DNA of 64,000 nt, from contig JAKOVH010000013.1 of assembly GCA_029782145.1 (NCBI GenBank), forward strand, positions 124,001-188,000. Reading direction: 5' to 3'. The stretch comes from Actinomycetes bacterium (lineage in GTDB: Bacteria > Actinomycetota > Acidimicrobiia > Acidimicrobiales > Acidimicrobilacustridaceae). The notes beneath the pieces are model-generated. The model saw only the letters and a list, made by a program, of their open reading frames with translations. It did no database searches and was not told the origin of the DNA. A program made the translations under genes and the position numbers. Shown here one piece after another: positions 1-64,000 of the stretch. Numbering within the stretch: position 1 is the stretch's first letter; each line of letters begins with the position of its first letter.

Positions 1-563
1 CCGTGGAAGGACTCCGACGTCGTGGCGAAGACCACCATGCGGTTGGCGACGGGCACCACCGAGACCTCTGCTGCCTGCATCTCCGCGTCCCACAGCTGCA
101 GCACTCCACCATGCTCGGCCTGCCAGCCACGGTTGAGGTAGAGCAGGACGTTGAGACGCCTGAACCAGCGGAACTCGACATGGCGGTTGAAGTCGGCGTG
201 GACGTCGAGGTACATGCCGGCACCCGACTGGTGCACGCCACCGCCGAGGTTCGTCGGGTCCGTCCGGAGAGCCGGGATGCCAGTGACGCTCTCCAGCCAT
301 CGCACGAACCGGTCGCTGTTGAGCTCGTCGAAGGTGCTCACCACCACCGGGTCGAGGCCGCGGAGGTCCGAACGCGCCGCCTTGTGCTCGTGCGAGGCCT
401 TGTACCTGATGTCCATCTCGGCCATCGAGGGGAACCGCGCGATGACTGCTTCCAGCGCCTCAGGCCGCAGGACGTCGTCCAGCACGAGGTGAGGAAACGG
501 GCTCGCGGACGCGAACGACGCTCGAAGCTGTGGTGCCAGCGCCTCGAGACGCTCGAAGTCCAC
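1..563 (-). CDS. 2-oxoglutarate/Fe(II)-dependent oxygenase, prolyl-hydroxylase type (partial)
   Basis: The minus strand reads an open frame from GTG at 563 to the window edge; the C-terminus lies outside. The translation has a double-stranded beta-helix pattern: VHADFNRH (about residues 121-128) gives the proximal HxD iron ligands, a stretch LNVLLYLNRGW follows, and SFHG at the very end supplies the distal His. This is the arrangement of the 2OG-Fe(II) oxygenase superfamily, close to prolyl 4-hydroxylase-like domains. The 2-oxoglutarate-binding Arg should lie just beyond the edge and cannot be checked. The gene begins 17 bases after the nadA stop and is probably cotranscribed with it. I see no clear Shine-Dalgarno site, so the start could be further upstream inside nadA. 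The substrate is unknown. Confidence 0.8.
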   Translation of the reverse strand, partial: MDFERLEALAPQLRASFASASPFPHLVLDDVLRPEALEAVIARFPSMAEMDIRYKASHEHKAARSDLRGLDPVVVSTFDELNSDRFVRWLESVTGIPALRTDPTNLGGGVHQSGAGMYLDVHADFNRHVEFRWFRRLNVLLYLNRGWQAEHGGVLQLWDAEMQAAEVSVVPVANRMVVFATTSESFH

Positions 564-580
564 TGCCGAGGTGTCCGATG

Positions 581-1702
581 TCAGGTGATCGAGAGCATGC
601 GCTCCAACGCGACCTTGGCCCATTCCGTCGTATCGGCATCCACGGTGATCTGGTTGACCACCCGGCCCTTCACCAGGTTCTCGAGCACCCAGCACAGGTG
701 GGCGGCGTCGATGCGGAACATGGTCGAGCACGGGCACACCAGCGGGTCGAGCGAGACGATGGTCTTGTCGGGAGTCTCGTCGTTCAACCGGTTGACGAGG
801 TGGATCTCCGTGCCCACGCCGATCACCGACCCGGCCGGTGCCGCCTCCACCGCCTTGATGATGAAGTCGGTGGAGCCGACCTGGTCGGCCAGCACGCACA
901 CGTCGTGGGCGCACTCGGGGTGCACCACCACCAGGCCGTCGGGGTGGGCGGCACGGAACTCGGCGACGTGCTCGGGGCGGAAGCGCTGGTGCACCGAGCA
1001 GAAGCCCTTCCACAACAGGAAGGTCGACTCCTTGATGTCGGCCTCGGTGAGCCCACCCAGCTCCTGGCGGGGGTTCCACACCCGCATGTCGCTCTCGGTG
1101 AAGCCGAGGTCATGGCCCGTGTTGCGGCCCAGGTGCTGGTCGGGGAAGAACAGCACCTGCCGGCCGCCGGCGCCGTCGTCGGCGTGCTCGCCGAGCGACA
1201 GGGCCCACTCGAGCACGGCCCTGGCGTTGGTCGACGTGCACACCGCCCCCCCGTGCTCGCCCACGAACGCCTTCAACGCCGCCGAGGAGTTCATGTAGGT
1301 GATGGGCACCACCTTGGAGATGTCGGTGGTGCGCGCCAGCGCCTCCCAGGCCTCCTCCACCTCCTCGAGGTCGGCCATGTCGGCCATCGAGCACCCGGCG
1401 TTCAGGTCCGGGAGGATCACCTGCTGGTGGTCGGCGGTGAGGATGTCGGCCGACTCGGCCATGAAGTGCACGCCGCAGAAGACGATGTAGTCCGCCTCGG
1501 GTCGCTGCTGGGCCAGCACGGAGAGCCGGAACGAGTCGCCCCGGGCGTCGGCCCAGCGCATGACCTCGTCGCGCTGGTAGTGGTGACCGAGGATGAAGAC
1601 CCGGTCACCGAGGGCGGCCTTGGCCGCGCCGATGCGCTCGGCGAGCTCGGCAGGGCTGGCGTCGGAGTACCGCTCGGGGAGCGGGAGTTGGAGCCGCAAC
1701 AT
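581..1702 (-). CDS. nadA: quinolinate synthase NadA
   Basis: 373 aa. Condenses iminoaspartate with dihydroxyacetone phosphate to quinolinate in de novo NAD synthesis, using a [4Fe-4S] cluster held by three cysteines. Family landmarks are visible: ILGHHYQRDEV near the N-terminus, FCGVHFMAESADIL, LPDLNAGCSMADM, VVHPEC and LVCPCSTM, which carry the conserved Cys and His positions. I chose ATG at 1702 because the family N-terminus begins just after it; the frame stays open upstream but those codons look non-coding. nadB and nadC are not adjacent, unlike the common nadABC order. A leader of about 120 bases separates the ATG from a TACACT -10 box. Confidence 0.93.
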   Translation of the reverse strand: MLRLQLPLPERYSDASPAELAERIGAAKAALGDRVFILGHHYQRDEVMRWADARGDSFRLSVLAQQRPEADYIVFCGVHFMAESADILTADHQQVILPDLNAGCSMADMADLEEVEEAWEALARTTDISKVVPITYMNSSAALKAFVGEHGGAVCTSTNARAVLEWALSLGEHADDGAGGRQVLFFPDQHLGRNTGHDLGFTESDMRVWNPRQELGGLTEADIKESTFLLWKGFCSVHQRFRPEHVAEFRAAHPDGLVVVHPECAHDVCVLADQVGSTDFIIKAVEAAPAGSVIGVGTEIHLVNRLNDETPDKTIVSLDPLVCPCSTMFRIDAAHLCWVLENLVKGRVVNQITVDADTTEWAKVALERMLSIT

Positions 1703-1830
1703 CTTGTGGTGAACCCCCAATGGGCCGGGGAGTCCCGATTGGTGACCGGTGGGGGCAGCCTGGTCGCCTCGCCACGGGGATGTCGGTCTCGGGTCTCGAT
1801 ATGTCGCCGGATACCAGGCCGGCACCTCGC

Positions 1831-1836
1831 AGTGTA
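1831..1836 (-). promoter_or_regulatory. putative -10 box of nadA
   Basis: TACACT on the minus strand, matching the actinobacterial TANNNT pattern. It implies a leader of roughly 120 bases before the nadA ATG at 1702. No clear -35 was seen. Confidence 0.4.
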
Positions 1837-1899
1837 GGCGCACAGTCCGCCGACCGCGCGCTTCCCGGGTGGCGCTGCCCGGAGACACCAGCGTCCGAT

Positions 1900-3435
1900 C
1901 TAGCGGCCGACCAGATCGGCGAGCGAACCGGCGGGGACCACTCGCCACACCTGTCCGGTCGCATCGTTGGTGTCGAGCTGCGACCAGACCTGGCGGCAGA
2001 GGCTGCCAGGCGGCCCTGCCGCGCAGGCGCGCGAGACGAGCACCGGCGCGCCGGGATCGGCGCCGCCGAGACGCCGGAGGTCGTCGGCCGTCTGCAGGTG
2101 GGCCGCGGGCCGATGTGCCAGGTGGGCCAACCAATCACCCGCGCCGGTGGTCTCACCGATGTCGGCGACCGTGGAGTACTGAGCGGTGTCGCCGTAGGCC
2201 TGCACCAGCTCGGCCGGGAGGAACCCTTGCTCGATCTTGTCGAGTGAGCCCGACCGCTGCGTGAGCAGGAAGGTCACGAACACGATCGCCGCGATGGCCG
2301 CACCCGTGAGGATGGCGGTCGGCGGGACTCGACGGGCGGCGAGAGCCATCAGCTCGTGTGCGGTCCATGCGAGCCCGAGGGCGATGGGCAGGAGGAGCCA
2401 GTAGTTCCAGTAGTCGTGGATCGCCGCCCCGTTCCACAGCAGGGCGCTGTATGCCAACGGAAGGCCGGTGACCACCACGAACACCGCGCGCCGGGGCCGG
2501 TCGAGGACGGCAGCCGCAGCGGCCATGGCGACACCGAGGAGGGCGGGCCCGAACAGCTGCCCCACCCACACCAGCTGGTTCCAGAAGGCGGCGGAGGGAC
2601 TGGCCCCGTAGGCGTCGCTCGAGCGGCGGCCCAGCTGCTGGAGCAGGATCCCACCAGAGCCGTAGGCCCAGGCCCCCCAACCGAAGGCGACGGCGGTCCC
2701 CGCTACGGCACCGGCGGCCAGCACTGCGCCCGCCCGTCGTCGCGCCGGATCCCGGTGCCCCTCCCCGACGAGGCACGCGGCGACGACGAGAGCGAGCGCG
2801 GCGGCCTCCCACCCCGACAGCGCAGCGAGCAGGCCCACCCCGGCTGTGAGTGGCAGCGTCGGAGGCCGGTCACCGCGGCACCGGGCCCAGACGAGCAGGA
2901 CGGCCGCAGCGAACGGCAGCGAGAACATGGGGGTGTCGACCATGGCGCCGTAGGCCAGGGCCATGGGCGTGGCGAACGCGACGCACAGGCCGACCGTAGA
3001 GGCGAGCGGCCGGATCCCGAGCTCCACGGCCGCCAGGTGCAACAGCCCGATCGCGGCGAGCGTCGCCAGGAGGACCCAGCCCCGATCGGTGGCCGGCTCG
3101 TCGCCTGCCGCGGTCTCTGCTCCGGCGAGCGTCCACACCAGCAACGGGGGATGGTTGGCGTAGGTGCTGCCGTCGGCTCGGACCGCTCCCAGCCGCGACG
3201 CGACCGGGCCATCCTCCCGAAGCGCCCGGCTGCCGTTGGACCACACGGCCCCGTTCCTCCCGTCGTGGGAGTCGCCGAACGGCCGCTCGATGCGCCCCCC
3301 GGCCGCGCCGACGAGCGCTGCGCCGAGCAGGAGCAGGAGGATGACGGCGACGATCGACTCCGTGCGGGGGCGGCGCTGGGTCGCGCACTCGGGCGGCCCG
3401 TTCGGACCGAGCGCCGTGCTGTGCGTACCGACCAT
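1900..3435 (-). CDS. polytopic membrane protein, GT-C glycosyltransferase-like
   Basis: 511 aa. A hydrophobic segment near residues 30-48 precedes an extracytoplasmic loop with acidic residues (GDSHDGRNGA) and the phrase YANHPPLLVWTLAG. About nine further transmembrane segments follow, then a soluble C-terminal part of about 120 residues containing three cysteines. This layout and the HPPLL motif resemble ArnT/PMT-type GT-C transferases that use polyprenyl-phosphate sugars, but I cannot name a substrate. ATG at 3435 is chosen; a GTG two codons earlier is equally in frame. It is transcribed divergently from uvrC, with nadA downstream. A second protein of this general type lies at 24278-26143. 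Confidence 0.7.
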   Translation of the reverse strand: MVGTHSTALGPNGPPECATQRRPRTESIVAVILLLLLGAALVGAAGGRIERPFGDSHDGRNGAVWSNGSRALREDGPVASRLGAVRADGSTYANHPPLLVWTLAGAETAAGDEPATDRGWVLLATLAAIGLLHLAAVELGIRPLASTVGLCVAFATPMALAYGAMVDTPMFSLPFAAAVLLVWARCRGDRPPTLPLTAGVGLLAALSGWEAAALALVVAACLVGEGHRDPARRRAGAVLAAGAVAGTAVAFGWGAWAYGSGGILLQQLGRRSSDAYGASPSAAFWNQLVWVGQLFGPALLGVAMAAAAAVLDRPRRAVFVVVTGLPLAYSALLWNGAAIHDYWNYWLLLPIALGLAWTAHELMALAARRVPPTAILTGAAIAAIVFVTFLLTQRSGSLDKIEQGFLPAELVQAYGDTAQYSTVADIGETTGAGDWLAHLAHRPAAHLQTADDLRRLGGADPGAPVLVSRACAAGPPGSLCRQVWSQLDTNDATGQVWRVVPAGSLADLVGR

Positions 3436-3500
3436 CGCCACCCTGTCTCATCGGCGTCACGGGCCCCGGACTTGTGGGGCCGGGCCTCGTCGCGCGCCCG

Positions 3501-3506
3501 TACGAT
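3501..3506 (+). promoter_or_regulatory. putative -10 box of uvrC (leaderless)
   Basis: TACGAT ends 8 bases before the uvrC ATG at 3515, so transcription should start at or within a base or two of the start codon. Confidence 0.55.
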
Positions 3507-3514
3507 GGTCGGCG

Positions 3515-5389
3515 ATGGTGCAGCGACCTCCCGCCGGGACGATCCCCGACGCCCCCGGCTCCTACCAGTTCAAGGACGCCCAGGGCCGGGTGATCTACGT
3601 GGGCAAGGCCAAGAGCCTGCGCCAGCGGCTCGGGAACTACTTCCAGAACCCGCGCAACCTGCCGCCCCGCACGGCGCAGATGGTGGCCACGGCCGAGACC
3701 GTCGAGTGGATCCAGGTCCGCAACGACGTCGAGGCCCTCATGCTCGAGTACAGCCTCATCAAGCAGCACCAGCCCCGCTTCAACATCCGCCTGCGCGACG
3801 ACAAGAGCTACCCCTTCCTGGCGGTGACCCTCGACGACGAGTGGCCCCGGGCCACCGTGATGCGCGGTGCCAAGCGCAAGGGCACCCGCTACTTCGGCCC
3901 CTACGCCCACGCCTGGGCGATCCGCGAGACTCTCGACCTGCTGCTGCGGACCTTCCCCATCCGCACCTGCTCGGCCAACAAGTTCGGCCGCCACGAGCGC
4001 CTGGGCCGGCCCTGCCTGCTGTTCCACATCGAGAAGTGCAGCGGCCCCTGCGTGGGCGAGATCACCAAGGACGACTACGACCGGCTGGTGGGCGAGCTGG
4101 TCGACTTCCTCGACGGCGAGACGGACACGATCGTCAAGCGCCTCGAGGGCGAGATGCTGGCGGCGAGCGAGGAGCTCGAGTTCGAGCGAGCCGCTCGGAT
4201 CCGCGACCGGCTCGGCGCCGTGCGCAAGGCCATCGAGAAGCAGCAGATGGTCGTGGAGAAGGCCGAGGACCTCGACGTCATCGGCATCGAAGGCGACGAC
4301 CTCGAGGCCGCCGTGCAGGTGTTCTTCGTGCGCCGCGGGCGGGTGGTGGGCCGCAAGGGCCTGGTCCTCGACAAGGCCGAGGACCTCGCCGAGGGCGAGC
4401 TGCTCGACCGGGTGCTCGAGGGCCTCTACGCCGATCCTCCACCCCTCGGCGTCCCCAAGCAGGTGCTCGTGCCGGTGGAGAGCGCCGACCCGGAGCTCTA
4501 CGAGGAGTGGCTCACCCACCAACGGGGCTCGAAGGTCTCCATCCGCATCCCGCAGCGGGGCGACAAGCGGGAGCTGCTGGCCACCGTGTCCCGCAACGCC
4601 GCCGAGGAGTTCAACCGCCACCGCCTGCGCCGCGCCGCCGACCACAACACCCGGGCCCGGGCGCTCAACGACCTCCAGGACCACCTCGGTCTGCCCGAGG
4701 CCCCGCTGCGGATCGAGTGCTACGACATGAGCCACATCCAGGGCAGCGACTACGTCGGTTCGATGGTGGTGCTGGAGGACGGGCTGCCCAAGAAGAGCGA
4801 GTACCGCCGGTTCAAGATCCGCGGCGAGCAGGGCAACGACGACTTCGCAGCCATGGAGGAGGTGCTCACCCGGCGCCTGTCCGCCTACCTGGCCGACCGG
4901 GAGAAGCCGATCACCGAGCGCGGCGGTCGGTTCAGCTACCCGCCGCAGCTCCTGCTGGTCGACGGCGGCAAGGGCCAGCTCAACGTGGCCGTGCGGGTGC
5001 TCGAGGAGCTGGGGCTCGACGAGGAGATCCCGGTGGCCTCGCTGGCCAAGCGCTTCGAGGAGGTGTACGTGCCGGGGGAGAGCGAGCCGCGCACGGTGCC
5101 CCGGCAGAGCGAGGCGCTGTACCTGCTGCAGCGCATCCGCGACGAGGCCCATCGCTTCGCCATCTCCTACCACCGCCAGCTGCGGGGCAAGCGCATGACC
5201 ACGTCGGTGCTCGACGGCGTGCCCGGGTTGGGCGAGACCCGCAAGAAGCGCCTGGTGAAGGAGCTCGGCGGGGTCGGCAAGGTCAAGCAGGCCTCGCTCG
5301 AGGAGCTCAGGGCGCTGAGCTGGCTCCCCGACAAGGTGGCCGAAGCGGTCCACGACAAGATCCACGGCCCGGCGGCCCGGGCCACCTGA
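3515..5389 (+). CDS. uvrC: excinuclease ABC subunit C
   Basis: 624 aa, normal family length. Makes the two incisions of nucleotide excision repair after UvrA-UvrB loading. Domains in order: GIY-YIG nuclease at the N-terminus (GSYQFKD, IYVGKAKSLRQRL), the Cys-containing region RPCLLFHIEKCSGPC, a UvrB-binding UVR segment around residues 205-240 (EELEFERAARIRDRL), the RNase H-like nuclease (IECYDMSHIQGSDYVGSMVV, LLVDGGKGQL) and a C-terminal helix-hairpin-helix pair (LDGVPGLGETRKKRLVKELGG). The start is fixed by the TACGAT box just upstream. In many actinobacteria uvrC leads directly into rapZ; here four genes intervene. It ends 27 bases from the convergent PIG-L gene. Confidence 0.96.
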   Translation: MVQRPPAGTIPDAPGSYQFKDAQGRVIYVGKAKSLRQRLGNYFQNPRNLPPRTAQMVATAETVEWIQVRNDVEALMLEYSLIKQHQPRFNIRLRDDKSYPFLAVTLDDEWPRATVMRGAKRKGTRYFGPYAHAWAIRETLDLLLRTFPIRTCSANKFGRHERLGRPCLLFHIEKCSGPCVGEITKDDYDRLVGELVDFLDGETDTIVKRLEGEMLAASEELEFERAARIRDRLGAVRKAIEKQQMVVEKAEDLDVIGIEGDDLEAAVQVFFVRRGRVVGRKGLVLDKAEDLAEGELLDRVLEGLYADPPPLGVPKQVLVPVESADPELYEEWLTHQRGSKVSIRIPQRGDKRELLATVSRNAAEEFNRHRLRRAADHNTRARALNDLQDHLGLPEAPLRIECYDMSHIQGSDYVGSMVVLEDGLPKKSEYRRFKIRGEQGNDDFAAMEEVLTRRLSAYLADREKPITERGGRFSYPPQLLLVDGGKGQLNVAVRVLEELGLDEEIPVASLAKRFEEVYVPGESEPRTVPRQSEALYLLQRIRDEAHRFAISYHRQLRGKRMTTSVLDGVPGLGETRKKRLVKELGGVGKVKQASLEELRALSWLPDKVAEAVHDKIHGPAARAT

Positions 5390-5416
5390 GGCCCGCCACC
5401 GCCCGGTCACCCGAGC

Positions 5417-6055
5417 TCACAGCGCGGTCTTGCGCACGTGGAAGCCCTCGGCGTAGCGGGCGTTGCTCTCGATGCCCCGCAGCCGCAGCAGCGACGTGAA
5501 CGCCTCGGTGTCGTACCAGTGCTTGTCCTGCTGGCTCGGGTAGTGCTTGTCGAGCAGCTCGACCTTGCGCCGGGCGGCCTCGGTGTCGAGGCACACGTAC
5601 AGGTTCGGCGTCGTCAGGTCGCCGTCCCACTTGGCGATCTCGTACTCCCAGATCGGCTGGTCCCGCCACTTCTGGTGCGCGACCTCGGCGAGCAGGCGGT
5701 GGTCCTGGTGGCGGTCGTCGAGCCGCGGCGCCAGCACCACGTCGTGACCGCCGCCGGCCGCCATGGTGCCCACGAGGTGTTGCACGTCCGTGCGGTACGA
5801 GGGCAGCACGTTCTCGGGCAACGACTCGACCCGGATCTCGAGCGACGAAGCGTCGGCGGTGAAGGCCTCGGCGGCCTCGATCTCCTCCTGGCGCCTGGTC
5901 TCGTCGGAGCTCAGCACCAGCCAGTCGACCCTGCTGCCGGGGTGCTCGGCCAGGATCCGCAGCAACGTGGCGCCGGCGCCGATGACGACGTCGTCACAGT
6001 GCGCTCCGATGCAGGCCAGCGAGACGGGCCCGTCGGGCAGGGCCAAGCGCAGCAC
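5417..6055 (-). CDS. PIG-L family deacetylase
   Basis: 212 aa, GTG start. Zn-dependent de-N-acetylase fold. The N-terminal metal motif reads GAHCDDVVIGAGATL (AHxDD with Cys replacing the more common Pro), and the second motif DDRHQDH supplies further His ligands. It acts on an N-acetylated sugar or related small molecule; the natural substrate is not evident. It begins one base after the stop of the cytidylyltransferase, so it is the last gene of a three-gene operon that looks devoted to an unusual sugar. MshB and Mca, the mycothiol deacetylases, belong to the same superfamily, but context favours a sugar-tailoring role. Confidence 0.85.
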   Translation of the reverse strand: MLRLALPDGPVSLACIGAHCDDVVIGAGATLLRILAEHPGSRVDWLVLSSDETRRQEEIEAAEAFTADASSLEIRVESLPENVLPSYRTDVQHLVGTMAAGGGHDVVLAPRLDDRHQDHRLLAEVAHQKWRDQPIWEYEIAKWDGDLTTPNLYVCLDTEAARRKVELLDKHYPSQQDKHWYDTEAFTSLLRLRGIESNARYAEGFHVRKTAL

Positions 6056-6056
6056 G

Positions 6057-6890
6057 TCAGGCTCCGGAGGCTCCGGTCAGACGGTGCACCCGGGGTTGGT
6101 GGCTCGCGGCGTGGCCGGCTCGCCAGGTGGCCCACCAGGCCCGGCCTTGGCGCCACAGGTCCTCCATCTCCATGCGCTCTTTGAACGTGTCGATGCCGGC
6201 CCAGTTGCCGCAGTACCGGTAGGCCGCCAGCTCGTGCCTCGCCACGAGGCGGTGGAACGGCTGCTCGACGAGCTCCTCGCCCGGCTCGATCACGTCGAAG
6301 ATGTCGCGGTCGAGCACCATGTAGCCCCCGTTCACCCAGAGGCCGCTCGCCCCCATGGGCCCGATGTCGTGGACCATCGAGCCGTGGTCGATGTCGAGGA
6401 CGTGCAACGAGCGAGCCGGCTTGGCGGCCAGGACGGTGGCGGTCGCACCCGTGGCGTGGTGGTGGCTGACGATCTCGTCGATCGGGCAGTCGGTCAGCGA
6501 GTCGGCGTAGTTGCAGAGGAACGTCTCGTCGGGCTCCACGAAGCGCCGCACCCTCAGCAGGCGCTCGCCGAGCAGCGAGTCGACGCCGGTGTCGACGAAA
6601 GTGATGGTCCAGTCGTCGAGGTCGCTGTCGTGGAGCATGACCGACCGCGACGTGCTCGAGAGGGTGCAGTCGTTGGAGTCCCACTCCTTGTAGTTGATGA
6701 AGTAGTCCTTGATCTGCTGGCCGCCGTGGCCGAGGCAGAGCACGAAGTCGCGGTGGCCGTACGAGGCGTAGTACTTCATGACGTGCCAGATCACCGGCCG
6801 CTCGCCGATGGGGGCCAGGGGCTTGGGGATGGTCTCGGAGAGCTCCCGCATCCGCAGGCCCTTGCCGCCGCAGAACAGCACGACCTTCAT
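6057..6890 (-). CDS. sugar-1-phosphate nucleotidyltransferase (glucose-1-phosphate cytidylyltransferase type)
   Basis: 277 aa. The N-terminal signature VVLFCGGKGLRMRELSET, followed by IPKPLAPIGERPVIWHVM, is the nucleotide-binding loop of RfbF/GalU-type transferases; IWHVMKYYASYGHRDFVLC most resembles glucose-1-phosphate cytidylyltransferases. It would make CDP-glucose or a related nucleotide sugar. No CDP-glucose 4,6-dehydratase is in the window, so the expected next step is encoded elsewhere or the product differs. Start ATG at 6890 overlaps the stop of the methyltransferase (TGATG), implying translational coupling. Confidence 0.85.
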   Translation of the reverse strand: MKVVLFCGGKGLRMRELSETIPKPLAPIGERPVIWHVMKYYASYGHRDFVLCLGHGGQQIKDYFINYKEWDSNDCTLSSTSRSVMLHDSDLDDWTITFVDTGVDSLLGERLLRVRRFVEPDETFLCNYADSLTDCPIDEIVSHHHATGATATVLAAKPARSLHVLDIDHGSMVHDIGPMGASGLWVNGGYMVLDRDIFDVIEPGEELVEQPFHRLVARHELAAYRYCGNWAGIDTFKERMEMEDLWRQGRAWWATWRAGHAASHQPRVHRLTGASGA

Positions 6891-8158
6891 CAGAAGATCC
6901 TCGCCTCGGGGATCGGGACCAGGAACCGCCCGCCCCACTCGCGGATGTACGACAGCTGGGCGGTGATCTCGCGCTCGAGGTTCCACGGCAGGATCAGCAC
7001 CACGTCGGGCCGGCGCTCGGCGATCGCCTCGGCCGGGAGGATCGGGATGTGCACGCCGGGGCAGTAGCGGCCGTGCTTGTAGGGGTTGCGGTCGGCGGCG
7101 AAGTCCACGAGGTCGGTGCGGATGCCGCAGTAGTTGAGCAGCGTCATCCCCTTGCCGGCGGCGCCGTAGGCGGCGATCGACAACCCCTCTTCCTTCAGGC
7201 CGATGAGCGCTTGGAGCAGGCGCCGCTTCGTGCGGCGGACCTGCTCGTCGAAGCTCCGGTAGGCCTCCGGCGAGGCGTAGCCGAGGGCGACCTCGCGGTC
7301 GTGGAGCTCGGTCACCTGCGGGGTGGTCGCCTTGGTGTCGTCGTCGTCGTGGCAGGCGTAGATGCGAAGCGAGCCGCCATGGGTCCAGACCTCTTCGACG
7401 TCGAAGACGCGCAGCCCGTGGCGGGCGAAGATCGCTCGGCTGCTGAGCAGCGAGAAGTAGCTGAAGTGCTCGTGGTAGATGGTGTCGAACTGGTTCTGCT
7501 CGATGAGCTGCTGCAGGTGCGGGAACTCGATGGTCACCACCCCGCCCGGGGCGAGCAGCACCTTCATGCCGGCGACGACGTCGTTGACGTCGGGCACCTG
7601 CGCCAGCACGTTCTTGCCGGCGACGAGGTCGGCCCGCAGGCCCTCGGCGACGAGCTGCTCGGCCAGCGCTCGACCGAAGAACTCGGCTCGCGTGGGGATG
7701 CCGTCCTCCACCGCGGTGGCCGCCACGTTCTGCGCCGGCTCCACGCCGAGCACGGGCACGCCCTTGTCGCGGAACCACCGCAGGTAGTAGCCGTCGTTCG
7801 AGCCGACCTCCACCACCAGCGAGCCGGGCCCGAGGTCCCACCGGCTCACCTGGTTCAGCGCGTCGTCTCGGCAGTGCTCGAGCCACTCGTCGGAGAAGCT
7901 CGAGAAGTAGGCGTACTCGACGAAGGTGTCCTCCGGTGTGATGTGGTCCGGCAGCTGCACGAGCCAGCAGCGGCCGCAGACCCAGACGTCGAGCGGGTAG
8001 AAGGCCTCCATGTCGTGGAGCTGCTCGGCCGTCAGGTAGCTCTCACACGGCGGGCTCATCCCCAGGTCGGTCACGGGGATGGTGAGCGGCGCGTCGCAGA
8101 ACCGGCAGGCGCGCCTGCTCCGGTGTCGCACCGACGTGCCCTGCTCGCGCCCGGCCAT
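6890..8158 (-). CDS. class I SAM C-methyltransferase, sugar-tailoring type
   Basis: 422 aa. Three-part architecture of TylCIII/NovU/TcaB9-like NDP-sugar C-methyltransferases. There is an N-terminal zinc-binding region with two CxxC pairs (CRFCDAPL and CGRCWLVQLPD), a central Rossmann SAM site (VVEVGSNDGYYLRWF), and a C-terminal domain with AAYGAAGKGMTLLNYCG. It methylates a ketosugar bound to a nucleotide in characterised relatives; the exact sugar here is unknown. ATG at 8158 is preceded by AAGGGAG at good spacing, which rules out the longer reading. It is the first gene of the operon with the cytidylyltransferase and PIG-L protein. Confidence 0.87.
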   Translation of the reverse strand: MAGREQGTSVRHRSRRACRFCDAPLTIPVTDLGMSPPCESYLTAEQLHDMEAFYPLDVWVCGRCWLVQLPDHITPEDTFVEYAYFSSFSDEWLEHCRDDALNQVSRWDLGPGSLVVEVGSNDGYYLRWFRDKGVPVLGVEPAQNVAATAVEDGIPTRAEFFGRALAEQLVAEGLRADLVAGKNVLAQVPDVNDVVAGMKVLLAPGGVVTIEFPHLQQLIEQNQFDTIYHEHFSYFSLLSSRAIFARHGLRVFDVEEVWTHGGSLRIYACHDDDDTKATTPQVTELHDREVALGYASPEAYRSFDEQVRRTKRRLLQALIGLKEEGLSIAAYGAAGKGMTLLNYCGIRTDLVDFAADRNPYKHGRYCPGVHIPILPAEAIAERRPDVVLILPWNLEREITAQLSYIREWGGRFLVPIPEARIF

Positions 8159-8298
8159 GAGACTCCCTTCGTCGGCTATCCGTCCCAACCTGTCGGTCGA
8201 CGGAGCCCGGGACTTGACGCCCGCGACCCTCGATGGGCCGTTCGGACCACCCGCCGCCAGTGGTACGGCCCCAGCCGGGCGGGTGGCATCATGCGGGC

Positions 8299-9042
8299 GT
8301 GGCCGACGAGAACGCCGAGCTGTGGGAGGCCCACGCCGGCTGGTGGCAGCGCGAGTTCACCGACGGCGCCGACCCCGAGTACACCGAGCAGATCCTGCCG
8401 ATCGTCACCGAGTGGACGGCCGGCTCCCGGCGGGTGCTCGAGGTCGGCACCGGCGAGGGGCAGGTCGCTCGGGCGATCGCGTCGGCGGGCGCCTCCCAGG
8501 TCGTCGGTGTCGACCCCACCGTCGCCCAGATCACCGAAGCGGCCCGCCGCGGCGGCGGTCCCCGCTACGCCCGTTCCGGAGCGGGGGCCCTGCCGTTCCC
8601 GGCCGGCTCGTTCGACGCGGTCGTGTGCTGCCTGGTGTTCGAGCACATCGACGACCTCGACGGGGCCGTGGCCGAGGTCGCCCGGGTGCTGCGCCCCGGA
8701 GCTCGCTTCCTCCTGTGCCTGAACCACCCGTTGCTCCAGACCCCCGGCTCGGGCTGGATCGACGACCAGGTGCTCGACCCGCCCGAGCAGTACTGGCGCA
8801 TCGGGCCGTACCTCACCGAGCAGGCAGTGGTCGAGCAGGTCGAGAAGGGCGTGTTCATCCGCTTCGTGCACCGCCCGCTCGGGCGCTACGTCAACGCCAT
8901 GGCCGACGCCGGCCTGGTGCTCGAACGGATGCTCGAGCCGGCGCCCCCACCGGGGTTCCTCGCTCGAGCCCCGGAGTACGTGGAGGCGGCAACCATCCCT
9001 CGGCTGCTCACCCTCGTCGCCCGCAGGTCCGACGACGGTTGA
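8299..9042 (+). CDS. class I SAM-dependent methyltransferase
   Basis: 247 aa, GTG start. Rossmann motif I is VLEVGTGEGQVARAI, motif II GVDPTVAQI and the post-motif DAVVCCLVFEHIDDLDGAV, typical of Methyltransf_11/25 proteins. A short run HPLLQTPGSGWIDD follows, and a C-terminal R-P-L-G-R-Y segment resembles ubiquinone/menaquinone-type and small-molecule methyltransferases. The substrate is unknown. It is divergent from the sugar operon across a 140-base gap and 54 bases upstream of rapZ. The GTG is the first in-frame start next to the family-like N-terminus; a weak CATCAT box ends 6 bases before it. Confidence 0.8.
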   Translation: MADENAELWEAHAGWWQREFTDGADPEYTEQILPIVTEWTAGSRRVLEVGTGEGQVARAIASAGASQVVGVDPTVAQITEAARRGGGPRYARSGAGALPFPAGSFDAVVCCLVFEHIDDLDGAVAEVARVLRPGARFLLCLNHPLLQTPGSGWIDDQVLDPPEQYWRIGPYLTEQAVVEQVEKGVFIRFVHRPLGRYVNAMADAGLVLERMLEPAPPPGFLARAPEYVEAATIPRLLTLVARRSDDG

Positions 9043-9084
9043 GCGGCGCCACAAGCGGGTCCCCGAGCACTCGCCGTCGGCCGG

Positions 9085-9090
9085 TAGCCT
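9085..9090 (+). promoter_or_regulatory. putative -10 box of rapZ (leaderless)
   Basis: TAGCCT ends 6 bases before the GTG of rapZ at 9097. Confidence 0.55.
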
Positions 9091-9096
9091 CGAAGC

Positions 9097-9951
9097 GTGA
9101 GCGACTTCGTGGTGATCACGGGCCTGTCAGGGGCAGGTCGGTCGCAGGCGGCGGACATCCTCGAAGACCTCGGGTTCTTCGTGATCGACAACCTGCCGCC
9201 CGCGTTGATCCCCAAGGTCGCCGAGCTGGCCCAGGCGCCGGGCACCAGCATCGCCAAGGTCGTGCTCGTCGTGGGCACCGGCCCCTACCACATCGAGGTG
9301 CTGCCCGCCCTCACGGCCCTGCGCCGGCAAGGCCTGCGGCTGCGGATCGTGTTCCTCGAGGCCAGCACCGACGTCCTGGTGCGGCGCTACGAGAGCACCC
9401 GGCGGCGGCATCCCCTGGCCTCGCCCGAGCGCTCGCTCGCCGAGTCGATCGAGAGCGAGCGGGGCCTGCTGCAGCCGGTGAAGGCCGAGGCCGACGTGGT
9501 CGTCGACACCAGCGACCTGAACGTGCACCAGCTGCGCGCCCGGATGCTCGACCTGTTCGCCGCCGACGCGCCCTCGGGCGGCATGCAGACCACCATCACC
9601 AGCTTCGGCTACAAGCACGGCCTGCCGCTCGACACCGACCTGGTGATCGACTGCCGCTTCCTGCCCAACCCGCACTGGGTGGAGGAGCTGCGTCCGCTCA
9701 CCGGGCTCGACGAGCCGGTGCGTGACTACGTGCTCGGCCAGCCGCTCACCGGTCGGTTCCTCGAGCAGGTCGAGTCGATGCTGGCCCTGCTCCTGCCCGC
9801 CTACGTGGCCGAGGGCAAGTCCTACCTCACCATCGCCTTCGGCTGCACCGGTGGCCGCCACCGCTCGGTGGCCATCGCCGAGGCGGTCGCCAAGGCGCTG
9901 CGCGAGCAGGGCATCGACCTCCGGGTGGCGCACCGCGACGTCGATCGTTGA
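9097..9951 (+). CDS. rapZ: RapZ/YvcJ family nucleotide-binding protein
   Basis: 284 aa, usual family length. N-terminal P-loop GLSGAGRS (Arg in place of the usual Lys) and FFVIDNLPPALIP define the ATPase-like domain. The C-terminal domain has TSFGYKHGLPLDTDLVIDCRFLPNPHW and ends with IAFGCTGGRHRSVAIAE, the family signature. In E. coli RapZ binds a small RNA and senses glucosamine-6-phosphate; the actinobacterial role is unclear. The usual partners yvcK and whiA are missing downstream: gap follows after 83 bases. Confidence 0.93.
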   Translation: MSDFVVITGLSGAGRSQAADILEDLGFFVIDNLPPALIPKVAELAQAPGTSIAKVVLVVGTGPYHIEVLPALTALRRQGLRLRIVFLEASTDVLVRRYESTRRRHPLASPERSLAESIESERGLLQPVKAEADVVVDTSDLNVHQLRARMLDLFAADAPSGGMQTTITSFGYKHGLPLDTDLVIDCRFLPNPHWVEELRPLTGLDEPVRDYVLGQPLTGRFLEQVESMLALLLPAYVAEGKSYLTIAFGCTGGRHRSVAIAEAVAKALREQGIDLRVAHRDVDR

Positions 9952-10019
9952 CCCGGTAGTTGGCGACCGTCGCCGCGATCTGATCGGATGGGGAGCGCTC
10001 TTCGTCAACGGTGACTCCC

Positions 10020-10025
10020 AGGAGG
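10020..10025 (+). promoter_or_regulatory. Shine-Dalgarno site of gap
   Basis: AGGAGG, 9 bases before ATG at 10035. It fixes the start against an in-frame upstream alternative at 10011. Confidence 0.7.
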
Positions 10026-10034
10026 CAAACCCAG

Positions 10035-11039
<1,005 letters not shown>

Positions 11040-11053
11040 CGAGCCGACAACCG

Positions 11054-12178
11054 ATGAGCGTTCCCACGCTGGAGGACCTCGGCGACGTCGCTGGTCGCCG
11101 GGTCCTCCTCCGCGCCGACTTCAACGTGCCGATCGCCGACGGCGAGATCGTCGACGACTTCCGCATCCGTGCCGCCCTGCCCACCATCGGGTGGCTCACC
11201 GAGCGGGGGGCCACGGTCACGGCCTGCACCCACCTCGGTCGGCCCAAGGGCGCCCCGGACCCGAAGTACTCGGTCGAGCCGGTGCGCCGGCGACTGGCCG
11301 AGCTCGCCCCTGGTGTCGAGCTGCTCGACAACCTGCGGTTCGACCCGGGCGAGACGGCCAACGACCCGGCGTTCGTCCAGCGCCTCATCGAGGGCCAGGA
11401 CCTCTACGTCAACGACGCCTTCGGCGCGTCGCACCGGGCCCACGCCTCCATCGTGGGGCCGCCGCAGTTCCTGCCGTCGGCCGCCGGTCGCCTGCTGCAG
11501 CGCGAGGTCGAGGTCCTCCTCCCGCTGCGCACCGACCCGCAGCGGCCCTTCGTGGTGATCCTCGGCGGCTCGAAGGTGTCCGACAAGCTCGGCGTGATCG
11601 ACGCCCTGTCGAAGGTCGCCGACGCCCTGATCATCGGCGGCGGCATGTGCTTCACCTTCCTCGCCGCCCAGGGCCACTCGGTGGGAGCGTCGCTGCTCGA
11701 GCAGGACCAGGTCGAGACGTGCCGACGGCTGCTGGCCAGCGACGTCGAGATCCACGTCCCGCACGACATCACCGTGCTCGGCCCCGGCGGCAAGATCGGC
11801 GACCCCTCGGCCGGCGGCGAGGTGCGCCAGGTCGGCGCCGACGTGCCCGACGGGTGGATGGGCCTCGACATCGGCCCCGGCACGGCCGCCGAGTTCAGCG
11901 ACATCATCGCCGGTGCCCGCACCGTCCTCTGGAACGGCCCCATGGGCGTGTTCGAGGACCCCCGCTTCGCGGCCGGCACCCGGGTGGTGGCCGAGGCCCT
12001 CGCCGACGCCCGGGGCTTCACCGTGATCGGCGGCGGCGACTCCGCCGCGGCGGCCGACCAGTTCGGCGTCGCCGACCGCATCGACCACGTCTCCACCGGT
12101 GGTGGCGCCTCCCTCGAGCTGCTCGAGACCGGCGACCTCCCCGGCCTGGAGGCCCTCCGAGGAGCACCGAATGCCTGA
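11054..12178 (+). CDS. pgk: phosphoglycerate kinase
   Basis: 374 aa, slightly short for the family (about 390-400). Transfers phosphate from 1,3-bisphosphoglycerate to ADP. Visible landmarks are RADFNVPI (substrate loop), THLGRPKG, NDAFGASHRAHAS, LGGSKVSDKLGVI, WNGPMGVFEDPRF and the C-terminal glycine loop VIGGGDSAAA. Its stop overlaps the tpiA start by 8 bases (ATGCCTGA), so the two are probably translationally coupled. Confidence 0.97.
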   Translation: MSVPTLEDLGDVAGRRVLLRADFNVPIADGEIVDDFRIRAALPTIGWLTERGATVTACTHLGRPKGAPDPKYSVEPVRRRLAELAPGVELLDNLRFDPGETANDPAFVQRLIEGQDLYVNDAFGASHRAHASIVGPPQFLPSAAGRLLQREVEVLLPLRTDPQRPFVVILGGSKVSDKLGVIDALSKVADALIIGGGMCFTFLAAQGHSVGASLLEQDQVETCRRLLASDVEIHVPHDITVLGPGGKIGDPSAGGEVRQVGADVPDGWMGLDIGPGTAAEFSDIIAGARTVLWNGPMGVFEDPRFAAGTRVVAEALADARGFTVIGGGDSAAAADQFGVADRIDHVSTGGGASLELLETGDLPGLEALRGAPNA

Positions 12179-12947
12179 CCGCAAGCCGCTCATCTCCGGC
12201 AACTGGAAGATGAACCTCAACCACTTCGAGGCCACGGCCACGCTCGACAAGCTGCGGTACCTGCTCACCAAGGACGACTACGAGGCCGTCGACGTGTCGG
12301 TGCACCCGCCCTTCACCGACATCCGCACGGTGCAGACCTTCCTCGAGAGCGAGAAGGTGCCGATCGCCCTGGGTGCCCAGAACTGCCACTGGGAGGAGAA
12401 GGGCGCCTTCACCGGCGAGGTCGCCGCACCCATGCTGGCCAAGCTCAACGTCAGCTACGTCATCGTCGGCCACAGCGAGCGGCGGGAGCTCTTCGGCGAC
12501 ACCGACGTGTGGGTGGCGCGCAAGGTCCACGCCGTGTTCAAGCACGGGATGACCCCCATCCTGTGCTGCGGCGAGACCCTCGAGGAGCGTGAGGGGGAGG
12601 CCACCCACGGCAAGGTCACCGGGCAGATCCACGCCGGCATCGAGGGCCTCACCGCCGAGCAGGTGGCCTCCATGGTCATCGCCTACGAGCCGATCTGGGC
12701 CATCGGCACCGGCCGGACGGCCAGCGCCGACGACGCCCAGCAGGTCTGCGGCTGGATCCGCGAGAAGGTCGCCGAGATGAAGGGCGCCGACGCGGCCGCC
12801 GCCGTGCGGATCCAGTACGGCGGCTCGGTGAAGGCGGCCAACGCCGCCGAGCTGATGGCCCAGCCCGACATCGACGGCGCCCTGGTCGGCGGCGCGGCGC
12901 TCGACCCCGACGAGTTCGCCCGCATCGTGCAGCACCGCCTCGGCTGA
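12171..12947 (+). CDS. tpiA: triosephosphate isomerase
   Basis: 258 aa. Interconverts dihydroxyacetone phosphate and glyceraldehyde 3-phosphate. GNWKMN carries the active-site Asn and Lys, VIVGHSERR the catalytic His, AYEPIWAIGTGRTA the catalytic Glu and the flexible loop 6, and YGGSVK the phosphate-binding loop. It starts inside the end of pgk and is followed after 14 bases by secG. Confidence 0.97.
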   Translation: MPDRKPLISGNWKMNLNHFEATATLDKLRYLLTKDDYEAVDVSVHPPFTDIRTVQTFLESEKVPIALGAQNCHWEEKGAFTGEVAAPMLAKLNVSYVIVGHSERRELFGDTDVWVARKVHAVFKHGMTPILCCGETLEEREGEATHGKVTGQIHAGIEGLTAEQVASMVIAYEPIWAIGTGRTASADDAQQVCGWIREKVAEMKGADAAAAVRIQYGGSVKAANAAELMAQPDIDGALVGGAALDPDEFARIVQHRLG

Positions 12948-12948
12948 T

Positions 12949-12954
12949 ACCCTC
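12949..12954 (+). promoter_or_regulatory. putative -10 box of secG (leaderless)
   Basis: TACCCT begins just after the tpiA stop and ends 7 bases before the secG GTG. secG may therefore have its own leaderless promoter besides read-through. Confidence 0.45.
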
Positions 12955-12961
12955 CGACGCC

Positions 12962-13192
12962 GTGGTCGTCGTCGTCCTCGTCCTGCACGTCATCGTCTCG
13001 CTCACGCTGATCTTCCTCGTGCTGCTCCACAGCGGCCGGGGCGGCGGCCTGTCCGACATGTTCGGCGGCGGCCTCGGGGCGACGGCGGCGGGGTCGACCG
13101 TGGTGGAGAAGAACCTCGACCGGCTCACGATCATCGCCGGGCTCATCTTCACCTTCACGTCGATCACCCTCGCCCTGATCCTCGACAAGTAG
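12962..13192 (+). CDS. secG: preprotein translocase subunit SecG
   Basis: 76 aa, GTG start. Small SecYEG subunit with two transmembrane helices (about residues 2-22 and 53-73) joined by a Gly-rich loop LHSGRGGGLSDMFGGGLG and the conserved VVEKNLDRLT. It follows tpiA as in most actinobacteria. Confidence 0.93.
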   Translation: MVVVVLVLHVIVSLTLIFLVLLHSGRGGGLSDMFGGGLGATAAGSTVVEKNLDRLTIIAGLIFTFTSITLALILDK

Positions 13193-13222
13193 CGGCCGGG
13201 CGTCGGGCCCGCGCGTCGAGAC

Positions 13223-14026
13223 GTGCCTGACCCCTCCGCCGGCCCTGCCGCGCTCCGGCTCGTCGGGGTGAGCCTGGTGCGCGAGGGCCGGCGTCTCCTC
13301 GACGGCGTCGACTGGGCGGTGGGGCCGCGGGAGCGCTGGGTGGTGCTGGGGCGCAACGGGTCGGGCAAGTCGTCGCTGCTCAGGATCGCCTCGCTGTACC
13401 TGCACCCCAGCGAGGGCACCGTGGAGGTGCTGGGGGAGCGGCTCGGCCGCACCGACGTGCGCCGCCTGCGCACCCGCATCGGCGTGGCCAGCGCGGGCAC
13501 GGCCGACATGCTCCGCGGCGACCTGGTCGCCCTCGACGTGGTGATGACGGCCAAGCACGGCGCCCTCGAGCCATGGTGGCACCGCTACGACGACGCCGAC
13601 CGGGCCCGCGCCCGTGCCTGCCTCGGCCAGCTCGGCGTCGGCGAGCTCGCCGAGCGGCGCTTCGCCACCCTGTCGTCGGGTGAGCGCCAGCGGGTGCTGC
13701 TCGCCCGCACGCTCATGCCCGAGCCCGGCCTGTTGCTCCTCGACGAGCCCACCGCCGGCCTCGACCTCGCCGGGCGGGAAGACCTCGTCGCCGGCCTTGC
13801 CGAGCTGGCAGCCGACCCGGGCACCCCGCCGACCGTGCTGGTCACCCACCACGTCGAGGAGATCCCGGAGGGCTTCACCCACCTGCTGTTGCTCTCGGAG
13901 GGACGGGTGGCGGCCGCCGGGCCGCTCGACGCGGTGCTCGACGCCGAGCGCCTCTCGGACTGCTTCGGCCTGTCGCTCGGCCTCGAGCACCGCCACGGCC
14001 GGTGGTGGGCGTGGTCGACCCGCTGA
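13223..14026 (+). CDS. ABC transporter ATP-binding protein
   Basis: 267 aa, GTG start. Complete ABC ATPase: Walker A GRNGSGKSS, signature LSSGERQRVLLARTL, Walker B LLLLDEPTAGLD and switch His in VTHHVEEIP. No permease or binding protein is adjacent. Resembles stand-alone YlmA-type ATPases of unknown transport role; the sequence ends in a long His/Trp-rich tail (LEHRHGRWWAW). It may be read through from secG, whose stop is 30 bases upstream. Confidence 0.85.
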   Translation: MPDPSAGPAALRLVGVSLVREGRRLLDGVDWAVGPRERWVVLGRNGSGKSSLLRIASLYLHPSEGTVEVLGERLGRTDVRRLRTRIGVASAGTADMLRGDLVALDVVMTAKHGALEPWWHRYDDADRARARACLGQLGVGELAERRFATLSSGERQRVLLARTLMPEPGLLLLDEPTAGLDLAGREDLVAGLAELAADPGTPPTVLVTHHVEEIPEGFTHLLLLSEGRVAAAGPLDAVLDAERLSDCFGLSLGLEHRHGRWWAWSTR

Positions 14027-14040
14027 GGGCGGGAGGCCGG

Positions 14041-14046
14041 TACGAT
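14041..14046 (+). promoter_or_regulatory. putative -10 box upstream of the CNNM/CorC pair
   Basis: TACGAT, giving a leader of about 55 bases before the proposed ATC start at 14107. The leader contains GGAGG at 14092-14096. Confidence 0.4.
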
Positions 14047-14106
14047 CGGCGCGGCCGCCGCCCCGCGGGCGGCTGACCCGAACGGCCCACTGGAGGCCCG
14101 CCTCCC

Positions 14107-15456
14107 ATCAGCACCGCACTCGGACTCCTCGCCGTCCTGCTGCTCATCTTGGCCAACGGGTTCTTCGTCGCGGCCGAGTTCGCCCTGGTCGCCGTCGACC
14201 GCACTCGGGTCGACCACGCCGCCGAGCAGGGCGGGCGCCGGGCCCGCACCGCCCGGGGGTTGCTGCGCCACCTGTCGTTCCACCTGTCGGGGGCCCAGCT
14301 CGGCATCACCGTGACCTCGCTGGTCATCGGCATCCTGGCCGAGCCGGCCATCGCCACCCTCATCGAGCCGGTGCTCGAGCCGCTCGTCGGCGAACGGGCG
14401 GTGCGGGGCATCTCGCTCGCGCTGGCCATCTTCATCGCCACGGTCGTGCAGATGGTCGTCGGCGAGCTCGTGCCCAAGGGCCTGGCCATCGCCCGCCCCG
14501 AGACCACCACGTTCCTGCTGGCCCCTGTCGTGCGCGTCTACGGCCTGGTGTTCGGCCCCGCCATCCGCCTGCTCAACGGGGCGGCCAACCGCACGGTGCG
14601 CCTCCTCGGCGTCGAGCCCAAGGAGGAGCTGTCCAACGTCAGCACCTTCGCCGAGCTGCAGGTGGTCGTGCGCACCTCGGCCGAGGAGGGCACCATCGAC
14701 GACTCGGCCAGCGCCCTGCTCACCCGCTCGATCCGCTTCGAGGGCAAGGCCGCCGAGGACGTGCTCGTGCCGCGCACCGCGGTGCGGGCGCTGCAGTCCG
14801 ACGACACCGTCGCCGACCTGGTCCGGCTCTCGGCCGAGACCGGCTTCAGCCGGTTCCTCGTGCACGGCGCCGACCTCGACGACATCGAAGGGGTGGTGCT
14901 CGTGCGGGCCGCCCACGCCGTGCCGGCGGCCGAGCGCGACACCACGCCCGTGTCGCAGCTGATGCAGCCGGTCCTCGCCGTGCCGGAGAGCCGGGCCCTC
15001 GACGACCTGCTCGTCGACCTGCGGCGCGCCCGCACGCACCTGGCCGTGGTGGTCGACGAGTACGGCGGCACCGCCGGGATCGTCACCCTCGAGGACGTGC
15101 TCGAGGAGATCGTCGGTGAGATCGACGACGAGCACGACCCGATGCCCACCCGGCTGACCCGGCCCCGGCGGGCGGGGGAGTGGGTCGTGCCCGGCACGCT
15201 GCACCTCGACGAGGTGCTCGACCAGACCGGGCTCGACCTGCCCGAGGGGGAGTACGAGACCCTCGCCGGCTTCGTGCTCGACCGGCTCGGTCGCATCCCC
15301 GCCGTCGGCGACGCCCTCGAGGTCGACGGCTGGTCGGTCGAGGTGGCCGACATGGACCGGCGCCGGGTGTCGGAGGTGCGGTTGCGGCCCCTCGTCGTGG
15401 GCGAGGCCCGCACCGAGACCGAGCCCGTCGACCAGCCGGGCGGTCCCCAGCGATGA
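14107..15456 (+). CDS. CNNM/HlyC-CorC family membrane protein with CBS pair (1)
   Basis: 449 aa from the proposed start. The DUF21 transmembrane domain occupies about residues 1-190 ([19 protein letters not shown] is the first helix region), followed by a CBS pair (about 215-340, with EEGTIDDSA before it and [20 protein letters not shown] at its end) and a CorC_HlyC domain (about 360-440). This family is linked to Mg2+ or Co2+ transport; direction and ion are not established here. Start choice is odd: no ATG, GTG or TTG occurs between the upstream in-frame stop and TTG at 14149, which would remove most of helix 1. ATC at 14107 gives the expected STALGLL N-terminus and follows GGAGG by 10 bases. 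Confidence 0.88.
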
Positions 15457-16493
15457 CCGTCTGGCCCTTCGTCGCCATCGTGGCGCTGCTGGCGGTCAAC
15501 GCCTTCTTCGTCGCCCTGGAGTTCGCGCTCGTGGGCTCCCGCCGGAGTCGCCTGGAGCCGCTGGCCGAGGCCGGCGACCGGTCGGCCATCCGCAGCCTCG
15601 AGGCGATGCGCGACCTCAGCCTGCAGCTGGCGGGCGCCCAGCTCGGCATCACCATCGCCTCGCTGATCCTCGGCCTGGTGGGGGAGCCGGCCATGGCCCA
15701 CCTGCTCCAGGGCCCGGTGGAGCTGCTGCCCGGCGTGCCCGAGAGCTGGGCCCACCCGATGGCCAGCGTGATCGGGCTGCTCATCGTGGTGTTCGCCCAC
15801 ATGGTCCTCGGTGAGATGGTCCCCAAGAACCTGACCCTCACCCACCCCGAGGCGACGCTGCGGGCGATCACCTTGCCGAACCGCGTCTACCTCACCGTCG
15901 CCCGGCCCCTGGTGTGGGTGCTCAACCACCTGGCGAACGTGGGTGTGCGGGCGTTCGGCATCGAGCCGCGCGACGAGCTGGCCAGCGCGCACACCGCGGA
16001 GGAGCTGGCGGTGATGGTGGCGGCGTCGCGCGAGGAGGGCACGATCCAGGGCTTCGCCGCCGAGCTCCTGTCCGGCGTGCTCGACTTCGGCGGCCGCGAG
16101 GTCGCGTCGGTGATGGTGTCCCGCGAAGAGATCTGCTCGGTCCCGAGCACCGCCACCGCCGCGGAGGCGGAGGCGGTGGTGCTCGAGCGGAACCACTCCC
16201 GGCTCCCCGTCACCGGCCCGGGCGGCATCGACGACGTGCTCGGCTTCCTCCACGCCAAGGACCTGCTGCAGCTGCCCGAGGCCGCGTTCGGGCGGGCGCT
16301 GCCGCCGCGGCTGCTGCGCCGCATGCTGGTCGTGCCCCGCCAGCGCACTTTGGAGGACCTGCTGCTCGCCATGCGGCGCTCACGGGTGCACTTCGCGCTG
16401 GTGACCGAGGCCGACGGCACCACCGCCGGCATCGTGACCCTCGACGACCTGCTCGAGGAGCTGGTCGGCGACATCACCGACGAGCCCGAATAG
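15453..16493 (+). CDS. CNNM/HlyC-CorC family membrane protein with CBS pair (2)
   Basis: 346 aa. Same DUF21 fold ([32 protein letters not shown]) and CBS pair (EEGTIQGFA to [14 protein letters not shown]) as the preceding gene, but it ends after the CBS pair and lacks the C-terminal CorC_HlyC domain. ATG overlaps the previous stop (ATGA), so the two paralogues are translationally coupled and probably form a hetero-oligomer. Tandem long and short copies of this family are common in actinobacteria. Confidence 0.9.
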
Positions 16494-16524
16494 CCGCCCT
16501 CCCCGCCCGGTCCACCCCGCCGTC

Positions 16525-16588
16525 CCCCTCCGTTCTGGTGGAGGTCTGCGGTCACATGCGCCAGTAGATCTCCACCAGAACGGGGAGG
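16525..16588. repeat. family A intergenic palindrome, copy 1
   Basis: Inverted repeat: left arm CGTTCTGGTGGAGGTCT (16531-16547), right arm 16566-16582 complementary at all 17 positions if one G-T wobble is allowed, with an 18-base loop. GC-rich flanks extend the stem a few pairs. It sits between the convergent 3' ends of the CNNM gene and fabI and could act as a bidirectional terminator, although it lacks a T-tract. The same arms recur at 60109. Confidence 0.8.
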
Positions 16589-16621
16589 ATCGCCGAGAAC
16601 CAGGAGGAGCGGGAGGGGTTC

Positions 16622-17389
16622 TCAGGCGCCGGTGGTGTGGTAGCCGCCGTCGACGTGGACGATCTCGCCGGTGGTCTGGGGGAACCAGTCCGACAGCAGC
16701 GCCACGCACGCCTTGGCCACACCGGTGTTGTCGCGGACGTCCCATCCGAGCGGGGCCCGCTCGTCCCACACGTCCTCGAACTTCGAGAAGCCGGGGATGG
16801 AGCGGGCGGCGATGGTCTTGACCGGCCCGGCGGCGACCAGGTTGACCCGGACCTGCTGGGGGCCCAGGTAGCGGGCGAGGTAGCGGGCGGTGGACTCGAG
16901 GGCGGACTTGGCCACGCCCATCCAGTCGTAGGCCGGCCACGAGACGGTGTTGTCGAAGTCGAGCCCGACGATGGAACCGCCCTCGGTCATGAGCGGGGCG
17001 ACGATGTCGGCGAGGGCCTTCAGCGAGTAGGCGGACGCGTTCATGGCCACCGCCACGTCGTCCCAGCCGGCCTCCATGAACGTGCCGCCGAGGCACACCG
17101 GGGGAGCGAACCCGATGGCGTGCAGGGCGCCGTCGACGCGGCCCCACCGCTCCTGCAGGGCGGCCCGCACCGACTCGACGTGGGCGGGCTCGGTGACGTC
17201 GAGCTCCAGCACGTCGGGCTCCACCGGCAGCTTCCGGGCGGTCTTCAGGGTGTGCTTCATGCCGTTGCCGACCCCGGTCAGCACGATCTCGGCGCCCTCG
17301 GCCTGCGCCAGGCGCGCCACGCCGTACCCGAGGGAGGCCTCGGTGAGCACACCGGTGATGAGCAGTCGCTTGCCGTCGAGCAGTCCCAT
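16622..17389 (-). CDS. fabI: enoyl-[acyl-carrier-protein] reductase, InhA/FabI type
   Basis: 255 aa. NADH-dependent reduction of trans-2-enoyl-ACP, last step of each fatty-acid elongation round. The SDR fold opens with KRLLITGVLTEASLGYGVA. The active-site run YDWMGVAKSALESTARYLA has the FabI Tyr-x6-Lys and matches the mycobacterial InhA wording; AAGPVKTIAARSIPGF is the substrate-loop region. ATG at 17389 is preceded by GGAGGG and a TAACGT box. The F420 reductase is divergent from it. Confidence 0.93.
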   Translation of the reverse strand: MGLLDGKRLLITGVLTEASLGYGVARLAQAEGAEIVLTGVGNGMKHTLKTARKLPVEPDVLELDVTEPAHVESVRAALQERWGRVDGALHAIGFAPPVCLGGTFMEAGWDDVAVAMNASAYSLKALADIVAPLMTEGGSIVGLDFDNTVSWPAYDWMGVAKSALESTARYLARYLGPQQVRVNLVAAGPVKTIAARSIPGFSKFEDVWDERAPLGWDVRDNTGVAKACVALLSDWFPQTTGEIVHVDGGYHTTGA

Positions 17390-17418
17390 GGTCCCTCCGA
17401 TCCGGGTGTGGCCGCCCG

Positions 17419-17424
17419 ACGTTA
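17419..17424 (-). promoter_or_regulatory. putative -10 box of fabI
   Basis: TAACGT on the minus strand, with a leader of about 23 bases that includes GGAGGG before the ATG. Confidence 0.4.
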
Positions 17425-17501
17425 CGTGGCGGCGGCCCGCACGCGGTCGACCGCTGGGCCCCGAGAAGTTACCGGTCGGTCACTTCTTTCCCGGTGGGTG
17501 T

Positions 17502-17507
17502 TAGGGT
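17502..17507 (+). promoter_or_regulatory. putative -10 box of the F420 reductase gene (leaderless)
   Basis: TAGGGT ends 8 bases before ATG at 17516. Confidence 0.55.
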
Positions 17508-17515
17508 CCGCGCCC

Positions 17516-18184
17516 ATGGAGATCGGAATCGTCGGTGGCACCGGCCCCGCCGGCAGCGGCCTGGCTCTGCGCCTGGCCGCCGCCGGGCACCACGTGGTCC
17601 TCGGCTCGCGCTCGCAGGAGCGGGCGGCCGAGGTCGTGCAGAAGCTGCACGAGCGATGGCCCGAACAAGCCGGATCGATCGAGGCGGCCGACAACGCGGC
17701 GGCGGCCAGCGGGGAGATCGTCGTCATCGCCACCCCGTGGGACGCGGCCTGGACCACCGCCAAGTCGGTCGGGCACCGCCTCGCCGGCAAGGTCGTGCTG
17801 TGCATGGCCAACGCCCTGATCCGGGTGGGCCACGAGTTCCAGCCCCTCGTCCCGCCGCGAGGGTCGGTGGCGGCCAGCGTCCAGGCGGCCGTGCCGTCGT
17901 CGTACGTCGTGGCCGCGCTCCACCACGTGCCGGCCAAGGAGCTCGGCGACCTCGCCCACCCGGTGGAGAGCGACGTGCTGGTGTGCTCCGACCACGCCGA
18001 GGCCAAGCGCCAGTGCATGGAGCTGATCACCCAGATCCCCGACATGCGGCCCCTCGACGCGGGCGACCTCACCCAGGCGGCGCCGATCGAGGCGTTCACG
18101 GCCGTGCTCCTGCAGCTGAACATCCGCTACAAGACCCGGGTGGCGGTGAAGTTCACGGGCATCGACGGCGATCCCTTCGCCTGA
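17516..18184 (+). CDS. NADPH-dependent F420 reductase
   Basis: 222 aa. Transfers hydride between NADP(H) and coenzyme F420. The N-terminal dinucleotide site IGIVGGTGPAGSGLALRLA and GSRSQERA (NADP phosphate-binding Ser/Arg) match archaeal and actinobacterial Fno/NpdG proteins. So do VVIATPWDAAW and the F420-side segments SVAASVQAAVP and VAALHHVPAKEL. Its presence argues that the organism makes F420; no F420 biosynthesis gene is in the window. It ends 52 bases before the mshC-like gene. Confidence 0.88.
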   Translation: MEIGIVGGTGPAGSGLALRLAAAGHHVVLGSRSQERAAEVVQKLHERWPEQAGSIEAADNAAAASGEIVVIATPWDAAWTTAKSVGHRLAGKVVLCMANALIRVGHEFQPLVPPRGSVAASVQAAVPSSYVVAALHHVPAKELGDLAHPVESDVLVCSDHAEAKRQCMELITQIPDMRPLDAGDLTQAAPIEAFTAVLLQLNIRYKTRVAVKFTGIDGDPFA

Positions 18185-18202
18185 CGGAGGCAGGGGCGCC
18201 GG

Positions 18203-18208
18203 TAGCCT
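18203..18208 (+). promoter_or_regulatory. putative -10 box of the mshC-like gene
   Basis: TAGCCT, with about 20 bases of leader containing GAGGTGA just before ATG at 18237. Confidence 0.45.
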
Positions 18209-18236
18209 TCGGGCGATCACGCCACGAGGTGACCCG

Positions 18237-19418
18237 ATGACCGATCCCAGCCAGGCCGACGGCGCGCCGCTGCGCCTCTACGACACCGCCCGCCGAGAGG
18301 TCGTGCCGTTCGAGCCCGGGCCGGTCGTCACCATGTACACGTGCGGCATCACGCCCTACGACGCCACCCACCTCGGCCACGCCGCGACCTACGTCACCTA
18401 CGACGTGCTGCAGCGCCGCCTGCGCGACCGCGGCCACGAGACCCGCTGCGTGCGCAACATCACCGACGTCGACGACGACATCCTGCGCAAGGCCGGCGAG
18501 CTCGGGGTGCACTACCTCGACCTCGCCGCCGCCGAGACCGCCCGCTTCGACGCCGACATGGTGGCGCTCAACGTCGTCAAGTGCTGGAGCGAGCCCCGGG
18601 CCACCTCGGCCATCGCCGACATCCGTGGCTTCATCGGCATGGTCCTCGACCGGGGCCACGCCTACATCAGCGGTGGCGCCGTCTACTTCGACGTGAGCTC
18701 GTTCGACCGCTTCGGGCAGGTGTCGCACTGCTCGCGCGAGGAGATGCTCGAGCTGGCCCGGGAGCGCGGCGGCAACCCCGACGACCCCAACAAGCGGGAC
18801 CCGCTCGACTTCGTGCTCTGGCAGCCCTCGGCCGAGGGCGAGCCGGCCTGGGAGTCGCTGTGGGGACCGGGCCGCCCCGGCTGGCACATCGAGTGCTCCG
18901 CCCTCGCCCTGCGCGAGCTCGACACCACCATCGACCTCCACGGGGGCGGCTCCGACCTCATCTACCCGCACCACGAGTGCGAGGCGGCCCAGAGCGAGGC
19001 GGCCACCGGTCAGCGGTTCGTGCGCCACTGGATGCACCAGGCGATGGTCCGCATGGACGGCGAGAAGATGTCGAAGTCGCTCGGGAACCTGGTCTTCGTC
19101 AGCGACCTGCTCAAGACCTACGACCCGCGCGCCATCCGCCTCGGCATCGTCGCCCACCACTACCGCGACTCGTGGGAGTGGGACGAGGCGATCATGCCCA
19201 CCGCGGCGGACCGGCTGGAGTCGTGGCTGGCCGTCACCGAAGCGCCGGCCGCCGTCGACAGCGACACCGCCCTGGCCGAGGTGCGGGCCCGGCTCGACGA
19301 CGACCTCGACACGCCCGGTGCCGTCGCCGCCGTCGACGCAGCCGTGGCCCGCGGCGAGGGGGTGGCGTCGGCCGCCGCCCTCCTCGGCGTGTTCCTGGTC
19401 GACGAGCCCGTCACCTGA
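18237..19418 (+). CDS. mshC: class I cysteinyl ligase, MshC-like (cysteine--GlcN-inositol ligase)
   Basis: 393 aa. MshC joins cysteine to glucosaminyl-inositol with ATP in mycothiol synthesis and is a paralogue of CysS. The first Zn/HIGH region reads YTCGITPYDATHLGHA; CysS proteins normally have CGPTVYD there, whereas CGITPYDATHLGHA is MshC wording. RPGWHIECSALA carries the next Zn Cys, PHHECE the His ligands, and EKMSKSLGN is the KMSKS loop. Length fits MshC (about 410) better than CysS (about 460). A cysteinyl-tRNA synthetase role cannot be excluded from sequence alone. mshA, mshB and mshD are not nearby. Confidence 0.75.
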   Translation: MTDPSQADGAPLRLYDTARREVVPFEPGPVVTMYTCGITPYDATHLGHAATYVTYDVLQRRLRDRGHETRCVRNITDVDDDILRKAGELGVHYLDLAAAETARFDADMVALNVVKCWSEPRATSAIADIRGFIGMVLDRGHAYISGGAVYFDVSSFDRFGQVSHCSREEMLELARERGGNPDDPNKRDPLDFVLWQPSAEGEPAWESLWGPGRPGWHIECSALALRELDTTIDLHGGGSDLIYPHHECEAAQSEAATGQRFVRHWMHQAMVRMDGEKMSKSLGNLVFVSDLLKTYDPRAIRLGIVAHHYRDSWEWDEAIMPTAADRLESWLAVTEAPAAVDSDTALAEVRARLDDDLDTPGAVAAVDAAVARGEGVASAAALLGVFLVDEPVT

Positions 19419-19494
19419 CACCACCGCCACCAGGGCAGCTTCTGACGCAACGGCTCGGCCGGGAACGGGTTCAAGGGGCCCGAGGGGGCTCGGA

Positions 19495-19500
19495 TACGCT
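19495..19500 (+). promoter_or_regulatory. putative -10 box of thrS (leaderless)
   Basis: TACGCT ends 7 bases before ATG at 19508. I see no T-box leader. Confidence 0.55.
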
Positions 19501-19507
19501 CGCCCGC

Positions 19508-21460
19508 ATGCCCGACGAGATCGCCATCACCCTGCCGGACGGTTCCCAGCGCCAGCTCCCGGCCGGGTCCACCGCAGGCGATCTGGCGGCCTCCATCGGC
19601 CCCCGTCTGGCCAAGGCGGCGGTGATCGCCGACGTCAACGGCACCGAGCGCGACCTGGTGTGGCAGCTCGGCGACGGCGACCGGGTGGCCATCGTCACCG
19701 AGGCCGACGAGCGCGGCCTGTACACCATCCGCCACTCCACGGCCCACGTGCTCGCCCAGGCGGTGCTCGACCTGTTCCCCGGTGCGACGTTCGCCATCGG
19801 GCCGCCCGTCGAGAACGGCTTCTACTACGACTTCGAGCTGCCCGACGGGGGCACCTTCACCCCCGAGGACCTCGAGCGCATCGACGCCCGCATGCGCGAG
19901 ATCATCGCCGAGCGCCAGCCGTTCATCCGCGACGAGATCCCCGAGGGCGAGGCGCTCGACCTCTTCCGCGCCCACAAGTACAAGTGCGAGATCATCCGGG
20001 GCGCGGCCGAGGACCCGATGTCGGCCACCGAGACGGGCCTGGTGCGCACCTACGAGAACCCGCCTCGGTTCATCGACCTGTGCCGGGGGCCCCACGTGCC
20101 CGACACCGGCCGGCTCGGGCACTTCAAGCTCATGCGCGTCGCCGGCGCCTACTGGCGAGGCGACGAGAAGAACCCGATGCTCCAGCGCATCTACGGCACG
20201 GCGTGGGCGTCGAAGAAGGACCTCGAGGCGTACCTGCACCGCCTCGAGGAGGCCGAGAAGCGCGACCACCGCAAGCTGGGCCTCGAGCTCGACCTGTTCT
20301 CCTTCCCCGAGGAGATCGGCTCGGGCCTCGCCGTGTTCCACCCCAAGGGCGGCATCGTGCGGCGGATCATGGAGGACTACTCCCGCCAGCGCCACGAGCA
20401 GGCCGGCTACGAGTTCGTGTACTCGCCGCACATCACCAAGGCGAACCTGTTCGAGCAGAGCGGGCACCTCGACTGGTACGCCGACGGCATGTACCCGCCC
20501 ATGGAGCTCGACGGCGGCACCGACTACTACCTCAAGCCGATGAACTGCCCGTTCCACATCCTCATCTACGGCTCGCGGCAGCGCTCCTACCGCGACCTGC
20601 CGCTGCGGCTGTTCGAGTTCGGCACCGTGTACCGCTACGAGAAGTCCGGGGTGGTCCAGGGCCTCACCCGCGCCCGCGGCTTCGCCCAGGACGACGCCCA
20701 CATCTTCTGCACCCACGAGCAGGCGCCCGCCGAGCTGGCCCGCGCCCTCGACTTCGTGCTCGACCTGCTGCGCGACTACGGCCTCGACGACTTCTACGTC
20801 GAGCTGTCGACCAAGCCCGAGACCAAGGCGGTCGGCTCCGACGAGGAGTGGGAGCAGGCCATCGAGATCCTGCGCACGGTGGCGCTCGACAAGGGCATGG
20901 AGCTCGTCATGGACGAGGGCGGCGGCGCGTTCTACGGCCCCAAGATCTCGGTGCAGGCCAAGGACGCCATCGGGCGCACGTGGCAGATGTCCACCATCCA
21001 GCTCGACTTCCAGATGCCCCAGCGCTTCGACCTCTCCTACGTCGGCCCCGACGGCGAGCGGCACCGGCCGGTGATGATCCACCGGGCGCTGTTCGGCTCG
21101 GTCGAGCGCTTCTTCGCCATCCTCGTCGAGCACTACGCGGGCGCGTTCCCCGCCTGGCTGGCGCCGGTGCAGGTGCGAGTCCTGCCGGTGCGCGACGACC
21201 ACGACGTCTACGCCTCGCGCCTCGCCGACCGGCTCCGCGCCGAGGGCTTCCGGGCCGACTGGATCGGGGCCGACGAGCCCCTCGGGTCGCGGATCCGGCG
21301 GGCGAAGCTCGAGAAGCTCCCCTACGTGCTGGTCGTCGGGGACGACGACGTCGAGCACGGCACGGTCGGCGTGAACCCCCGGGGGGGCGAGGTCGAGCGC
21401 GGCGTCCACCTCGACGACTTCGTCGAGCGGCTGGCGGCCGACGTGCTCGCCCACCTGTGA
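19508..21460 (+). CDS. thrS: threonine--tRNA ligase
   Basis: 650 aa, full length. Domains in order: N-terminal TGS (ITLPDGSQRQLPAGST), the editing domain with HSTAHVLAQAV and the Zn-type YKCEII/FIDLCRGPHVPDTG motifs, and the class II catalytic core. The core shows LKPMNCPFHILIY (Cys Zn ligand), YRYEKSGVVQGLTRARGFAQDDAH split across motif 2, and motif 3 MIHRALFGSVERFF. A C-terminal anticodon-binding domain follows. It is followed directly by the HIT gene, as in mycobacteria. Confidence 0.97.
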   Translation: MPDEIAITLPDGSQRQLPAGSTAGDLAASIGPRLAKAAVIADVNGTERDLVWQLGDGDRVAIVTEADERGLYTIRHSTAHVLAQAVLDLFPGATFAIGPPVENGFYYDFELPDGGTFTPEDLERIDARMREIIAERQPFIRDEIPEGEALDLFRAHKYKCEIIRGAAEDPMSATETGLVRTYENPPRFIDLCRGPHVPDTGRLGHFKLMRVAGAYWRGDEKNPMLQRIYGTAWASKKDLEAYLHRLEEAEKRDHRKLGLELDLFSFPEEIGSGLAVFHPKGGIVRRIMEDYSRQRHEQAGYEFVYSPHITKANLFEQSGHLDWYADGMYPPMELDGGTDYYLKPMNCPFHILIYGSRQRSYRDLPLRLFEFGTVYRYEKSGVVQGLTRARGFAQDDAHIFCTHEQAPAELARALDFVLDLLRDYGLDDFYVELSTKPETKAVGSDEEWEQAIEILRTVALDKGMELVMDEGGGAFYGPKISVQAKDAIGRTWQMSTIQLDFQMPQRFDLSYVGPDGERHRPVMIHRALFGSVERFFAILVEHYAGAFPAWLAPVQVRVLPVRDDHDVYASRLADRLRAEGFRADWIGADEPLGSRIRRAKLEKLPYVLVVGDDDVEHGTVGVNPRGGEVERGVHLDDFVERLAADVLAHL

Positions 21461-21465
21461 CGGGC

Positions 21466-22011
21466 ATGGCCGACGGCGAGCGGGCACCGGGCGCGCCGCC
21501 CACGCTCGACCACCTCTGGGCCGGCTGGCGCCACGCCTACATCACCGCGGTGAGCGAGCCCACCGACACGTCGCTCGAGCCCGACGACACCGGTTCGCTG
21601 TTCGAGCGCATCCTGCGGCGCCCCGACGACGAGGCCTTCGTGGTGCACCGCGGCACGAGCTGCTCGGTGCTGCTCAACGCCTATCCCTACACCAGCGGCC
21701 ACATGCTGGTGCTGCCCAACCGGGCCGTTGCCGACCTCGAGGACCTGACGCCCGACGAGCTGGGCGAGATGGCGACGCTCACCCGCGACGCCACGGTGGC
21801 GCTCAAGCGGGCGTACCGCTGCGAGGGCGTCAACATCGGCACCAACCTGGGCCAGGCCGCCGGTGCGGGAGTGCCGACCCACCTCCACACCCACGTGCTG
21901 CCCCGATGGGCGGGCGACTCGAACTTCATGACGTCGGTGGCCCTCACCCGGGTGCTGCCCGAGCCGCTCGACGTCACGTGGCGCAAGCTCGCCGAGGCCT
22001 GGCCGGGCTGA
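21466..22011 (+). CDS. HIT family hydrolase
   Basis: 181 aa. Histidine-triad nucleotide hydrolase or phosphorylase. LLNAYPYTSGHMLVLPNR matches the actinobacterial Ap4A phosphorylase-like branch, and THLHTHVLPRW is the triad HxHxH. ATG at 21466 is used; an in-frame GTG at 21457 overlaps the thrS stop (GTGA) and would add three residues. The thrS-HIT pair normally leads into pgsA, but here a 7-kb block intervenes. Confidence 0.9.
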   Translation: MADGERAPGAPPTLDHLWAGWRHAYITAVSEPTDTSLEPDDTGSLFERILRRPDDEAFVVHRGTSCSVLLNAYPYTSGHMLVLPNRAVADLEDLTPDELGEMATLTRDATVALKRAYRCEGVNIGTNLGQAAGAGVPTHLHTHVLPRWAGDSNFMTSVALTRVLPEPLDVTWRKLAEAWPG

Positions 22012-22139
22012 CCATCGGCCCCCGCCGCACGGCCGGCGACGCCGCCCCCGGTGGGCCGTTGGTCCCGATCCGCCGGGCCGTCGGTCCCGGCGGTTCCATA
22101 TCGGGCCCCGACGGCCATCGGAGGCGACAGAGTGGACTC

Positions 22140-22793
22140 ATGAAGCGCATCGCCATCGCCTGCCTCGCGCTGGTCGGCCTGCTCGGCCTGGCGGGGTGCG
22201 GGTCGTCGTCGTCGAGCGACTCGACGACCGCCACGACGGTGCAGGTCAAGGGCTACCACCCCGAGCCGGTGCGCAAGGTGGCGCGCTACACGCTCTCGGA
22301 CTACGCCACCGACCCGGCCCCGCAGACCTTCCCGCTGAAGGCCGAGCCCAACGGGCTGTTGCTCGTCTACTTCGGCTACCTGTCGTGCCCCGACATCTGC
22401 CCGCTCACCATGGGTGACACGGCGGCGGCGCTCGAGGAGCTCGGCCCGGATGCCGCGTCGCGGGTCCAGGTGGCGTTCACCACCGTCGACCTCGAGCGCG
22501 ACACCGGCCCCAAGATCGTCGAGTACATGGAGCACTTCTTCGCGCCGGAGCAGATCCACGCCCTGCGCGCCGACACCGACGAGCAGCTGCGCAGCGTCGT
22601 CTACCAGTTCGGGGCCAGCTTCAGCATCGAGTCCCACGAGCCCGGCAGCTTCTACGGCGTGGCCCACAGCGGGAACACCTACGCCGTCGACGACAAGGGC
22701 AACGTCGTGTGGGCGTGGCCCTTCGGCACCACGGGCGAGGAGCTGGCCGCCGGCATCCGCACCCTGCTCGCCCAGACGTACCCGGCCACCTGA
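22140..22793 (+). CDS. SCO1/SenC copper-delivery lipoprotein
   Basis: 217 aa. Lipoprotein signal with lipobox GLAGC (Cys about residue 20) and a Ser-rich tether, then a thioredoxin-like SCO domain. The copper motif SCPDICP supplies the CxxxC pair and VAHSGNTYAV the His ligand. It metallates or reduces the CuA site of cytochrome c oxidase. It stands 58 bases upstream of the PCuAC chaperone gene, a common partnership; no oxidase subunits are nearby. Confidence 0.92.
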   Translation: MKRIAIACLALVGLLGLAGCGSSSSSDSTTATTVQVKGYHPEPVRKVARYTLSDYATDPAPQTFPLKAEPNGLLLVYFGYLSCPDICPLTMGDTAAALEELGPDAASRVQVAFTTVDLERDTGPKIVEYMEHFFAPEQIHALRADTDEQLRSVVYQFGASFSIESHEPGSFYGVAHSGNTYAVDDKGNVVWAWPFGTTGEELAAGIRTLLAQTYPAT

Positions 22794-22851
22794 CCCCTCG
22801 GCGTGGCCGGTCCTTCCTCTCCTTCCCCCCCCGACACCGAAAGGCCCCCCG

Positions 22852-23451
22852 ATGAAGACCACCACTCGTGCACGAACCCTCGTCGCCGCCACGGCGACCG
22901 TGTTGGCCCTCGGCGGCGGGTTGGCGGCGTGCGGCTCGGACTCCGACAGCGACTCCTCGAGCGCCACGACCACCGCCACGGCGGGCATCACCGTCACCGA
23001 CGCCTGGGCGCGTGAGTCGGCCTCCTCGACCGGCAACGGCGCGGTGTACTTCACCATCACCAACGGCGGCACCACCGACGACGAGCTCACCGGCGCGTCC
23101 GTGCCGAGCGACGTGGCCAAGGACGCCCAGGTCCACGAGACCGTGGAGAGCAGCGGCACCACCATGTCGGGCACGTCGGGTGGCATGTCGTCGGAGACCA
23201 CGATGGCCGGTGGCATGTCGGGTGGCATGTCGTCGGAGACCACCATGGCGGGGTCGGGCATGATGACCATGCAGGAGGTGGCGTCGGTGCCGGTGCCGGC
23301 CGGCGAGAGCGTCAGCTTCGCCCCCGGCGGCTACCACGTCATGCTCATGGAGCTCGCCAAGCCCCTCGAGGTGGGCAGCAGCGTCCCGCTGACGCTGACC
23401 TTCGCCAAGGCCGGTGAGGTGCAGGTGACGGCCGAGGTGCGCGCCTCCTGA
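22852..23451 (+). CDS. PCu(A)C copper chaperone lipoprotein with Met-rich insertion
   Basis: 199 aa. Lipoprotein signal (lipobox GLAAC), Ser/Thr tether, then a PCuAC domain: ITVTDAWARES at the start, VHETVE (Cu-binding His), and GGYHVMLMEL (HxM near the end). Between the first His and the following conserved Met lies an extra stretch of about 35 residues rich in Met, Gly and Ser, built on a 14-residue repeat around GGMSSETTMAG. It contains roughly ten methionines and would be a flexible Cu(I)-binding loop. The protein passes copper to SCO and CuA in relatives. Confidence 0.9.
   Translation: MKTTTRARTLVAATATVLALGGGLAACGSDSDSDSSSATTTATAGITVTDAWARESASSTGNGAVYFTITNGGTTDDELTGASVPSDVAKDAQVHETVESSGTTMSGTSGGMSSETTMAGGMSGGMSSETTMAGSGMMTMQEVASVPVPAGESVSFAPGGYHVMLMELAKPLEVGSSVPLTLTFAKAGEVQVTAEVRAS
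23176..23250 (+). repeat. tandem repeat in the PCuAC gene
   Basis: Two copies of about 33 bases (23176-23208 and 23218-23250, one mismatch) with a 42-base period, in frame, encoding GGMSSETTMA twice. Confidence 0.85.
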
Positions 23452-23477
23452 GCGTGCGGCGGGCGGGGGCCGGACGC

Positions 23478-23483
23478 TACGGT
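23478..23483 (+). promoter_or_regulatory. putative -10 box of the 23493 gene (leaderless)
   Basis: TACGGT ends 9 bases before ATG at 23493. Confidence 0.5.
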
Positions 23484-23492
23484 CGGCCGGCG

Positions 23493-24089
23493 ATGTCCGA
23501 CCCGACCGACGAGCAGGGTGCGTCCGCCCCCGAGCCCGCCCCCGACGGCGGCGCACCGGGCGCCGACGACCACGGCGCCCCCGCCACCGTGCCCCTGTCG
23601 GACGCCGACATCCGCGACGCCCTCCCCGAGGACCTCGACGCTGCCGGCTACGTCGGGCCCTACATGTTCCCCAACAACAACCGGCGCCGCATCCCCGCGT
23701 ACCTGTACTGGGCCATCTCGGCGGTCACCATCGCGGTGTGGTTCGCCCGCCACGACGAGGCCCCGGTCCTGGTCAACGACGGCGTGCTCGTCGCCGCCAT
23801 CGTGCTGGCCCTCATCGGGGCCTACAGCTTCGTGGCGGGCTGGAACCTCGACGTCGACGAGCGCGACGCCCTGGTGGCCGCCACGCGCCAGGTCGGCTTC
23901 CCCGTGGGCCACGCGTCGGCCCAGATGGGCTGGCGGGGGCTGCTGAGCCGGCCCACCTGGCGGATCCTGCTGTACTCGGCCGACGACCCGCCCGAGAAGC
24001 GAGGTCTGGTGCTCGTCGACGGCGTCGACGGGTCGATCGTCGAGTGGTTCGTCGAGGACAACCCCGAGGACTGGACCGAGGTGCGCTGA
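23493..24089 (+). CDS. two-helix membrane protein of unknown function
   Basis: 198 aa. About 60 acidic and Pro-rich residues (cytoplasmic-type) are followed by GPYMFPNNNRRRIPAYLYW, two transmembrane helices (about residues 70-87 and 93-112), and a soluble C-terminal half with a W-R-I-L-L-Y strand and DDPPEKRGLVLVDG. I do not recognise the family. The N-terminal tail resembles other small actinobacterial membrane proteins found near cytochrome oxidase genes. With the copper chaperones upstream, a respiratory role is possible but unproven. Confidence 0.7.
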   Translation: MSDPTDEQGASAPEPAPDGGAPGADDHGAPATVPLSDADIRDALPEDLDAAGYVGPYMFPNNNRRRIPAYLYWAISAVTIAVWFARHDEAPVLVNDGVLVAAIVLALIGAYSFVAGWNLDVDERDALVAATRQVGFPVGHASAQMGWRGLLSRPTWRILLYSADDPPEKRGLVLVDGVDGSIVEWFVEDNPEDWTEVR

Positions 24090-24158
24090 CGGTCGGAGCC
24101 CGTCGCCGGGAAGCCGCAGGGTCCACCTTGGTGCAGTGACGGCGGCCACACCCGCCGC

Positions 24159-24164
24159 TATAGT
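24159..24164 (+). promoter_or_regulatory. putative -10 box of the 24278 gene
   Basis: TATAGT, the closest match to the full TATAAT consensus in the window. It implies a leader of about 105 bases. Confidence 0.45.
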
Positions 24165-24277
24165 GCCCCGACCCGGACCCGACTCCCGGTGCCGGGATCG
24201 GCGGGCCGTGGGCTCGACGCCGTCGCAGCACGGGACGCCAGCTGGAGACGACCGATGGGCCCTTGCCAGTGCCGACC

Positions 24278-26143
24278 ATGACGGAGACCGACGTGGAGGC
24301 CCCTTCTCCGCCCGTCACGGCCGGGCCGGCACGGTCGGTGCTGCTGGCCGTGGGGGCGGGGCTCGTGCTGCTGGTCGCCGTGCCGATCGTGTTCGCCTAC
24401 CTGAGCACGGTGACCCACCCTGGCCTGCCCAAGGGCGACTTCGCCGTCATCGAGATGAAGGCGCTCGACGTCCCCGGCAACCTGCCGCTCACCGGCATGT
24501 ACTCGCGGTACGGCTTCGACCACCCGGGGCCGCTGCTCTTCTACGTCATCGCGCTGCCGTTGCGGCTCTTCGGCCCCTCCGGGATGAACCTGGCGGCGGG
24601 GCTGGTGAACCTCGCCGCGTCGGTAGGGCTGCTCTACACGCTGTATCGCCGCGGCGGCCAGGCGCTCACCGCCATCGGCGCGGTGATGGTGCTGCTGGTC
24701 ATCCGTTCCCTGCAGATCGAGGTGGTGAGCGTCTGGAACCCGTGGGTCCCGATCCTGCCTCTCGCGCTCGCCGTCGCGCTCACCTGGTCGGTGTGGTGCC
24801 GGGACTGGTGGGCCCTGCCGTGGCTGGCCGGCGTGTCCACCTTCATCGTCCAGAGCCACGTCGGCTACGCCATGACCACCGGGTTCCTCCTCGGCTCCAG
24901 CCTCGTCTGGGGCATCGTCGAGCTGGTCAGGAGCCGTCGGCCCGACGATGCTCGCGACGACCCGACGGACCTCGACACCCACGGCGTGACCGACCCCCCA
25001 ACAAAGGCCCGCTCACTGCAGAAGGCGATCCGCACGCCGCTGATCGTGGCGGCCGGGGTGCTGGTCGTGCTCTGGCTCCCGCCGCTCATCGACCAGCTCG
25101 TCCACGACCCGGGGAACCTCTCGGCCCTGCTCGACTTCGCTCGCTCCGGTCAGCCCGGCGAGGTGCGGGTTGGTGCCGGCCCAGGGTTCAGGATCCTCAG
25201 CCAGGTGGCCGGTGTCGACGGCGCCCTGTTCGGGGGGATCAGCCGCATGCTCAGCGGCCGGTCGTTGTTCGCGCTGGAAGGAGCACCGGCGTGGAAGCTC
25301 GCCGTGGTGCTCGTGCCGTTCCTGGCCGCGGCCGGTGTCGCCGTGTGGCGGCGCGCCCACGACGCCGTTCGCCTGGCGGTCATCGTGGCGGTGATGGTGC
25401 CGCTCGGTTGGCTGTCGATCGCCCAGATCTCGGGCCCCGCCTTCCCCTACCTCGTCGAGTGGCTCCTCGTGCTGGGGGCCTACCTGTGGCTCAGCACCAT
25501 CTGGTCGGTCCTGACCGTCGTGTGGCCCTCGATCGCCACGGTCTCACTCGTGCCGCACCGGCTGCGCGGGCGGGCGGTGCTGCCGATCGTCGGTGTGGCG
25601 ACGGTCCTCGTGCTGCTCGGCGGCGTGGCCACGGCCACGACCGTGCGTTCCCCCGGTGACGGCTACCAGGGCGGCCAGGTCGTGGAGCGGTTCGCCGACC
25701 CTGCCGCCAGCGCCGCGTCGGGGCGGGGGCTGGTGCTCCTCACGGCTGGCCCGGTGGACCCCACGAACTCGGCCTGGTTCCTCGAGACGTCCGCCATCGA
25801 GACCGGCCTGCAAGCGGAGCTGCAGCGACGCGGCTTCGACGTCGTCACCAGCGACGACCGGGCCTTCCTCGTCGGCGACGACCGGGTGGTCGGCGACCGC
25901 CAGGTCGGGATCCACCTGGTGGTCTCGGCCGACACCGGGGTCAGGCCCGACGTCGATCCGGCGACGACCCTCGCCAGCTTCGACTACCTCACCCTCGACG
26001 ATCGCCGCGAGTACCAGGCGCTCGACGCCAAGGGCGGCACCGTCCCGCCCACGCCGCTCGTCGGTGCCGAGCTCTACCGGTGGGGCGACCTGCGCACCCG
26101 AGCCGTCGTCTACGAGCTCTCGGTGGCCCCCGACGGCGGGTGA
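24278..26143 (+). CDS. polytopic membrane protein, possible GT-C glycosyltransferase
   Basis: 621 aa. TM1 at about residues 23-43 is followed by an extracytoplasmic loop with acidic residues (PKGDFAVIEMKALD) and the phrase YGFDHPGPLLFYVIALP. Ten or so more helices run to about residue 440, and a soluble C-terminal domain of about 170 residues follows. The loop-1 acid pair and HPGPLL resemble GT-C enzymes and the protein at 1900-3435. The substrate is unknown. ATG is chosen over in-frame TTG 24263 and GTG 24269 on start-codon strength; no Shine-Dalgarno site is evident. Confidence 0.65.
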   Translation: MTETDVEAPSPPVTAGPARSVLLAVGAGLVLLVAVPIVFAYLSTVTHPGLPKGDFAVIEMKALDVPGNLPLTGMYSRYGFDHPGPLLFYVIALPLRLFGPSGMNLAAGLVNLAASVGLLYTLYRRGGQALTAIGAVMVLLVIRSLQIEVVSVWNPWVPILPLALAVALTWSVWCRDWWALPWLAGVSTFIVQSHVGYAMTTGFLLGSSLVWGIVELVRSRRPDDARDDPTDLDTHGVTDPPTKARSLQKAIRTPLIVAAGVLVVLWLPPLIDQLVHDPGNLSALLDFARSGQPGEVRVGAGPGFRILSQVAGVDGALFGGISRMLSGRSLFALEGAPAWKLAVVLVPFLAAAGVAVWRRAHDAVRLAVIVAVMVPLGWLSIAQISGPAFPYLVEWLLVLGAYLWLSTIWSVLTVVWPSIATVSLVPHRLRGRAVLPIVGVATVLVLLGGVATATTVRSPGDGYQGGQVVERFADPAASAASGRGLVLLTAGPVDPTNSAWFLETSAIETGLQAELQRRGFDVVTSDDRAFLVGDDRVVGDRQVGIHLVVSADTGVRPDVDPATTLASFDYLTLDDRREYQALDAKGGTVPPTPLVGAELYRWGDLRTRAVVYELSVAPDGG

Positions 26144-26181
26144 ACGACCCCGGGCGAGGTCGCGGGCGCAACCGGCGCCGC

Positions 26182-26544
26182 TCAGCCCGACGCTTCGACG
26201 CCGTCGTCGTCGTCCTCGTCCTCGGCGAGCGGCTCGGCCCGTGGCCCGACCGAACTGGTCCACGGCAGCTCGCCGAGCATCGAGCGCTCCCGCCGGGCAG
26301 CGACCTGGGCCCGCACCCGCCAGGCCCGCAGCTCGTCGACGCTGGCCACGTCGATCACGGCGTGGTCCTCGCCGAGGACGAGCCGCCCTGCGTCGCGGAG
26401 CATCCGCCACAGCGTGGCGCAGTCGGTGAGCGAGGTGCCGGCGCCGGCGAGGCGGCACAGGTCCTCGAGGTTCTCCACGATGAAGGGGCCGGCCCGCGGC
26501 GTCGACGAGGGCTGCTCGGGGCCGGCCGCTGCTGGCGCTGGCAT
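26182..26544 (-). CDS. small protein of unknown function
   Basis: 120 aa. Pro/Ala-rich N-terminus, a compact middle (FIVENLEDLCRLAGAGTSLT, then LWRMLRDAGRLVLGEDHAVI) and a very acidic C-terminal tail (AEDEDDDDGVEAS). I do not recognise a family. Codon use is typical and the frame is clean, and no better frame exists on the other strand after the 26143 stop. The same strand carries two further genes upstream. Confidence 0.55.
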   Translation of the reverse strand: MPAPAAAGPEQPSSTPRAGPFIVENLEDLCRLAGAGTSLTDCATLWRMLRDAGRLVLGEDHAVIDVASVDELRAWRVRAQVAARRERSMLGELPWTSSVGPRAEPLAEDEDDDDGVEASG

Positions 26545-26616
26545 GGGGCCCCCGGGGGGATGTCGTGTCGGTGCTGGGCCAAGTACCTACCCGCACCTCG
26601 CCCGAAGGCGACCCGT

Positions 26617-27120
26617 TCAGCGCCGCAGGGCCGACAGCGTGCGCTCGATGGCGGCCAGGTTCTCGTGGCCGACCCGCACCGCCTCCCGCACGACGTCGAA
26701 CGCGGTGACGCTGCCGCCGCCGGCCACGTCGGCCCGGCGCAACCACTGCTCGCCCGACACGAGGTCGGCGGCGTCGGCGAGCTGCACGGCGCCGTCGTCG
26801 AGCTGTTCGAGCACGCTGGGCACGGTCTCGTGCACCGGGGTCTCCCAGTGGCGCTGGGCCGGATCGACCACGGCGCCGTGCACCACGGGGGTGTCGTCGA
26901 CCTGGATGCGGCGCAAGGCCTCGCCGAGCACCGACCAGGTGCGCACCGTGTCCGCGGCCAGCTCGACGGCCGAGCGCCCCTCCGGGCCCACCTGCTGGGC
27001 GAGCTCCTCGATGCTCTCGTCGTCCTCGATGGGGGCGAGGGCGCCCCGGTAGCGGCGGGGGTACGACCGCAGTGCCACCACGGCGTCGTTCGGCGAGAGC
27101 TTCGACAGGTCGATCGTCAC
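26617..27120 (-). CDS. hypothetical protein, possibly DinB-like four-helix fold
   Basis: 167 aa, mostly helical. It opens with MTIDLSKLSPNDAVVALRSY, has a conserved-looking WETPVHETVPSVLEQL with His, and ends with EAVRVGHENLAAIERTL. Such a His-bearing last helix recalls DinB/YfiT-type metal-binding bundles, but the full His triad is not clear, so this is only a suggestion. It starts 10 bases after the EF-G2-like stop and is probably cotranscribed with it. Confidence 0.65.
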   Translation of the reverse strand: MTIDLSKLSPNDAVVALRSYPRRYRGALAPIEDDESIEELAQQVGPEGRSAVELAADTVRTWSVLGEALRRIQVDDTPVVHGAVVDPAQRHWETPVHETVPSVLEQLDDGAVQLADAADLVSGEQWLRRADVAGGGSVTAFDVVREAVRVGHENLAAIERTLSALRR

Positions 27121-27129
27121 GCCGCCAAC

Positions 27130-29205
27130 CTACCCACGGTGCTCAGCCGCCGGCCCCGCCGTCACGGGCGTCGGCACGAGGTGGGGCGGCAGCACGTCGT
27201 AGCCCGCCGGCTCGGTGGCGAAGCGCCCGGCCCCGCCGGTGATGGCGCGCAGGTCGACGGCGTAGCGGTTGAGCTCGGCTGCCGGGACCACCGCGTGCAG
27301 GACGGTCTCGCCCTCGTCGCCCGGGCTGCTGCCCTGCACCCGGCCCCGCCGCGACGACAGGTCACCGAGGACCTCGCCCTGCAGGTCGCTCGGCACGGTG
27401 ACGTCGAGCCGCACGATGGGCTCGAGCGCCACCGGGCTGCCGTTGGCCAGCGCCTCGCGCAGGGCCAGCCGGGTGGCGCCCTTGAACGCCATCTCCGAGG
27501 AGTCGACGGGATGGTGCTTGCCGTCGACGCAGCGCACGCGGATGTCGACCACCGGCAGGCCCAGCGCCCCCGCCTCCGCCATGGTCTCCACGACGCCCTT
27601 CTCGACGGCGGGGATGTACTGGCGGGGGATGGCGCCCCCGACGACCTCGTCGACGAACTCGAGGCCGGCGCCGCGCTCGCGCGGCTCGACGACGAGGGAG
27701 ACCACGGCGAACTGCCCGTGGCCGCCGCTCTGCTTCTTGAGCTTGCCTTCGGCGGCCCCCGTGGCGGTGATGGTCTCTCGGTAGGGGATGCGCACTTCGT
27801 CGGTGCGCACCTCGACCCCGAACTTGCGCGACAGGCGCTCGAGGGCCACGGCCAGGTGCAGCTCGCCCTGCCCGCCCAGCTGCGTCTGGTGGACCTCGTC
27901 GTCGCGCCGCAGCACCAGGCTGGGATCGTCCTCGACCAGGCGGTGCAGTGCCGTGGCGAGCTTGTCCTCGTCGCCCGCCGACGCGGCGGCCACCGCCACC
28001 CAGTACACCGGCTCCGGCGGCGGGGGCGTGGGCACCACCACGGGGGTGCCCTTGGGGGCCAGCGTGTCGCCGGTGGAGGTGGCGCCGAGCTTGGCCACTG
28101 CGGCGATGTCGCCGGTGGGCACCTCGGCGACCTCGAGGTGCTCCTTGCCGCACAACGTGAACAGGCCGTGGAGGCGCTCGTCGGTGCCGGTGCGGGGGTT
28201 CACCAGGTGGTCGTCGGCGCGCACGGTGCCCGACAGGACGCGGAACATGGCCACCTGGCCCACGAACGGGTCGGCGCTGGTGCGGAACACCTGCACCAGC
28301 GGCGGGCCCGACGGGTCGGGGGTGACCGTGGTGGTGGTGTCGCCGGCGAGCACCTCGATCGGGGGGCGGTCGAGCGGCGAGGGGCCGATCTCGCAGATGA
28401 AGTCGGCGAGGCGGTCGATGCCGATGCGCTCGCTGGCCGACCCGCACACCACCGGGAACACCGTGGCGTCGTCGACACCTCGGGCGAGGGTGTGCTCGAG
28501 CTCCTCGACGGAGGGGACGTCACCCGCCAGGTAGCGCTCCAGCTGCTCGTCGTCGCCCACGACGATGCCCTCGACGAGGTTGTCGTGGATCTCGTGCTCG
28601 CGGTCGACCATGTCGTCGGGGATGGGCCCGCTGGTGCGCTCGCCGCCGTCGTAGAGGTGGGCGGTGTCGGAGAGGAGGTCGGCGACGCCGTGGAAGAGGC
28701 CCTCGGCGCCGATGGGCAGCTCGAGCGGGGCGACGCCGGCGCCGAAGGCCTCGCGCAGCTCGGCCAGCGTGCCGTCGAACGACGAGCGGTCCCGGTCGAG
28801 CTTGTTCACGAAGACCATCCGGGGCACGCCCAGGCGGGCCGCCTCCCGCCACAACCGCCGGCATCCGGGCTGCACGCCGTCGACGGCGCTCACCACGAAC
28901 ACCGCCAGGTCCGCGACCCGCAGCGCCATCTCGGCGTCACCCAGGAAGTCGGGCGACCCGGGGGTGTCGAGCAGGTTGATCTTGTGGCCCTTCCACTCGA
29001 ACGGTGCCAGCGCCAACGACAGCGACACGCCGCGCCGCTGCTCCTCGGGCTCGAAGTCGCACGTGGTCGTGCCGTCCTCGACGCGACCGGGGCGGCTGAC
29101 GGCACCGGCCTCGGAGAGCAGCGCCTCGGCCAGGGTGGTCTTGCCGGTTCCGCCGTGGCCGACGAGCGCGACGTTGCGGATGGATCCCGGTGCGAACGAC
29201 CGCAT
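27130..29205 (-). CDS. EF-G-like GTPase (EF-G2/FusA2 type)
   Basis: 691 aa, the length of EF-G. G1 GHGGTGKTTL, a G2 region EDGTTTCDFEPEEQRRG, G3 DTPGSPDF and G4 NKLDRD are followed by EF-G domains II-V (LGGQGELHLAVALERL and QSGGHGQFAVV are recognisable). Unlike canonical EF-G, which has DTPGHVDF, the catalytic His after DTPG is Ser here. This fits the EF-G2 branch, whose mycobacterial member I recall being reported as inactive in ribosome-dependent GTP hydrolysis. The role is unknown, perhaps regulatory. ATG at 29205 has GGGAGGT just upstream. Confidence 0.88.
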   Translation of the reverse strand: MRSFAPGSIRNVALVGHGGTGKTTLAEALLSEAGAVSRPGRVEDGTTTCDFEPEEQRRGVSLSLALAPFEWKGHKINLLDTPGSPDFLGDAEMALRVADLAVFVVSAVDGVQPGCRRLWREAARLGVPRMVFVNKLDRDRSSFDGTLAELREAFGAGVAPLELPIGAEGLFHGVADLLSDTAHLYDGGERTSGPIPDDMVDREHEIHDNLVEGIVVGDDEQLERYLAGDVPSVEELEHTLARGVDDATVFPVVCGSASERIGIDRLADFICEIGPSPLDRPPIEVLAGDTTTTVTPDPSGPPLVQVFRTSADPFVGQVAMFRVLSGTVRADDHLVNPRTGTDERLHGLFTLCGKEHLEVAEVPTGDIAAVAKLGATSTGDTLAPKGTPVVVPTPPPPEPVYWVAVAAASAGDEDKLATALHRLVEDDPSLVLRRDDEVHQTQLGGQGELHLAVALERLSRKFGVEVRTDEVRIPYRETITATGAAEGKLKKQSGGHGQFAVVSLVVEPRERGAGLEFVDEVVGGAIPRQYIPAVEKGVVETMAEAGALGLPVVDIRVRCVDGKHHPVDSSEMAFKGATRLALREALANGSPVALEPIVRLDVTVPSDLQGEVLGDLSSRRGRVQGSSPGDEGETVLHAVVPAAELNRYAVDLRAITGGAGRFATEPAGYDVLPPHLVPTPVTAGPAAEHRG

Positions 29206-29281
29206 GGCGACCTCCCGTGGTGGTCCGGCCCTCGGAGGGCCTCCGCCGCCGAGCGTACGTCCGCTTCCGGGGCCGTGCTGC

Positions 29282-29287
29282 TACCGT
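29282..29287 (+). promoter_or_regulatory. putative -10 box of the pgsA-pimA operon
   Basis: TACCGT, about 100 bases of leader before pgsA. It is divergent from the EF-G2-like gene. Confidence 0.35.
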
Positions 29288-29384
29288 GAGCCGGTCACCG
29301 GACACGCGTCGTGGCCGGCACCCCCAGGTGTCCTCGCAGTCCAGCACGCAGCAGTCCACCGCAACCCAGGGTGCCCCCCCACGC

Positions 29385-29390
29385 AAGGAG
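29385..29390 (+). promoter_or_regulatory. Shine-Dalgarno site deciding the pgsA start
   Basis: AAGGAG abuts an ATG at 29391 with zero spacing but lies 6 bases before the in-frame ATG at 29397, so the second ATG is preferred. Confidence 0.6.
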
Positions 29391-29396
29391 ATGGCC

Positions 29397-30080
29397 ATGC
29401 TCGACGGACGCTGGCGGACGAGCATCGAGAAGGGTCTCAAACCCGTGGGCGCCAAGCTGCGCCGCACGGGCATCACCGCCGACGTCCTCACCACGACCGG
29501 CATGGTCATGGCCGCTGGCGCCGCTGTCGCCATCGCCACCGGGCACCTGTCGCTGGGCCTGCTGCTGCTGATCCTCACCGGCCTCCCCGACGCCCTCGAC
29601 GGCGCCGTCGCCAAGGCGGCCGGCACCGCCGGGCCCCGAGGCTCGTTCTTCGACTCGGTCGCCGACCGCGTCTCCGACACCTTCCTGCTCGGCGGGGTGG
29701 CGTGGTACCTCGCCTCCACCCGGCCGGGGCTGCTGGCGCTGCTGCCCATGGCGGTGCTCGGCGCGTCGCTGATCATCTCTTACGAGCGGGCCAAGGCCGA
29801 GTCGCTCGGCTTCAACGCCAAGGGCGGGATCATGGAGCGTGCCGAGCGCACGATCCTGCTCGGGCTGGGCCTGCTGTTCGAGGCGCTGCTCGTGCCGGTG
29901 CTCTGGCTCATGTTGGGCCTCACCCTCGTCACGGCCGTGCAGCGCTTCGTGAAGGTCTGGCGTCAGGCGTCGCAGGAGCGGCCAGCGGTGCTCACCACCC
30001 GGCGGGCGTCGCGCCGGCGGGCGGCTCGCTCCGCCTCCACCGTCTGGCGCCAGAACCTGCAGGCGCGCCGCCGGCGATAG
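29397..30080 (+). CDS. pgsA: CDP-alcohol phosphatidyltransferase (PI-phosphate synthase type)
   Basis: 227 aa, about five transmembrane helices. The family motif D-x2-D-G-x2-A-x(n)-G-x3-D-x3-D reads DALDGAVAKAAGTAGPRG followed by SFFDSVADRVSD, complete with all acidic residues. By position next to the acyltransferase and pimA it corresponds to mycobacterial PgsA1, which makes phosphatidylinositol phosphate from CDP-diacylglycerol and inositol phosphate. The basic C-terminus (RRASRRRAARSAS) is cytoplasmic. It is followed after 7 bases by the acyltransferase. Confidence 0.9.
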   Translation: MLDGRWRTSIEKGLKPVGAKLRRTGITADVLTTTGMVMAAGAAVAIATGHLSLGLLLLILTGLPDALDGAVAKAAGTAGPRGSFFDSVADRVSDTFLLGGVAWYLASTRPGLLALLPMAVLGASLIISYERAKAESLGFNAKGGIMERAERTILLGLGLLFEALLVPVLWLMLGLTLVTAVQRFVKVWRQASQERPAVLTTRRASRRRAARSASTVWRQNLQARRRR

Positions 30081-30087
30081 GGCACCG

Positions 30088-31047
30088 GTGGCCCTCGATC
30101 TGGTCACCAGCGGGTACCGCGCCGCGGCGGCCTACTCCCGCGCCGTGCCACGGCCCCTCGCCGACCTGACGGCCAAGGGGATGAGCCGCGCCGCGGCCAC
30201 CGTGTCGGCCGAGCGGCGGATGCTCGTGGGGCGCCACCTCCGACGGGCCCGGCCCGGCCTGTCCGGGCGCGCCCTCGACCGCGCCGTCGACGCCACCTTC
30301 GACAGCTACGCCCGCTACTGGGTCGACTCGTTCCGGCTGCCCCAGCTCTCACCCGCCGAGGTCGACTTCCACTTCGGCGTCGAGGGCTTCCGCCACATCG
30401 CCGAGGCGCAGGCCCGAGGCCGCGGCACCATCCTGGCCCTGCCGCACCTCGGCGGATGGGAGTGGGCCGGGTTCTGGCTGACCCAGGTGATGGGCGTCCC
30501 GATCACGGTGGTGGTCGAACCGCTCGAGCCGCCGGGGCTGTTCGAGTTCTTCGTCGAGTTCCGACGCCAGCTCGGCATGGAGATCGTGCCGCTCGGCGCC
30601 AACGCGGCGGCCGACGTGCTGCGGGCGCTGAAGGCGGGCAAGGTCCTGTGCCTGCTCTCCGACCGCGACATCGGCGGCGACGGCGTGGAGCTCGACTTCT
30701 TCGGCGAGACCACCACCCTGCCGGCCGGTCCGGCCACGCTGGCGCTGCGCACCGGCGCGGCCCTGCTGCCCGTCGGGTGCTACTTCGACGGCGCCCACGG
30801 CCACCACGCCGTGGTCGAGGCGCCCGTGCCCGCCGAGCGCCAGGGGCGGCTGCGGGCCGACGTCGCCCGCGTCACGGGGGTGCTGGCCGAGCGGCTGGAA
30901 GGCCTGATCCGGGCCGCTCCCGAGCAGTGGCACCTCCAGCAACCGAACTGGCCGAGCGACTACCTCGCCCTCGAGGCCATCGGCAAGCCCCACCCCCGAC
31001 CGGCGGTGGGCCCCTCGGCGCGCCCACCCGCCGACCCGGTGGGCTGA
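30088..31047 (+). CDS. phosphatidylinositol mannoside acyltransferase
   Basis: 319 aa, GTG start. Lysophospholipid acyltransferase (LABLAT/HtrB) fold. LALPHLGGWEWAG carries the HX4(D/E)-type catalytic motif (His, then Glu), and LLSDRDIGGDGVELDFFGE is the conserved downstream block. The order pgsA, acyltransferase, pimA matches the mycobacterial genes that acylate PIM, supporting the assignment. It is peripheral on the cytoplasmic face of the membrane. Confidence 0.9.
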   Translation: MALDLVTSGYRAAAAYSRAVPRPLADLTAKGMSRAAATVSAERRMLVGRHLRRARPGLSGRALDRAVDATFDSYARYWVDSFRLPQLSPAEVDFHFGVEGFRHIAEAQARGRGTILALPHLGGWEWAGFWLTQVMGVPITVVVEPLEPPGLFEFFVEFRRQLGMEIVPLGANAAADVLRALKAGKVLCLLSDRDIGGDGVELDFFGETTTLPAGPATLALRTGAALLPVGCYFDGAHGHHAVVEAPVPAERQGRLRADVARVTGVLAERLEGLIRAAPEQWHLQQPNWPSDYLALEAIGKPHPRPAVGPSARPPADPVG

Positions 31048-31050
31048 GCG

Positions 31051-32127
31051 GTGCGCATCGGGTTGGTCTGCCCCTACAGCCTCACCCTGCCGGGCGGTGT
31101 GCAGGGCCAGGTGCTCGCCCTGGCCCGGTCGCTGCGCCAACTCGGCCACGAGGTGCGCGTCCTCGGCCCCTGCGACGGGCCGCCCCCCGACTCGGGCGTC
31201 ACGCCGCTCGGCGACAGCCTGCCCACCGCGGCCAACGGCTCGGTCGCGCCGATCGCCCCTGACCCCTCGGCCCAGCTGCGCACCATCCGTGCCCTGCGCG
31301 ACGAGCGCTTCGACGTCGTGCACCTCCACGAACCCCTCGCCCCCGGCGTCACCCAGACCGCCCTGCTGTTCAAGTCCCAGCCCCTCGTGGGCACGTTCCA
31401 CGCCGCGGGGGAGAGCGCCGCCTACCGCTGGCTCAACCCGGTGGTGCGGTGGCTCGCCGGCAAGCTCGACCTGCGCTGCGCGGTGTCCACCGACGCCATG
31501 GCCATGGCCAGACGAGCCGTGGGCGGCAGCTACGAGCTCGTGTTCAACGGCGTCGAGCTGGCCCCCTTCGCCAAGGCCACCCCGTGGCCCGGTGACCACC
31601 CGACGATCTTCTTCCTGGGCCGTCACGAGCCCCGCAAGGGGCTGGCCGTGCTGCTCGAGGCGATGGGCGAGCTGCCGGCCGGGGTGCGGCTGTGGGTGGG
31701 CAGCGACGGGCCGGAGACGCCGGTGCTGCGCCAACGGGTGGCGGGCGACGTGCGGATCCAGTGGCTGGGGCGCATCTCCGACGACGAGAAGGTCCGGCGG
31801 TTGAAGGCGGCCGACGTGTTCTGCGCCCCGTCGCTGCACGGCGAGTCGTTCGGGGTGGTGCTGCTCGAGGCCATGGCGGCGTCGACCGTCGTGGTGGCGA
31901 GCGAGCTGCCGGGCTACGCCAACGTCGCCCGAGCCGATCGCGACGCCCTGCTCGTGCCTCCCGGCGACCCGGTGGCGCTGGCCGCCGCGCTGCGGCGGGT
32001 GCTCGGCGAGCCCGATCTGGCGGCCCGGCTGGTGGCCTCCGGCGAGCAGCGCGCCGCGCAGTTCTCGATGGACCACCTGGCCGAGACCTACGTCGGGCTC
32101 TACGAGCGGGTCGTCCACCGCCGATAG
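31051..32127 (+). CDS. pimA: GT4 mannosyltransferase, PimA type
   Basis: 358 aa, GTG start 3 bases after the previous stop. Transfers mannose from GDP-mannose to phosphatidylinositol. The N-terminal loop PYSLTLPGGVQGQVLALAR is the PimA GGVQ motif; LVGTFHAAGES, FLGRHEPRKGLAVLLEAM (donor site) and HGESFGVVLLEAMA (E-x7-E) are GT4 landmarks. The sixth residue of the context, with the acyltransferase upstream, makes PimA the best call. Confidence 0.92.
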   Translation: MRIGLVCPYSLTLPGGVQGQVLALARSLRQLGHEVRVLGPCDGPPPDSGVTPLGDSLPTAANGSVAPIAPDPSAQLRTIRALRDERFDVVHLHEPLAPGVTQTALLFKSQPLVGTFHAAGESAAYRWLNPVVRWLAGKLDLRCAVSTDAMAMARRAVGGSYELVFNGVELAPFAKATPWPGDHPTIFFLGRHEPRKGLAVLLEAMGELPAGVRLWVGSDGPETPVLRQRVAGDVRIQWLGRISDDEKVRRLKAADVFCAPSLHGESFGVVLLEAMAASTVVVASELPGYANVARADRDALLVPPGDPVALAAALRRVLGEPDLAARLVASGEQRAAQFSMDHLAETYVGLYERVVHRR

Positions 32128-32130
32128 GCT
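32125..32130 (+). promoter_or_regulatory. putative -10 box overlapping the pimA stop
   Basis: TAGGCT spans the pimA TAG stop and could start a transcript about 28 bases before the next GTG at 32165. Confidence 0.35.
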
Positions 32131-32164
32131 CGGCGCCGCCCAGCTCCCCGACCCAAGGCCTTGC

Positions 32165-32986
32165 GTGACCGCCACCGCCGAGCACTCGCCTCCCCGAACC
32201 CGGTACCTCGTCGCCGCCTCGGTCGTGCCGCTGGTCGCGCTGGGCGTGATCGTCACCGCGGTCCTGGTGCTCGTCGCCGGCCTGTGGGGCCTGCTGGCCG
32301 GGCTGGTCCTCACCGCCGTCGTGGTGGCGCTGCGGGCCCGGGTCCTCACCTCCGGGGTGCGGCGGCGGGTCCTCGCCGAGCTCGGCGCCCGCCCGGCCGA
32401 CCTCCAGCACGACGCCCGGTTGGTGAACCTCGCCCAGGGGCTCTCGGCCACCAGCGGCGTGCCGGTGCCCGACCTGTTCGTCGTCGACGACCCGGGCGCC
32501 AACCTCCTGCTCGTCGGTGAATCCCCGGCCGCTCCCGCCCTCGTCGTCACCACCGGCCTGCTCGACGCCCTCGACCGCATCCAGCTCGAAGGGGTGGTCG
32601 CCCGGGCCTACGCCGAGCTGCGCCAGGGCGACCTGCCGGCGACGTCGGTCGCGGTCGGTGCGGTCGCCCGACCGGCGGTCCTGCTCGCTCGGGGTGGGCC
32701 GGCGGCGGCGGTGCTGCGGCCCTTCGCCGGGCCGCTGCGGGTCGGCTACGAGCACGTCGCCGACCACGACCGCGACCTCCTCCTCGACCGGGCCGCGGTC
32801 GCCCTCACCCGCTACCCGCCCGGTCTGGCGGGGGCCCTCGAGCAGCTCGAGCGCGCCGGCACGGTCGTCCGGCGACCCGACCCCACCACCGCGCACCTGT
32901 GGCTCGCCGACCCCGGCGCGTCCGTCCCCGGTGCACCGTCCCGTCCCGCGCTCGACCTGCGCATCGAGGCCCTGAGGTTGCTGTGA
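32165..32986 (+). CDS. M48/HtpX-like membrane protein lacking the zinc motif
   Basis: 273 aa, GTG start. Two N-terminal transmembrane helices (about residues 15-55), then a domain following HtpX-type M48 peptidases: PDLFVVDDPGANLLLV, LVVTTGLLDALDRIQLEGVVARAYAEL and, near the C-terminus, a helix DLLLDRAAVALTRYPPGLAGAL. In active enzymes the position of ARAYAEL is HExxH and a distal Glu completes zinc binding; neither His is present. It is therefore probably a pseudopeptidase with a scaffold or regulatory role. It lies within the pimA-DUF3048 run and overlaps the next gene by 4 bases (GTGA). Confidence 0.75.
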   Translation: MTATAEHSPPRTRYLVAASVVPLVALGVIVTAVLVLVAGLWGLLAGLVLTAVVVALRARVLTSGVRRRVLAELGARPADLQHDARLVNLAQGLSATSGVPVPDLFVVDDPGANLLLVGESPAAPALVVTTGLLDALDRIQLEGVVARAYAELRQGDLPATSVAVGAVARPAVLLARGGPAAAVLRPFAGPLRVGYEHVADHDRDLLLDRAAVALTRYPPGLAGALEQLERAGTVVRRPDPTTAHLWLADPGASVPGAPSRPALDLRIEALRLL

Positions 32987-34083
32987 CCACCCGACACCGT
33001 GCTGCCACCGCGCTGGCCGCCCTGCTCCTGCTCGTCCCCGTCGCCGCGTGCTCGGGGAAGGACGACGCCGAGGCGCCCCCCGACACGGCCGAGGCCGGCA
33101 CCACCACCGTGCCGGAGCTGCCACGATTCCCGCTCACCGACCTGCCTGCGGCCGACGCCGCCACCGCCGGCAACCATCCGGCGGTCGTGGTCAAGATCGA
33201 CGACGGCGTCCACTCGAGGCCCCAGACCGGTCTGAACCAGGCCGACATCGTGGTGGAGGAGGAGGTCGAGGGCGTCACCCGCCTCGCCGCGGTGTTCCAC
33301 TCCCAGCTGCCCGACGTGGTCGGCAACGTGCGGTCGGCCCGGTCGAGCGACATCGACATCGTCGACGCCTTCTCCCGGCCCCTGTTCGCCTGGAGCGGCG
33401 GCAATCCGGGCGTCACGGCCGCGGTGCTGCAGGCCGAGCGCGACGGCGTGCTCACCAACGCCTCGTTCGACGCCGCCACGCCGGCGTACTTCCGCTCGAA
33501 CGACCGGCCGGCGCCCTACAACCTCTACGTGCACCCCGGCCAGCTGCTCGAGCTGCGCGCCCCCGAGGGCCAGGGCGCCCCGTCGCCGCTGTTCACCTAC
33601 CGGGCCGACGGGGCCGCCCTGCCCACCAGCGCGCTGCCGGCGTTCGGGGTCAGCGTCCCGTTCACGCCGAACGCCCGGGTGAGCTACGCCTGGGACGCGG
33701 AGCGCAAGGGCTGGGACCGCTTCCAGGTCGACGGCGAGCACGCGCTGTCCGACAGCGCGTTCGTCGACGCCGACGGGGTGCAGGTCGCCCCCGCCAACGT
33801 GGTGGTGCTGGTGACGCCCTACGGCACCAGTCCGGCCGACAGCCGCTCGCCGATGGCGCTGACGGTGGGGGAGGGCGACGCCTACGTCTTCACCGACGGC
33901 GCCATGGTGGCCGGGCGGTGGGTCCGCCCCGACGCCGCCAAGCCCTGGCAGCTGCTCGACGGCTCCGGCGCGCCCATCGCGCTGACTCCGGGCCGGACCT
34001 GGGTGGAGCTGCCCCGGGTGGGCACCGAGGTGGCCGTCATCGACCAGCCCACCGCCCAGGCGCTGCTCGGCGTGCGCCGGTGA
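32983..34083 (+). CDS. DUF3048 (YerB-like) lipoprotein
   Basis: 366 aa, GTG start overlapping the previous stop. Lipobox VAACS near residue 23, then a DUF3048 N-domain: NHPAVVVKIDDGVHSRPQTG, ADIVVEEEVEGVTRLAAVFHSQ and VGNVRSARSSDIDI are characteristic. A C-domain ends in PGRTWVELPRVG. Function unknown; relatives are secreted lipoproteins of Gram-positive bacteria. Tight coupling to the M48-like gene suggests that the pair works together at the membrane. Confidence 0.85.
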   Translation: MTTRHRAATALAALLLLVPVAACSGKDDAEAPPDTAEAGTTTVPELPRFPLTDLPAADAATAGNHPAVVVKIDDGVHSRPQTGLNQADIVVEEEVEGVTRLAAVFHSQLPDVVGNVRSARSSDIDIVDAFSRPLFAWSGGNPGVTAAVLQAERDGVLTNASFDAATPAYFRSNDRPAPYNLYVHPGQLLELRAPEGQGAPSPLFTYRADGAALPTSALPAFGVSVPFTPNARVSYAWDAERKGWDRFQVDGEHALSDSAFVDADGVQVAPANVVVLVTPYGTSPADSRSPMALTVGEGDAYVFTDGAMVAGRWVRPDAAKPWQLLDGSGAPIALTPGRTWVELPRVGTEVAVIDQPTAQALLGVRR

Positions 34084-34150
34084 CGGGTCGATGACCGTGC
34101 TGGTCACGCGAGCGGCGGAACCCGCTTCGTCAGCCCGCCACCCCCGCCCG

Positions 34151-34156
34151 TAGACT
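34151..34156 (+). promoter_or_regulatory. putative -10 box of pdxS (leaderless)
   Basis: TAGACT ends 7 bases before ATG at 34164. Confidence 0.55.
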
Positions 34157-34163
34157 CGGACCC

Positions 34164-35072
34164 ATGGCTGACCAGTTCACCGAAGGGCTCGTGGCGCGCG
34201 AGACCGGCACCCAGCTCGTCAAGCGGGGCCTGGCCGAGATGCTCAAGGGCGGCGTCATCATGGACGTCGTCGACCCCGAGCAGGCCCGCATCGCCGAGGA
34301 CGCCGGTGCCGTGGCGGTCATGGCCCTCGAGCGGGTGCCGTCCGACATCCGCCGCGACGGCGGCGTCGCCCGGATGAGCGATCCGGAGATGATCGAGGGC
34401 ATCAAGGCGGTCACGACCGTGCCGGTCATGGCCAAGGCCCGCATCGGCCACTTCGTGGAGGCCCAGATCCTCCAGGCCCTCGGCGTCGACTACGTCGACG
34501 AGTCCGAGGTGCTCACCCCTGCCGACGAGACCCACCACATCGACAAGTGGGCCTTCACCGTGCCCTTCGTGTGCGGGGCCACCAACCTCGGCGAGGCCCT
34601 GCGCCGCATCTCCGAGGGCGCCTGCATGATCCGCTCCAAGGGCGAGGCCGGCACCGGCAACATCGTCGAGGCGGTGCGCCACCTCCGCACGATCCTCGGC
34701 GACATCCGCAAGGTCACCCAGGCCGACTCCGCCGAGCTGTTCGACTGGGCCAAGCGCCTGCAGGCGCCTCTGCCGCTGGTGCAGGAGATCGCCGAGACCG
34801 GCACCTTGCCCGTGCCGCTGTTCTGCGCCGGTGGCATCGCCACCCCCGCCGACGCCGCCCTCGTGATGCAGCTCGGTGCCGAGGCGGTGTTCGTCGGCTC
34901 GGGCATCTTCAAGAGCGACGACCCCGCCACCCGGGCCAAGGCCATCGTGGAGGCCACCACCAACTTCCGCGACGCCGACATCCTCGCCAAGGTCAGCCGC
35001 GGGCTCGGTCCGGCGATGCCCGGCCTCGAGATCGGCTCGCTCGACACCAAGCTGGCCGATCGCGGCTGGTGA
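34164..35072 (+). CDS. pdxS: pyridoxal 5'-phosphate synthase PdxS subunit
   Basis: 302 aa, full length. Builds PLP from ribose 5-phosphate, glyceraldehyde 3-phosphate and ammonia on a (beta/alpha)8 barrel that forms dodecamers. [43 protein letters not shown] (Lys for imine formation) and [13 protein letters not shown] are all conserved. Works with PdxT, encoded just downstream. Confidence 0.97.
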
Positions 35073-35124
35073 GCGGCCGGCCACCCGCCGAGCGCTGACG
35101 TGGACGCCCCGACGGAGCCTCCAG

Positions 35125-35712
35125 GTGCAGGCCCCCGTGGTCGGCGTGCTCGCCCTGCAGGGCGCCTTCGCGCTGCACGTGCGGGCGCTGGAGCGGCTGG
35201 GGTCGGTCGCCGTCGAGGTGCGCACCCCGCCTGAGCTGGCCGGCGTCGACGGGCTCGTCCTGCCCGGCGGGGAGTCGACGACCATGTCCAAGCTGCTCGA
35301 CGCCAACGGGCTGTTCGAGCCGGTGGCCGAGCGGCTGGCCGAGGGCATGCCCGCCCTGGGCACCTGCGCCGGCATGATCCTGCTGGCGCGGGAGGTCCTC
35401 GACGGGCGGGCCGACCAGCGCAGCTTCGGCGCCGTCGACATCACCGTGCGCCGCAACGCCTTCGGCCGCCAGGTCGACTCGTTCGAGGCCGACCTCGAGG
35501 TCGCCGGCCTGCCCGAAGCGCCGGTGCACGCGGTGTTCATCCGCGCCCCGGTCGTCGAGGACGTCGGCCCCGGCGTCGAGGTCCTCGCCCAGGTCGACGG
35601 GGGTCGCCCCGTCGCCTGCCGCCAGGGACGGGTGCTCGTCACTTCGTTCCACCCGGAGCTCTCGCCGGACCTGCGGGTCCACGAGCTGTTCCTCCGAGAG
35701 CTGGCAGCATGA
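35125..35712 (+). CDS. pdxT: pyridoxal 5'-phosphate synthase glutaminase subunit PdxT
   Basis: 195 aa, GTG start. Glutamine amidotransferase of the PLP synthase. [16 protein letters not shown] opens the fold; [22 protein letters not shown] (nucleophile Cys) and the C-terminal [13 protein letters not shown] (His and Glu of the triad) are intact. It passes ammonia to PdxS. An upstream GGAG at about 10 bases supports the GTG. Confidence 0.95.
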
Positions 35713-35766
35713 CGCGCCCGTCGGTCACGCTGTCGTCGTCCGATCGTCGCCAAAGGGGTTCCTGAG

Positions 35767-36516
35767 ATGTCCGGCCATTCCAAGTGGGCCACCATCAAGC
35801 ACAAGAAGGGCGCCGCCGACAAGGCTCGCGGCAAGCTCTTCGCCAAGCTGATCCGCCAGGTCGAGGTGGCGGCGCGCGAAGGCGGCGGCGACCCCGAGAC
35901 CAACCCGACGCTGCGGACCATGTTCCAGAAGGCCCGTGACAACTCGGTGCCGCTCGACACCATCGAGCGGGCGATCAAGCGCGGCACGGGCGAGCTCGAA
36001 GGCGTCACCTACGAGCAGATCACCTACGAGGGCTACGCGCCCAACGGGGTCGCCGTCCTCATCGACGTCCTCACCGACAACCGCAACCGCACCGGCAGCG
36101 ATGTCCGGTCGATCCTGAAGAAGCAGGGCGGGTCGATCGCCGAGCCGGGCGCCGTGGCGTGGCAGTTCGAGCGCAAGGGCGTGGTGATCCTGCCCCGCAC
36201 GGCCGAGGAGGACGACGTCATGGTCGCCACCCTCGACGCCGGCGCCGACGACCTCGTCGACGAGGGCGACACCTGGCGGCTGACGTGCGCGCCGTCGGAC
36301 CTGCCGGCCGTGCGCGCCGCGCTGGAGGAGGCCGGCATCGGCGTCGACTCGGCCGACGTCACCATGGTGCCCTCCACCACCGTCCCGCTCGAGACCGCCG
36401 AGGCGGCCAAGGCCGTGCTGCGGGTGATCGACGCCCTCGAGGACAACGACGACGTGCAGGACGTCTACGCCAACTTCGACATCCCCGACGAGATCCTCCA
36501 GGCCGTCGAGGCCTGA
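35767..36516 (+). CDS. yebC: YebC/PmpR family protein
   Basis: 249 aa, normal length. MSGHSKWATIKHKKGAAD is the invariant N-terminus. LIRQVEVAAREGGGDPETNP, RTGSDVRSILKKQGGS and a conserved acidic C-domain follow. Members are DNA-binding regulators or, as recently shown for some, translation factors that relieve polyproline stalling. The pdxS-pdxT-yebC order is conserved in mycobacteria, where ruvC follows; here it does not. Confidence 0.95.
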   Translation: MSGHSKWATIKHKKGAADKARGKLFAKLIRQVEVAAREGGGDPETNPTLRTMFQKARDNSVPLDTIERAIKRGTGELEGVTYEQITYEGYAPNGVAVLIDVLTDNRNRTGSDVRSILKKQGGSIAEPGAVAWQFERKGVVILPRTAEEDDVMVATLDAGADDLVDEGDTWRLTCAPSDLPAVRAALEEAGIGVDSADVTMVPSTTVPLETAEAAKAVLRVIDALEDNDDVQDVYANFDIPDEILQAVEA

Positions 36517-36519
36517 GCC

Positions 36520-36990
36520 GTGGTGAAGACGGGCGACCTCGCGCCCCCCTTCACGCTGGAGGGCACCGACGGTACCGAGGCCGGGCGCCGCAGCTACTCC
36601 CTCGAGGAGCACCTCGGCGAGCCGGTCGTGCTGGTCTTCTACCCGGCCGACGGCTCGCCGGTGTGCACGGTGCAGCTGCGCTCCTACACCGAGGACATCG
36701 CCGCCTTCGCCGAGGTCGGCGCGCAGGTGCTGGCCCTCAGCCCCCAGTCCGTGGACGCCCACGAGGAGTTCGCCGCCGCCAACGGCGGGTTCGCCTTCCC
36801 CCTGCTGGCCGACACCGACAAGGCCGTCGGGCGCGACTACGGCGTGCTCGGACCGGTGGGCTTCTACCGACGCTCGATCGTGGTGGTCGACCGCGCTGGC
36901 ATCGTCCGCTGGGCGCACCGCGCCACGGCCGGGCTGACGTTCCGGCCCGTCGAGGAGATCGTGGCCGAGCTGCGCAAGCTCGACCCCTGA
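36520..36990 (+). CDS. peroxiredoxin, BCP/AhpE-like
   Basis: 156 aa, GTG start 3 bases after the yebC stop. Thioredoxin-fold thiol peroxidase. The active site YPADGSPVCTVQLRSY has the peroxidatic Cys but no second Cys five residues on, and none appears later, so it should work as a one-Cys enzyme needing an external thiol (mycothiol would fit). The downstream GFYRRSIVVVDRAGIVRW is the usual beta-strand pair. Confidence 0.88.
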   Translation: MVKTGDLAPPFTLEGTDGTEAGRRSYSLEEHLGEPVVLVFYPADGSPVCTVQLRSYTEDIAAFAEVGAQVLALSPQSVDAHEEFAAANGGFAFPLLADTDKAVGRDYGVLGPVGFYRRSIVVVDRAGIVRWAHRATAGLTFRPVEEIVAELRKLDP

Positions 36991-37005
36991 CGCTCACCAC
37001 CGCCA

Positions 37006-37050
37006 AGCTGGTTCCGAACGTTCCGGTTCCCGGAACGTTCGGAACCAGCT
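37006..37050. repeat. family B intergenic palindrome, copy 1
   Basis: Perfect 21-base arms (37006-37026 and 37030-37050) with a 3-base loop. The left arm starts AGCTGGTTCCGAACG. It sits between the convergent 3' ends of the peroxiredoxin and DUF4032 genes, as expected of a bidirectional terminator, but without a T-tract. Confidence 0.9.
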
Positions 37051-37090
37051 AGGCCCGGCAGCGGGGCGATCAAGGGGATGTCTCGGGCGA

Positions 37091-38377
37091 TCAGGGGGTG
37101 TCGCGGGAGGAGTCGCCGTCGAGGCGGACCACGGGCAGCTCCTCGGTCGGCACGTCGACGAAGGCCAGGTCGGCGGCCGACCCGCCGGGGGGACGACGGC
37201 GGGCGAGGGCGTCGAGGGCGGGCTCGTCGCCGACGTCGTGGCCGACCTGCTCGCTCAGCAGCCATCGCACCTCGAGCAGGTCGCAGTAGGCCTGGATCGG
37301 GTCGCCGTGGCCGCCCAGGGCCTCGTGGGCCCGCTCGGCGCCGGGCGTGAGCACCTCGAGGAGCCACTCCCGCGCGGCCAAGGGCTCGGGCAGCGGGCGG
37401 CCCCGCTGGGCCTCCAGGCGCGCCCGGTGGGCACGGAGGTCGCCCAGCAGGACGCGCGCCTGGCCCTCGCCCACGTCGAGACCGGTGAGGGCGTGGAGCT
37501 GCTCGGCGTGGAAGCGCCGACCCGCCACCGCCACCGTCACCCGCATGCTGTCGTCGACGTCGCCCGCCGGCTCGAGGCGCACCTCGTCGATGGCGAAGCC
37601 GACCGACTCCAGGCGCCGGAGCCGCGAGGTCACCGCCTCGGTGCCGCCCGGGTCGATGGTGGGCTCGTCGTGGAGCAGCGACCACAGCTCGGCGTAGCGC
37701 TCGGTGACGCTCTCGGCCTCGCCCAGGGCTCGGCCCATCGCCTCGTCGAGCTCGCCCCGACGGGCGGCCACGTCGAGCAGGCCCCCCGCCACGTTCTCGA
37801 CCACGATGTCGAGGTCGGCCTGCCGCTGGCCGTCGGTGAGGGCGGGGTGGAACTCCGCCGTCTCGGCGTCCACCATCCACGCCTGGATCGACTGGCCGTC
37901 ACGGGTGAACAAGGTGTTGGCCAGCGAGCAGTCGCCCCAGTAGATGCCGTTGCGGTGGAGGTCGACGAGCAGCGACGCCATCGCCTCGAACAGCCGGGTG
38001 CGGTGGCCGGTGGCGTCGAGGGCCACGCGCAGCAGCAGTCGCCGGTACTGCCACGAGCGCTCCAGGTAGCGCGTCACGAGCACCGCGTCGTCGGACGTGG
38101 GCTGGAGGGCGAGCCCGGCGGCGCGCACCGCGGCCAGCGACCGGGTCTCGGCCGCTCGCAGCACCTCGTACTCGTGCAGTGCCGTGCCGCGCGGCAGCGC
38201 CTTGAGCGCCCACAGCTGACCGTCGGCCTCCACGAAGCGGACCAGGTGGCGGCTGGGGCCCACCGGCACGTCCCGGAGCGGCACGGTGGTGACGTCCCAC
38301 TCGGCGAGGGGCGTCGCCCAGGGGAGGGCGAGCAGCTCGGGCGACGCGACGCGGAACCGCAGCTCGAGCGGGGGCAC
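37091..38377 (-). CDS. DUF4032 protein with kinase-like fold
   Basis: 428 aa, GTG start with AGGAG upstream. The N-terminal 190 residues look like a kinase of the lipopolysaccharide-kinase type: LWALKALPRG (Lys), ALHEYEVLR (Glu), IYWGDCSLANTLF (catalytic Asp and Asn) and AWMVDAETAEF (metal Asp). All phosphotransfer residues are present. The rest is the DUF4032 domain. It starts 15 bases after sugC and ends the importer operon, so it could act on an imported sugar, a lipid-linked sugar or a regulatory protein. No substrate has been established that I know of. Confidence 0.85.
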   Translation of the reverse strand: MPPLELRFRVASPELLALPWATPLAEWDVTTVPLRDVPVGPSRHLVRFVEADGQLWALKALPRGTALHEYEVLRAAETRSLAAVRAAGLALQPTSDDAVLVTRYLERSWQYRRLLLRVALDATGHRTRLFEAMASLLVDLHRNGIYWGDCSLANTLFTRDGQSIQAWMVDAETAEFHPALTDGQRQADLDIVVENVAGGLLDVAARRGELDEAMGRALGEAESVTERYAELWSLLHDEPTIDPGGTEAVTSRLRRLESVGFAIDEVRLEPAGDVDDSMRVTVAVAGRRFHAEQLHALTGLDVGEGQARVLLGDLRAHRARLEAQRGRPLPEPLAAREWLLEVLTPGAERAHEALGGHGDPIQAYCDLLEVRWLLSEQVGHDVGDEPALDALARRRPPGGSAADLAFVDVPTEELPVVRLDGDSSRDTP

Positions 38378-38392
38378 CGGCCGCTCCTGGTG

Positions 38393-39571
38393 TCAGACGG
38401 GCGCAGCGACCTCGAGCGACAGGTTCTGCCCCGAGGCGACGTCGAAGACGTGCAGGCGCGACGGGTCGAACCAGATGCGAGCCGTCGAACCGTCGTCGAG
38501 GCGGCTGGCGGGGTCGAGGGCCACGACGAGCTGCGGCTGCATGGCCTCGCCGCCCAGGTCGTCCTCGACGGCCTCGAGGCCCTCGGCGCGCATTTGCGGC
38601 AGCTCGAACGGCATGTAGGCGTACTGCTCGTTGCCCAGCCACTCGACCACGTCGACCTTGCCCTCGAACTCCACCCCGGTGTCGAGCTTGCTGGAGTCCA
38701 CGAGGGCAACGTCCTCGAAGCGCTCCGGGCGGATCCCGACGATGACCCACTCCCGCTGGCCGACGGCGTCGCGCAGGTCCCGGGGGAGCTCGAACGACAC
38801 GAACGGCAGGTGCATGGTGTCGCCCTCCATGCGAGCGGGCACGAAGTTCATCGGTGGTGACCCGATGAAGCCGGCCACGAACATGTTGGCCGGCTGCTCG
38901 TAGAGCTCGCGTGGCGAGGCCACCTGCTGCAGCTCGCCCTTGCGCAGCAGCGCGACCCGGTCGCCGAGGGTCATGGCCTCGGTCTGGTCGTGGGTGACGT
39001 ACACGGTGGTGATGCCCAGCCGTCGCTGCATGCGCAGGATCTCGGTGCGCATCTGGCCCCGCAGCTTGGCGTCGAGGTTGGACAGCGGCTCGTCGAAGAG
39101 GAAGGCGTCGGCGTCGCGCACGATGGCTCGCCCCATGGCCACCCGCTGGCGCTGCCCGCCGGAGAGGTTCGACGGCTTGCGGTCGAGGTGCTCGGTGAGC
39201 TCGAGGGTGTCGGCGGCCTGCTGCACCTTGGCCTTGATCTCGTCATCGGACATGTCCTTGCGCAGCCGCAGCGGGAAGGCGATGTTCTCGAACACGCTGA
39301 GGTGCGGGTACAGCGCGTAGTTCTGGAACACCATCGCCAGGTTGCGGTCCCGCGGTGCCAGGTCGTTCACCTTCCGGCCGCCGATGACCATCTCGCCCGA
39401 AGTGATGTCCTCCAGGCCCACGATCATCCGCAGGAGGGTGGACTTCCCGCAGCCCGACGGGCCCACGAGGATCATGAACTCGCCGTCGGCGATGTCGAGG
39501 CTCACGTCGTTCACGGCGGGGAAGCCGTCGCCGTACCGCTTGACGATGTTGCGCATGGTGATCTCGGCCAT
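38393..39571 (-). CDS. sugC: sugar ABC transporter ATP-binding protein, UgpC/SugC type
   Basis: 392 aa. Walker A GPSGCGKSTLLRM, signature LSGGQRQRVAMGRAI, Walker B AFLFDEPLSNLDAKL and switch His in VTHDQTEAM, followed by the C-terminal TOBE/OB regulatory domain of MalK-type ATPases (from about residue 240). Energises import by the two permeases upstream. Length equals mycobacterial SugC. Confidence 0.9.
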   Translation of the reverse strand: MAEITMRNIVKRYGDGFPAVNDVSLDIADGEFMILVGPSGCGKSTLLRMIVGLEDITSGEMVIGGRKVNDLAPRDRNLAMVFQNYALYPHLSVFENIAFPLRLRKDMSDDEIKAKVQQAADTLELTEHLDRKPSNLSGGQRQRVAMGRAIVRDADAFLFDEPLSNLDAKLRGQMRTEILRMQRRLGITTVYVTHDQTEAMTLGDRVALLRKGELQQVASPRELYEQPANMFVAGFIGSPPMNFVPARMEGDTMHLPFVSFELPRDLRDAVGQREWVIVGIRPERFEDVALVDSSKLDTGVEFEGKVDVVEWLGNEQYAYMPFELPQMRAEGLEAVEDDLGGEAMQPQLVVALDPASRLDDGSTARIWFDPSRLHVFDVASGQNLSLEVAAPV

Positions 39572-39590
39572 GGTGGTGGTGCTCCTTGGG

Positions 39591-40421
39591 TCAGCCCTTG
39601 ACGGCGCCGGAGGTCAGGCCGGCGACGATCCGGCGCTGGAACAGCAGGACGAGGACGACGACGGGGATGGTCACGACGACCGACGCCGCCATCACCGCGG
39701 TGACGGGCGACTCGAACTGCGAGGCGCCGGTGAAGAACGAGAGCGCAGCGGGCACGGTGCGGGCCCGGTTGGTGGAGGTCAGCGAGGCGGCGAGCAGGAA
39801 CTCGTTCCAGCAGAAGAAGAAGGTGAGGATCGCCGTGGTGAACACGCCCGGTGCCGCGAGCGGCACGATCACCTTGCGGAACGCCTGCCAGGCGGTGGCC
39901 CCGTCGACCTGGGCCGCCTGCTCCATCTCCCAGGGGATCTGGCGGAAGAACGCCGACATCGTCCAGATCGACAGGGGGAGGGCGAAGGTCAGGTAGGGGA
40001 TGATGAGCCCGATCCAGGTGTCGTAGATGCCGAGGCCCCGCCACATGTTGAACAGCGGGCCGACCAGGGCGGCCTGCGGAAACATGGCGATCGCCAGGGC
40101 CATGGACAGCAGCAGCTTCTTGCCCCGGAAGTCGAGCCGGGCGATGGCGTAGGCGGCGAACATGGCGATGATCACCGACAGCAGCGTGGCGATGATCGAG
40201 ATGCCGAAGGAGTTGCGCAGCGCCGAGGTGAACAGCTCGTCGCGGAACACGGTCTGGAAGTTCTCCCAGGTCCACTCCTTAGGCCAGAAGCCGCTGCTCG
40301 AGCGGAAGGTGGCCGGGCTCTTGAACGCCAGCGACACCATCCACAGCAACGGGAAGGCGGCCCAGGCCAGGATGAGCACGCCCCAGAAGGTCCACCAGTG
40401 GCTGGTTCGACGGCCGTCCAT
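39591..40421 (-). CDS. sugB: sugar ABC transporter permease, MalG/SugB type
   Basis: 276 aa, six transmembrane helices. The EAA coupling loop reads EQAAQVDGATAWQAFRKVIV. Its ATG overlaps the stop of the preceding permease by one base (TGATG), so the two subunits are translationally coupled. Pairs with the MalF-type protein as the transmembrane channel. Confidence 0.88.
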   Translation of the reverse strand: MDGRRTSHWWTFWGVLILAWAAFPLLWMVSLAFKSPATFRSSSGFWPKEWTWENFQTVFRDELFTSALRNSFGISIIATLLSVIIAMFAAYAIARLDFRGKKLLLSMALAIAMFPQAALVGPLFNMWRGLGIYDTWIGLIIPYLTFALPLSIWTMSAFFRQIPWEMEQAAQVDGATAWQAFRKVIVPLAAPGVFTTAILTFFFCWNEFLLAASLTSTNRARTVPAALSFFTGASQFESPVTAVMAASVVVTIPVVVLVLLFQRRIVAGLTSGAVKG

Positions 40422-41374
40422 CAGCGGTCACCCCTCACCTGCGACAGGTCGGTCTTGAAGCCCTTGATGAAGACGAAGGCGATGAGCACGACGGTGAGGA
40501 ACAGCAGCACCGACACCGACGAGCCGGCGCCGAGGTTCACCAGCGTCACGTTCTGGCGGTAGGCGAGGATCGACAGCGTCTCGGTGTCGTTGGCGCCGGC
40601 CGTCATGATGAACGGGTTGTCGAAGATCCGCCACGCGTCGAGCGTGCGGAACAGCACCGCGACCATGATCGCCGCCTTCATGTTGGGCAGCACGACCTTC
40701 CACAGGCGCTGCCAGGCGGTCGCCCCGTCGACCCGGGCCGCTTCGAGCAGCTCCTCGGGGACCTGCACCAGCCCGGCGAGCAGCAGCAGCGAGATGAACG
40801 GGGTGGTCTTCCAGATCTCCGAGAGGGTGATGACGAACAGCGACGACCAGCGGTCGCCGAACCAGTTCATGTCGCCGAGCCCGAACCACTGGTTCACGAA
40901 GCCGGAGTCGAGCTGGAAGGCGTAGCGCCAGATGAACGCGGAGACCACGGTGATGATCCCGTAGGGCACGAGGATGGCCGTGCGCACGAGGGAGCGGCCC
41001 CGCAGGATGCGGAACATCACCCACGCGAACCCGAAGCCGAGCACCAGCTCGACGGCGACGCTCGCCAGGGTGATCACCGCGGTGGTCACGAACGACGACC
41101 ACCAGATCGGGTCGGTGAGCACGGTGAGGTAGTTCTGGAGCCCGACGAACTTGCGGGCGCCGGGGTCCGTGAGGCGGTACTTGAACAGCGACAGCACCAG
41201 CGCGTAGCCGAGCGGGTACGCCGTGACCAGGATCATCACGACGAACGCCGGGGCCGACAGCCGCCAGCCGAGGCGGCGCTCGTGGCGCAGCCGGTCCGAC
41301 ACCGGCGGCTCACCGGCACCGCCGGTCGCCTCCTTGGCCACCTGGGCGGCAGCCGGGGTCTCGATCACCGTCAT
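40421..41374 (-). CDS. sugA: sugar ABC transporter permease, MalF/SugA type
   Basis: 317 aa, six to seven helices with a cytoplasmic N-terminus. EAA loop EAARVDGATAWQRLWKVVLP. ATG at 41374 is preceded by GGAGGTG at 6 bases; an in-frame codon 21 bases earlier lacks a site. Partner of the MalG-type permease. Confidence 0.88.
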   Translation of the reverse strand: MTVIETPAAAQVAKEATGGAGEPPVSDRLRHERRLGWRLSAPAFVVMILVTAYPLGYALVLSLFKYRLTDPGARKFVGLQNYLTVLTDPIWWSSFVTTAVITLASVAVELVLGFGFAWVMFRILRGRSLVRTAILVPYGIITVVSAFIWRYAFQLDSGFVNQWFGLGDMNWFGDRWSSLFVITLSEIWKTTPFISLLLLAGLVQVPEELLEAARVDGATAWQRLWKVVLPNMKAAIMVAVLFRTLDAWRIFDNPFIMTAGANDTETLSILAYRQNVTLVNLGAGSSVSVLLFLTVVLIAFVFIKGFKTDLSQVRGDR

Positions 41375-41414
41375 CGCTCGCACCTCCGGGCGCACGGCCA
41401 GGGACGGGCGGCGC

Positions 41415-42734
41415 TCACAGGAGCCGCTTCCCGCTCAAGACGTCGGACATGTAGCTGTCGGTCTCCTCGGGCGTCTGGGGCGCCCGAACGCTCGACGGCG
41501 GGTGCCAGACCCGCTGGATGGAGCTCGACACGTCCCCGTAGTAGGGGGTGATGGGTCGGGGGGCGGCGTCGGCGAGGGACTGGCGGATCAGGTCGGCCAT
41601 CGGGAAGGCGTCGCGCACGGCCGGGTCGTCGTAGGCGGCGGCCCGGGCGGCCGGGTTGCCCGCCTCGACCATGTACTGGGCGTTGTGCTGCACCGACGTG
41701 ATGCACTTCACCGCGTCGAGCGCCTCGGCCTTGTGCTTCGAGAAGGCACCGATGCCGAGGTCGATGCCCCCGAGCGGTGGGGCGCTGGGCGTGCCCGGGT
41801 CGGTCCTCGGGTAGCGGGCCCAGCCGATGTCGTCGAACGCGTCCTGGGTCAGCGCGCCCGACTCCACGGCGGTGCGGGCGGCCTGGTACACGTAGGGCCA
41901 GTTCACCATGAAGGCGCCCCGGTCGGACTGGAAGGTGGAGCGGACCTCCTCCTCGGTGGCGGTGCTCAGGTCGGGCGCAGCGGCCGGGGAGCGGGCCAGC
42001 CGGCCGATGATGTCGGCCGCCCGGTCGCCCGCGGGCGAGGCCACCGTGGGCCGCGCCTCGTCGCCGGCCTCGGTGTCCTCGAGGATCTGGCCGCCCGCCC
42101 CGGAGATGAGGGCGTTGATCCACACGACGTACCCCTCGTAGCGGTTGCCGGTCGCCCCGATGAGCTTCTGCTGGGCCTCGGCGATGTCGATCATCTGGTC
42201 CCACGTGAGCTCGTTCGTGGTGGGGTCCACGCCGGCGGCCCGGGCGACCGCCTTGCGGTACCAGAGCAGCTGGGTGTTGGCCCAGAACGGCGCGGCGACG
42301 AGCTGGTCCTTCCAGTACGCCGTCTGGAGCGGAGCGGGGAGCACGCCGTCGGTGAGCTGCTGCGCGGCCTGCGGGTCGGTGATCGGCTCCAGGTACCCGG
42401 CGTTGGCGAACTCGGCCACGAACACCGGGTCGAGGCTCATCAGGTCGACCGACGAGTCGCCGGCCGCCAGGCGGCGGATGAGCTGCTCGCGCTGGGCGGT
42501 GGCGTCGTTGGGCAGCACCTCGGTGCGGAGGCGATAGGCGCCGCCCGACTGGTCGGAGCACTGCTGGGCCAAGGTGGCCTGGCCGCCGTTGTCGGGGTTG
42601 ATGTACCAGGTGAGCGTCGGCAGGCCGCCGCTCCCGCCGCCACAGCCGAGGAGCACCAGCGGCGCCAGGAGGGCCAGTGCGGCCGCCGCCACCACCGACC
42701 GCCGCGGGCGTCGTCGCCCTCCGCTGCGCTCCAT
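41415..42734 (-). CDS. lpqY: sugar-binding lipoprotein, LpqY/MalE type
   Basis: 439 aa. Signal peptide with lipobox LVLLGC (Cys about residue 31), then a family 1 solute-binding fold: LTWYINPDNGGQATL at the start, VDLMSLDPVFVAEFA and PFWANTQLLWYRK. The gene order binding protein, two permeases, ATPase equals mycobacterial lpqY-sugA-sugB-sugC, which imports trehalose; maltose or another disaccharide is equally possible here. It anchors to the outer face of the membrane. Confidence 0.83.
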   Translation of the reverse strand: MERSGGRRRPRRSVVAAAALALLAPLVLLGCGGGSGGLPTLTWYINPDNGGQATLAQQCSDQSGGAYRLRTEVLPNDATAQREQLIRRLAAGDSSVDLMSLDPVFVAEFANAGYLEPITDPQAAQQLTDGVLPAPLQTAYWKDQLVAAPFWANTQLLWYRKAVARAAGVDPTTNELTWDQMIDIAEAQQKLIGATGNRYEGYVVWINALISGAGGQILEDTEAGDEARPTVASPAGDRAADIIGRLARSPAAAPDLSTATEEEVRSTFQSDRGAFMVNWPYVYQAARTAVESGALTQDAFDDIGWARYPRTDPGTPSAPPLGGIDLGIGAFSKHKAEALDAVKCITSVQHNAQYMVEAGNPAARAAAYDDPAVRDAFPMADLIRQSLADAAPRPITPYYGDVSSSIQRVWHPPSSVRAPQTPEETDSYMSDVLSGKRLL

Positions 42735-42890
42735 CGTCCACCCCCTCCGGGGCCGACACCAACGGTCGGCCCTGGTGCTCTCGTCCGGCTCCGGTGGGGC
42801 GGTCGGTCGGGCTGCCCCGCGTGCTCCTACCCGGCGGCGACGTGACCGTCTCTGCTGGGTGGCGGGATCCTTACCCGGCTTCGCGTCGGG

Positions 42891-43928
42891 TTATCGCCGA
42901 CCTTTTCGCCGTTGCGCGTCGCGAGCGGCGCGGGCGAAGCGCTTGCCGGCCCGGCGAGCCTCGTCGGGCCGGGCCAGCAGCTGGGCCGTCTCGGCCTCGG
43001 CCCGCAGGGCCTTCCACCGCTCGACCCGTGCCGGGTCGAGCTCGCCGGCCGCCAGCCCGGCGGTGACGGCGCAGCCCGGCTCGGCGTCGTGGCGGCAGTC
43101 GCGGAACCGGCAGCGCTCGGCGCTCTCGGAGACCTCGGGGAACGTCTCCTCCACCGCCTCGGTCTCGGCGACCAGGCCGACCTCGCGGATGCCCGGCGAG
43201 TCGATCAGCACCCCGCCGTCGGCCAGCAGGTGCAGCTCCCTCGTGGTCGTGGTGTGGCGGCCCTTGGCGTCGCCGAGCCGGACCTCGCCGGTGAGGGCCA
43301 CCTCCTCGCCGAGCAGGGCGTTGACGATGCTCGACTTGCCGGCACCGGACTCGCCGAGCAGCGCGACCGAGGCGCCCCGGATGAGCTCGTGCAAGCGGTC
43401 GAGGCCGAGGCCCTCGCGGACCGAGGTGACGACCACCGCCACACCCGGGTTGCCGGCCCGGACCTCGGCGGCGGCCTGCTCGGGATCGACGGCGTCGGGT
43501 CCGGCGGCCTTGGTCAGCACGACCACCGGCTCGGCGCCGGCGTCGTGGGCGATGGCCGTGCCTCGCTGGATGCGCCCGTCCTTGACGGGCCGGTCGAGCC
43601 CGCACACCAACAGCAGACGGTCGACGTTGGCGGCGAGCTGCTGCTCGCCGCCGCCGTGGGCCGCCCGGCGCCGCAGCAGCGACCGGCGGGGGAGGATCGA
43701 CACCACCTCGCCACCGACCACCGCGGCCCAGTCGCCGACGGTGGGCTCGGGATCGAGCCGCCGGGTGAACATCACGGTGCGGGGTCCGTCAACGAGGGCG
43801 AGCACGAGGCCGGCGCCGTGGTGCACGACGACCCGACCCGGTTCGGCGTCGGGGTCGACGCCGGCGAGCGCGGCTGCCCAGCGGGCGTCCCAGCCGAGCG
43901 GTGCCAGCGCGGCGAAGCGGCCGGCCAC
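42891..43928 (-). CDS. rsgA: ribosome small-subunit GTPase RsgA
   Basis: 345 aa. Circularly permuted GTPase acting late in 30S maturation. N-terminal OB-like domain, then G4-like VVLTKAAGPD, G1 LLGESGAGKSSIVNALLG and G3 DSPG in that permuted order, and a C-terminal zinc site CRFRDCRHDAEPGC (Cys, Cys, His, Cys). The G4 motif TKAAG departs from the usual TKxD. GTG at 43928 is chosen as the nearest start to the domain. The importer genes follow after 156 bases. Confidence 0.92.
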   Translation of the reverse strand: MAGRFAALAPLGWDARWAAALAGVDPDAEPGRVVVHHGAGLVLALVDGPRTVMFTRRLDPEPTVGDWAAVVGGEVVSILPRRSLLRRRAAHGGGEQQLAANVDRLLLVCGLDRPVKDGRIQRGTAIAHDAGAEPVVVLTKAAGPDAVDPEQAAAEVRAGNPGVAVVVTSVREGLGLDRLHELIRGASVALLGESGAGKSSIVNALLGEEVALTGEVRLGDAKGRHTTTTRELHLLADGGVLIDSPGIREVGLVAETEAVEETFPEVSESAERCRFRDCRHDAEPGCAVTAGLAAGELDPARVERWKALRAEAETAQLLARPDEARRAGKRFARAARDAQRRKGRR

Positions 43929-43979
43929 GGCCGTCAGCGCCCCGGCTGTCGGTGCGTCGTCGTCACGACGCCGATCCTC

Positions 43980-44891
43980 TCAGCCGGCGGCCGGCCGGTC
44001 GAGCATCACCCGGAGGGCGCCCTCCAGGGTCGGGTGGGCGAAGGAGAAGCCGTGCTGGCTCAGCACGCCGGGAAGGACCCGCTGGCTGGTGAAGAGGAGC
44101 GAGTCGGCGAGCTCGCCGCCGAGCAGCAGCTTGGGGCCGAACGCGGGCACCGGCAGCCACGCCGGGCGGTGGAGCACCTCGCCCAGCACCCGCGTCAGCT
44201 CGGCGTTGGTGGCCGGTGCCGGAGCGGTGGCGTTCACCGGCCCGGCGACCTCGTGCTCGAGCAGCCAGCGGATCACCGAGACCTCGTCATCGAGGCTGAT
44301 CCAGCTCCACCACTGCCGTCCGGAGCCCATGCGCCCACCGAGGCCCAGCTTGAAGAGGGGGAGCAGCTTGGCCAGTGCGCCACCGGTGGGGCTCAGCACC
44401 ACCCCCGTGCGCAGGAACGGCACGCGGATGCCCGCCTCGACCGCCGGCGCCGCCGCCGCCTCCCACTGCTCGCACACCCCGGCGAGGAAGTCGTCCCCGT
44501 GAGGTCCGTCCTCGGTGACCGCCACGTCGCCGGTGTCGCCGTAGATCCCGATGGCGGAACCGCTCACCATGACCGCAGGTGGCCGCTCGAGGGCGGCCAC
44601 GGTGCGGGCCAGCAGGTCGGTGCCCCTGGTGCGGCTCTCCAGGACCTCGCGCTTGTACGCGTCGGTCCAGCGCTTGTCGCCGATGCCGGCGCCGGCGAGG
44701 TGGACGACGGCGTCGACGTTCTCCAGCGGGGCGGCGTCGATGGTGCCCGCCGCCGGGTCCCACCGGGCGGCGTCCTCGTCGGGGCGCACCGGTCGTCTGA
44801 CCAGCGCCACCACGTCGTGGCCGTCGAGGCGCAACGAGCGCGACAGCGCGGTGCCGATGAGTCCGCTGGCCCCGCTGATGGCGATCTTCAC
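43980..44891 (-). CDS. SDR39U1/TIGR01777 family NAD-dependent epimerase
   Basis: 303 aa, GTG start with GAGGAG 6 bases upstream. Extended SDR: KIAISGASGLIGTALSRSL is the NAD site, VVHLAGAGIGDKRW and SGSAIGIYGD are the family phrases, followed by DUF1731 at the C-terminus (RPAWLPVPAFGPKLLLGG). Function is unknown; E. coli YfcH is a member. It is upstream of rsgA on the same strand. Confidence 0.9.
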   Translation of the reverse strand: MKIAISGASGLIGTALSRSLRLDGHDVVALVRRPVRPDEDAARWDPAAGTIDAAPLENVDAVVHLAGAGIGDKRWTDAYKREVLESRTRGTDLLARTVAALERPPAVMVSGSAIGIYGDTGDVAVTEDGPHGDDFLAGVCEQWEAAAAPAVEAGIRVPFLRTGVVLSPTGGALAKLLPLFKLGLGGRMGSGRQWWSWISLDDEVSVIRWLLEHEVAGPVNATAPAPATNAELTRVLGEVLHRPAWLPVPAFGPKLLLGGELADSLLFTSQRVLPGVLSQHGFSFAHPTLEGALRVMLDRPAAG

Positions 44892-44987
44892 GAGGGCTCC
44901 TCGCTGGTCGGGGGTGGTGTCGGTGGCGCCAACGCCGGCACCGGTCGCGGTATGCCCGCTCCGGCCGGGCCGCCTCGGGCGTCCCGC

Positions 44988-44993
44988 TAACCT
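44988..44993 (+). promoter_or_regulatory. putative -10 box of the 30-aa ORF (leaderless)
   Basis: TAACCT ends 9 bases before ATG at 45003. Confidence 0.5.
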
Positions 44994-45002
44994 CGGCGGC
45001 GA

Positions 45003-45095
45003 ATGAGCACCCGCAAGCTGATCCTGCTGGCCCTGGCGTGCGGCCTGGCCATCCTGGCGGCCTTCGCCGCCCAGCTGTTCCTGGCCACCCGCTGA
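45003..45095 (+). CDS. 30-residue single-helix membrane protein
   Basis: Starts MSTRKLILLALACGLAILAA and ends in FLATR. It has a basic N-terminus and one transmembrane helix (about residues 6-27) with one Cys and one Gln. GC-rich third positions and a -10 box 9 bases upstream argue that it is expressed. Such tiny proteins often belong to respiratory or transport complexes, but I do not recognise it. It points toward lpd, 134 bases downstream. Confidence 0.55.
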   Translation: MSTRKLILLALACGLAILAAFAAQLFLATR

Positions 45096-45202
45096 CCGAA
45101 CCGTCTCGGGGGTGTCGTCGTCGGGATCGAGCACGGTCTCGTCGCTGGTGAACACGTTCCGGGGCTCGTCGCCAGGCGGTTCGCCGGGTTCGTGGCCCTG
45201 GG

Positions 45203-45208
45203 TAGGCT
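45203..45208 (+). promoter_or_regulatory. putative -10 box of lpd
   Basis: TAGGCT, giving a leader of about 20 bases that contains AGGAGG before the proposed ACG start at 45239. Confidence 0.5.
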
Positions 45209-45224
45209 CTCGCCGTCCGCATCG

Positions 45225-45230
45225 AGGAGG
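45225..45230 (+). promoter_or_regulatory. Shine-Dalgarno site of lpd
   Basis: AGGAGG, 8 bases before ACG at 45239. Its last G is also the first base of GTG 45230, so that GTG is unlikely to be the start. Confidence 0.55.
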
Positions 45231-45238
45231 TGGTCCCC

Positions 45239-46645
45239 ACGGCTGAGAACCATGACGTCGTCATCATCGGTGGAGGCCCCGCGGGCTACGCCGCCGCCCT
45301 GTACGGCGCCTCTGCCGGGCTCGACATCGCCATGGTCGAGAAGGCCAAGGTCGGGGGCACCTGCCTGCACGCCGGCTGCATCCCGGCCAAGGAGCTGCTG
45401 GAGACGGCGGCCGTCAGGCGGGCCATCGTCGGCTCGGCGCGCTTCGGGCTGGCCACGAGCGAGCCGGTGCTCGACTTCTCGGTCACCCAGCAGCGCAAGC
45501 AGCAGGTCATCGACGAGCTGTTCACCGGCCTGTCGGGGCTGCTGGAGCGGCGCAAGGTCACCGTCTACGACGGCGTCGGGAGCCTCCACGCCGACCACCT
45601 GGTGCGCGTCCGCGGGGGTGCCTCCGGCGAGGTCGAGCTGCACGGCACCCACGTGCTGTTGGCGTCGGGCTCGGTGCCGCGTACCATCCCCGGCTTCGAG
45701 GTCGACGGCAGCCGGGTCATCACCTCCGACGAGCTGCTCTCCCTGCAGAAGCTGCCCGCCTCGGCGGTGGTCATCGGCGGGGGTGCCATCGGCTGCGAGT
45801 TCGCCTCGATGATGGCCGACCTCGGCACCGAGGTCACCATCCTCGAGGCGCTGCCCAAGATCCTGCCGGGCTGCGACGACGACATCACGCGGGTCGTCCT
45901 GCGGTCGTTCAAGAGCCGGGGCATCGACGTCCGCACGGGCGTGAGCGTGCACGGCCACGAGCCCCACGACTGGGACGGAGGCACCAAGGTGCGCTTCGGC
46001 GACGGTGAGTCGCTCGACGTCGAGACCGTGGTCGTGTCCGTCGGCCGCCGCCCGCTCTCCGACGAGCTGGGCCTCGACGGCACCAAGGTCGAGGTCACCG
46101 ACCGGGGCCACGTCGTCGTCGACGACTGGTGCCGCACCGCCGAGCCGGGGGTCTACGCCCTCGGTGACCTGATCGCCACGCCGGCGCTGGCCCACGTCGG
46201 CTTCGCCGAGGGCATCCTCGTCGTGCAGGACATCCTGGGCGAGGACCCCGTGCCGGTCGACTACGGCCGGGTGCCGTGGTGCATCTACTGCCATCCCGAG
46301 GTCAGCTTCGTCGGCCACTCCGAGGCGTCGGCGAAGGACGCGGGGTTCGAGGTGGTGGTGAGCAAGCACCGCTTCACCGGCAACGGTCGGGCCAAGATCC
46401 TCGGCGAGACCGAGGGCATGGTGAAGGTCATCGCCGAGAAGCGCCCCGACGGCACCGGTGGCCGGCTCCTCGGCGTGCACATGGTCGGCCCCTGGGTCAC
46501 CGAGCAGCTCGGCCAGGCCTACCTGGCGGTGAACTGGGAGGCCAACGTCGAGGAGGTCGCCCAGTTCATCCAGCCGCATCCCAGCCTCAGCGAGCTGTTC
46601 GGGGAGAGCGTGCTCGCCCTGACCGGCCGATCCCTGCACGCCTGA
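45239..46645 (+). CDS. lpd: dihydrolipoyl dehydrogenase (E3)
   Basis: 468 aa from the proposed start. Flavoprotein that reoxidises dihydrolipoyl groups. FAD site DVVIIGGGPAGYAAALYGA, redox disulfide GGTCLHAGCIPAKELLE, NAD site AVVIGGGAIGCEFASMM, second FAD site PGVYALGDLIATP and the C-terminal QPHPSLSELFGES (active-site His-Glu) are all intact. Start: ACG at 45239 gives the expected AENHDVV N-terminus and good spacing to AGGAGG; GTG at 45230 would add three residues but overlaps the site. First gene of the lpd-E2-lipBA unit. Confidence 0.95.
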   Translation, partial: TAENHDVVIIGGGPAGYAAALYGASAGLDIAMVEKAKVGGTCLHAGCIPAKELLETAAVRRAIVGSARFGLATSEPVLDFSVTQQRKQQVIDELFTGLSGLLERRKVTVYDGVGSLHADHLVRVRGGASGEVELHGTHVLLASGSVPRTIPGFEVDGSRVITSDELLSLQKLPASAVVIGGGAIGCEFASMMADLGTEVTILEALPKILPGCDDDITRVVLRSFKSRGIDVRTGVSVHGHEPHDWDGGTKVRFGDGESLDVETVVVSVGRRPLSDELGLDGTKVEVTDRGHVVVDDWCRTAEPGVYALGDLIATPALAHVGFAEGILVVQDILGEDPVPVDYGRVPWCIYCHPEVSFVGHSEASAKDAGFEVVVSKHRFTGNGRAKILGETEGMVKVIAEKRPDGTGGRLLGVHMVGPWVTEQLGQAYLAVNWEANVEEVAQFIQPHPSLSELFGESVLALTGRSLHA

Positions 46646-46808
46646 TCCGTTGTTCCGGCTGCTCGGCGACCTGGCCCGCACGGTCGCCGCGCTGATCAGC
46701 CACGTCGTCCGTCCCTTCCATCCCGCCGCACCCGTCGACGAGGTGCCCGAGCCGGCCCCCGAGCCGGCCTCCGACCACAGACCGTCCGACCCGGAGGAAC
46801 CACCAGCC

Positions 46809-48377
46809 ATGGCCGAGATCCAGCTGCCCCAACTCGGTGAGTCGGTCACCGAGGGGACGATCACGAAGTGGTTCAAGCAGGTCGGTGAGACCGTGACGGA
46901 GGACGAGGTGCTGTTCGAGGTCTCGACCGACAAGGTCGACTCCGAGGTGCCCTCACCGGTGTCGGGCGTGCTCACCGAGATCCGGGTGCCCGAGGGGGAG
47001 ACCGTCGACGTGGGCACGGTGATCGCCGTCGTCGGCGACGGCTCCGCCACCGAGGCCCCCGCCCCCGCCGCCGAGCCGGAGGCCGCCCCTCCCTCCGCCG
47101 AGCCGGTGCCTGCCGCCCCGGCGCCCTCGCCCGAGCCGGAGGCCACGGCGCCCGAGCCGGCCGAGCCCACGGCGCCCGCCCCTCCGGCTCCGACTCCGGC
47201 TCCCGCTCCGGCGGCCCCTGCCCCCGCGCCTGCGGCGGCCACTCCCGCGCCCGCCACTCCCGCCCCTGCCCCTGCTCCCGTCGATCAGGCTCCGGCGCCG
47301 GTGGCGGCCTCGCCCGCGCCGGCCGAAGCGGCGCCCGCCGAGGTCACCGCGGGCAAGCTGCTCTCGCCGATCGTGCGCCAGCTCATCAACGACTACGGCG
47401 TCGACCCCGCCACCCTCACCGGCACCGGTGCCGGTGGCCGCATCACCCGAGGCGACGTCGAGCAGGCCATCCGGTCCGGTGTGGCGACCAGCCCTGCCGC
47501 GGCTCCGGCGCCCGCGACCCCGCCCGCCCCGCAGGCCGAGGCTGCACCGGCGCCCGTTCCCCAGCCGGAGGCTGCGCCCGCGCCTGCGCCTGCGCCCGCT
47601 TCGCAACCCGCCGCCCCGCCTGCGGCGCCGGCCCGACGGGCCGCACCGACGCCTCGCAGCGGCACCGGCGACACCTTCGAGCCGTTGAACAACATCCGCC
47701 GGCGCACCGGTGAGCACATGGTGATGTCGAAGCAGACGTCGCCGCACGCCTACACGATCGTCGAGGTCGACTACGAGAACGTCGAGCGGGTGCGCCGCCG
47801 CCACCGGGAGAGCTTCCGCGAGCAGGAGGGCTTCGGGCTCACCTACCTGCCGTTCATCTCCCGGGCCGTCATCGACGCCTTGCGGGACTTCCCCCACATG
47901 AACGCCTCCGTCGGCGACGGCGAGCTGGTGGTGCACAACTACGTGAACCTCTCCATCGCCGTCGACCTCGACTTCGAGGGCCTCCTGGCCCCGGTCGTCC
48001 ACGAGGCCGACGACAAGCGGCTGCGGGCCATCGCCCGCGACATCAACGACCTCGCCGCCCGGGCCCGCACCAAGAAGCTCTCGGCCGACGACATCACGGG
48101 CGGCACCTTCACCCTGTCGAACTCCGGGTCGTTCGGCAGCTACCTCGTGCTGCCGATCATCAACCAGCCCCAGGTCGCCATCCTCTCCACCGACGGCGTG
48201 CACCGACGCCCCGTCGTGGTCACCGACGCCGACGGTGGCGAGTCGATCGCCATCCACTCGGTCGGCCTGCTCGCCATGAGCTGGGACCACCGGGCCTTCG
48301 ACGGCGGCTACGCCGCGGCCTTCCTGCGGGAGGTCAAGGAGATCCTCGAGACCCGGGACTGGGAGGCGGAGCTGTAG
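46809..48377 (+). CDS. 2-oxoacid dehydrogenase E2 (dihydrolipoyl acyltransferase)
   Basis: 522 aa. One lipoyl domain (about residues 1-80; lipoyl Lys in STDKVDSE), then a long Ala/Pro-rich linker of about 95 residues, an E1/E3-binding domain (LLSPIVRQLINDYGVDPATL), a second linker and the catalytic core (about 300-522). The core ends with SWDHRAFDGGYAAAFL, which has the catalytic His and Asp. Could serve pyruvate, 2-oxoglutarate or branched-chain complexes; no E1 is nearby. ATG at 46809 fits the domain start with GGAGGA 11 bases upstream. The same frame is open and codon-biased for 53 codons further upstream (from TTG 46650), a possible N-terminal extension. Confidence 0.93.
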   Translation: MAEIQLPQLGESVTEGTITKWFKQVGETVTEDEVLFEVSTDKVDSEVPSPVSGVLTEIRVPEGETVDVGTVIAVVGDGSATEAPAPAAEPEAAPPSAEPVPAAPAPSPEPEATAPEPAEPTAPAPPAPTPAPAPAAPAPAPAAATPAPATPAPAPAPVDQAPAPVAASPAPAEAAPAEVTAGKLLSPIVRQLINDYGVDPATLTGTGAGGRITRGDVEQAIRSGVATSPAAAPAPATPPAPQAEAAPAPVPQPEAAPAPAPAPASQPAAPPAAPARRAAPTPRSGTGDTFEPLNNIRRRTGEHMVMSKQTSPHAYTIVEVDYENVERVRRRHRESFREQEGFGLTYLPFISRAVIDALRDFPHMNASVGDGELVVHNYVNLSIAVDLDFEGLLAPVVHEADDKRLRAIARDINDLAARARTKKLSADDITGGTFTLSNSGSFGSYLVLPIINQPQVAILSTDGVHRRPVVVTDADGGESIAIHSVGLLAMSWDHRAFDGGYAAAFLREVKEILETRDWEAEL

Positions 48378-48379
48378 CC

Positions 48380-50161
48380 ATGGCGGCTCCCGGCGCGCCG
48401 GGGCCGGCGAGCTCGGCGCGCCCGCTGCGGGTGCGCTGGCTCGGCACGGTGCCCTACGGCGAAGCCTCCGACCTGCAGCACGCCCTGTTCGAGCACGGCC
48501 GCGACGACTGGCTGCTGCTGCTCGAGCACCCGCACGTCTACACGCTCGGGGCTCGCGCCGACCTCGCCAACGTGCTGGTGCCGCCGGAGTCGGTGGGCGC
48601 CGAGCTGGTGCGGGCCGACCGGGGCGGCGACGTCACCTACCACGGGCCGGGGCAGCTGGTCGGCTACCCGATCCTCAGCGTGCCGGGCAAGCGCGGCGGC
48701 GGCATGGCCGACACGGTGGCCTACGTCCGCTCCGTGGAGCAGCTCGTCATCGACACGCTCGCCGACCTGGGCCTGCCCCACGCCGGGCGCCTGCACGACT
48801 ACCCCGGCGTGTGGGTCGAACCGGGCTCCGACCACCCCCGCAAGATCGCCGCCATCGGCGTGCGGCTCACCCGGGGTCGCTCGATGCACGGGTTCGCCCT
48901 CAACGTGGCGCCCGACATGTCGATGTTCGGCCACATCGTGCCGTGCGGCATCGCCGACAAGGCGGTCACCTCCCTCGCCGGCGAGGGCATCCAGGCGTCG
49001 ATGCGCGACGTCGTCGACGCTCTGGTGGCCCGGGCGGTCGAGCGGTGGGCGCCCGCCGGGAGGCAGTGGGAGCGGGCCGACGTGGTGTGGCGCGACGCCG
49101 CCCGTGCCGACGACGGCCTGGCGCCGTTCAGCCGGGGCCTGGGAGCGGGGGCACCGGTGCGGACGGCCGCCGACCACGCCGCGGGCCGGCCGACGGCGAG
49201 CGAGGTGGCCGTCGAGGGGCCCTCGCTGCGGCTGCGCGGCCGGTTGGCCGAGGCGGGCGTCAGCGACGGCCTGGCCGTGGCGGCCCGCAAGCCCGAGTGG
49301 CTGCGAGCGCGGGTGCACCTGGGCGCCAAGCCGCTGGAGGTGAAGCGCACCCTGCGCGACCTCGACCTGGTGACGGTGTGCGAGGAGGCCGGCTGCCCCA
49401 ACCTCTCGGAGTGCTGGGCCGACGGCACGGCCACGTTCATGATCAACGGCGAGCGCTGCACCCGGGCGTGCGGCTTCTGCCTGGTCGACACCCGCCGCCC
49501 CGAGCCGCTCGACCCCACCGAGCCCGACCGGGTCTCCGAGGCCGTGGCGCGGATGGGCCTCGGCTTCGCCGTCATCACCACCGTGGCCCGCGACGACCTG
49601 CCCGACGAGGGCGCCGGCGCCATGGCCGCCACCATCGAGGCGATCCGGCGCCGCACGCCGGAGGTGCAGCTCGAGGTGCTCATCTCCGACTGCCGGGGGC
49701 GCGCCGAAGCGCTCGACGCCATCTTCGCCGCTCGCCCCGACGTGCTGAACCACAACGTCGAGACGGTGCCGAGGCTCCAGCGGGCGGTCCGGCCGTCGGC
49801 CGGCTACGCCCGCTCGCTGGCGGTGCTGTCGCGGGCCCGGCGGGCCGGGCTCACCACCAAGTCCGGCCTGGTCGTCGGCATTGGGGAGACCGACGACGAG
49901 ATCCTCGCCATCCTGGCCGACCTGGCCGGCGTCGGCGTCGAGGTCGTCACCATCGGGCAGTACCTGCGGCCCACCTCGCACCACCTGCCGGTGCACCGGT
50001 GGGTCACCCCCGAGCAGTTCGCCGAGTACCGAGCGGCAGGGGAGCGCATGGGCATCGCCCACGTGGAGTCGAGCCCTCTCACCCGCTCGAGCTACCACGC
50101 TCGCCAGGCGGCCGCCGCCGCCGCCCGCCCCCGCTCCCTCGCGGCCGAGCCCTCCGCCTGA
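48380..50161 (+). CDS. lipB-lipA: LipB-LipA fusion: octanoyltransferase plus lipoyl synthase
   Basis: 593 aa in one uninterrupted frame, 2 bases after the E2 stop. Residues about 15-232 are LipB: RGGDVTYHGPGQLVGYPIL, Lys in RKIAAIGVRL (about 155) and catalytic Cys in HIVPCGIADKAV (about 189). A linker of about 60 residues follows. Residues about 295-590 are LipA: auxiliary cluster CEEAGCPNLSEC (from 334), radical-SAM CTRACGFC (360, 364, 367), NHNVETVPRL, LVVGIGETDDE and the C-terminal RSSYHA serine ligand. Both halves are complete. The protein would transfer octanoate to E2 and then insert sulfur. An in-frame GTG at 49277 could give free LipA, but I see no ribosome site for it. Confidence 0.93.
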   Translation: MAAPGAPGPASSARPLRVRWLGTVPYGEASDLQHALFEHGRDDWLLLLEHPHVYTLGARADLANVLVPPESVGAELVRADRGGDVTYHGPGQLVGYPILSVPGKRGGGMADTVAYVRSVEQLVIDTLADLGLPHAGRLHDYPGVWVEPGSDHPRKIAAIGVRLTRGRSMHGFALNVAPDMSMFGHIVPCGIADKAVTSLAGEGIQASMRDVVDALVARAVERWAPAGRQWERADVVWRDAARADDGLAPFSRGLGAGAPVRTAADHAAGRPTASEVAVEGPSLRLRGRLAEAGVSDGLAVAARKPEWLRARVHLGAKPLEVKRTLRDLDLVTVCEEAGCPNLSECWADGTATFMINGERCTRACGFCLVDTRRPEPLDPTEPDRVSEAVARMGLGFAVITTVARDDLPDEGAGAMAATIEAIRRRTPEVQLEVLISDCRGRAEALDAIFAARPDVLNHNVETVPRLQRAVRPSAGYARSLAVLSRARRAGLTTKSGLVVGIGETDDEILAILADLAGVGVEVVTIGQYLRPTSHHLPVHRWVTPEQFAEYRAAGERMGIAHVESSPLTRSSYHARQAAAAAARPRSLAAEPSA

Positions 50162-50179
50162 CCTCGCCGCCCTCTCCGC

Positions 50180-50226
50180 AAGCTGGTTCCCAGCGTTGCG
50201 CATCCCGCAACGTCTGGAACCAGCTT
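50180..50226. repeat. family B intergenic palindrome, copy 2
   Basis: Arms of 21 bases (50180-50200 and 50206-50226; left arm AAGCTGGTTCCCAGCGTTGC) with a 3-base internal mismatch and a 5-base loop. It begins 19 bases after the lipBA stop. Confidence 0.88.
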
Positions 50227-50240
50227 TCCGGCCCCTACCG

Positions 50241-50287
50241 AAGCTGGTTCCCAGCGTTGCGGATCCCGCAACGTCTGGAACCAGCTT
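50241..50287. repeat. family B intergenic palindrome, copy 3
   Basis: Nearly identical to copy 2 (one loop base differs), with arms 50241-50261 and 50267-50287, 14 bases downstream of it. The tandem pair fills most of the gap before the M24 peptidase gene. Confidence 0.88.
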
Positions 50288-50343
50288 CCCGGACCCTGCT
50301 CCAGGTGGGCGAGCACGGGTTCGGGGGGTGCACGGGCGGCCGG

Positions 50344-50349
50344 TAGCCT
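50344..50349 (+). promoter_or_regulatory. putative -10 box of the M24 peptidase gene (leaderless)
   Basis: TAGCCT ends 8 bases before ATG at 50358. Confidence 0.55.
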
Positions 50350-50357
50350 CGGGCGCG

Positions 50358-51464
50358 ATGCACGCCGACCGCCTCGCCCGGGTCCGGGCCGCCATGGCCG
50401 ACCAGCGCGTCGACGGGTGCCTGCTGTCGGTGGGGGCTGACCTGCCGTGGCTGATCGGCTACGAGGCCATGCCCCTGGAGCGGCTGACCATGCTCGTCGT
50501 GCCCCGCGACGGCGTGGCCACGCTGGTGATCCCGGAGCTGGAGGTGCCCCGCGTCCGGGTCGACGACGACGTGTTCCGGCTGCGCCCCTGGGGCGAGACC
50601 GAGGACCCGGTCGCCATCGTGGCCGAGCTGCTCGGCGCTGCGTCCAGGGCAGCCATCGGCAACCGGACCTGGGCCCAGTTCCTCGTGGCCCTCCAGCGAG
50701 CCCGACCGTCGACGACGTTCACCACCACCTCCGAGCTCATCGGCCCCCTGCGCGAGGTGAAGGACCCCGACGAGGTCGCAGCCCTGCGGCGTGCCGCCCA
50801 GGCCGTCGACCGCATCGCCGCGGCCCTGCAGGCCGGCGACATCCCCCTCGTCGGGCGCACCGAGGCCGAGGTGTCGGCCGAGCTCTCTCGCCGCATCCTC
50901 GCCGAGGGCCACCAGCGGGTGAACTTCGCCATCGTCGCGGCGGGGGAGGACGCGGCCAGCCCCCACCACGAGCCCGGGCCGCGGGTGATCCGTCCCGGCG
51001 AGGTCGTCCTGTGCGACTTCGGCGGCACCATGCTCACCGACAGCGGCGCGGGCTACTGCTCGGACATCACCCGCTGCGTGGTCACGGGGCAGCCCACCGA
51101 CGAGATGGCCGAGGTCTACGCCGTGCTCCACGAGGCCCAGGCGGCGGCGGTGGCCGCCGGCCGGGTCGGCACCCCGGCCGAGGACGTCGACGCCGCCGCC
51201 CGCGCCATCATCGCCGACGCCGGCTTCGGCGACCGCTTCGTGCACCGCACCGGGCACGGCATCGGCGTCGAGGAGCACGAGGACCCCTACATCGTCACCG
51301 GCAACCGCCGGCCGCTCGTGGCCGGCAACGCCTACTCCGTCGAGCCCGGCATCTACCTGCCCGACCGGTTCGGCTTCCGGCTCGAGGACATCGTCGTGGC
51401 CACCGACGACGGCCCCGAAGCCCTCAACCGCGCCGACCACCGCCTCGTGCCGGTCGACGCCTGA
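50358..51464 (+). CDS. M24 family metallopeptidase, Xaa-Pro peptidase type
   Basis: 368 aa. N-terminal creatinase-like domain (about 1-130) and C-terminal pita-bread catalytic domain. Metal ligands are visible in order: VVLCDFGGTMLTDSGAGYCSD (two Asp), HRTGHGIGVEEHE (His), SVEPGIYLP (Glu) and FRLEDIV (Glu). Cleaves the bond before proline in peptides in characterised relatives. The start follows from the leaderless promoter. Confidence 0.92.
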   Translation: MHADRLARVRAAMADQRVDGCLLSVGADLPWLIGYEAMPLERLTMLVVPRDGVATLVIPELEVPRVRVDDDVFRLRPWGETEDPVAIVAELLGAASRAAIGNRTWAQFLVALQRARPSTTFTTTSELIGPLREVKDPDEVAALRRAAQAVDRIAAALQAGDIPLVGRTEAEVSAELSRRILAEGHQRVNFAIVAAGEDAASPHHEPGPRVIRPGEVVLCDFGGTMLTDSGAGYCSDITRCVVTGQPTDEMAEVYAVLHEAQAAAVAAGRVGTPAEDVDAAARAIIADAGFGDRFVHRTGHGIGVEEHEDPYIVTGNRRPLVAGNAYSVEPGIYLPDRFGFRLEDIVVATDDGPEALNRADHRLVPVDA

Positions 51465-51482
51465 GCCCTTCCCACTGCGCCC

Positions 51483-52337
51483 ATGATCGACCTCGACGCT
51501 GCGTCCGTGCTGCTGCAGTGGGCCACCGGTGGCCTGTTCTTCGTCTGGATCACCACCCGTCGGCGGGAGGTCTCGCTCGGCTACGGCTGGACCATGCGGG
51601 GCACCTACCTCATCATGGCGGCGGGTGCCGCCTATGTCGGCATCTTCGTCATCGAGCCCCTGCCCGTGCGCGACGCGGCCTCGGTCGGCGTCACCGTGGC
51701 GACCGCGGTGGCGCTGGTGTCGTCGATCCTGCGCCGCAAGGCCGGTGTGTCCGGCCAGCGCGCCTTGGCCGAAGCCCGATCTGCCCGCGTCGCGGCCATG
51801 ACCGGCATCGACCGGGAGGCGGCCGAGAAGGACACCTCGGCCAAGGAGTTCGATCCCCGCCTCGACCTCGTCGCGCCGGTGATCGGCGTCGTGGGCGTGG
51901 TCGCCGCGGGCCTCGAGGCAGGAGGTCCGACCTGGCTGGCGGTGTCGCGCTTCGTGGTGGGGGCCGCCTTCCTCGGGGCGATCACCGACGCCATGCTCCT
52001 CGGGCACTGGTACCTGGTCCAGCCCGGGCTGGCGCGCGGCGCGCTGCTGGAGCTGGTCCGCTGGTCGACGTGGCTGTGGGTGCCGGAGGTGGCGCTGCTG
52101 CTCGTGCCCACCGGCATGGTGTCGGCTCTCAACGGCACCATCGACGACGGCTACGACGGCCTGCTCAGCTGGTTCTGGCTCGCCTGCGCGGTCACCACCA
52201 TCGGGCTGTTGATCACCACCCGCCTGGCGCTCAGGGAGCGGGCGTACTCCGCCGTCATGGCCGCCACGGGCCTGCTCTACCTGGCGATCCTCACCGCGTT
52301 CGGCACCGACCTGGTGGCCCGCGCACTACTTTCCTAG
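51483..52337 (+). CDS. polytopic membrane protein of unknown function
   Basis: 284 aa with about eight hydrophobic segments. A charged cytoplasmic loop around residues 95-125 (RQ-ALAEARSARVAA region to AEKDTSAKEF) divides two halves. DAMLLGHWYLVQPGLARGAL, with a His between helices, is the most distinctive stretch. I do not recognise the family. It lies between the M24 peptidase and Ku genes on the same strand, 24 bases before Ku. Confidence 0.75.
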   Translation: MIDLDAASVLLQWATGGLFFVWITTRRREVSLGYGWTMRGTYLIMAAGAAYVGIFVIEPLPVRDAASVGVTVATAVALVSSILRRKAGVSGQRALAEARSARVAAMTGIDREAAEKDTSAKEFDPRLDLVAPVIGVVGVVAAGLEAGGPTWLAVSRFVVGAAFLGAITDAMLLGHWYLVQPGLARGALLELVRWSTWLWVPEVALLLVPTGMVSALNGTIDDGYDGLLSWFWLACAVTTIGLLITTRLALRERAYSAVMAATGLLYLAILTAFGTDLVARALLS

Positions 52338-52361
52338 GGAACGGAGGGGAAGGAGACCGCC

Positions 52362-53288
52362 ATGCCCCGTGCGATCTGGAGCGGTTCGATCAGCTTCGGC
52401 CTGGTCAACATCCCGGTGAAGCTCTACAGCGCGGTGACCCGCAAGACGGTCCACTTCAACCAGCTCGACGCCCGCACCGGTGCCCGGGTGAAGCAGCGGC
52501 GGGTCGACGCCGAGACCGGCGAGGAGGTCCCCTGGGACCAGATCGTCAAGGGCTACGAGCTGGCCTCCGGCGCCTACGTCACCGTCTCCGACGACGAGCT
52601 CGCCGCACTCGATCCCAAGGCCGTGCGCACCATCGAGATCGAGGAGTTCGTCGACCTCGCGGCCATCGACCCCATCTACTACGACAGCGCCTACTACCTG
52701 GCGCCCGACAAGTCGTCGAAGCCCTACGCCCTGCTCGCCCAGGCCATGGAGCAGGAGGGCAAGGTCGGCATCGCCCACTTCGTGCTGCGAACCAAGCAGT
52801 ACCTCGCCGCCATCCGCCCCGTCGACGGGCGCCTGCTGCTCTCGACGATGGTCTACGCCGACGAGGTCAACGACCCGGCCTCGATCCCCGAGCTGGGCGA
52901 GGTGGTCGACGTCGACATCTCGGAGCGGGAGCTGGCCATGGCCGCCCAGCTCGTCGAGTCGCTGGCCACGGACTTCGAGCCCGACCGGTTCCGTGACACC
53001 TACCGCGACGCGGTGCTCGAGCTGATCGAGCGCAAGGCCGCCGGCGAGGACGTCGTCGCGCCGGTGAGCCAGATCCAGCCCGAGAAGGTGGTCGACCTCA
53101 TGGCGGCGCTCGAGGCGTCGGTGGCGGCGGCCAAGGAGGCCCGCACCCGCCACCCCACCGCCCACGAGGTCGGCACCGGTGACGGCCAGGCTCCTCCGAC
53201 CCCCCCTCCGGCCACCAAGCGCGCCCGCAAGGCGCCGGCCAAGAAGGCGACGGCCAAGAAGGCCGCCGCTCGCCGCCGCAGCGCGTGA
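52362..53288 (+). CDS. ku: non-homologous end-joining protein Ku
   Basis: 308 aa. Binds DNA double-strand ends as a homodimer. PRAIWSGSISFGLVNIPVKLY is the universal bacterial Ku N-terminus; YYDSAYYLAPDK and GIAHFVLRTKQYLAAIRP are core landmarks. After about residue 250 comes a Pro-rich, then Lys/Ala/Arg-rich tail (AKKATAKKAAARRRSA), a DNA-binding extension of the actinobacterial type. AAGGAG precedes the ATG. LigD, the usual partner, is not in the window. Confidence 0.96.
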   Translation: MPRAIWSGSISFGLVNIPVKLYSAVTRKTVHFNQLDARTGARVKQRRVDAETGEEVPWDQIVKGYELASGAYVTVSDDELAALDPKAVRTIEIEEFVDLAAIDPIYYDSAYYLAPDKSSKPYALLAQAMEQEGKVGIAHFVLRTKQYLAAIRPVDGRLLLSTMVYADEVNDPASIPELGEVVDVDISERELAMAAQLVESLATDFEPDRFRDTYRDAVLELIERKAAGEDVVAPVSQIQPEKVVDLMAALEASVAAAKEARTRHPTAHEVGTGDGQAPPTPPPATKRARKAPAKKATAKKAAARRRSA

Positions 53289-54601
53289 GCGACGCCTCCG
53301 GCGACCCCGAGTCGACCGCGCTCGTCGTCTCCGGCTTCGGTGGCGGCGGCCTGTTCGTGCTGCACGGCGGCGAGGTGGAGCGCCTCGACGTTCTGGACTC
53401 GACCGGCCTCGCCCACGACGGTGCGCGCCTGGGGCGGCTGCTGCGAGCCGGTGACGGGCACGACTCCGTGTCCGAGCTGCTCGTCTACGACCGCCGGGGG
53501 GTCGTGGAGTACCGGCGCCTCGACGGCGTGGCCGACCCTCACGATCTCGCCGCCGCGCCCGACGGCGGGTGGCTCGTCGTGTCGAGCGCGTCGAACTCCG
53601 TCCAGCACCTGGGCGCAGACGGCCGGATCAGCACCGTGTGGCAGCCCTCGACCGTCCACGACGCCTGGCACCCCAACTGCATCACCGCGGTCGACGGGAA
53701 CCTGTGGGTGTCGCTCTTCGGTCGGTTCGGCGCCACCAGGGCGTGGGCCGGTGACGAGGGCCGCGGGGCGGGGCTGCTCCTCGACCTCTCGACCGGGCGC
53801 GAGCTCGGCGGCCTCTCGCACCCTCACTCGCCCCGCCGGCTCCCTGGCAGCTGGGTGGTGTGCGACTCGCTCAGCGGCACCATCGTGCAGCGCGACGACG
53901 ACACCGAGCAGTGGCATGTCGTGGCCGAGACCGGCGGCTACCCCCGGGGCCTCGTGGTGCAGGGGGACCGGGCGTTCGTCGGCGTGAGCGCGCCGCGCGG
54001 CAGCGACGAGCGGCGGTCGACCGTGCGCGTCCTCGACGGCTGGCAGGAGGTCGACCGGGTCACCGTCCCGTGCGCTGAGATCTACGACATCCGTGAGGTG
54101 CCGGTGGCCCTCGTCGAGGGGGTGCGCCGGGGCTTCGACACGAACCTGGAGCGGGTGGCCGCCAGCCGCTCACGCGACCTCATGGAGCTGACCGGTCGGG
54201 ACCCGGCGCTCGACCGTTTGGGCCAGGCCCTCGTCCCGTCCGAGGTGTCCGTGACCGTCAGCGCCGCTCTGCCGCGCCTCGTGTCGGCCGGCGAGCGGTT
54301 CGACCTCGAGGTGAGCTACACGAACCACGGTCGGTGGACCCTCGCCACCGTGCCTCCGGTCCCGGTGATGGCCAGCAGCAGGTGGCTCCGTGCTGGCGCC
54401 GCACAGATCGACGGGCCCCGCTGCCCGTTGCGGGAGCCGCTCTGGCCCCGCGCCACGGTGACCCAGCCGGTCCCGCTCGTCGCTCCGGATGCGCCGGGCA
54501 CCTACGAGCTGCGGCTCTCGTTGGTGCAGGACGGTGTGATGTGGTTCGACGATGCCGACCCCTCCGCCGCAGCCGTCGGGGCGGTCGAGGTCTCGAGGTG
54601 A
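53285..54601 (+). CDS. propeller-like protein with C-terminal Ig-like domain (DUF4915-related)
   Basis: 438 aa, GTG start overlapping the Ku stop (GTGA). Residues about 1-290 show repeated beta-strand units (GGGLFVLHGGEV, LAAAPDGGWLVVSS, NGNLWVSLFG-like VDGNLWVSL) and SHPHSPRRLPGSWVVCDS. The latter matches the PHSPR phrase of DUF4915/TIGR03032 proteins. A C-terminal domain (about 320-438; YTNHGRWTL, GTYELRLSLVQDGVMWFDD) resembles carbohydrate-machinery Ig-like domains. Function unknown; with the GT4 gene it overlaps next, a role in surface-glycan synthesis is plausible. Confidence 0.72.
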   Translation: MSDASGDPESTALVVSGFGGGGLFVLHGGEVERLDVLDSTGLAHDGARLGRLLRAGDGHDSVSELLVYDRRGVVEYRRLDGVADPHDLAAAPDGGWLVVSSASNSVQHLGADGRISTVWQPSTVHDAWHPNCITAVDGNLWVSLFGRFGATRAWAGDEGRGAGLLLDLSTGRELGGLSHPHSPRRLPGSWVVCDSLSGTIVQRDDDTEQWHVVAETGGYPRGLVVQGDRAFVGVSAPRGSDERRSTVRVLDGWQEVDRVTVPCAEIYDIREVPVALVEGVRRGFDTNLERVAASRSRDLMELTGRDPALDRLGQALVPSEVSVTVSAALPRLVSAGERFDLEVSYTNHGRWTLATVPPVPVMASSRWLRAGAAQIDGPRCPLREPLWPRATVTQPVPLVAPDAPGTYELRLSLVQDGVMWFDDADPSAAAVGAVEVSR

Positions 54602-55923
54602 GCGCCGGCGTGTCCTCGCTCGCCGTGCTGCTGACCAGCATCGCCATGACCGAGCGGGCGGGCGCCTACCTGTACGTCCGCGACCTCGCCCTGGAGCTGC
54701 AGCGGCTCGGCCACCGGCCGCTGCTCTACACCCCTCTGCCGGGGGTGGTGTCCGAGGAGCTCGTTCGAGCAGGGGTGCCCGTCGTCGTCGACGCCCGAGA
54801 CCTCCCCGAACGTCCCGACGTGATCCACGGCAACCACACGGTGGAGACGGCGCTGGCGGCGATCCGCCTGCCCGGGGTGCCTGCGGTGTTCGTCTGCCAC
54901 GGGCTGGGCTGGATGGCCGAGCCGCCCGGTGTCGGCGCGGTGCAGCGCTGGGTGGCGGTGGGCAGCGCCACCCTCGAACGGCTTCGGGCCACGGCCGGCG
55001 TCGAGCCCGAGCGATGCCACCTGATCCCCAACGGCGTGGACACGCAACGGTTCCGCCCGTCGGGGCGTCCGCTGCCCGAACGCCCGCAGCGGGCCGCGGT
55101 CTTCTCCAACAACGCCACCCCGGGCGGGTTCGTCGACCGCATCCGGCACGCCTGCGACGAGCGCGGCATCGACCTCGACGTGCTCGGCGCCGGTGCGGGC
55201 CGGCCGGTGGAGACCCCGGAGGACATCCTCCCCGGCTACGACCTCGTGTTCGCCCGCGGCCGGTGCGCCCGGGAGGCGCTGGCCTGCGGGTGCGGGGTCG
55301 TGCTCGTCGACGACGAGGGCCTCGGCCGCTTCGTCGATGCCTCGCTCGTCGAGGGCTACGACAGGGCGGCGTTCGGCGCAGCCGTGCTCACCCGGCCCCA
55401 CGACGCCGAGCTCATCGGGGCCGAGATCGACCGCTACGACCCGACTCGGGTGGCGGCCGCGTCGGCGACGCTGCGTCGGGGGTCGTCGCTCGGCCGGATG
55501 TCCGAGCGGTTGGTCGAGGTGTACCGGCTGGCCATCGCCGACCACGCCGACCACGCCGACCACGCCGACGCCGCGGCGGACCGCTCCGCCGACCTGGAGT
55601 GGCTGCTCGGCTACCTCCCCGCGTTGTCCGCCCTCGGGCTCGAGCGCGACGAGGTCCTGCTGGCGCGGCACCTGCTGCACCAGCACGCCCGGCACCTGGA
55701 GGCACGGCTGGAGGAGGCGGAGCGGCAGGCCGGCCAGGCCCACGCCGCCCTCGCCGAGGTCCACCGCACCCGCTGGATGCAGGCCCGCGATCGGCTCTTG
55801 GCCGTCCCGGGGTTGGGTGCCGCGGCGCGCGCGGCCATCCGCGGTCGGCTCGCCGCTCGCCGGCCGGTGCGGGGCGTGGTCAGCGGGCCACGAAGTACTT
55901 GGCCTGAGGGTGGTGGCAGATGA
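54598..55923 (+). CDS. GT4-like glycosyltransferase with C-terminal coiled coil
   Basis: 441 aa, GTG start overlapping the previous stop. GT-B fold: LLTSIAMTERAGAYLYVRDL opens the first domain, HGNHTVETALAAI and CHGLGWM follow, and HLIPNGVDTQRFRP is the typical hinge. The second domain has LDVLGAGAG, ARGRCAREALACGCGVV (E-x7 position) and VDDEGLGRFVD. After residue 310 come three DHA repeats and a Glu/Ala/His-rich coiled coil (about 365-410). Donor and acceptor are unknown. Its last 44 bases overlap the 3' end of metH on the other strand. Confidence 0.78.
   Translation: MSAGVSSLAVLLTSIAMTERAGAYLYVRDLALELQRLGHRPLLYTPLPGVVSEELVRAGVPVVVDARDLPERPDVIHGNHTVETALAAIRLPGVPAVFVCHGLGWMAEPPGVGAVQRWVAVGSATLERLRATAGVEPERCHLIPNGVDTQRFRPSGRPLPERPQRAAVFSNNATPGGFVDRIRHACDERGIDLDVLGAGAGRPVETPEDILPGYDLVFARGRCAREALACGCGVVLVDDEGLGRFVDASLVEGYDRAAFGAAVLTRPHDAELIGAEIDRYDPTRVAAASATLRRGSSLGRMSERLVEVYRLAIADHADHADHADAAADRSADLEWLLGYLPALSALGLERDEVLLARHLLHQHARHLEARLEEAERQAGQAHAALAEVHRTRWMQARDRLLAVPGLGAAARAAIRGRLAARRPVRGVVSGPRSTWPEGGGR
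55537..55569 (+). repeat. 9-base tandem repeat in the glycosyltransferase gene
   Basis: GCCGACCAC three times (55537-55563) plus a partial fourth unit, in frame, encoding ADH repeats at the catalytic-domain/coiled-coil boundary. Confidence 0.85.
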
Positions 55924-58900
55924 GTGCGGAGGTGGTCTGCTCCGGCTGGTACTGGTAGCCGGTCTCCTCGCCGACCTCGATGCCGAGGCGGCCGGCGTCG
56001 AGCAGCCCCGCCACGGTGAGGTTGTCCTCGAGGTCCGGGCACGCGGGGTAGCCCCAGGAGTAGCGGCCGCCGCGGTACTGCTGGCGGAACAGCCCGGCGA
56101 GCGACGGGCCGTCCTGGTCGGCGAACCCCCACTCCTCGCGCACCCGACGGTGCCAGTACTCGGCCAGCGCCTCGGCCATCTCGACGCCGAGGCCGTGCAC
56201 CAGCAGGTACTCCTGGTACTTGTTCTCGGCGAAGAGCCTGGCCGTGACGTCGCTGACCCGCTGGCCCATGGTGACGATGTGGAACGCCGCATAGTCGACC
56301 TCGCCGGAGTCGACCGGCCGGAAGAAGTCGGCGATGCAGAGATGGGGCGCCTTGCGCTGGCGCGGGTAGTGGAAGCGAGCGGCCTCTTCGGTTCGCGACT
56401 CGTCGCTCCAGATCACCAGGTCGTCGCCGTCGCCGTTGGCGGGGAAGTAGCCGTACACCACCTGGGGCACGAGCATGTCGGTGGCCTTGGCCTCGGCCAG
56501 CTGGGCTCGCAGGATCGGGCGGATCCTGGCCTTGAACTCCTCGTCGCTCTCGGTCGAGCCGTCGGCCGTCGTCTCGGGGCGGAACTGCCACTGGTTGCGG
56601 AACAACGCCGTCTCGTTGAGGTAGCTGGCGACGTCGTCGAGGGGGATGCCCTTCACCACCTTGGTGCCGAGGAAGGGAGGCACCAGCACAGGGTTGTCGG
56701 TGGCGACCTCGGGTGAGCGCGCCGGCACCGGCTCCGAGGGCTCCTCGCTGCGGGCGGACCCGACCCGCGCCGGGACCCGGCTCTCGCTGGGAACCCGGCC
56801 CCAGTCGGGGTCGTCGGCCCCGCCCCGCTTCAGCTCGCCCAGGCGGTCCATGACCCGCAGGCCCTCGAAGGCGTCCTTGCCGTAGAAGAGCCGGCCGTCG
56901 TACACCTCGCGCAGGTCGCGCTCGACGTAGCTGCGGGTCAGGGCGGCGCCGCCGAGCAGCACCGGGATCTCGGCCAGGCCCCGGGCGTTCAGCTCCTCCA
57001 GGTTCTCGCGCATGATGAGCGTGCTCTTCACGAGCAGGCCGCTCATCCCGATGGCGTCGGCCTTCACCTCGAGCGCCTTCTCGATCATCTCGGCGATGCT
57101 GATCTTGATGCCGAGGTTCACGACCTCGTAGCCGTTGTTGGTGAGGATGATGTCGACGAGGTTCTTGCCGATGTCGTGGACGTCGCCCTTCACCGTGGCG
57201 AGCACGATGCGGCCCTTGCCGCCGGCGTCGGCCTTCTCCATGTGGGGCTCGAGGTAGGCCACCGCCGCCTTCATGGTCTCGGCCGACTGCAGCACGAACG
57301 GCAGCTGCATCTCGCCGGTGGCGAACAGCTCCCCGACGACCTTCATGCCGGCCAGCAGCACGTCGTTGATGATCGCCAGGGGGGCGAGGCCGCTGGCCAT
57401 GGCCTCGTCGAGCTCGGCCTCCAAGCCGTCGCGCTCGCCGTCGATGATCCGCTGGCTCAACCGCTGCTCGAGGCTCCAGCCGCTGCGGTCCTCCTTCTCG
57501 ACCGTGGTGGCCTGCACGTCGGCGAACACCTCGAGCAGGCGGGTGAGCGGGTCGTAGCCCTCCCGCCGGCGGTCGTTGACGAGGTCGAGGGCGACCTCTC
57601 GCTGCTCGGCCGGGATGCGGTTGAGCGGCATGATCCGCGCCGCGTGGACGATGGCGGAGTCCAGGCCGGCCTCCACGCACTCGTGCAGGAACACGGAGTT
57701 GAGCACGTGGCGGGCGGCCGGCTTGAGGCCGAACGAGATGTTCGAGACGCCGAGGGTGGTGTACACGCCGGGGAGCTCGGCCTTGATGCGGCGGATCGCC
57801 TCGATGGTGTGCATGCCGTCGCGACGGAGGTCCTCGTCGCCGGTCGAGAGCGGGAAGGTGAGGGCGTCGAAGATCAGGTCGCCGGGCTCCAGCCCGTAGC
57901 GCTCGACGGCGAGGTCGTGGATGCGGTGGGCCACCCGCAGCTTCCACTCGACGTCGCGCGCCTGGCCCTCCTCGTCGATGAGCAGGCAGATCACCGCCGC
58001 GCCGTACTCCTTGGCCAGCCTCATCACCTTGTCGAAGCGGCTGCCCTCGCCCTCGCCGTCCTCGAGGTTGGCCGAGTTGAGGATGGCGCGCCCACCGAGC
58101 CACTGCAGGCCCGCCTCCATCACCTGGGCCTCGGTGGAGTCGAGCACCAGCGGCACGCTCGCCTGGGTGGCCAGCAGCTTGGCCAGCTCGTCCATGTCGG
58201 CGGTGCCGTCGCGGCCGACGTAGTCGACGCACAGGTCGAGGACGTGGGCGCCCTCCTTGACCTGGTCCTTGGCCATCTGCACGCACGTGTCGAGGTCGCC
58301 CTCGAGCATGGCCTCTCGGAACTTCTTGGAGCCGTTGGCATTGGTGCGCTCGCCGATGATCATGAACGAGGTGTCCTGCTCGAACGGCACGAGCGAGTAG
58401 ATGGACGTGGCGCCGGGCTCGTGGCGCGGCGAACGGGGTGCCACCTCCAGGTCCCGGCAGCGCTCGACCACGGCGGCGAGGTGGGCGGGCGTGGTGCCGC
58501 AGCAGCCGCCGATCACGTTGACGCCGAGCTCGGTGACGAACCGGGCGTGGTGCTCGGCCAGCTGCTCGGGGGTGAGGTCGTAGTGCATCTCGCCGTCGAC
58601 CACGCTCGGCAGGCCGGCGTTGGGGATGCAGGAGATCGGCATGCGGGCGTGCGCCGACAGGTGGCGCAGGTGCTCGCCCATCTCGACCGGCCCGGTGGCG
58701 CAGTTGATGCCGATGACGTCGGGCTTCAGCGGGTCGATGGCCGCCAACGCCGCGGCGATCTCGGTGCCCGGGAGCATGCGCCCGGTGAGCTCCATGGTGA
58801 CCTGGACCTGCAGCGGCACCTGCCGGCCGAGCGACCGCATGGCCCGGCGGGCCCCGTTCATGGCCGCCTTGACCGTCAACAGGTCGAACATCGTCTCGAT

Positions 58901-59371
58901 GATGATCAGGTCGACGCCACCCTCGAGCAGCCCGTGGCTCTGCTCCTCGTAGTGGTCGCGCAGCTCGGCGTAGCGGATCTGGCCGAGTGACGGGAACTTG
59001 GTGCCCGGTCCGATGGAGCCGGCCACCCAGCGGGGGCGGTCGGGCGTGGCGTACGACGACGCCACCTCCTTGGCCACCCGGGCAGCGGCCACGTTGAGCT
59101 CGTGGGCCCGCTCGGAGATGCCGTACTCGCCGAGGGGGATGGCGAAGGCGCCGAACGTGTCGGTCTCGATCACCTCGCAACCCACGTCGAGGTAGGCGGC
59201 GTGGAGCTCGGCCACCACGTCGGGACGGGTGACGGCGAGCAGCTCGTTGCAGCCCTCCAGCTCGGGGCCGCCGAAGTCGTCGGCGGTCAGCCCCCGGGCC
59301 TGGATGCCGGTGCCCATGGCCCCGTCGTAGATGACGACCCGCTCGCGGGCGGCGGTGACGAAGTCGTTCAC
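55880..59371 (-). CDS. metH: cobalamin-dependent methionine synthase
   Basis: 1163 aa. Transfers methyl from methyltetrahydrofolate to homocysteine through cob(I)alamin. Domains in order: homocysteine-binding barrel (DGAMGTGIQARGL, Zn Cys in GINCATGP and IGGCCGTTP), pterin-binding barrel (FMIIGERTNANGSKKF), B12 domain with cap and lower-ligand motif DVHDIGKNL (His about residue 729), and SAM-binding reactivation domain (SWGYPACPDLED). About 50 Pro/Ser/Glu-rich residues separate the last two. GTG at 59371 has AGGAGG 8 bases upstream; the frame stays open further but without a start site. Confidence 0.95.
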   Translation of the reverse strand: MNDFVTAARERVVIYDGAMGTGIQARGLTADDFGGPELEGCNELLAVTRPDVVAELHAAYLDVGCEVIETDTFGAFAIPLGEYGISERAHELNVAAARVAKEVASSYATPDRPRWVAGSIGPGTKFPSLGQIRYAELRDHYEEQSHGLLEGGVDLIIIETMFDLLTVKAAMNGARRAMRSLGRQVPLQVQVTMELTGRMLPGTEIAAALAAIDPLKPDVIGINCATGPVEMGEHLRHLSAHARMPISCIPNAGLPSVVDGEMHYDLTPEQLAEHHARFVTELGVNVIGGCCGTTPAHLAAVVERCRDLEVAPRSPRHEPGATSIYSLVPFEQDTSFMIIGERTNANGSKKFREAMLEGDLDTCVQMAKDQVKEGAHVLDLCVDYVGRDGTADMDELAKLLATQASVPLVLDSTEAQVMEAGLQWLGGRAILNSANLEDGEGEGSRFDKVMRLAKEYGAAVICLLIDEEGQARDVEWKLRVAHRIHDLAVERYGLEPGDLIFDALTFPLSTGDEDLRRDGMHTIEAIRRIKAELPGVYTTLGVSNISFGLKPAARHVLNSVFLHECVEAGLDSAIVHAARIMPLNRIPAEQREVALDLVNDRRREGYDPLTRLLEVFADVQATTVEKEDRSGWSLEQRLSQRIIDGERDGLEAELDEAMASGLAPLAIINDVLLAGMKVVGELFATGEMQLPFVLQSAETMKAAVAYLEPHMEKADAGGKGRIVLATVKGDVHDIGKNLVDIILTNNGYEVVNLGIKISIAEMIEKALEVKADAIGMSGLLVKSTLIMRENLEELNARGLAEIPVLLGGAALTRSYVERDLREVYDGRLFYGKDAFEGLRVMDRLGELKRGGADDPDWGRVPSESRVPARVGSARSEEPSEPVPARSPEVATDNPVLVPPFLGTKVVKGIPLDDVASYLNETALFRNQWQFRPETTADGSTESDEEFKARIRPILRAQLAEAKATDMLVPQVVYGYFPANGDGDDLVIWSDESRTEEAARFHYPRQRKAPHLCIADFFRPVDSGEVDYAAFHIVTMGQRVSDVTARLFAENKYQEYLLVHGLGVEMAEALAEYWHRRVREEWGFADQDGPSLAGLFRQQYRGGRYSWGYPACPDLEDNLTVAGLLDAGRLGIEVGEETGYQYQPEQTTSALICHHPQAKYFVAR

Positions 59372-59463
59372 TGATGGTCCTCCTGGCGCGTCGAAGACGA
59401 GAAGATCTCCGCCGCAAGCTGGGGCCATCTCGCCCTACCCATCAGGACAGCTCGGGCTGGGTC

Positions 59464-59469
59464 ACGGTA
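59464..59469 (-). promoter_or_regulatory. putative -10 box of metH
   Basis: TACCGT on the minus strand, implying a leader of about 85 bases. I found no recognisable SAM or cobalamin riboswitch in it. Confidence 0.4.
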
Positions 59470-59525
59470 CCAGAGCCGCTCTCGTCACCGCTCGGTGATC
59501 CCCGGGCCGCCCGACAGCGGCGGCC

Positions 59526-59531
59526 TAGGCT
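59526..59531 (+). promoter_or_regulatory. putative -10 box of the adenosyltransferase gene (leaderless)
   Basis: TAGGCT ends 7 bases before GTG at 59539. Confidence 0.55.
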
Positions 59532-59538
59532 CGACCCG

Positions 59539-60078
59539 GTGAAGATCTACACCCGCAAGGGCGACGACGGCACCACCGGCCTGCTCTACGGCGGCCGGGT
59601 CGCCAAGGACTCCGCCCAGCCCACCGCCTACGGCTCGGTCGACGAGCTGCAGGCGGCCCTCGGCGTTGCCCGGGCGGAGGCCGGGGCCGAGCTGGGCGAG
59701 ATCCTCCTGCGGCTCGAGCGCGACCTGTGGGTGCTGATGGGCGAGCTGGCCACCGACCCGTCCAACCGCGACAAGCTCGACCCCGGTACGAGCCTGGTCA
59801 CCGACGAGATGGTGGTAGCGCTCGAGGCGCGCATCGACGAGATCAGCGAGCGCTTCGACCCGCCGACCGAGTTCGTCGTGCCCGGCCAGGACCGGGTCAG
59901 CGCCCTGCTCGACGTCGCCCGCACGGTCGCCCGGCGCGCCGAGCGCGACTCCCTCGCCGCCGCCGTGCCCGACAGCGCCGTCGTGCCCTACCTCAACCGG
60001 CTCTCCGACCTGCTCTGGACGCTGGCCCGCTGGCAGGAGGGCCGGTCCCTGCCCACCCGCGCCGTCGACCCCACCTGA
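59539..60078 (+). CDS. cob(I)yrinic acid a,c-diamide/cob(I)alamin adenosyltransferase, PduO type
   Basis: 179 aa, GTG start. Makes adenosylcobalamin from cob(I)alamin and ATP. The ATP-binding N-terminus KIYTRKGDDGTTGLLYGGRV, YGSVDELQAALG, and the helical-bundle signature LDVARTVARRAERDS with LNRLSDLLW are characteristic. It is divergent from metH across a 167-base gap, pairing two cobalamin-handling genes. Confidence 0.93.
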   Translation: MKIYTRKGDDGTTGLLYGGRVAKDSAQPTAYGSVDELQAALGVARAEAGAELGEILLRLERDLWVLMGELATDPSNRDKLDPGTSLVTDEMVVALEARIDEISERFDPPTEFVVPGQDRVSALLDVARTVARRAERDSLAAAVPDSAVVPYLNRLSDLLWTLARWQEGRSLPTRAVDPT

Positions 60079-60108
60079 TCCGTCCTCTCCACCCGGCCCT
60101 CCGTCCCT

Positions 60109-60160
60109 GTTCTGGTGGAGGTCTGCCCCCGGATTCGGGGGGCGAACCTCCACCAGAACG
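60109..60160. repeat. family A intergenic palindrome, copy 2
   Basis: Arms GTTCTGGTGGAGGT (60109-60122) and its complement (60146-60159), with an inner stem CCCCC/GGGGG (60126-60130 with 60137-60141). It lies between the adenosyltransferase stop and the pepA ribosome site. Flanks resemble copy 1 at 16525. Confidence 0.85.
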
Positions 60161-60185
60161 GGGTGGTGAGGTGCCCGTGACCCGC

Positions 60186-60191
60186 AAGGAG
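60186..60191 (+). promoter_or_regulatory. Shine-Dalgarno site deciding the pepA start
   Basis: AAGGAG, 6 bases before GTG 60198. GTG codons at 60171 and 60177 are in frame but lie upstream of it. Confidence 0.6.
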
Positions 60192-60197
60192 CGTCCT

Positions 60198-61685
60198 GTG
60201 CCGCCAGTGATCGAGTACGCCAAGGAACTGCCCGAGGGCATCGACGCTGTCGCCGTCCCCGTCACCGTGGAGCAGGGCGACGCCGACGGCCTCGAGGCCC
60301 TCGGCCTGCCCGCCGATGTGCTCGCCGCCCAGGGGTTCACCGGCAAGGCCGACCAGCTGGCGGTCACCGCCGGCGCCGACGGGGCGACCGTGGTGGCGGT
60401 CGGCCTGGGTGCCGCGGCGTCGGTCGACGCCGATCGGCTCCGGCGGGCCGCCGCCCAGGTGGTGCGGGCGTCCAGGCACCTCGGCTCGGTGGCCCTGCCC
60501 CTGCACGACGTCGTCGCCGACCAGACCGCCGGTGAACGCGCCGCTGCGGCCCGGGCGGTGGCCGAGGGTGCCGGCCTCGGCGCCTACCGCTACACCGAGC
60601 TGCGCTCCGAGCCGGGCCCGGCCGGACCCGAGCGGGTGGTGGTCGTGGGCCGAGGCGGCCAGAGGGTCGCCGCCGCCGTGGAGGAGGGGGCTCGGATCGC
60701 GGAGGCGCAGAACCTCGCCCGCGACCTGGTCAACACCCCGGGCGGCACCCTCACGCCGGCCGCACTGGCCGAGGCGGCGGTCGAGATCGCCGAGCGGGAG
60801 GGCCTGGCGGTCACCGTGCTGGGCCCCGCCGAGATCGCCGAGCGCGGGCTCGGCGGGCTGCTCGGCGTGAACCGGGGGTCGCTGCAGGAGGCCCGCTTCG
60901 TGGAGCTGTGCTATGAGCCGGCCAACCCTCGCGGCACGCTGGCCCTGGTCGGCAAGGGCATCACCTTCGACTCCGGTGGCCTGTCGATCAAGACGGGCGA
61001 AGGCATGATGACCATGAAGATGGACATGGGCGGCGCCGCCGCCGTCCTCGGGTTCTTCGCCGGCGTGCGCGCCGTGGGCCCCCGCTGCCGGGTGGTCGGT
61101 TACCTGCCGATGACCGACAACATGAGCGGAGGCGACGCCACCCGTCCGGGTGACGTGTTGACCCTGCGCAACGGCACGACGGTCGAGGTGCTCAACACCG
61201 ACGCCGAAGGCCGCCTGATCCTGGGCGACGCCCTCAGCCTGGCCAGCGAGGCCGAGCCCGACGCCATCGTCGACCTCGCAACCCTCACCGGGGCGGTCGA
61301 GGTGGCGCTCGGCAGCCGGGTGGCGGCGGTGCTCGCCAACGACGACGCCTGGCGCGAGCAGGTCGAGGCGGCCGCCGGTCGGGCGGGGGAGCGGTTGTGG
61401 CCGCTGCCCCTGCCCGCCGACTACCGGCCGTTACTCGACTCCGACGTGGCCGACCTGCGCAACATCTCCACCTCGAGGGGGGCCGGCACCATCACCGCCG
61501 CCCTCTTCCTGCAGGAGTTCGTGGCCGACGGCACGCCGTGGGCCCACATCGACATCGCCGGCACCGCGTGGTGGGGCGAGCGCGACGAGGCCGAGTTCAC
61601 CAAGGGCGGCACGGGCTACGGCGTGCGCCTGCTGCTCGAGCTGGCCCGGACCTTCACCCGGCCTCGTCGAGCGGCGCGGCGCTGA
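60198..61685 (+). CDS. pepA: leucyl aminopeptidase, M17 family
   Basis: 495 aa. Two-metal aminopeptidase removing N-terminal residues. The N-terminal domain (about 1-160) is followed by the catalytic domain: LVGKGITFDSGGLSIKTG (Lys and Asp ligands), MKMDMGGAAAVLG, and the family signature NTDAEGRLILGDAL; an Arg in EGR completes the site. GTG 60198 is chosen by its AAGGAG. The last 32 bases overlap the convergent gene ending at 61654. Confidence 0.95.
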   Translation: MPPVIEYAKELPEGIDAVAVPVTVEQGDADGLEALGLPADVLAAQGFTGKADQLAVTAGADGATVVAVGLGAAASVDADRLRRAAAQVVRASRHLGSVALPLHDVVADQTAGERAAAARAVAEGAGLGAYRYTELRSEPGPAGPERVVVVGRGGQRVAAAVEEGARIAEAQNLARDLVNTPGGTLTPAALAEAAVEIAEREGLAVTVLGPAEIAERGLGGLLGVNRGSLQEARFVELCYEPANPRGTLALVGKGITFDSGGLSIKTGEGMMTMKMDMGGAAAVLGFFAGVRAVGPRCRVVGYLPMTDNMSGGDATRPGDVLTLRNGTTVEVLNTDAEGRLILGDALSLASEAEPDAIVDLATLTGAVEVALGSRVAAVLANDDAWREQVEAAAGRAGERLWPLPLPADYRPLLDSDVADLRNISTSRGAGTITAALFLQEFVADGTPWAHIDIAGTAWWGERDEAEFTKGGTGYGVRLLLELARTFTRPRRAARR

Positions 61686-62415
61686 CCGGCCCGCCGGCCG
61701 TCCCGGCCGCGTCGGGTGCCTCCGGCGCGGGCCGCCCCGGTCGGGCGAGCGGCGGCCGCGCGGGGCGGGTGACCGCCAGGGACCGTCCCGGCCCCGCCCC
61801 GACCGCCACGACGTCGGCCTTGGAGTGGGCGTCGATCGCCCAGCGCAGGGCCTCGTGGGCGACGGCCGGGTGGAACCGCCAGCGGTGCAGCTGGCGCTCC
61901 ACGGCGTCGGTGCCCTCGCCCAGCTCGAGCATCGACAGCGCGAGCGACCGGGCCCGCTCCTTCATCTGCTCCACCGTGGGCGAGGTGCGGGGCCGGGTGA
62001 GCCAGGTGGTGTGCTCGCGCTGGAGCGGCTCGGGCAGGCGCTCGACCTGCGCCCGGGTGAGCGGGGCCAGCCGGCGGCGCACGGCGAGCGACGTGGTGCC
62101 GTGCATGCGGGCGGCGCCGAAGCGGCAGCTGCGCTCGATGGTCTTGAGCATGGGGGAGTTGCGCCCGCCACGCATGCCGACCCCGAGGGAGCGGGCGGTG
62201 TCGACGAGGTCGAGGCGGAAGCCCTCGGGCTCGGCGTCGAGCTGGTCGGCCACCCGCCGCAGGAACCACACGGTGCTCGGGCCCAGGACCGGCAGCCAGA
62301 AGCGCTCGACGTAAGCCGAGCGGGGGTCGTGGCCCAGCTCGTCGATGACCGGGTCGGGCCAGGGCTCGACGGTGAAGGAGGGGACGGGATAGACGGGATC
62401 GGTGGTGAGCGGCAC
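61654..62415 (-). CDS. conserved protein of unknown function
   Basis: 253 aa, GTG start with GAGGAGG 4 bases upstream. It opens PLTTDPVYPVPSFTVEPWPD and contains DELGHDPRSAYVERFWLPVL and GPSTVWFLRRVADQL. I recall this wording from uncharacterised actinobacterial proteins. The middle is basic and helical (RFGAARMHGTTSLAVRRRL, RSLALSMLEL), and the tail after residue 205 is Pro/Ala-rich and probably disordered. The helical basic middle would suit a DNA- or RNA-contacting or transcription-linked role, but no motif proves it. It has the clearest -35/-10 promoter in the window. Confidence 0.75.
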   Translation of the reverse strand: MPLTTDPVYPVPSFTVEPWPDPVIDELGHDPRSAYVERFWLPVLGPSTVWFLRRVADQLDAEPEGFRLDLVDTARSLGVGMRGGRNSPMLKTIERSCRFGAARMHGTTSLAVRRRLAPLTRAQVERLPEPLQREHTTWLTRPRTSPTVEQMKERARSLALSMLELGEGTDAVERQLHRWRFHPAVAHEALRWAIDAHSKADVVAVGAGPGRSLAVTRPARPPLARPGRPAPEAPDAAGTAGGPVSAAPLDEAG

Positions 62416-62504
62416 GGGGCCTCCTCTGAGCGGCTGCGGTTTCTGCCCGCCGGCAGCGGTGACGAGTGCAGCGCAACGGTGCATCTCGTGATGTTTGATG
62501 CCCT

Positions 62505-62533
62505 TTGATACCACCACGTAGCGTCACGGTCAA
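62505..62533 (-). promoter_or_regulatory. promoter of the 62415 gene
   Basis: On the minus strand TTGACC (62533-62528), a 17-base spacer and TATCAA (62510-62505). The -35 and spacing fit a housekeeping sigma factor. The leader is about 84 bases and AT-richer than its surroundings. Confidence 0.55.
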
Positions 62534-62642
62534 CCGCGCAGCGAGACGGACGACTGCTCCTCGTCGACGCAGGGGGCGTGGCCGGGGACGGCATCGTCGA
62601 AAGGGGGCACCGTCCGGGCTCGACCGGGGTACGAGACGCGCC

Positions 62643-63656
62643 ATGAGGGACACCAGCACCATCGAGCTCCCGGATGAGCACGACGACCGGGGCGAGCACG
62701 CCGACTCCCCGACGGAGGTGCCGGCCCGCGGCTGGCTCGACGTGGCCAAGCGGATCAAGGCCCGCGTCAAGGACGAGAACGGGGTCCTGCTGGCGGCCGG
62801 CGTGGCCTTCTTCGGCATGTTCGCGGTGTTCCCGGCGGTGGTGGCCGTCATCTCGCTCTACGGGCTGCTCGCCGACCCGACCGACGTGCAGTCCCAGGTG
62901 AACGACCTGGCCGGCGGTCTGCCGGAGTCCACCCGATCGTTCCTGACCGACCAGCTCGGCCGGATCGTGTCCGGCTCCCAGAGCGGCCTCGGCCTGGCCC
63001 TCGTGGGCTCGGTCGCCCTGGCCCTCTGGTCGGCCTCGAGCGGCATCCGCCACCTGCTCGAGGCCATCAACGCGGCCTACGCCGAGCCGCCCGAGCCGTT
63101 CGTCAAGGCCCGCCTGCGGGCGCTCGGCCTGGCCCTCGGAGCGGTGGTGGTCGTGGTCGCCATGATCGGTGCCCTCACCGTGCTGCCCGCCCTCGCCGGC
63201 CAGGTCTCCGACCTGGCGCGGACCGTCGTGTCCTGGGCGCGGTGGCCGCTCATCGCCGCCGCGATGGTGGTGGTGCTCGCCGTGCTCTACCGGATGGGCC
63301 CCAACCGGGACGACCCGAAGTGGCGCTGGACCTCCGTCGGAGGCACCGTCGCCACCGTCCTGTGGCTGCTCAGCTCGGTCGGCCTCGCCGTGTACGCCTC
63401 GCAGTTCGCGCACTTCGACGCGACCTACGGCAGCTTCGGCGGCGTCCTGGTGGTGATGCTCTGGCTGCTCCTGTCGGCGCTCAGCGTGCTCGTCGGCGCG
63501 TACCTCAACGCCGAGCTCGAGCACCAGACGGTCGCCGACACGACCGTCGGCCCGCAGCGGCCGCTGGGGGAGCGCGGCGCCGAGATGGCCGACGAGCCGC
63601 CACCCTCGGGGGATGCCTCGTCGAGCGAGCGCCGCCGGGCGCGGGCCCGGGCCTGA
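62643..63656 (+). CDS. YihY/BrkB family inner-membrane protein
   Basis: 337 aa, six transmembrane helices. ENGVLLAAGVAFFGMFAVFP, the run WSASSGIRHLLEAINAAY and YASQFAHFDATYGSFGGVLV are family signatures. A charged N-terminus (about 40 residues) and a basic Ser-rich C-terminal tail lie in the cytoplasm. Function is unknown despite the old label ribonuclease BN. TACGAG 7 bases before the ATG is a weak -10 candidate. Confidence 0.9.
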   Translation: MRDTSTIELPDEHDDRGEHADSPTEVPARGWLDVAKRIKARVKDENGVLLAAGVAFFGMFAVFPAVVAVISLYGLLADPTDVQSQVNDLAGGLPESTRSFLTDQLGRIVSGSQSGLGLALVGSVALALWSASSGIRHLLEAINAAYAEPPEPFVKARLRALGLALGAVVVVVAMIGALTVLPALAGQVSDLARTVVSWARWPLIAAAMVVVLAVLYRMGPNRDDPKWRWTSVGGTVATVLWLLSSVGLAVYASQFAHFDATYGSFGGVLVVMLWLLLSALSVLVGAYLNAELEHQTVADTTVGPQRPLGERGAEMADEPPPSGDASSSERRRARARA

Positions 63657-63693
63657 CGCTTCGCGCATCCCGAGGCGGGGGTGGCCCGCACGG

Positions 63694-63699
63694 TAGGGT
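63694..63699 (+). promoter_or_regulatory. putative -10 box of the GT2 gene
   Basis: TAGGGT ends 10 bases before ATG at 63710. Confidence 0.5.
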
Positions 63700-63709
63700 C
63701 GGGAGCCTG

Positions 63710-64000
63710 ATGTCGGCGTCTGTCCTTGCCATCGTCCCCGCGCTGAACGAGGAGGCGACGGTCGCCGCCGTCGTCCAGGCGATCCGGTCCGACCTGGGCG
63801 CCGACGTGCTGGTCGTCGATGACGGATCGAGCGACCTGACCTCCGACAAGGCCCTCAGCGCTGGGGCGCTCGTGGCTCGCCACCCGTTCAACCTCGGCGT
63901 CGGGGCGGCGCTGCGCACCGGCTTCCGCTACGCCGACCTGCGCGGCTACCCGATCGCCATCCAGGTCGACGCCGACGGCCAGCACGTCTCGACCGAGGCC
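63710..64000 (+). CDS. GT2 family glycosyltransferase (partial, 3' end outside window)
   Basis: First 97 codons only. GT-A fold start: VLAIVPALNEEATVAAVVQA, VLVVDDGSSDLTSDKA (donor-binding Asp pair), ARHPFNLGVGAALRTGFRYA and the DxD-containing QVDADGQH. The wording is that of dolichyl/polyprenyl-phosphate mannose or glucose synthases, which would supply GT-C enzymes; the rest of the gene is needed to decide. Confidence 0.88.
   Translation, partial: MSASVLAIVPALNEEATVAAVVQAIRSDLGADVLVVDDGSSDLTSDKALSAGALVARHPFNLGVGAALRTGFRYADLRGYPIAIQVDADGQHVSTEA

Follow-up and report, generated by a model that had tools for sequence, protein, structure and literature searches.

A natural fusion of the octanoyltransferase LipB and the lipoyl synthase LipA encoded in one reading frame across the class Acidimicrobiia

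Introduction

The chemistry of the octanoyltransferase LipB and the lipoyl synthase LipA is established (PMC9307952; PMC12246082), including the Cys/Lys catalytic dyad and the other catalytic residues of LipB (PMC9307952), and the stand-alone LipB (PDB 1w66) and LipA (PDB 5exk) of Mycobacterium tuberculosis (Mtb) share their fold and catalytic residues with the corresponding halves of the protein described here. In the other Actinomycetota examined, the two enzymes are encoded by separate, usually adjacent genes, whereas in the window (the whole 64,000-nucleotide stretch of DNA that was analyzed) they are united in a single chain that includes an additional conserved linker segment. Gene fusion has joined lipoate-assembly parts elsewhere in evolution, as in the Lpl(AB) and Lpl(BA) ligases (PMC10332631); these, however, unite two parts of one ligase, whereas the window fusion unites two successive enzymes. 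The same paper surveys the distribution of LipB and LipA, and the sections consulted make no mention of a LipB-LipA fusion (PMC10332631).

A sister architecture, LplA-LipA, is represented by the curated NCBIfam family NF053790 (bifunctional lipoate--protein ligase/lipoyl synthase, LplA_LipA_fuse), in which an attachment enzyme of the LplA/LipB fold precedes LipA, as in the window protein. The N-terminal half of that family is an LplA-type ligase, whereas that of the window protein is a LipB transferase with a Cys/Lys dyad, and the window protein scores 356 bits against the 800 required for membership, matching the LipA part only (profile positions 331-605). A first-pass annotation of the locus had named no characterized example of a LipB-LipA fusion; this fits the open-licence literature, wherein we found no description of one, but it has to be qualified by the existence of the curated LplA-LipA family. 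The class-wide distribution of the LipB-LipA fusion likewise appears to be undescribed in the open-licence literature, and the kind of arrangement, a fusion of successive enzymes, is ordinary.

One Frame, Two Enzymes

Positions 48380-50161 of the forward strand hold one 593-codon frame, which runs from an ATG at 48380 to a stop codon at 50159-50161 and contains no internal stop. Profile searches against NCBIfam assign the first ~220 residues to LipB and the last ~290 to LipA, both above curated cut-offs, and the Pfam domains follow in the order LplA-B_cat, LIAS_N, Radical_SAM; the open frame and the scores of both halves thus bear out the earlier claim of a LipB-LipA fusion in a single 593-residue frame. 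The catalytic residues that had been claimed for both halves are also all present. The LipB domain (residues 11-226; 48410..49057, + strand) exceeds the NCBIfam equivalog cut-offs over residues 11-220 (PRK14345, 185.9 bits against 155; TIGR00214, 142.7 against 83.55) and contains the dyad of Cys189 (48944..48946, + strand; equivalent to Mtb C176) and Lys155 (48842..48844, + strand; equivalent to Mtb K142), each invariant in 191 distinct fused proteins, together with the RGG loop (R81-G82-G83), which is likewise invariant among the fused proteins. The LipA domain with its N-terminal arm (residues 282-585; 49223..50134, + strand) exceeds the equivalog cut-offs over residues 301-582 (TIGR00510, 348.3 against 310.25; PRK05481, 388.2 against 203) and carries an auxiliary [4Fe-4S] cluster motif (C334-X4-C339-X5-C345; 49379..49414, + strand), a radical-SAM cluster motif (C360-X3-C364-X2-C367; 49457..49480, + strand), and an RSSY motif (R569-S570-S571-Y572; 50084..50095, + strand), in which all six cysteines as well as R569 and S571 are 100% conserved. 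Judged by these residues and profiles, the LipB half would be an octanoyl-ACP:lipoyl-domain transferase and the LipA half a sulfur-inserting lipoyl synthase. The case also carries a warning for annotation, in that a one-family name given to the fused protein would hide its other half.

The Linker

The linker had been put at about 60 residues, a figure that lies between two measures: ~80 residues separate the edges of the sequence profiles (221-301), whereas ~50-55 separate the structural edges, LipB aligning to residue 226-231 and LipA from 282. The structural linker is the shorter because part of the intervening sequence is an N-terminal arm that is present in Mycobacterium LipA too, the structure alignment identifying segment 284-294 (RLxGRLAEAGV) as its counterpart. 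The first part of the linker (residues 231-257; 49070..49150, + strand) carries the motif (E/D)RxDVxWR...DL(S/A)xF(S/T)RGxGxG, has a pN/pS of 0.21, and is conserved over most of the class (F250 is kept in 92% of fused proteins, R252 in 90%, and L247 in 84%); the C-termini of unfused LipB did not show this motif. The second part (residues 258-282; 49151..49225, + strand) varies in length between species and is nevertheless still translated, since its pN/pS is 0.38 with a bias toward codon position 3. Measured between fixed points in the first 144 loci, linker length ranges from 39 to 116 residues (median 71), and no length variant breaks the frame. Comparison of close pairs gives pN/pS values of 0.17 (LipB), 0.27 (linker), and 0.13 (LipA); changes are most frequent at third codon positions, which take 61% of those in the linker, and the GC3 of the linker (0.96) is like that of the domains. 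By these codon statistics, the linker is translated and under purifying selection.

Distribution and Origin

Searches covered 61 relatives, 394 class genomes, 296 phylum genomes, and contigs of further genomes; the DNA of 237 loci was examined, with some genomes occurring in both collections. Every one of the 214 Acidimicrobiia loci in which both halves were resolved has one stop-free frame (191 distinct protein segments), and among coded genomes the fused loci span 45 family codes and 96 genera, including ~1 Mb and single-contig genomes. By comparison, the 23 loci examined from 14 other actinomycetotal families include no joined LipB-LipA: lipB and lipA are separate frames in 17, mostly with lipB directly upstream, and six have no lipB nearby, although these loci were partly picked for adjacency, such that the rate of lipB-lipA adjacency is a biased estimate. 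The fusion is therefore far more widespread than the single locus suggested, extending through the whole class Acidimicrobiia, soil and water bacteria for which it constitutes a genomic marker.

Apparent split genes in class relatives, seen as two matches per genome, were rejected upon inspection as a single open frame reported twice, a consequence of the variable linker. A further 80 class genomes give mostly two local matches, and the paired rows listed share their open-frame length, contig-broken cases excepted. Outside the class, a long LipA-containing frame (G607, L234) resembled a fusion and contains no LipB.

In a tree of the LipA half, all fused rows lie on one side of a branch (SH-aLRT 83); a tree of the LipB half needs two label changes and is compatible with one origin; and a concatenated LipB+LipA tree, computed without three long-branch rows, places the fused rows on one side of a branch with one change (SH-aLRT 98). 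Given this single clade, the simplest account is that the genes were joined once, at the base of the Acidimicrobiia, and the fusion looks old and kept by selection.

Several bins hold additional copies. Within the class, genome G108 carries, besides a fused copy, a 5-kb contig (L247, G108:C83) on which a separate lipB and lipA (47-48% identity) overlap and are accompanied by an E2 gene of their own; in genome G181, with 6% contamination, a fused frame is truncated at a contig end, and a stand-alone LipB (L249, G181:C255) is also present, 65% identical to the LipB half of the window protein and with an unrelated frame behind it. Both exceptions are most likely due to foreign contigs in the metagenome bins. 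Two fused copies occur in one bin in two cases (G425:C101 and G425:C47; G379:C85 and G379:C3), which may reflect paralogues or mixed strains.

Predicted Structure

An AlphaFold2 model of the window protein, computed with 94 fused sequences, reached a mean pLDDT of 91.0 and a pTM of 0.92, and that of a 55%-identical homologue (L052) with its own 41-row alignment reached 90.8 and 0.91; the two runs share alignment rows and method and amount to one prediction seen twice, judged by pLDDT, pTM, and structure alignment. For two freely oriented domains of such size, a much lower pTM would be expected. The LipA half (model residues 282-585) matches Mtb LipA 5exk with a Z of 44.9 and 48% identity, and the LipB half matches Mtb LipB 1w66 with a Z of 29.5 and 46% identity. 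In both models, the alignment of LplA-family ligase structures covers the LipB half and continues into one and the same LipA helix (residues 476-488 in the window protein, P0001; 448-461 in the homologue), and the predicted packing is therefore the same in the two. The predicted contact puts this LipA helix where LplA-family ligases have a helix of their own, and the models suggest that the halves are probably packed against each other.

Proposed Function and Alternative Explanations

We consider it probable (roughly 85%) that the locus encodes a bifunctional, one-chain lipoate-assembly enzyme, which most likely arose a single time, when neighboring lipB and lipA genes were joined in the acidimicrobiian ancestor, and has been kept since. 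In the mechanism proposed, octanoate would pass from the acyl carrier protein to Cys189 of the LipB half, with Lys155 as acid/base, and the LipB half would transfer it onto the lipoyl-domain lysine of E2, the product of the preceding gene; the LipA half, joined to LipB by the linker and probably packed against it, would then insert two sulfurs by radical-SAM chemistry, those being supplied by the auxiliary cluster at C334/C339/C345. The fusion would set a 1:1 enzyme ratio and would hold the second enzyme beside the product of the first. In view of the predicted packing and of the E2 gene immediately upstream, the direct hand-over of octanoyl-E2 from LipB to LipA that the first-pass annotation had envisaged is plausible, and any benefit of the fusion would lie in this hand-over or in the 1:1 supply. 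A more elaborate version, in which the fusion froze a fixed LipB-LipA assembly with a class-specific linker such that a single lipoyl domain is served by both active sites before it departs, is speculative and on balance unlikely. The same docking, with a LipA helix seated on the LipB face that in ligases is occupied by a helix of their own, may also form transiently in bacteria whose LipB and LipA are separate. Joint action of LipB and LipA as a complex on the lipoyl domain is difficult to probe while the enzymes are separate, and a natural, class-wide fusion is a ready-made two-enzyme unit for structures and for kinetic tests of hand-over.

The fusion might alternatively be real but neutral, i.e., a chance joining that was fixed in the ancestor and is not easily re-split, with neither hand-over nor any special arrangement. 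We regard this as a genuine possibility, although not the favored one: most of the other actinomycetotal loci examined already have lipB next to lipA, so that few changes suffice for fusion, and any advantage is hypothetical; on the other hand, the fusion has been kept without clear loss across all 45 family codes, even in the ~1 Mb genomes, the linker segment is conserved in its sequence rather than merely in its presence, and the predicted packing of the halves is confident. That an assembly or sequencing artefact joined two genes has a negligible chance of being correct, even though the window's genome is a 34-contig draft. The hidden stop or frameshift that had been named as a possible refutation was looked for and none was found; every resolved class relative has the same joined frame, and conservation of this frame in hundreds of genomes that were assembled separately, several of which are single-contig (e.g., G038, G042, G081, G314, and G386), rules such an artefact out for practical purposes.

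A further alternative is that the frame yields two products, with LipA translated also or mainly from a start codon within the linker, while the joining itself is incidental. Potential starts are plentiful, as every fused gene has an in-frame GTG or TTG between residue 221 and C334 and 173 of the 191 have an ATG there, and LipA proteins usually start near the position of residues 282-300; however, no linker start position is conserved, the commonest ATGs encode residues 308 and 325 within LipA, positions frequently occupied by Met, and the linker codons are under purifying selection, with the frame kept through many length changes. Initiation at GTG 49277, which had been suggested specifically, fared poorly, in that a start codon stands there in only 23 of 191 proteins, none with a Shine-Dalgarno sequence, and the 191 distinct fused proteins offer no in-frame linker start codon that is conserved with a Shine-Dalgarno sequence. 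Internal initiation is accordingly quite improbable; proteolytic cleavage may still follow translation of the chain.

Genomic Context

The gene directly upstream encodes an E2 dihydrolipoyl acyltransferase with one lipoyl domain (46809..48377, + strand; Pfam Biotin_lipoyl, E3_binding, and 2-oxoacid_dh), the stop codon of which lies 2 bp before the ATG of the fused gene; its best NCBIfam match is SucB_Actino (398 of 423 bits, below the cut-off), and it is likely the substrate of the fused enzyme. Of 157 testable class loci, 121 have an E2 gene immediately upstream; in the other 36, none was seen upstream. The E2 gene of the window is preceded by lpd, encoding dihydrolipoyl dehydrogenase (E3; 45230..46645, + strand; TIGR01350 above cut-off), and E3 lies upstream in 46 of 48 testable loci.

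The window's genome was found to contain no further LipA or LipB. The same genome does encode a 203-codon LplA/LipM-like protein (G000:C2:574961-575563, locus L239), which scores above the Pfam cut-off and below every NCBIfam cut-off and may act as a small ligase or as a second transferase; given this LplA-like protein, LipB may not be the sole route of octanoylation. Within the window, no Rfam families were found, and promoter and terminator scans were empty. Directly downstream of the fused gene lie two copies of one near-palindrome of ~48 bp (AAGCTGGTTCCCAGCGTTGCG..CGCAACGTCTGGAACCAGCTT; 50180-50227 and 50241-50288), with a diverged copy at 37008-37048. The rest of the genome holds one further exact match to the core, at C22:633300; within the window, the core has six matches against 0.08 expected.
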